IMG/VR virus record: IMGVR_UViG_3300046028_002158 | Coordinates: 1 to 21,132 of that record | Strand: one strand, 5' to 3' | DNA: 21,132 bases | From: a virus | Shown here: positions 1 through 21,132 of the stretch, piece by piece | How positions within the stretch are numbered: position 1 is the stretch's first letter | Layout: each line of letters opens with the position of its first letter | Made by a program: the position numbers and the translations under genes | The notes under the pieces: generated by a model | Databases searched by the model: none | Seen by the model: only the letters and a program-made list of their open reading frames with translations | What the model was told of the DNA's origin: nothing

Positions 1-1634
1 GATCCAGTAGATGATCTTGTCTCAAGAGGTGCGTATCTAAAGATTGGTTCCTTACTTGTCACTACACCTGCTGCGTGAATACCTGTACCACGGATGCGAC
101 CACGGAGTTGTTCTCCGTATACTTCTACTTCTGGATACTTTTCTCTAAACTCTCGTGTTGATTTTGAACTACAGAAATCGTCCCACGAGTCTACGGTTTT
201 TAAAACCTTGTTAACATCAGACAAAGGGATATTCAATACTCTTGAAACATCTCTAACAATTCCCTTGCCAGTAAACTCAAGGAATGTAGCGATAGATGCT
301 ACGTGTCGATACTGTCTAACAAGATAGTCTTTAACTTCTTCACGACGAGTATCCTGAATATCTGTATCAATATCGGGGAAGTCATTACGATCTGGATTAA
401 TAAAACGGAAGAACAAAAGATTATGCTCAATAGGATCAATGTCTGTAATATTTAATGCATAACAAACAAGAGAGCCAGCAGAAGAACCACGACCTGGCCC
501 AACCATGATCTCTTCTTTCTTAGCCCAGTTAATCATATTGCTTACAACAAGAAAATATGGGGCAAACTTTTTATCTTTAATAATCTGCAACTCTTCTTGA
601 AGTCTATCAAGGTACTCTTGGTTTTCTGATAGGCCTCTTTCTACCAAACCTTCAAGTGCAGCCTTAGCAAGTTCTTTGTCAGGACTCTTGTACTGTACTG
701 GCAAGAGGTTTAATCCTTCTTGAATGCCATAGTCTCCTACTGTGTCTGCTAATAAGAGTGTGTTTGAGTAGATGTCAGGTCTATCAATCCCCTGCAATTC
801 CATCGCTGCTTTAATCTCTTCATAAGATAACAGGTGGATATCAAACTTATTAAATGTAATCTGACGGTCTTCACCATAAAGATAGTCAAGACGCTCCATC
901 ATATTAGGCTTCTTCTTTGACTTCTCGTATGTTGCATCTTTTACAAACTTGCCATGTGTGTTCATAAGCAACTTGAACTCTTGAACCTCTTTTTGTGACG
1001 GATCAACGTGGTGGCAGTCTGGTGTAACAACAACCTTAACACTAAATTCATCCGCAAGTTCAATAAGATATTTATTAATTTGTGCTTCATTATGTGGCAT
1101 GACCTCAATGTAATAGTCTTCGCCAAAGCGCTCTTTAAACCAAGAGATGTACTTCTTAGCAATAGCAAACTCTTCTTCTTCTAATGCTTTAACCAATACA
1201 CTACTTGGACAAGCAGAGGTAACAATAATACCTTCTTTATACTTTTCCAATATAGTAAAATCAAATCGTGGCTTCTTGAAGAAACCATCTGTCCAAGATA
1301 GTTCGCTAATCTTATTTAAATTTTCCAAACCAATTTGATTCTTGGCTAGAAGGATAATGTGATTGTAGACAAGATCTTGTTGACCTTCTCTTTCAGACTT
1401 ATCTCGTGTATCAGATATGTCTGCACACATGTATCCTTCTAGACCTAGAATTGGCTTAATGCCCTTTGCTTTTGCAATACGGTGCAGTTCCCTATGCCCA
1501 GATAAAGTACCGTGGTCAGTGATGGCAATTGCTGGCATCCCTAACTCAACTGCACGGTCAACGTATTCTTCTGGAGTAGCAATCCCATCAAACAAACTAA
1601 AATGGGTGTGAACATGTAAGCCGACGTAGTTCAT
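1..1634 (-). CDS. dnaE: DNA polymerase III alpha subunit (C-family replicative polymerase), C-terminus cut by left window edge
   Basis: Catalytic subunit of a bacterial-type replicative DNA polymerase, which would copy the phage genome. About 544 residues are visible and the frame is open to the left edge. The N-terminal PHP domain opens directly with HVHTHFS (H7, H9), followed by D16, ITDHG (H41), E66, H92, SACPS (C142) and PDCHH (D206, H208). The palm follows, with PGRGSSAGS at about 380-388 and the aspartate cluster PDIDTD at 420-425. Near the edge comes GIHAAGVV, a typical DnaE motif. The ATG lies 1 nt past the SSB stop and has only a weak ribosome site, so translation is probably coupled. 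The start is secure because HVHTH begins at residue 7. The fingers, beta-binding and OB regions would lie outside the window. Confidence 0.93.
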   Translation of the reverse strand, partial: MNYVGLHVHTHFSLFDGIATPEEYVDRAVELGMPAIAITDHGTLSGHRELHRIAKAKGIKPILGLEGYMCADISDTRDKSEREGQQDLVYNHIILLAKNQIGLENLNKISELSWTDGFFKKPRFDFTILEKYKEGIIVTSACPSSVLVKALEEEEFAIAKKYISWFKERFGEDYYIEVMPHNEAQINKYLIELADEFSVKVVVTPDCHHVDPSQKEVQEFKLLMNTHGKFVKDATYEKSKKKPNMMERLDYLYGEDRQITFNKFDIHLLSYEEIKAAMELQGIDRPDIYSNTLLLADTVGDYGIQEGLNLLPVQYKSPDKELAKAALEGLVERGLSENQEYLDRLQEELQIIKDKKFAPYFLVVSNMINWAKKEEIMVGPGRGSSAGSLVCYALNITDIDPIEHNLLFFRFINPDRNDFPDIDTDIQDTRREEVKDYLVRQYRHVASIATFLEFTGKGIVRDVSRVLNIPLSDVNKVLKTVDSWDDFCSSKSTREFREKYPEVEVYGEQLRGRIRGTGIHAAGVVTSKEPIFRYAPLETRSSTG

Positions 1635-1635
1635 A

Positions 1636-2289
1636 TTACCAATCAGCGTTTGTTGCTGAAGTGGCAGATGGGCCATCAAAGCCCAAATAGAACGCTTCTT
1701 GTTCTGCGTATGGAACCTTGCGTAGTGCAGATTCTAGTGGGTAAGGCTTAATGTCTCCCCAGTTGAATGGCTCCTTGTCTGGTGCAGATGGAATTAGTGT
1801 GTAACTGGTTTCAGTTCCCTGTCCGTTACGCTTTAACTTCCACTGTACATTTGAGATGCTTCCTGTTTCAAGTGCATACTCACGAATTGTATTGAATGAT
1901 GATTGCTTGCTGACACCCATTGACCAGATTGCAACATATGGTGCTTCAATGCCGTCGTCTACTAGAACGTTGCAATAGAAACGAAGACGTGCTCTCCAGC
2001 CAGCCTTTGGATCCTTGCGGTGCATCTCTTCTGCCCAGTCACGACCTTCTGTATCCATTGTATCTACAGCCTTACGCTTGTAGTCCTTTGGGTTTGTGTG
2101 CTCTGATACAACAATTGCTAGACCACGCTCTGCATTATAGTTTGCTGAGTCTTCGTCAAGTTCTTCTAAAAATCTAATCTTTACAGATTGTCCATCTGCA
2201 ATTTTTAGCCACTTAACCTTTGGGCCATCGCCACCCTTTGGGCCATCTAGTATTGGACCCATTTCTTTGATTCCTCTTAGTATTGCCAT
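1636..2289 (-). CDS. Putative single-stranded DNA-binding protein (phage gp32-like)
   Basis: Probably coats single-stranded DNA at the replication fork. The 217-residue protein lies between primase and polymerase, which fits. After an N-terminal segment rich in Gly and Lys, residues 28-62 and 98-168 look like the beta strands of an OB fold, with a strand around FYCNVLV (104-110) and an aromatic/basic patch SNVQWKLKRNG (146-156). The C-terminal tail is Ser/Thr/Ala-rich and ends in NADW. That gives an acidic residue followed by a terminal aromatic, loosely recalling the acidic tips of SSBs but much less charged. The upstream purine stretch AAGAGAAAA is a poor ribosome site. The assignment rests on context and on my memory of similar actinophage proteins, not on a diagnostic motif. 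A non-SSB replication accessory protein remains possible. Confidence 0.55.
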   Translation of the reverse strand: MAILRGIKEMGPILDGPKGGDGPKVKWLKIADGQSVKIRFLEELDEDSANYNAERGLAIVVSEHTNPKDYKRKAVDTMDTEGRDWAEEMHRKDPKAGWRARLRFYCNVLVDDGIEAPYVAIWSMGVSKQSSFNTIREYALETGSISNVQWKLKRNGQGTETSYTLIPSAPDKEPFNWGDIKPYPLESALRKVPYAEQEAFYLGFDGPSATSATNADW

Positions 2290-2313
2290 TTGTTTTCTCT
2301 TTTCTGTGTTATG

Positions 2314-3258
2314 TTAGTTTAGCATAGACTGTATTGATTTGTCAAACTGGAAATCCAGTTCTTTAATTGACTTATCGTCCATGTCGCCTATATCTTTATA
2401 TTCTTTATTTAGTTTGATTACGGATACACGAGAACCAAGTTTTTCAACTATCTTAGTTTTCATATTTCCACCTGCTTCATCGTTGTCCGCAATAACAATT
2501 ATATCATTAAAGTACTTTTGAAGCAACTCTATTTGTATGTTAGAAACATTTGATCCAAGTGTAGCCACAGCAGGAAGTCCTACTTGATCAAGCCTGATTG
2601 CATCAAAGGATGACTCCACAACATACACTGTCCCTGAACTTTTAACTCTGTGCAAATTAAATAAGGTTTTAGATTTTGGTAGGCCTGGAGTATTCTTAAA
2701 CTCTTTACCTTCAATAGATCTTCCAACAAAACCAATAGGCAAACCATCTGGACTATGGACTGGTACAGTTACCATATCTTGCTTTTCTGAATATCCTAAA
2801 GAAAACTTTGATGCTGACTCTTTGTTAATTTTTCTATAGTTAAAATAATTCTTTGCTCTTTCTGATTCAAGGAGATTGTTGTGCAAACGCTTAAGAACTA
2901 ATTCATCAAACATTGTAAACTCTGGTTTTTTGTATAGAGCCTTATCGATATCTGTTTCAATGCTTGTTTCTGTCTCTTTGCTTTTAATAAATCTTGCAGC
3001 CTCAAAGTATGTTCTATTAGACATATGCATAACAAATTCAATAAATCCAGTTACGTGGTGACAAGCAAAACAAAAGAAAGTTCCGCTATTCTTATCTATT
3101 TCTCCTGCTGGGGTTCTATTGTTATTATGGTATGGACAAAAAATAATATAATCTGAGTCAACCTCAGACTCAATCGTTACACCTGTTCCTGTGAGAACTC
3201 TTTTAATTTGCTCTTTTGTGTATAGATTGCCGTGCTTCCGTCTATTCCTGATATCCAT
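2314..3258 (-). CDS. dnaG: DnaG-type DNA primase (CHC2 zinc finger plus Toprim)
   Basis: Makes the RNA primers for phage DNA replication. The 314-residue protein is short for a DnaG family member and has no fused helicase; the DnaB-like helicase is a separate gene nearby. The CHC2-type zinc finger has C41-P-Y-H44 and C63-F-A-C66. The catalytic core holds YRKI...SLGYSE (about 141-157) and VGRSI (178-182). The Toprim fold shows VVESSFDA (E215) and IADNDEAG (D258, D260), the metal-binding acidic residues. Translating from this ATG meets no in-frame ATG, GTG or TTG before the zinc finger, so the start is well fixed even though it makes an 82-nt overlap with the gene before it. A GGGGAG sits 12 nt before the ATG, rather far for a ribosome site. 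Confidence 0.93.
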   Translation of the reverse strand: MDIRNRRKHGNLYTKEQIKRVLTGTGVTIESEVDSDYIIFCPYHNNNRTPAGEIDKNSGTFFCFACHHVTGFIEFVMHMSNRTYFEAARFIKSKETETSIETDIDKALYKKPEFTMFDELVLKRLHNNLLESERAKNYFNYRKINKESASKFSLGYSEKQDMVTVPVHSPDGLPIGFVGRSIEGKEFKNTPGLPKSKTLFNLHRVKSSGTVYVVESSFDAIRLDQVGLPAVATLGSNVSNIQIELLQKYFNDIIVIADNDEAGGNMKTKIVEKLGSRVSVIKLNKEYKDIGDMDDKSIKELDFQFDKSIQSMLN

Positions 3259-3530
3259 TCGCTTTGTTTTCTCCCCGTATATGTTCCGTGTACTGTTAGT
3301 TGAAATTCAAAATATTTTTTCTTGTGATTATAGTCTAGCGTAAAATCTGGAGTTATGTCAAGCCTTGGAACATATCCTGAAAGTCGCATCTCAGATTCAA
3401 GCAATCTGACATACTCCGCCTTAAGCCTACCAAGGGCTGACTCATCGTGGATAATCCCATCAAGATAGAACTTTTTGATAGGCCTATGGTGATAGAAGGT
3501 AGGAGGAATATTTTCCTTATTTTGCGACAT
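3177..3530 (-). CDS. Conserved phage protein of unknown function
   Basis: A 117-residue soluble protein without a signal peptide or membrane segment. I do not recognise a functional domain. The centre (about 38-60) looks helical and charged. The second half alternates polar and aromatic residues (FTLDYN, YFEFQLTVHG) and ends in YTGRKQSEWISGIDG followed by a Lys/Glu-rich tail. I recall similar YxGRKQSE...GxDG endings in small proteins of actinophage replication regions, which supports the reading frame down to its stop inside the primase gene. The ATG lies 5 nt after a TATAAT and 11 nt after the nearest AGG, so it may be translated from a leaderless transcript. An alternative frame starting at 3535 codes for nothing recognisable. 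A role in priming is suggested only by position. Confidence 0.7.
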   Translation of the reverse strand: MSQNKENIPPTFYHHRPIKKFYLDGIIHDESALGRLKAEYVRLLESEMRLSGYVPRLDITPDFTLDYNHKKKYFEFQLTVHGTYTGRKQSEWISGIDGSTAIYTQKSKLKEFSQEQV

Positions 3531-3535
3531 ACCAT

Positions 3536-3563
3536 ATTATACCTACTTATCTTTATATTTTAA
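3536..3563 (-). promoter_or_regulatory. Candidate leaderless promoter before the 117-residue gene
   Basis: The 35-nt gap is the longest in the window. Reading on the minus strand it contains TTAAAA (3563-3558, four of six bases of a sigma-70 -35 box), a 16-nt spacer and a perfect TATAAT (3541-3536). Only five bases separate the TATAAT from the ATG at 3530, so a transcript starting about seven bases after the -10 box would begin at or next to the start codon. The sequence is seen directly; promoter activity is inferred. Confidence 0.5.
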
Positions 3564-3565
3564 GC

Positions 3566-4156
3566 CTATTCAATTGGACCAGCAAAAGATGTGCCAATAG
3601 TATACCTTTCACCCCTGGTTACTGCATTTACCCCATGTTTTAATTGTCTTTTATAGTAAACAATGTCTCCGCTTCTTGGCTTATAGACAAAATTTCTTTC
3701 TGGAAAATAAATTTCCCCATTGTCATAATCATCGTTAATGTATACCATTACTATAAAACTATCACTTAGCGGGTGGTCATCGTTTATATCTTGATGCACT
3801 CCCATTGGGCCATAGTTCATTGTCAGTTTAGAAACAATTATGAAGTTATCTCCTATAGCGTCTCCATCTATCAACATTGCTTGCTTTACCTTGCTGATAT
3901 TTTTTCTTTTTAAAAAATCTATTAATGAATCATTCAGAAGATTATAAAAAATTGATCTTAATTCCATTGCAGCATAATTGTCTTTTTCATGAGTTACTGC
4001 AGGAAGTTCCATAGTCAGGTGAGGTCTTCTTTCAACCTTTTCTAACTTATGAGATCCTTCGCTAACCAAATTAATCAAATTAATTATATGGTCTGCATCT
4101 ATTTTATTTTCATAAATAGTTATAAAGTCTGTATCAAATTTAGGTGTTTGGTTCAT
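3566..4156 (-). CDS. 2-oxoglutarate/Fe(II)-dependent oxygenase (prolyl-hydroxylase-like)
   Basis: Predicted non-haem iron oxygenase that couples hydroxylation of an unknown substrate to decarboxylation of 2-oxoglutarate. Counting from the chosen start, the 196-residue protein carries the iron triad H121-Q-D123 and H174 (LKHGVNAVTRGERYTI), with R184 as the likely 2-oxoglutarate anchor. Strands YDNGEIYFPE (144-153) and PRSGDIVYY (160-168) match the double-stranded beta helix. The frame stays open to an ATG at 4207, but that start lies inside the helicase gene. The ATG at 4156 has GAGGA 8 nt upstream and sits 1 nt after the helicase stop, so I prefer it. Such enzymes are frequent in environmental phages. 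Their substrate here could be protein, nucleotide or DNA, and the sequence does not decide. Stop codon TAG. Confidence 0.85.
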   Translation of the reverse strand: MNQTPKFDTDFITIYENKIDADHIINLINLVSEGSHKLEKVERRPHLTMELPAVTHEKDNYAAMELRSIFYNLLNDSLIDFLKRKNISKVKQAMLIDGDAIGDNFIIVSKLTMNYGPMGVHQDINDDHPLSDSFIVMVYINDDYDNGEIYFPERNFVYKPRSGDIVYYKRQLKHGVNAVTRGERYTIGTSFAGPIE

Positions 4157-4169
4157 ATTATTTGTCCTC
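4157..4169 (-). promoter_or_regulatory. Shine-Dalgarno site that sets the oxygenase start
   Basis: GAGGA at 4169-4165 lies 8 nt before the ATG at 4156 and inside the last codons of the helicase gene. It favours this start over the in-frame ATGs at 4207 and 4171. Confidence 0.7.
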
Positions 4170-5378
4170 ATAATCTTTGTATCTGTAGTATCCTTTATCA
4201 AAATCAACCTGCACTAAGAAATCTCCCATAAATCCATTACGGTTCTTTCTAAAAGCACATTCAATTATATCACTATTGGATGCTCTACCTAAAGCAATAA
4301 CCCAGTCAGCATCATATGCAATCTGTCTTGACCAAGCAGTTTGTCCCAATGTTGGTACTCCACTAAGATCATTCACATCATCTGGTGTAGCAGATGAGAT
4401 AGCAATAATTGGAACCTCTTCACCAATAGCCATTAGTTTAAGTTCTCGTGAAAGGTTCTTCATTCGTACCGTTTCATTATCTGACTTCTGATTTGGAGCC
4501 ATCAACTGAAGGTAGTCAACGATTACAAAGTCTGGCTTGTACTGATCAATCTTTCCACGAAGAACAGAAGGATTAATTTCTCCACCTTGATCATTAGAAA
4601 TAATATGAAACTCTGGCTTGCCCTGTAAGTGCTTTGCATGCCAAGCCTTAAGAGTATCTAACTCTACATCTCCATTACTTAACTTGCGATGAGACCAAAG
4701 ACCTTCACCCATAATAGTAAATACACGATTGCGAACTTCTGTTTCTGACATCTCAAGCGAGATTACAAGGGGTGTCTTACCCTGTTTCCAGGCCTGTACA
4801 GCAAAGTATAGAGCCATCCACGACTTTCCTATACCTGGGTATGCTAAGAAGACTCCCAACTGCCCTGGCATAATTCCAGAAGGAAGGTAGTTATCAAACC
4901 CTGGAAGGTTAGTCTTAATACCAACATGACCTGCAGCCTGTTGTATCTTTAGATTTTCAAAGTAAGCAATCGCTGACTCAAGATCTGTAACATCAATGTC
5001 ACGGATTGCAGAAGTGTTTTTCTTTAATTCAGAGGTCTGTGTGATCAAATCATTTAGTGCAACAGTGCCTTGATTATTTTGAACATTGCCTGCTGCTGAT
5101 CTTAAGATATCTTTAAGGCTGTCATTTAGATACTCACCCTGCAACTCTTCAAGGTGGTGCTTTGTCGCTCCCACATTTGCTATAGGAGCAAAGTCTCTAA
5201 ACTTTTCTGTAACAAGTTCTGCGGGTGGAAGGGACTTATTGTTTTCAAAATACAACCTAATAAAATTCCAGATATCTCCGTGAGTTCTAAGAAGGTTATC
5301 AACATTGGCCTGTAAAAGTACGTGGATCTGTTTGTCTTGAAGAACTGCAGTAATTAGTTTGGACTCTGTATTATTCAC
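4158..5378 (-). CDS. dnaB: DnaB-type replicative helicase
   Basis: Hexameric helicase that unwinds the fork and recruits the primase. The 406-residue protein has a helical N-terminal domain (about 1-100) and a RecA-like ATPase domain. Walker A is AYPGIGKS (179-186), the catalytic glutamate lies in VISLEMS (E209), and Walker B is FVIVDYLQL (D288). Further on come a sensor-like stretch IAISSATPDD, then the downstream AWSRQIAYDADWVIAL, and a KNRNG near the C-terminus that resembles the basic finger of DnaB ATPases. Translation starts at GTG, not ATG, with a strong AAGGAG 7 nt upstream. The gene overlaps the preceding stop by 8 nt, which suggests coupled translation with the 102-residue protein. 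The length is slightly shorter than bacterial DnaB (about 450-470). Confidence 0.94.
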   Translation of the reverse strand: MNNTESKLITAVLQDKQIHVLLQANVDNLLRTHGDIWNFIRLYFENNKSLPPAELVTEKFRDFAPIANVGATKHHLEELQGEYLNDSLKDILRSAAGNVQNNQGTVALNDLITQTSELKKNTSAIRDIDVTDLESAIAYFENLKIQQAAGHVGIKTNLPGFDNYLPSGIMPGQLGVFLAYPGIGKSWMALYFAVQAWKQGKTPLVISLEMSETEVRNRVFTIMGEGLWSHRKLSNGDVELDTLKAWHAKHLQGKPEFHIISNDQGGEINPSVLRGKIDQYKPDFVIVDYLQLMAPNQKSDNETVRMKNLSRELKLMAIGEEVPIIAISSATPDDVNDLSGVPTLGQTAWSRQIAYDADWVIALGRASNSDIIECAFRKNRNGFMGDFLVQVDFDKGYYRYKDYEDK

Positions 5379-5679
5379 TTAGCCACTCCTTTGCCATTCT
5401 TCTACGCTCTGCTCTCTCATTGTCGTCTCTGCTTTTATCTTTTTGTGCCTGTAAAATTTTTTCTGCATTGTATGCAAAGTAGTTCCAAGAAGGATTCTCT
5501 GCAACCTTAAAGTAATACTCAAGTATATCGTAGCAGCCAGAGATACCGTATGACTCTACAAGGGCATCTGATGCCCACTGCTCTACATTTAAATTCAGAG
5601 ATGGCTTTGATTCGTACCTTGCGGTATGATACTTACTGTATCTTGAAAGCAAAGCCATACGGTCTTTGCGTTCTGCCAT
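5371..5679 (-). CDS. Small protein next to DnaB, possible helicase loader or primosome factor
   Basis: A 102-residue, strongly charged, probably all-helical protein. The central part shows LVESYG (40-45), then YDILEYYFKVAENPSWNYFAYN (50-71), followed by a very basic and acidic helix (78-102). The pattern of a YG-containing helix, a Tyr/Phe-rich helix and a PSW...N turn recalls small phage replication accessory proteins, some resembling DnaD or loader C-terminal domains, but I cannot name a family. The gene shares a TAATG with the 68-residue gene before it and overlaps the helicase start by 8 nt. Tight coupling to DnaB is the main reason to suspect a loader role. No ATPase motif is present, so it is not DnaC-like. 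Confidence 0.75.
   Translation of the reverse strand: MAERKDRMALLSRYSKYHTARYESKPSLNLNVEQWASDALVESYGISGCYDILEYYFKVAENPSWNYFAYNAEKILQAQKDKSRDDNERAERRRMAKEWLSE
5379..5391 (-). promoter_or_regulatory. Strong Shine-Dalgarno site for a GTG start (helicase)
   Basis: AAGGAG at 5391-5386 lies 7 nt before the GTG at 5378, within the last codons of the upstream gene. It supports the unusual start codon and indicates the helicase is translated at a good rate despite the overlap. Confidence 0.75.
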
Positions 5680-5885
5680 TACTCGTTGATTTCAGACTTT
5701 GCTTCGTTAATCTTTTCAGTTAACTTGTCTTCTACAAACTTGTAAACTCTTTCAAAGGCTTGATTGATATTTTCTCCGTTATGACGTGAATCAACAACGC
5801 CAAGATCAAGTCTTAGCGATTGAAAGTTTCCAAGGTTAAGTGTGTATCCAAGTGTAACGGATACCTTTGTGTCTTCGTTTTCCAT
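5679..5885 (-). CDS. Small conserved phage protein of unknown function
   Basis: A 68-residue acidic protein when started at the ATG at 5885. The N-terminal half reads as a beta hairpin (KVSVTLGYTLNLGNFQSLRLDLGV, in two strands around LGN). The C-terminal half is one charged helix (AFERVYKFVEDKL and onward). Small phage proteins with a NLGN(F/Y)xS(L/V)RLD core are, as I recall, widespread near replication genes, with no known function. The frame is open to an ATG at 5966, but that start has no ribosome site and lies 68 nt inside the MerR-like gene. The ATG at 5885 has GAAGGG 6 nt upstream and follows the previous stop by 13 nt, so I chose it. Confidence 0.75.
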   Translation of the reverse strand: MENEDTKVSVTLGYTLNLGNFQSLRLDLGVVDSRHNGENINQAFERVYKFVEDKLTEKINEAKSEINE

Positions 5886-5897
5886 TTCATACCCTTC
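5886..5897 (-). promoter_or_regulatory. Shine-Dalgarno site that sets the 68-residue gene's start
   Basis: GAAGGG at 5897-5892 is 6 nt before the ATG at 5885. It decides against the longer 95-residue reading that begins at 5966. Confidence 0.65.
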
Positions 5898-5898
5898 G

Positions 5899-6441
5899 TT
5901 AAATAGACTCGCTCCAAATTGGAACGAACTGTCCGTCTTCTGTTCTCCTATATGTAAGTATACCATCGCCCATTCTTCGTGTCAACTCTTGCTTGCTGGG
6001 CGTAATATCATTAGTAATTAATTTATCTTTTCTTGGTCTACCTATATGGTGTGTAGCAAGTATATCACGAATGTCCCTTACTTGCGATTCTGAGTAGTAG
6101 GACCTTACTTGAAAACCTCTTGCACCACCTTTTTGAGATCCCATTGGAAAAGGAATAACGCCTCTCTTCATTAAGTCTGGCATATATTTTTTATGACGAT
6201 TAACTAAATCAGCAGTCTCTCTAACTGTGTATGCTCGTTCTCTTTTCTTTTTAAAGTCACTAATTAAACAACTTTCAATTTGATCTTTTGTAATATTATA
6301 AACAGACATAATGCCATTAGATTTATTAAGATGATAAATTCTTACAAGGTCTCCATTAAGAAACCAAACTTTTTTGTTCCCTGGAATTACAGGGAGGACA
6401 TTGTAACCTTCGCTCTCAATACTTCCTTTTTTAACAGCCAT
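5899..6441 (-). CDS. MerR-like helix-turn-helix DNA-binding protein with an AT-hook-like tail
   Basis: Probable DNA-binding regulator or replication-linked protein of 180 residues. The N-terminal part (about 12-66) forms a small beta-rich domain (KKVWFLNGDLVRIYHL, residues 23-38). A winged helix of MerR/excisionase type follows: YTVRETADLVNRHKKYMPDLM (71-91) as the helix-turn-helix and KGGARGFQVRSYYSESQV (104-121) as the wing. Residues 134-140 read GRPRKDK, an AT-hook-like core. A conserved-looking tail, GDGILTYRR...FVPIW, ends the protein. No effector-binding domain is seen. The ATG has GGAGGG 3 nt upstream and overlaps the zinc ribbon gene by 55 nt. Being between tail and replication genes, it could control the switch between them; this is inference. 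Confidence 0.85.
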   Translation of the reverse strand: MAVKKGSIESEGYNVLPVIPGNKKVWFLNGDLVRIYHLNKSNGIMSVYNITKDQIESCLISDFKKKRERAYTVRETADLVNRHKKYMPDLMKRGVIPFPMGSQKGGARGFQVRSYYSESQVRDIRDILATHHIGRPRKDKLITNDITPSKQELTRRMGDGILTYRRTEDGQFVPIWSESI

Positions 6442-6578
6442 GAACCCTCCGCAGAACTTCCTGGTGGATTAAAAAAATTTCTTGATCCGCAAGACATGCA
6501 GTATGTTTCAAGGTGTCCGACTGTGCTGTGTTGTCTATCAAGGAACATTCTCCCACTACATTTTTTACATTTCAACAT
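6387..6578 (-). CDS. Four-cysteine zinc ribbon protein
   Basis: A 63-residue protein with C4-K-K-C7 and C27-M-S-C30, spaced as in a classic zinc ribbon, and a basic C-terminal half (LLKKEVLRAK). Such small ribbons bind nucleic acid or act as transcription adaptors; which applies here is not visible. Its start forms a TAATG with the stop of the last tail gene, so it is translationally coupled to the structural module. Its last 55 nt overlap the MerR-like gene in another frame. No good ribosome site precedes the ATG. The spacing of the cysteines and the strong ribosome site of the following gene inside it make both overlapping frames believable. Confidence 0.75.
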   Translation of the reverse strand: MLKCKKCSGRMFLDRQHSTVGHLETYCMSCGSRNFFNPPGSSAEGSWLLKKEVLRAKVTMSSL

Positions 6579-7021
6579 TAATTTGGTACGCCAATAATAA
6601 TTAGATGAACGTTAACTGCTAACTCTCCAGTTGTATTAAACCTTACAGTTCCTTTAATTCCAGATGTTGTAGGAGGTTCTAAAACAACTGTAACATTTTT
6701 ACCAGCAACAGTATTATTAACGTTGATGGCTGTTGCAGTTACAATTGGAGCATACTTAAACTCTCCAGCAAAAGGATATGTAAACTCTTTTTCTTCTCCA
6801 GCGGTCTTTGTTCCACTGGAAACAACAGTTGCAATACCACCAATAACTCTAGCCTCACTACCCTTAATATTTTGCTTACCCGCATTTGGAGTATCAATAG
6901 ATGTATACTTATATGTTGATGGTGATATTGCATTAGATAACTCATTAACTACCTGGGCTAATTGAGAAATATAAGTCACATCTAATGGTTGCCCACGCTC
7001 AGGTAAAGGAATTTTTGCCAT
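6578..7021 (-). CDS. Minor virion protein, probably tail-associated
   Basis: A 147-residue protein. The first 35 residues (MAKIPLPERGQPLDV, then a helix around QLAQVVNELSNAIS) look like a short attachment or trimerisation segment. The rest is beta-rich with Gly, Thr and Val, and ends in strands NVHLIIIGVPN. This plan, a helical anchor followed by a beta domain, is usual for small tail-tip or fibre proteins, and I recall similar N-termini in tailed phages from aquatic metagenomes. It closes the tail module. The ATG has no Shine-Dalgarno but follows an extended -10 sequence by 6 nt, so it may be expressed also from its own leaderless transcript. Exact position in the virion is unknown. Confidence 0.7.
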   Translation of the reverse strand: MAKIPLPERGQPLDVTYISQLAQVVNELSNAISPSTYKYTSIDTPNAGKQNIKGSEARVIGGIATVVSSGTKTAGEEKEFTYPFAGEFKYAPIVTATAINVNNTVAGKNVTVVLEPPTTSGIKGTVRFNTTGELAVNVHLIIIGVPN

Positions 7022-7036
7022 AATACTATTATACCA
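7020..7036 (-). promoter_or_regulatory. Candidate leaderless extended -10 promoter before the last tail gene
   Basis: In the 15-nt gap the minus strand reads TGGTATAAT (7036-7028), a perfect extended -10 motif (TGnTATAAT). The ATG at 7021 starts 6 nt later, so a transcript would begin at the start codon. No convincing -35 box is seen. A 13-nt odd palindrome ATAATAGTATTAT (7032-7020) overlaps the -10 box and start codon and could be an operator, though AT-rich palindromes arise easily by chance. Confidence 0.5.
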
Positions 7037-7468
7037 TTAAACCGTTATAGGATCTGAAGTAAAATAAGCATTAGAGGAATAGTAGGTTTTTGGGTATGTA
7101 CTTCTATGCAAAGATACAGACAAAGTAGATACCGATGCTGGAATTAGACTTGAAAATTGATTAACAAGTGTAGTTGCAACATACTTCCATTCGGCAGCGC
7201 CGTATTTAAAATAAATATCATATGATACAACTATCTCATTTTCTGGACTTGCCCAGACCATATTAACAATTCTATTGCTTATTGATACAGAACACTCTAA
7301 ATCTGGCTCGCTTGCTACTTCTAAAGAGTAATACGGAGACCAATGAGAAGTTCTGTTTTTATCTTCAGAAACTATCCTGTATCTTACAGTATAAGATTGT
7401 TCTTTGCCACTAAATGCTGGAAGGTCTTGTTTTTTAATTATTACCTTTTTTACTGTTGGATCTGACAT
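7037..7468 (-). CDS. Fibronectin type III-like tail protein
   Basis: A 143-residue beta-rich protein. YTVRYRIVSEDKNRTSHWSPYYSL (about 26-49) and VVSYDIYFKYGAAEWKYVATT (80-100) resemble Fn3 strands, with the SxWSP element common in phage tail Fn3 domains. There is no signal peptide and no catalytic motif. In siphophages such modules sit on tail tips and may help bind the cell surface. The start shares a TAATG with the stop of the 535-residue gene and has no clear ribosome site, so it is probably translated by coupling. Fn3 assignment is from the strand pattern only; another Ig-like fold would look similar. Confidence 0.65.
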   Translation of the reverse strand: MSDPTVKKVIIKKQDLPAFSGKEQSYTVRYRIVSEDKNRTSHWSPYYSLEVASEPDLECSVSISNRIVNMVWASPENEIVVSYDIYFKYGAAEWKYVATTLVNQFSSLIPASVSTLSVSLHRSTYPKTYYSSNAYFTSDPITV

Positions 7469-9075
7469 TAAAGAACGTCCATTCCAAATCTAAACTCAAT
7501 GTGGTTTGTAGTATTTGCATTCTTAACAATTGTTTCTGAATTAGTATTTTTAATTACAGAGTAACCAGACAAGCCATAGACTGGATTAGAAGAAGTAATG
7601 TTTTCTAGTCTTAGTGCATCTAAGCAAACGTAGTAGTCATCGCTTGGAGATGCAATCTGTACTGTTGGAGACACTGCAGTAGAAGATACTGCTGTTCCTG
7701 CTTTGTTGTACTTTATGGTAGTTGATGTAACTTCTGTAATTTCAAATGTACCGTCAAATCTTCCAGAGTCTCCCAAACCAGCAACAATAATTTTGTCTCC
7801 TACAGCAAAACTATGACTTGCAGAAGTTGTTAAGGTTACAACAGTAGAAGTTGCAGATTTATTACTAACCAATGCAGTGCCTTTTATTACTGTAGCATAA
7901 AACTTTACCGTATCAACAACATTCCAAGTAAAGCCAGTTGTTTTAAGCAAATCTTGCAAAGCAACTGAAGAAACAAAATATCTATTTGTTGCAAAATCAA
8001 CACCTTCGTCTGTTTCTTTTAAAACTACCTGGAGTCTTGCATATTGTGCTCCTGTAGCATTTGCCTCATCTGTGTCTGAAAATTCAATTGCAATTCTTAC
8101 TTCATCTGGTTGAGTTGCTGACTCTCCATCTTTATTTATAACTGAAAATGCAAGTTTAAGTTGATCAGTCGGGGCATTCTTATTAAAATCAATACTTTCT
8201 CCAGTTAAGTGTATGTGAGTTGCTCCTGTTGGAATACCAACTACTCCGTTTGTAAGGGACAGATTGCTCATGTCTCCCCTTATAACCATTACGTTATTTA
8301 AGAATCTGCATCTTTCATACCGTTCAAGTCTGCTTGCTTCAGTAAAGGTTGGATTATCTGCGTTTGTTTTAAATACTTGATTTGTTGTGCTTATAACATT
8401 GTCTGGTGGCGTTGAGCCTGAGTCTAGTCGTGTAGAAATTTGAGCAATTGCAACAGCCCCACTTTCATTGTGATATTCCCACTTGTCTGTTTCATTAAAT
8501 AAATAAATTGTTTTGCTATCATAGGCTCCTGCAGTTGGATTAGCACCTGCAGACCAAACACCTACTTCAGTTATTTCATATCTTTCTGCTGTTGGAAGTT
8601 CTGCAGTAAAAACAATTTTTGACTGACCGTCCTCTGTAACATATCCACGAGAAGTAATAGGCACACGAAACATCTCAAAGTCTAAAGAAGTTTTGTCTGA
8701 AAATTCTACAGAGGCTTTAGCAACTGGAGAAAGTGTTTCTTCAGTTAAGTCTGTACCAGTTAAAGCATACGTAAAAGTTGTTGGTGATGGGACAGAAAGT
8801 ATTGTGTACTTGCCAAGATACACATCGTCTATATTGCTCTTTAATGAGTTTGACACTATGATCTTTTGCCCAACAGATAGCCCATGGGGAGATACCAGAC
8901 CTTCTTTAGAAGTAGTTATTGTGGCTATATTATTAAGAAGCGAAGTCTTTTTAATGTCACACGAAAGTGATAGAAGAGGTTTTGGTCCACAACCAACTGC
9001 AATATGTGAAGCGTAGGCAGGGGCCTGTCCAATAAGATATTTGGCCAAAATATTCTTGCCTGTATTAGTTATCAT
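7468..9075 (-). CDS. Large minor tail protein, possible tail fibre or receptor-binding component
   Basis: A 535-residue beta-rich protein. It opens with a short helix (MITNTGKNILAKYLIGQ) followed by HIAVGCG, an arrangement I associate with tail fibre or base attachment regions. Two similar 60-residue motifs, at about 44-107 and 402-462, share the order HxLSVGQKIIV / HSFAVGDKIIV, a G-(K/T)-(Y/F)-x-I turn and a TTFTYAL / TTIKYNK strand. Residues 115-175 include SRGYVTEDG and the strands YEITEVGVW, as in fibre proteins of tailed phages. No enzyme motif is seen. AGGAG 6 nt before the ATG is a good ribosome site, and the gene begins directly after the stop of the 177-residue gene. A receptor-binding role is inference from position and fold pattern. 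Confidence 0.72.
   Translation of the reverse strand: MITNTGKNILAKYLIGQAPAYASHIAVGCGPKPLLSLSCDIKKTSLLNNIATITTSKEGLVSPHGLSVGQKIIVSNSLKSNIDDVYLGKYTILSVPSPTTFTYALTGTDLTEETLSPVAKASVEFSDKTSLDFEMFRVPITSRGYVTEDGQSKIVFTAELPTAERYEITEVGVWSAGANPTAGAYDSKTIYLFNETDKWEYHNESGAVAIAQISTRLDSGSTPPDNVISTTNQVFKTNADNPTFTEASRLERYERCRFLNNVMVIRGDMSNLSLTNGVVGIPTGATHIHLTGESIDFNKNAPTDQLKLAFSVINKDGESATQPDEVRIAIEFSDTDEANATGAQYARLQVVLKETDEGVDFATNRYFVSSVALQDLLKTTGFTWNVVDTVKFYATVIKGTALVSNKSATSTVVTLTTSASHSFAVGDKIIVAGLGDSGRFDGTFEITEVTSTTIKYNKAGTAVSSTAVSPTVQIASPSDDYYVCLDALRLENITSSNPVYGLSGYSVIKNTNSETIVKNANTTNHIEFRFGMDVL
7690..7872 (-). repeat. Second copy of the duplicated beta motif in the 535-residue tail protein
   Basis: Residues about 402-462 hold HSFAVGDKIIVAG, GTFEITEV and TTIKYNK, matching the copy at residues 44-107. 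About 300 residues of different sequence separate the two. Confidence 0.55.
8755..8946 (-). repeat. First copy of a beta motif duplicated within the 535-residue tail protein
   Basis: Residues about 44-107 encode the motif with HGLSVGQKIIV, GKYTILSV and TTFTYAL. It corresponds in order and spacing to residues 402-462 (DNA 7690-7872). The resemblance is at protein level only; the DNA copies have diverged. Confidence 0.55.
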
Positions 9076-9609
9076 TTATGACTCCTCTCCATATATTGTA
9101 CCATTAAGTGTCTCACCACTGTTTAATATTTCTACATCTACCTGCTCACCAGGCTCAATTGATGAAACATTTATAATAAGATCTCCAGTAGTTTGATCTA
9201 TATACACTATCTCTCCATTTGGACCAGTTCCCTTGTATGGAAGGTATTCTCCATTTGGGGCAGTTCCACTGTATGGAAGTTTATTTTCTAGTCTTATTGA
9301 AAAATTCTTAAAATATGTGTCTGAAGTATTTTCAAGTTTAATAATATTGTTTGGGTTATATTGAAGATATATGTCCTTAAGATTTTTAATAGGGCTATAC
9401 AAAACATCTTGTCCATTAACTATGTCATTTCTTGTAATGTTTATTAATTCTTGTCCCCCAATATTTTCAAAAACTAACTCTATCATTCTGTCTTCACTTA
9501 GAGTTGGATTGCTAAGCGCAATTAGTGGTGGATCTGCAGCCTTTACTGAAGCAGGACCTGTCGATCTAAAAAGGCTTGTAGATTGATTTGCCACTGCATC
9601 TGTTGCCAT
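9076..9609 (-). CDS. Small tail protein with a 12-residue tandem repeat
   Basis: A 177-residue protein of unknown function in the tail module. The first 27 residues are low in hydrophobics (Ser, Ala, Thr), then strands such as MIELVFENI (42-50) and YFKNFSIRLENK (99-110) follow. Residues 111-122 (LPYSGTAPNGEY) and 123-134 (LPYKGTGPNGEI) are a tandem duplication. The last 40 residues form a small beta domain with an acidic end. The plan of N-terminal linker, loop repeat and beta domain fits an accessory tail-tip or collar protein. Its ATG shares a TAATG with the stop of the hub gene, with GAGG just upstream. It may bind the neighbouring fibre; that is inference. Confidence 0.65.
   Translation of the reverse strand: MATDAVANQSTSLFRSTGPASVKAADPPLIALSNPTLSEDRMIELVFENIGGQELINITRNDIVNGQDVLYSPIKNLKDIYLQYNPNNIIKLENTSDTYFKNFSIRLENKLPYSGTAPNGEYLPYKGTGPNGEIVYIDQTTGDLIINVSSIEPGEQVDVEILNSGETLNGTIYGEES
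9212..9283 (-). repeat. Two-copy 36-bp in-frame tandem repeat
   Basis: Units at 9212-9247 and 9248-9283 agree at about 30 of 36 positions and encode LPY(S/K)GT(A/G)PNGE(Y/I). Because the unit is a multiple of three, changes in copy number would keep the frame open. Confidence 0.8.
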
Positions 9610-12600
9610 TAGACTACCTCACTTAAAAACACTGTCATTGATGGTCCACTCTGATTTTTTGAATACTCTATATTGTACACTACAAACCTGCTATCTTTTG
9701 GTGCAACCATATTAATTTCATTATCTACATAATCTAAACTAACTATATCCCCTAATTGAATCATTGGATTTGCAAAAATTTTAACTCCAACTGATTTTCT
9801 TGGTTTCATTATTTTTTTAATAACCCAAGCCATTAAATTTTCTGCTGCGTCGTGCGATTGAATATAGGGAACCTCTAAGGTAAATTCTTTTTTACCGTAG
9901 GACATTCTGCTTAACTTAATATCTTGATAATCTTTTGCAACTTTAAATGGATATGAAACCAAAGAAGATCCAGCCATTTGTGGATCAGCCAAATTGCTAT
10001 TCTTTGAAAAATATTCATCAACTGTTAGATCTTGATTTGACTCCTGTGTAAATGCTATACCCTGTATTCTAAGATAGTTTCCAGATGTTTCATCTAAACT
10101 TAAATTAGTATCTGTAGCATTAAATATCATAAACTCTGCACCGTATGATCCTGCTCTAAATCCAGAAACAGTATATCCTTTTAGTCTATTAAATGTTGGA
10201 GATATTTGTGCATATAGTGCTGGGTATGCCTGATCATATTTAATATTAAAGGTTGCTGCTTCTCTCATAATTGTTCCAAACTCATCAAAGTACATCCTAA
10301 ATGATGGTGGTTCTGCAGAACTTATTCCCGACAGATATGTGTTTTGAATTACACCACTCATTGCGTACTTTTCAAAAGAATTGTTTGCACTAACTTCTGG
10401 ATCTCCAAACACTGAAGAGATTGGCGTATTAATTTTAAAAGCAGTGTTTTGGGAATAGTTATTTCCTAAAGCATATATATTTTCAAACATAACCCTTGAT
10501 GAGCCACGGACAAATAATGCCATATTATTATATACTGGAAGTGGATCTTCATCATCTACTGTTGCAATAAGGTTATTATTTATATATAAAAAGAACCTTC
10601 TTCTTGTTCCAATATCTTGATACTCAACAGATAGATCATAAACCGTTGGAGATTTTTCTGCAGCCATTCGATATTTGCCAGTAAGTGTTCCATCATCAAC
10701 GTTAATACTTGCTAGTCCTTGATACAACTTAATTGGGATAGCAGATGTTCCAGAGGCTTTTACTTTATAAAACATCACATTGCTTACTTCTGTTTTTTTA
10801 GAACTATTTAGTGGTATTGAAGAAAGACCAATAATTTCAAAATAATATCCATTATTTGTTAATGGATTAATCATGACAGCAAGACCACCAGAACCTCCAG
10901 TAACACTTATAGGTTTATCTGGAGTGGTTCCTGAAACTTGATAATATACAGAAGAACCAACGGGTGTTTGTCCTTTATTTTGATCATTTTCAATTTTACC
11001 AATGATTCTTAGCCTTGTTCCAAAGTGCTTAAATTTATTATCTAGTGGTTTATATACATAAGAAATAAAATTAGTTGGAGACTCTGTGGTTGTAAAGGCT
11101 GGACCATTCATAACTAATGCTGAAGACTGGACAGTTCCAGCCTGCGTAGAAAGCATTGCATTTACGTTAGACTCTGAAATATACTTAGATGACAAAAAGT
11201 TTTTAATAATCCCGTTTCTTGATGTTTTTTGAGCAAGCACATTATTTACTCCTGCTGGGCCAACAGTTGTTGTAGGCACTGTTTGATTTAATTCAAACAA
11301 ATATTTTGAATCCATAGTGCAACCACGAACGTTATCGTTGTTAGACCAATATGGATCAATTCCTGCTGTGTGAAAAGCAACTGGTGTTCCAAATTGTCCT
11401 CTACCATGTTTTGCTACTGGTCCATTTTTAAGTTTTGTAATACCAGCAACTTCTTCATAGTTTGGTTCAGCGTATATCCTTACTAAACCTGTTGGATAAA
11501 TTTTTCCATTAAATGGCAATGATGAAAAATATTTGTCATATTCTTGAACGCTATTTATCCAAACATCTCCAGTGCCTGAAACACTATACTGGACTGCATC
11601 AAATTTTATAACTTCTCCATTAGAATAAAAATATCCATTATATCTTGTCATCCAATAAGAAGCCTCACCAAAGTCTATGATGTTATCTATAACCTGATTA
11701 TTTTTTACTGATGGAACATTTAAAGATAGGTTTGAGTTTAATGGTATTGCAGTGAGTAAATATGTTGACTGATTTCCAACTTCTGAATTAACAGACTTTG
11801 TTTTTTCTGATCCTCCAAGTGCCCAAAGAAGAACTGGTTTATATATCCAAACCTTTTCATTGTCTACAAGACTTGCTTGCTTTACTGTTCCTACTGATCT
11901 TTGTATATGCCTTGTAGTGTAAACAATCTTTCCACCATTATATACATCGTTGTTTTGAGATGCTACTTCTAAAATATTTGAAAGTTTGCTGTTTGTTCTT
12001 TCATTTTTAATAACTCCGCTATCAGAAAAATCTGTTGAACCGTACAGAGTTATATCTGTTTGTCTTTGATCTTTTGATGGCATTATGTAATCTTTACTCA
12101 TCATTACAAAGTTATTGTCCTCATCAAAGAACATTGCCGTTTGTGTTGATAGTGCAAGATCTTCTAATACCTGGGCTACACTTTTTTCTGGAGGAATAAA
12201 AAAATAAGGAATAATAATTTCAGATTCGCCTTCGACTCTTTTAAAAATATAATTAGAAAATCCTATTGAATCAAGTAGCAGTGAGACTGCAGAACTAACA
12301 GATGTGTTTGTAAAAAAGATTTGTGGTGCAATCTGTGACTCAAAATAAAAATATAGATCTCTAAGGTCTATAGAAACTTCTTTAGACTGATTATCTAGTT
12401 TTGGAAACCCATCAGAGTACATAGTTTTAATTGGTAGATAGTGCTCAGTTCCAGCAGTGTCTGTAATAACTTCATAGAGTTTAATTTGAATATTTTTAGA
12501 AACATATTTACTAATAATACTTAAACTATTTGAGGGATGAAAGGCATCGTCAAAATCAAATAATGAGATTGATCCTGTTGAAGCAAGAAGTTGTCCTACT

Positions 12601-13892
12601 GGCAATCCACTAACTCCTAAATCAGAAGCGCTTTTATTAACAGAAAATTCTAAAACCCTATCGCTTAAGTCTGACACAAGTCTTGGAGATAGTTCAATTA
12701 GATCAAATGTAGAATCAAACTTGTTCATAGTATCAACGACAATTCTTATTCCAGAAATATACTCAAACTCTTTATATTTTGTTTGATTGTTTAGGATAAA
12801 TGCTGGGGGATTGGTTAAGTCTGTAACAAAATTTGTAAGAGTTCCAACAACAGAATCTTCAAGGCTCCAACCATAAGATGGAGCAAAAGTTTTCCATTGT
12901 CCTTTATACCAAATATAATATGTGCCTAAAGACATGCTGTCAGAAATAACTAAATAAGAATCACCCTCTTGGGCTGTGTCTGGCTTTAATGTTGCTGAGG
13001 ACAACTCTGAAATAAATTTAAATATATTTGAATATGTTTTTGGAATAATTAATCCATAGGAAATTTCAACATATCCGTCAGATCCGATTATTGCCTTACC
13101 ATCTTTTCTTTTATCTCTGTCAGAAAATGATATAGCGTCTACCCAATTGTTATTTTTTAATACCTGAATTTTCCAGTTGTTTGGAGTTGTTTTATTGTTT
13201 TCTCCAAAATATGGATCAGTAAGTCTTTCAGCGGAGTTTGAGAATGTGCCATAGTCTAATTCTCCAATATTTGTTTGCATCTTTACTACTAATCTGTTTG
13301 CTGGAACTTTTTCTTTATATACAACAAATGGCGCTGTATCTTCTATTCTATGTCTTTCGTTAATAGTTTTATTGGCAATTCCATATTCAGTACCGTTTTC
13401 TGTTCTAAAAGAAGTCCAATATTTAAATGGATCATTTTTGTCTGACATATAGTATCTTGGTCTTTTTGCCATATTTATATTTGGATTATGCAGATATCTT
13501 CCATTAAGGTATGTGGCTTTATTAATTCCAGACCTTGGTCTCTGATAACTAAAACAGTCTTCTAAAGAATATAACATCTTCATTTTTTCTTTAATTGGTT
13601 TTAGTGTGGTTGGATCCCCCTCATCATCAAAACCTCCATCAATAACTGTGTCAGCATCAGTTGCTCCAGTGTAATACTTAATTGCCCCAGTTGAATTTCC
13701 TGAATCTAGAGGATCAAAAGTGTTTGGAATTGTTCTATAAACAGAATCTGTTTGTGTTGGACGGTATCTATAGTTTCCCACCATAGAAATGTTTGTTGCA
13801 ATATTCATATTCCATTCAGCAATTACTGAAGATTTTGTTTTAACAGAAGAACTTGTTTCTATATAGTCTAATAATTCTTTGTTTTGAAACAT
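9609..13892 (-). CDS. Tail-tip hub / baseplate-like minor tail protein with lectin-like insertion
   Basis: A 1427-residue multidomain tail protein, the second largest gene here. Residues about 455-600 (IKLYEVITD, KEVSIDLRDL, SVSSAVSLLLDSIGF, VAQVLEDLALSTQTAMFFDEDN) follow the pattern of hub proteins that cap the tail tube (gp27/Tal-like). Residues about 940-1142 look like a concanavalin/LamG-type jelly roll (YDLSVEYQD, RRRFFLYINNNLIATVDD, MALFVRGSSRVMFENIYA), often a sugar-binding fold. The C-terminus (VKIFANPMIQLGDIVSLDY) again resembles tail-hub proteins. No peptidase or hydrolase motif was seen. The frame is open to 13925, but the ATG at 13892 forms a TAATG with the previous stop and has AAGAGG 4 nt upstream, so I chose it. 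The detailed role is inferred. Confidence 0.78.
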   Translation of the reverse strand: MFQNKELLDYIETSSSVKTKSSVIAEWNMNIATNISMVGNYRYRPTQTDSVYRTIPNTFDPLDSGNSTGAIKYYTGATDADTVIDGGFDDEGDPTTLKPIKEKMKMLYSLEDCFSYQRPRSGINKATYLNGRYLHNPNINMAKRPRYYMSDKNDPFKYWTSFRTENGTEYGIANKTINERHRIEDTAPFVVYKEKVPANRLVVKMQTNIGELDYGTFSNSAERLTDPYFGENNKTTPNNWKIQVLKNNNWVDAISFSDRDKRKDGKAIIGSDGYVEISYGLIIPKTYSNIFKFISELSSATLKPDTAQEGDSYLVISDSMSLGTYYIWYKGQWKTFAPSYGWSLEDSVVGTLTNFVTDLTNPPAFILNNQTKYKEFEYISGIRIVVDTMNKFDSTFDLIELSPRLVSDLSDRVLEFSVNKSASDLGVSGLPVGQLLASTGSISLFDFDDAFHPSNSLSIISKYVSKNIQIKLYEVITDTAGTEHYLPIKTMYSDGFPKLDNQSKEVSIDLRDLYFYFESQIAPQIFFTNTSVSSAVSLLLDSIGFSNYIFKRVEGESEIIIPYFFIPPEKSVAQVLEDLALSTQTAMFFDEDNNFVMMSKDYIMPSKDQRQTDITLYGSTDFSDSGVIKNERTNSKLSNILEVASQNNDVYNGGKIVYTTRHIQRSVGTVKQASLVDNEKVWIYKPVLLWALGGSEKTKSVNSEVGNQSTYLLTAIPLNSNLSLNVPSVKNNQVIDNIIDFGEASYWMTRYNGYFYSNGEVIKFDAVQYSVSGTGDVWINSVQEYDKYFSSLPFNGKIYPTGLVRIYAEPNYEEVAGITKLKNGPVAKHGRGQFGTPVAFHTAGIDPYWSNNDNVRGCTMDSKYLFELNQTVPTTTVGPAGVNNVLAQKTSRNGIIKNFLSSKYISESNVNAMLSTQAGTVQSSALVMNGPAFTTTESPTNFISYVYKPLDNKFKHFGTRLRIIGKIENDQNKGQTPVGSSVYYQVSGTTPDKPISVTGGSGGLAVMINPLTNNGYYFEIIGLSSIPLNSSKKTEVSNVMFYKVKASGTSAIPIKLYQGLASINVDDGTLTGKYRMAAEKSPTVYDLSVEYQDIGTRRRFFLYINNNLIATVDDEDPLPVYNNMALFVRGSSRVMFENIYALGNNYSQNTAFKINTPISSVFGDPEVSANNSFEKYAMSGVIQNTYLSGISSAEPPSFRMYFDEFGTIMREAATFNIKYDQAYPALYAQISPTFNRLKGYTVSGFRAGSYGAEFMIFNATDTNLSLDETSGNYLRIQGIAFTQESNQDLTVDEYFSKNSNLADPQMAGSSLVSYPFKVAKDYQDIKLSRMSYGKKEFTLEVPYIQSHDAAENLMAWVIKKIMKPRKSVGVKIFANPMIQLGDIVSLDYVDNEINMVAPKDSRFVVYNIEYSKNQSGPSMTVFLSEVV

Positions 13893-14554
13893 TATGCCTC
13901 TTCCAGTGAAAAAGACACATTCCAAAAATCAAAGTTTAAGCCACTTCTTTTTACAACTGAATAACTAAAATCTGAAAAAAAGACTTCTATAACTTCATTA
14001 TATTTATTAACATTGTTAAACCTATTGTCAGTTGAACTGCCATCTGTGTCTTCAAAATTTGTATACTTATCGTAAGCAAGGTAAACCCAAAATGATCCTT
14101 TGTGGTTATCATACCAATCAAGTAGTTCTACTCCTCCAGCACCACCATCTGTTGTAAATTCCATATCTAAAGAACTAGGCAAACCTCTTTGTCCAGTCAT
14201 TGCTGACTTTCCGCTACTGTTAAAATTTGCTTTTCCACTATAGGCTCTGGATGGCAACATATTCCAAGATGCTGATATATTTAGTTTATCTGCAATATGG
14301 TATGACCTCATACGGCCATTGATCATTCTTTCCCGTTTTTCAATTCTAACGGGTTGAAAATCTATCTCTGACCTATTATCATCAGAAAGGATTAGAAACT
14401 CGCCATTGGTGGCTGTAAAGGCCGTATTGGACCCAATTTCATTGCCTTCTGGAATGTAAAATCCATCAACCTTTGTTCCAGGGTTATCTGCAAATAGCAT
14501 TGCCTGGGGTCTAGAATATTTTTTTCTACCAGACATATAGGTATTGTTTGCCAT
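13892..14554 (-). CDS. Distal-tail-like protein
   Basis: A 220-residue protein directly after the tape-measure gene and before the hub, the place of the distal tail (Dit) protein in siphophages. The sequence is rich in aromatic residues and beta strands: LNISASWNMLP (91-101), GGVELLDWYDNHKGSFWVYLAY (about 140-161), and YNEVIEVFFSDFSYSVVKRSG followed by FDFWNVSFSLEEA at the end. The closing pattern of hydrophobic strands with a DFW core resembles minor tail proteins of actinophages. Start and tape-measure stop share a TAATG, and GGGGGA lies about 10 nt upstream. Position and strand pattern support the call; there is no single diagnostic motif. Confidence 0.65.
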   Translation of the reverse strand: MANNTYMSGRKKYSRPQAMLFADNPGTKVDGFYIPEGNEIGSNTAFTATNGEFLILSDDNRSEIDFQPVRIEKRERMINGRMRSYHIADKLNISASWNMLPSRAYSGKANFNSSGKSAMTGQRGLPSSLDMEFTTDGGAGGVELLDWYDNHKGSFWVYLAYDKYTNFEDTDGSSTDNRFNNVNKYNEVIEVFFSDFSYSVVKRSGLNFDFWNVSFSLEEA

Positions 14555-17500
14555 TAGATTCTAGTCCCCCGAATTCTTTGAGCATCTACGCTCTTAATTT
14601 GTACCATAACTGCTCGTGCAATATCATCTGGATTAGCATCAGATTTTACATTTACATTAAGGTTATAATTATACACTGAGTCTCCTACTGAACTTCCATT
14701 ATTTATTGCTTTTAGTTTGTCAACACCAGTTGACTGGACTGCATACTTACTCATAACAAATTCTCCAGGAGTTAGCATTGCTGGCACTGTATCTGTACCT
14801 CTTGCAAATTTCTTTGCAATATACTTACGTGCTCCAAATCCACCCACACCAGCATTAGCGGTCCTGCCTGGACCAACCACTCCACCATTAGCCCAGTAGC
14901 CTCGTTGCCTTAAGTAAGGTGCTGCACCACTTCCCATACCTGATGCTTCAGTAAATGCTTTCAGACCATCTGCATAAGATCCCTTATGACTTGGATCGTT
15001 TGGATCATACAGCGCAACTGGATTGTCAATTTGATTGGCTAGTGCTTTCTTTGCTGCTGCAAGTTTATCATTTGCTGCTTTTAGTTCTTTTTCTTTACGT
15101 TCTATTTCTGCATCAAGTGTGTCAAGTTCACGCCAGTTACCACGCCATATTGCATCAGCATAGTTTGACCGTGAAAGACTAAGACTCTTTGTTGCACTAG
15201 CACTAGTCGCTTCTGCTGCTGTAACGGCTGCTTCTAGGGCTGCTGTTGTTGCATCTACCTTTGTACCGCCTCCGCCTCCGCCTCCGCCACCACCGCCAGC
15301 CTTATCACCAATAGCATCAATTAATTCTCTAATTTCTTTTATTTTAACTGTTGTTTCTACACTTGAAGGAATTTTATTAATCTTCTCTAAAATTTGACCC
15401 CAGGATGTATTTGCTGCGCCAACTGCTGCTTCTGCTGCAATTGTTGCTTCTGCATATGCTGCTGCTAATTCTTCAATTGACATTACCTTATCAGCAGTAT
15501 CTTCCCAATCCTTAAGTGTCATTCCAGTAGTATTATCAATATCAACTGCTTCAGTTGCAATTGCTTGTAGGTATCCTTCTTGTGCTCCTAATTTCTTTTC
15601 GTCTGCTTCTAAGGTAGTTAGGATACCTTGATGCATTGTTACCGCCTCATCAAGTGGTTTTAAAGAAGCCTTTAAACCATCCAGTGTTGCTTGCGCGGAT
15701 GCCTGTGCAAGTGCAACTACTTCTGCTCTTCCCTCCTCAATGCCTTGAATTTCTTTTTCTTTTATGGCAATAAGTTCTTGTACCCTTAAAATATCTTCTC
15801 TTAATGCTAACATCTGTGTTTCTATTGCTAATTTTTCAGGACTTGTTTCTAGTTTATAAATTTCTTGACCTATTGTAAACTGTCTATCTGCAATCTGTTC
15901 TCTTGTGAATCCGCTTTCTGCACCAGTTTGAGAATTAAGTTCATTTGCTCTAGCACTTTCAAGGACCTCCATCATGGTAGTACCCTGATTGGCTGCGCGG
16001 GATGCGCTCATTTGTTGCGCTATCTTTGCTGCTGCTGAAATATCACCCTGAGAAAGTGCATCAGCAAGGTCTAACTGTTGGGTCTGTGACTCAAGAACTT
16101 GTTCATTTAGTTGATTAATCTTTTCTAGCGCTTCAATTTGCTTATCATATTTTTCATTAATATCTTCTGCAGCCTTGTCCATAATTTCAAGGTCATTGCT
16201 ATACTTTTGATTTTCTCTGTTAAATGCTTCTATCTTGTCTGTAAAGTTTTTCTTTATTTGATCTTCTTTGTCTTTTATGTTTTTTTCTATTGATCTAATA
16301 TTATTTTCATATCCAGTAATTATTTTCTGAACATTTTTAATTGCTTTATCAACGCCGTCATTTGCTCTATCTATTGCATCCTGCAATGCATTTTCTGCAT
16401 TTGAAATTTGACTTTGAACTGCATCTCTAGCATTTTGAGCACTTTGAAGGTTTGCAGATGAAAGACTTATCTTTTTGTCGTTTGCTGCTCTTGCTGCCTG
16501 AATACTCTTTATAGTGTCATTAGCGCCCAGAGTTGGTATAATAGTTTTTGTTTCTGCATACCTTGCATCTACATTTGCTTTTGCAATTGCACCAACTTGT
16601 TGAGGGGCCTTGCTTGGATCTCTGTATGATGAAGTTGCAGTTGATAATCTGTCTAAAGTTAAATTGCTGTATACCGTTCTCTTTGCATCCATTATCTTGT
16701 TTGCTGCTGCTGCGCCTTTTTGAATCTGATTTGCAACTGTACTTGTTGCAAATTCAATTGCAACCTTTATATCTGAGTTTGCCTGTATAGCCTTAAGACC
16801 AGCAACTATATCTCCTAATGCTTTTGCAGCATCTTCGCCACCTTTTCTATACTCTTCCATTGCTGCAATGGCTCCTGACAATGCTTCTGGATCACCAATA
16901 ATAGATCTTAGAGAATCGCTTGACACTCCCTGGCTTTTTAAGAATTTTGAAACATCTGGAATTTTTTCTCTATCTTTTTGTTCTTGAATTGCTGATGTAC
17001 CTCTAGAGATCATATTGTTAATTTTTTGTCTATTAGTTAACTGCTTGTTTAACTGAACGTTTATGTCTAGTTCTGTTTGAGTTATCTTATCAGAAGCAAT
17101 CAGTGCTGTTGTATACTGATCTTGTAAAATATTTTCTATAGATACAGCATCATAGCCAGCAGCAACTAGTTTGCGTCTTACCACATCTTGCTCATTTAGC
17201 AACCTAAGAGATTCTTTTGCTCCAACATTAAATTTTCCAATTGTATAGGCATCAAATGCTTTGTTGTATTTTTCTCCAAGGCCAGATAATACTACATCTC
17301 CTGTCTGTGCTGTTTCTGGTAATAACTTACCTTTCTTACCATATGGGTCTTGTATTCTTCCTTTGTTTTTACCACTTGCAATTTTTGATCCTGCTGTTTT
17401 AAAATATTTTGCTTGATCTGCTGGATCTTGACCTGTTACAAAATCAATAAACTGTCTATTGCGACCTTGAGCAATTAGTTGCTGCTCTACTCCTCTAAAT

Positions 17501-20500
17501 TTATTTTGCACAGATTTTGTGTTTCCTGCTGCAAGAGCCTTATTTAATTCTTCAATTCCTCCCTTTGCATTGATTGCTGCATTTCTAACATTCTTGAGCA
17601 TTTCTAAAAGGAATTGATATGGGTCTGCCTTTATAACATTATTGTCATCTTCTTCTATAAACTTTCCTCCACTTTTTGAAAGTTGATCTTGCTTGGTAGA
17701 CTGCATGACTTCATCTGTTGCTTCTTTTTTCATTCTTGCTATTTCAGCATCAATCATTGATTGTGTAATTTTTCTTATTCTTGGATTTCTAGTCTTTATA
17801 TTCTCAAGTGCTTTTTCCTCATTAATCCCTCTGGCTAAAACGATGTACTCTTGAATAACAGTTTTCTTTGTTTCGTCTGGAAGGTTTCCCCATTGATCCC
17901 ATACTGCAAGCAAGGCATCCATATCTTTTGTTTTTGAGTTTCCATCAACATCAATTGTTGCAATTACTGATGGAGTTATTGGCCCTTCTAGGTTTTCAAC
18001 TGCTTCAAGTTTGTTTTTAAGTTTTTCAAGGTTTATCGTTGCATTTTCATCCTCAAAGAATGCTTCAATGTTGACTTCTTTTCCATCCATCTTTTCTATA
18101 AGGGCAATTGTTGAAATAAGTTTATCTGCTTCTTTTGGATCAGCCGAAGCAATCTTGGCCATAATTGTCTTGACATTTTTTTTAGATTTGTCTGTTTTAA
18201 ATCCACCCAAAGAATTAATTAACTGAGCAACTTTTCCTGGGTCTTGCATTTTTGTAGTTACATCAATAAAACTCTCAAGTTCTTTCTCGTTTCCAGAAAA
18301 CATATCTAATAATTTTACTGCAGTTCCTGGTGGCATTTGTCCAGATCCAACAATAGTATTGACTTTAACTTCTATCTCTTCGCTCTTTAAATCTTTTGAT
18401 TTAGCCAAGAAATTATCAACAAATGGATCTTCCTTGTATTTTTCTGTAACCTGGGTACGTAATGCAGTGAAGAATGATGACTTAACTGCTGAAGTTCCAT
18501 CTCCTTTTCCAGAACTTACAACCTTGTATGCCTTTATCTGATCATCTAATATTTTTTTGCCATTTTCTCTAAGATCTTTTGTGCCAAGAACACGATCTTT
18601 GCCTAGTTGTGTTATCTTGCGGTCTATCTCTGCTTGCTTTTCTTTATTTGCAGTTGCTGCACGTTGGGCTTCAAGTATCTTTAATTCTTTATCATATTGA
18701 TTATTTAAAGAATCAATTTGGGCTTGATTAAATTCTAAGTTTTGACTACCTGCTGCAGCAGAAGCAGCAGCAAAACTTTTACCTTCATTAATCATCATGC
18801 CCTTGTCGCCATTAGCCCAAGATTCTAATTGAGTCAAATAATCATCAGTAAGAGATTGCTGCTCATTAACTAACTTCATTCTTACTTCAAGTGGATTTTT
18901 CAGTAAGTCTTCTCCTCCTGGACCTATAAGATCTAAGAGTTGTCCGCTAATCTGAGATGTAAGAGTTGTGTCCTTTAGATTAATTCCAATTTGTTTTGCT
19001 ACACTATGTGCCTGCTCTGCTGACATAATTCCATCTGAAACATACCCAGCAAGTTGAACAGCCATGGTTTTAGCAGCGTTGTCTGCTCCTGATGCCAGGG
19101 TCTTAGTAAATCCAGACATAACATCTTTACCTACTTCATTTTCTAAGAAGGTGGCCCCGAACTGCTCTTTACCTCTGTCAAAACCAGTTGTGTATCTATC
19201 AGATGCATTTGCCTGTCTCTTTCTATCATAAATTTCACTTGCCCCAACTTTTCCAGTAAGTGCGCCGATACCCTTCATTTTTTCTGTTGTTGCAAATGTT
19301 GCATCAACTAATTTAGATTGTGACTCTGCTGCTTTCTTTGCTGCCCTATCTAATAGGAAGAGTGCTCCACCAGTTGCTGCTAGTGCTGTTATTGCTAATC
19401 CAAATGGTCCCATACCTGCAAACATTGGGGCTAGACCTGCTACGGCAGATGCTCCCATCATAGCCATACCACCTGTTTGATTGCCAGCCATCATCATTCC
19501 TGATCCAGCCATTCCAAGACCCATTGCTAGGCCACCCGATACACCGCCTATTTTTTGTTGACGAGCCATTCTTTTTTGTTGCAGTTGATCCTTGCGTGTT
19601 TGTCTGGCTGTTTGAGGAGGATTTTTCTTGGCTTCATTAATAGCCATTCTTTCTAGGTGAATTTTTGCTTTTGTAATTTCAGCCTCAGTTCTTTGAATTT
19701 TTATTTTTTCCATTGTTCTTTGAATCTGAGTTTCAGTTAGAATGTTTTCTTTTCTTAATAATCTTGCTTTTTCAATAAGACCAGCATCAATTCTTCTTTG
19801 TGCTGCCTTGCTTAATCCATCTGATGATGGACCTCTTCTTCTTGATTGTGAGTCTAGTCTTGGATCTCCATCAATCATTCCAAGCATATCAAAAGAAGGA
19901 AATAAAGGACGTATGCCACTAGCACGTAAATTTTGGAATTGTCGTCTTGTTCCAACTGTTTGATTTAGTCCCAATGAGGTTGTTCTGCTATCCCTTTGGC
20001 TTCCACTGCTTGCAACTGCGTTTGCAGGTTTTGCACCTGTGTTAGCAATTGTTAGTCTTTCTTCTTTTACTTTACCAGTTTTTGGATTAACAGTTAGTTT
20101 ACTTTCATTACCAGGATTTACTAAAACTTGGTCTGCTTGTTGTGCTGCCAAGTTCATAATTCTTGATGGCTGTAGTTTTGTATCTCTAAGTATAGCAAGT
20201 AGTGCTTTAGCATTTACCCCAGCATTTCTAGGTAGTTTTACTCCAGGCATCTTGCCACCATTTGCTTTATGGTCTGCTGCTTTTGCCTCTAGTTCTGCTG
20301 CTCTTGCTACAAGTGCTCTTTGTTCTGGTGTTGCTGGATGTCTTCCAGTTGACATAAATTCTGCTGCATTTTCATATTCAGACAAAAGTGTTGTATCTAG
20401 TCTAAGAGGGTTTGATCCGCTTGTGTTATTCCAATTTAAAATATCTTTAAATCTTGAAGAACCTTCTCCGATATACCTGTTAAGCCCAAACGAATCATAC

Positions 20501-21132
20501 TGTCCAGTTCCAGTTACCCACTTTAAAGGATCTCTTCCACCAATTCCAGTATTTCCAACTATATGAGATAACTCTGGTTTTAATTTTTCAATAATTTTAG
20601 CATCAGAAAGTTTTAACGCTTTCATTTCTATTGCTGCTTTAGTTTTTAATGGGTCTCCCATTCTTGTTAGATATTCATCCTTAAGGTTTTGTGCTACAGG
20701 TTTAACAATCTTTGAAAGACGACCAATACCACCACCTGCTCCTTTATTAGATGATCTTAGGTCTGTTTTAAAGGCTGTTAAACTACCATACCTGCTTCCC
20801 TCAAATCCTCCCTTATCAACAAAAACACCATCTGCATTTGGAACAACGCCCATTCTATAAAGAAGAGTGTTAACTACTTGCTCTTTTGTTCTTGCATGTT
20901 TTGCTCTACCGCTAGGGTCTGACATAAATGAATCCATGTCGTCTGGATGAAGATACTTTGTTACTCCATCAACATTGATTGGAACCATCTTTTGAATTTC
21001 ATTAATAAACTTTGTTTGTTTTGAATCAAATCTTTTTTTGTTGCCAGAAGGAGGAACAGGAACTACTCCTCCGTCCCATGCTGTCTTTATTATTCTTGCT
21101 CTATTTGGATCTACAGAATCAAGTGTTTTTAC
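14554..21132 (-). CDS. Tape-measure protein, N-terminus cut by right window edge
   Basis: Sets tail length and is ejected with the DNA. At least 2192 residues are visible. The first ATG in the frame is at 20988, but it lacks a ribosome site and the 48 codons between it and the edge are all open, so the true start lies outside. The N-terminal third is basic and polar. A Gly/Ala/Met-rich hydrophobic region (19330-19555) contains likely membrane segments such as GPFGLAITALAATGGALFLL. Long heptad-like coiled coils cover about 15590-16420 (ENNIRSIEKNIKDKEDQI, EKYDKQIEALEKINQLNEQV). An 11-glycine hinge precedes an alanine-rich helix. The C-terminus has FARGTDTVPAMLTPGEFVM, a hallmark of siphophage tape measures. 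No lysozyme or peptidase motif was recognised. Confidence 0.93.
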   Translation of the reverse strand, partial: VKTLDSVDPNRARIIKTAWDGGVVPVPPSGNKKRFDSKQTKFINEIQKMVPINVDGVTKYLHPDDMDSFMSDPSGRAKHARTKEQVVNTLLYRMGVVPNADGVFVDKGGFEGSRYGSLTAFKTDLRSSNKGAGGGIGRLSKIVKPVAQNLKDEYLTRMGDPLKTKAAIEMKALKLSDAKIIEKLKPELSHIVGNTGIGGRDPLKWVTGTGQYDSFGLNRYIGEGSSRFKDILNWNNTSGSNPLRLDTTLLSEYENAAEFMSTGRHPATPEQRALVARAAELEAKAADHKANGGKMPGVKLPRNAGVNAKALLAILRDTKLQPSRIMNLAAQQADQVLVNPGNESKLTVNPKTGKVKEERLTIANTGAKPANAVASSGSQRDSRTTSLGLNQTVGTRRQFQNLRASGIRPLFPSFDMLGMIDGDPRLDSQSRRRGPSSDGLSKAAQRRIDAGLIEKARLLRKENILTETQIQRTMEKIKIQRTEAEITKAKIHLERMAINEAKKNPPQTARQTRKDQLQQKRMARQQKIGGVSGGLAMGLGMAGSGMMMAGNQTGGMAMMGASAVAGLAPMFAGMGPFGLAITALAATGGALFLLDRAAKKAAESQSKLVDATFATTEKMKGIGALTGKVGASEIYDRKRQANASDRYTTGFDRGKEQFGATFLENEVGKDVMSGFTKTLASGADNAAKTMAVQLAGYVSDGIMSAEQAHSVAKQIGINLKDTTLTSQISGQLLDLIGPGGEDLLKNPLEVRMKLVNEQQSLTDDYLTQLESWANGDKGMMINEGKSFAAASAAAGSQNLEFNQAQIDSLNNQYDKELKILEAQRAATANKEKQAEIDRKITQLGKDRVLGTKDLRENGKKILDDQIKAYKVVSSGKGDGTSAVKSSFFTALRTQVTEKYKEDPFVDNFLAKSKDLKSEEIEVKVNTIVGSGQMPPGTAVKLLDMFSGNEKELESFIDVTTKMQDPGKVAQLINSLGGFKTDKSKKNVKTIMAKIASADPKEADKLISTIALIEKMDGKEVNIEAFFEDENATINLEKLKNKLEAVENLEGPITPSVIATIDVDGNSKTKDMDALLAVWDQWGNLPDETKKTVIQEYIVLARGINEEKALENIKTRNPRIRKITQSMIDAEIARMKKEATDEVMQSTKQDQLSKSGGKFIEEDDNNVIKADPYQFLLEMLKNVRNAAINAKGGIEELNKALAAGNTKSVQNKFRGVEQQLIAQGRNRQFIDFVTGQDPADQAKYFKTAGSKIASGKNKGRIQDPYGKKGKLLPETAQTGDVVLSGLGEKYNKAFDAYTIGKFNVGAKESLRLLNEQDVVRRKLVAAGYDAVSIENILQDQYTTALIASDKITQTELDINVQLNKQLTNRQKINNMISRGTSAIQEQKDREKIPDVSKFLKSQGVSSDSLRSIIGDPEALSGAIAAMEEYRKGGEDAAKALGDIVAGLKAIQANSDIKVAIEFATSTVANQIQKGAAAANKIMDAKRTVYSNLTLDRLSTATSSYRDPSKAPQQVGAIAKANVDARYAETKTIIPTLGANDTIKSIQAARAANDKKISLSSANLQSAQNARDAVQSQISNAENALQDAIDRANDGVDKAIKNVQKIITGYENNIRSIEKNIKDKEDQIKKNFTDKIEAFNRENQKYSNDLEIMDKAAEDINEKYDKQIEALEKINQLNEQVLESQTQQLDLADALSQGDISAAAKIAQQMSASRAANQGTTMMEVLESARANELNSQTGAESGFTREQIADRQFTIGQEIYKLETSPEKLAIETQMLALREDILRVQELIAIKEKEIQGIEEGRAEVVALAQASAQATLDGLKASLKPLDEAVTMHQGILTTLEADEKKLGAQEGYLQAIATEAVDIDNTTGMTLKDWEDTADKVMSIEELAAAYAEATIAAEAAVGAANTSWGQILEKINKIPSSVETTVKIKEIRELIDAIGDKAGGGGGGGGGGGTKVDATTAALEAAVTAAEATSASATKSLSLSRSNYADAIWRGNWRELDTLDAEIERKEKELKAANDKLAAAKKALANQIDNPVALYDPNDPSHKGSYADGLKAFTEASGMGSGAAPYLRQRGYWANGGVVGPGRTANAGVGGFGARKYIAKKFARGTDTVPAMLTPGEFVMSKYAVQSTGVDKLKAINNGSSVGDSVYNYNLNVNVKSDANPDDIARAVMVQIKSVDAQRIRGTRI
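15265..15297 (-). repeat. GGN triplet repeat coding an 11-glycine tract in the tape measure
   Basis: Eleven glycine codons in a row, partly an alternating GGC-GGA hexanucleotide, between a helix ending in IDAIGDKA and one beginning TKVDATTAALEAAV. It is a flexible linker at protein level and a possible slippage site at DNA level. Confidence 0.9.
19330..19555 (-). other. Hydrophobic, glycine/methionine-rich membrane-like region in the tape measure
   Basis: About 75 residues with GGLAMGLGMAGSGMMMAG, a short polar break, GGMAMMGASAVAGLAPMFAG, and LAITALAATGGALFLL before DRAAKKA. Two or three short membrane spans fit. In other phages such parts of the tape measure insert into the host membrane during DNA entry, which is the likely role here. 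Confidence 0.6.

Follow-up and report, generated by a model that had tools for sequence, protein, structure and literature searches.

Between the genes for a DnaB-like replicative helicase and a small conserved protein, P117, the viral DNA analysed here (the window, a single virus record of 21,132 bases) carries a gene for a predicted Fe(II)- and 2-oxoglutarate (2OG)-dependent oxygenase. The explanation that we consider probable is that this gene is facultative cargo (a 'moron') lodged at a junction that accepts cargo, and that it encodes a hydroxylase of the prolyl-hydroxylase fold, most likely acting on a protein side chain. As far as sequence comparison and structural modelling reach, the insertion, the iron triad, the fold and purifying selection on the gene are established. 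In the scheme proposed, the gene would have been inserted between the stop codon of the helicase and a TATAAT box that possibly drives P117 and the primase, and it would be expressed with the helicase, probably being translated from a Shine–Dalgarno (SD)-like GAGGA in the last helicase codons. Its product is predicted to bind Fe(II) through H121, D123 and H174 and 2OG through R184, and to hydroxylate a side chain, prolyl being the first choice, on a phage or host protein. The position beside replication genes would then mark a junction that accepts cargo, and nearness to those genes should not be read here as function. The enzyme joins a large known pool of phage 2OG oxygenases, including 24 genes in cyanophage S-SCSM1, for which viral functions are described as not specifically investigated (PMC9602691). 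It thus belongs to a group already known; its place is odd, but simply explained.

The gene and its neighbours

The oxygenase frame opens with an ATG at 4156, 1 nt beyond the end of the helicase frame (Table 1). An alternative TTG would give a longer frame, 3566–4207, overlapping the helicase; the ATG is preferred because it and the 1-nt gap are constant in all 14 contigs in which the gene is present and its helicase side can be seen. The initial annotation was thus right about the frame and its spacing from the helicase stop. It also placed the gene between helicase and primase, which is correct as to the region, though not directly, as P117 stands between oxygenase and primase. Past the oxygenase, the order is P117, primase, single-strand DNA binding protein (SSB) and the start of DNA polymerase III alpha.

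Table 1. Features of the window around the oxygenase gene
Feature	Position	Strand	Basis
Start of DNA polymerase III alpha (N-terminal part), truncated at the edge of the window	3..1679	-	profile matches
SSB, phrog_9721	1636..2289	-	PHROG match
DnaG-like primase	2314..3258	-	profile matches
P117, small conserved gene, 117 aa, phrog_17515	3177..3530	-	PHROG match
Relic of ancestral helicase 3' end plus spacer, downstream of inserted gene	3531..3554	-	comparison with empty sites
TATAAT, possible -10 box of P117-primase genes	3536..3541	-	helicase-end comparison, box nearby in 72 of 76
Gene for a 196-aa Fe(II)/2OG oxygenase with a P4H/PHD-like fold, putative cargo of the helicase-P117 junction	3566..4156	-	ORF, profile, alignment, model, junction comparison
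Run of seven codons (111-117) in the loop immediately preceding H121, each unlike L004 and L005	3806..3826	-	allele comparison, model
DnaB-like replicative helicase, upstream neighbour of oxygenase	4158..5378	-	profile matches
GAGGA, SD-like, inside last helicase codons	4165..4169	-	helicase-end comparison

Compared with the alleles of three other contigs, the oxygenase gene has dN/dS values of 0.30 (against L005), 0.34 (L004) and 0.13 (L027, where dS is near saturation), which speak for a working gene rather than a chance open reading frame and, at the level of sequence, show it to be under purifying selection. The predicted pI of 5.5 is typical and says little, the median of 98 phage 2OG proteins being 5.2. 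The closest named relatives of the window helicase belong to Streptomyces phages, and a related contig (G020) carries a WhiB-like gene (L212), so an actinobacterial host is likely.

A derived insertion at the helicase-P117 junction

The replication genes of the window form a backbone that occurs without the oxygenase. In the Streptomyces phages Daubenski, Belfort and Coruscant (Stanwilliamsviridae), the same order is found, namely helicase, small gene, primase, a gene in the SSB position and a DnaE-like polymerase, except that in Belfort an additional HNH gene precedes the polymerase; unlike the window, all three lack an oxygenase at the junction, and their helicases are 37–38 % identical to that of the window. 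Among the 80 IMG/VR helicase loci listed as matches in a scan with the helicase alignment, P117 lies directly behind the helicase in 72, and helicases 98–99 % identical to that of the window occur among these empty-site loci. Two loci (L027 and L029) have at the junction an oxygenase 62 % identical to the window's. The remaining six comprise one with another cargo gene (L089), three with neither P117 nor oxygenase behind the helicase (L090, L091 and L093) and two cut by a contig edge (L071 and L085). The fraction of two in 80 is not a prevalence, since several near-identical contigs (L002–L009) lie outside the 80; when all scans are pooled, 15 contigs, the window included, have the oxygenase here, with the helicase side visible in 14 and the P117 side in 12. 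By these counts and the three Streptomyces phages, the oxygenase fails as a core gene of the replication module.

The junction itself records the insertion. At empty sites, the helicase end is GATAAGTAG; G- or T-TATAATATGGT comes next in most of them, ahead of the P117 ATG. In the window, AAAGATAAGTAGGTATAATATGGT lies directly 3' of the oxygenase gene and is followed by the P117 ATG; this relic is identical to the empty-site sequence in 11 loci, and the T variant is found in 26. L004, L005 and sites of the L027 type carry the relic with one change, GATAGGTAG. A copy of the old helicase end behind the oxygenase means that the empty site is ancestral, and sequence comparison hence shows the oxygenase gene to be a derived insertion.

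The TATAAT within the relic is missing at four of 76 helicase ends (L089, L090, L091 and L093), and the same four lack P117. Absence of the box exactly where P117 is absent suggests a P117-primase promoter that was left intact by the insertion. As a promoter match, the arrangement in the window, TTAAAA-16-TATAAT (10/12), is weak by itself, because the region has 26 promoter-like sites where shuffling already gives a mean of 18.1 (SD 4.1). On the other side of the inserted gene, GAGGA is present at the helicase end in all 14 occupied sites as well as L089, whereas the 72 empty sites have GAAGA in 64 cases, GAGGA in five and neither in three.

The 3' end of the helicase may be seen as a junction where a passenger was gained in the window, a different one is present in another phage and one was possibly lost in others. 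In L089, the cargo is a 242-aa protein matching phrog_7084 (E 4e-39), a family also represented inside a 2OG array of L214 (E 1e-30). The DUF6065/phrog_7084 genes recorded (L089:4840-5565, L214:5960-6724 and L229:10485-11270) lie within 2OG arrays, except for the one at the helicase junction. Two of the five empty sites with GAGGA (L048 and L053) carry the old helicase end twice, one copy being relic-like and perhaps the scar of a lost cargo gene.

Catalytic residues and fold

The assignment to the 2OG-Fe(II) oxygenases, already made in the initial annotation, is borne out by PHROGs (phrog_61, E 4e-12; phrog 2297, E 6e-9) and by the fold. Curated 2OG/P4H profiles gave no match above cut-off; in Pfam, PF09859 reached 19.8 bits against a cut-off of 26.2 (E 6e-4) and PF13759 13.2 against 27 bits, and NCBIfam scores were far below their cut-offs. 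The HxD...H iron triad (H121/D123/H174) is present, and a 58-row MAFFT alignment of phage 2OG proteins shows no variation at H121, D123, N141, P160 or H174. This alignment comprises the window protein, L005, L027 and 55 ORFs out of 80 that were picked from the 275 matches in a set of 828; choosing rows as profile matches biases the sample in favour of intact enzymes. A local profile alignment made earlier, with 81 rows, has a gap at H121 in 43 of them and H in 34 of the 38 others. In the superfamily, the 2OG carboxylate is met by a basic residue some 10 positions beyond the distal His; here this is R184, in whose column of the 81-row alignment R occurs in 68 rows, K in 12 and a gap in one. The triad and R184, which had been described as intact, hold up in these alignments, and the conserved residues, together with the modelled fold, support the view that the protein is probably an active enzyme.

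An AlphaFold2 model (pLDDT 89.8, pTM 0.88, weakest at residues 95–102) and its structural matches point to a double-stranded beta-helix (DSBH) fold. The closest known proteins are the prolyl hydroxylases PBCV-1 vCPH (5c5t), Bacillus anthracis P4H (5hv0, 3itq), Pseudomonas putida P4H/PPHD (4j25, 4iw3), human PHD2 and P3H1. The top ranks of a Foldseek search against the PDB were P3H1, vCPH, Streptomyces PolD and B. anthracis P4H, with E values of 4e-8 to 1e-6 for the three prolyl hydroxylases. VIA-align 2 matched the overall fold of P4H/PHD catalytic domains, with PHD2 at Z 16.7 (176 residues, 2.9 Å), P. putida P4H at 16.5 (170 residues, 2.9 Å) and vCPH at 16.0 (160 residues, 2.9 Å). The window oxygenase differs from these enzymes in being only about 12–19 % identical to them and in having no Pfam 2OG model above cut-off. 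Of the families that the initial annotation had proposed for structural comparison, the prolyl hydroxylases lead both lists of matches. No virion-protein hydroxylase was found as an ortholog, a result that the initial annotation had named as one that would refute its reading. A protein hydroxylase is a first guess, as the fold alone proves no substrate. PPHD, which shares this fold and comes from a bacterium, is reported to act on EF-Tu (PMC4543633). Among the papers listed by a literature search of partial coverage, none was recognized as giving a substrate of a phage 2OG enzyme.

Like the phage oxygenases of PHROG 61 and 2297 (from cyanophages and uncultured phages), the window protein has the same catalytic residues; unlike them, it falls in a separate clade with an RPHLTM stretch, and it is 23–29 % identical to three of the cyanophage proteins. 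The PHROG 2297 label 'DNA endonuclease', considered as a hint at work on DNA, was set aside as a misnomer, since the members examined (L011 and L012) match Pfam 2OG-FeII_Oxy_3 above cut-off.

Divergence of the gene and its kin elsewhere

Synonymous divergence sets the oxygenase apart from its flanks in two of three comparisons, those with L005 and L027, and it is extreme in both. Against L005, dS is 0.71 for the helicase, 0.73 for the primase, 0.25 for P117 and 0.15 for the oxygenase; against L027, the values are 0.76, 0.78 and 0.51, with 0.24 for SSB and 1.91 for the oxygenase, values near 2 being saturated. This is as for a cassette exchanged between phages, although the neighbours also differ among themselves, so that the whole region is mosaic. 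A point against the cargo reading is the comparison with L004, where the oxygenase (0.12) is in line with P117 (0.10) and the primase (0.22). Within the gene, 30 of 196 codons differ from L005, and an even spread would give a run of seven such as codons 111–117 with a chance of roughly 4 in 10,000 (an estimate, 190 x 0.153^7). Exchange or selection on the mouth of the active site may possibly account for this run.

A subfamily scan returned 30 loci, 13 of site-bound types and 17 others (L221–L237). The fetched flanks of those 17 gave no match to the window's replication genes, a helicase of the window type was not found in 11 of their contigs searched whole (contigs that may be fragments), and at least two 2OG matches are present in 13 of the 17. 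In a quick tree with SH-aLRT support only and long branches flagged, the window protein, L005 and L027 group together (98) and form one clade with 12 other rows (SH-aLRT 92); L236 lies outside the clade, and the L237 match covers 74 residues only. One contig, G020, has both an empty helicase site (L070) and, at 17.7 kb, a distant member of the clade. Further 2OG matches occur in 12 of 27 helicase-relative contigs, 54 in all and at most 13 per contig; the large contigs G020 (118.8 kb) and G023 (113 kb) hold up to 13 and 10, partly in arrays. One profile scan of genome contigs, in which 27 stretches matched a pattern, confirmed no bacterial-genome relatives of the oxygenase.

In another phage lineage, a 2OG gene lies behind a DnaB-like helicase in four of 79 general 2OG loci, adjoining it in L101 and L123 and separated from it by one small ORF in L111 and L137; by eye, later genes of L101 resemble transferase and glycan genes. 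Our reading is that cargo tends to be received at helicase ends; these four loci are also the best point for a functional link, and since they could hint at one they speak against cargo. From the location, the initial annotation had drawn the suggestion that substrates might be DNA, nucleotides or replication proteins. That argument is not supported, given a gene order kept without the gene, the derived insertion with its relic, the discordant dS in two of three comparisons and outside kin that lie mostly among other 2OG genes. Its counter-prediction, random placement in relatives, largely describes what was found, apart from a constant place within one clade (15 contigs) and the four helicase-2OG loci.

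What the enzyme might modify

Against a protein substrate stand the small-molecule enzymes AviO1, AsqJ, AndA and PolD among the 50 Foldseek matches listed, and the lack of a Pro-rich target in the window. Those enzymes favour oxidation of a small molecule, sugar or glycan, as in decoration of envelope or virion glycans, with the gene belonging to 2OG-rich modification islands. An FkbM-methyltransferase-like gene adjoins the oxygenase kin in five of 14 subfamily loci (L221–L237 minus L227, L235 and L237); a Pfam run on three loci placed L224 above the cut-off and L221 and L226 below it, and a weak sulfotransferase match (phrog_3347, E 9e-5) lies beside L231. However, no FkbM- or sulfotransferase-like neighbour is present in the window and prolyl hydroxylases stand first in both fold lists, and we hold glycan or small-molecule oxidation to be unlikely.

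Hydroxylation of a replisome protein (helicase, P117 or primase), or some other tuning of phage DNA replication, would fit the 1-nt coupling to the helicase in every contig where it can be seen, as well as the four helicase-2OG loci. Yet nearly identical helicases work without the oxygenase in empty-site relatives, and the kin outside the site are, in their fetched flanks, not near replication genes of the window type. Replisome function from synteny was dropped as the lead after the locus counts, the junction relic and the divergence comparison, and we give it only a slim chance. Similarly improbable is a reading in which an early-expressed PHD-type enzyme, its active-site-mouth loop (codons 111–117) swapped between phage alleles, acts on an early-phase protein of host or phage, such as EF-Tu or the helicase; if true, the supply of oxygen and 2OG would tune infection. 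An AlkB- or TET-like oxygenase acting on phage DNA or nucleotides is very improbable and was dropped for want of profile support: the sub-threshold PF09859 match carries a Pfam description of action on damaged DNA, and DNA repair is, besides effects on host 2OG/nitrogen status, among the proposals for cyanophage 2OG proteins (PMC3037559), but no AlkB or TET/JBP Pfam profile matches at E up to 1, the prolyl hydroxylases lead both fold lists and AlkB and TET/JBP folds are absent among the Foldseek and VIA-align 2 matches listed, an absence that excludes nothing.

Proline-rich proteins in other 2OG loci

A virion substrate encoded next door to the window oxygenase was also considered and dropped, as neither the window nor the 17 loci L221–L237 contain a Pro-rich ORF; for the same reason, the association described below is not applied to the window enzyme. 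Pro-rich ORFs occur in 23 of 79 2OG loci (L096–L174), 15 of them with PPFFP/PPYFP-type repeats (L157 and L162 share the same repeat), and in four of eight array regions (including L213, L216 and L218), against none of the 80 helicase loci, which are a convenience control rather than a random one. One such protein, L214:2171-3439, contains fn3, matches Hint below threshold and also matches a virion-protein PHROG; its Hint part finds matches in five of 32 contigs, each of the five carrying 2OG genes, in a set where longer contigs hold more of everything. In these loci, hydroxylation of virion prolines is possible. The cyanophage members of phrog_2297, for example L250 and L251, lie near virion and tail-fibre genes in two cyanophages.
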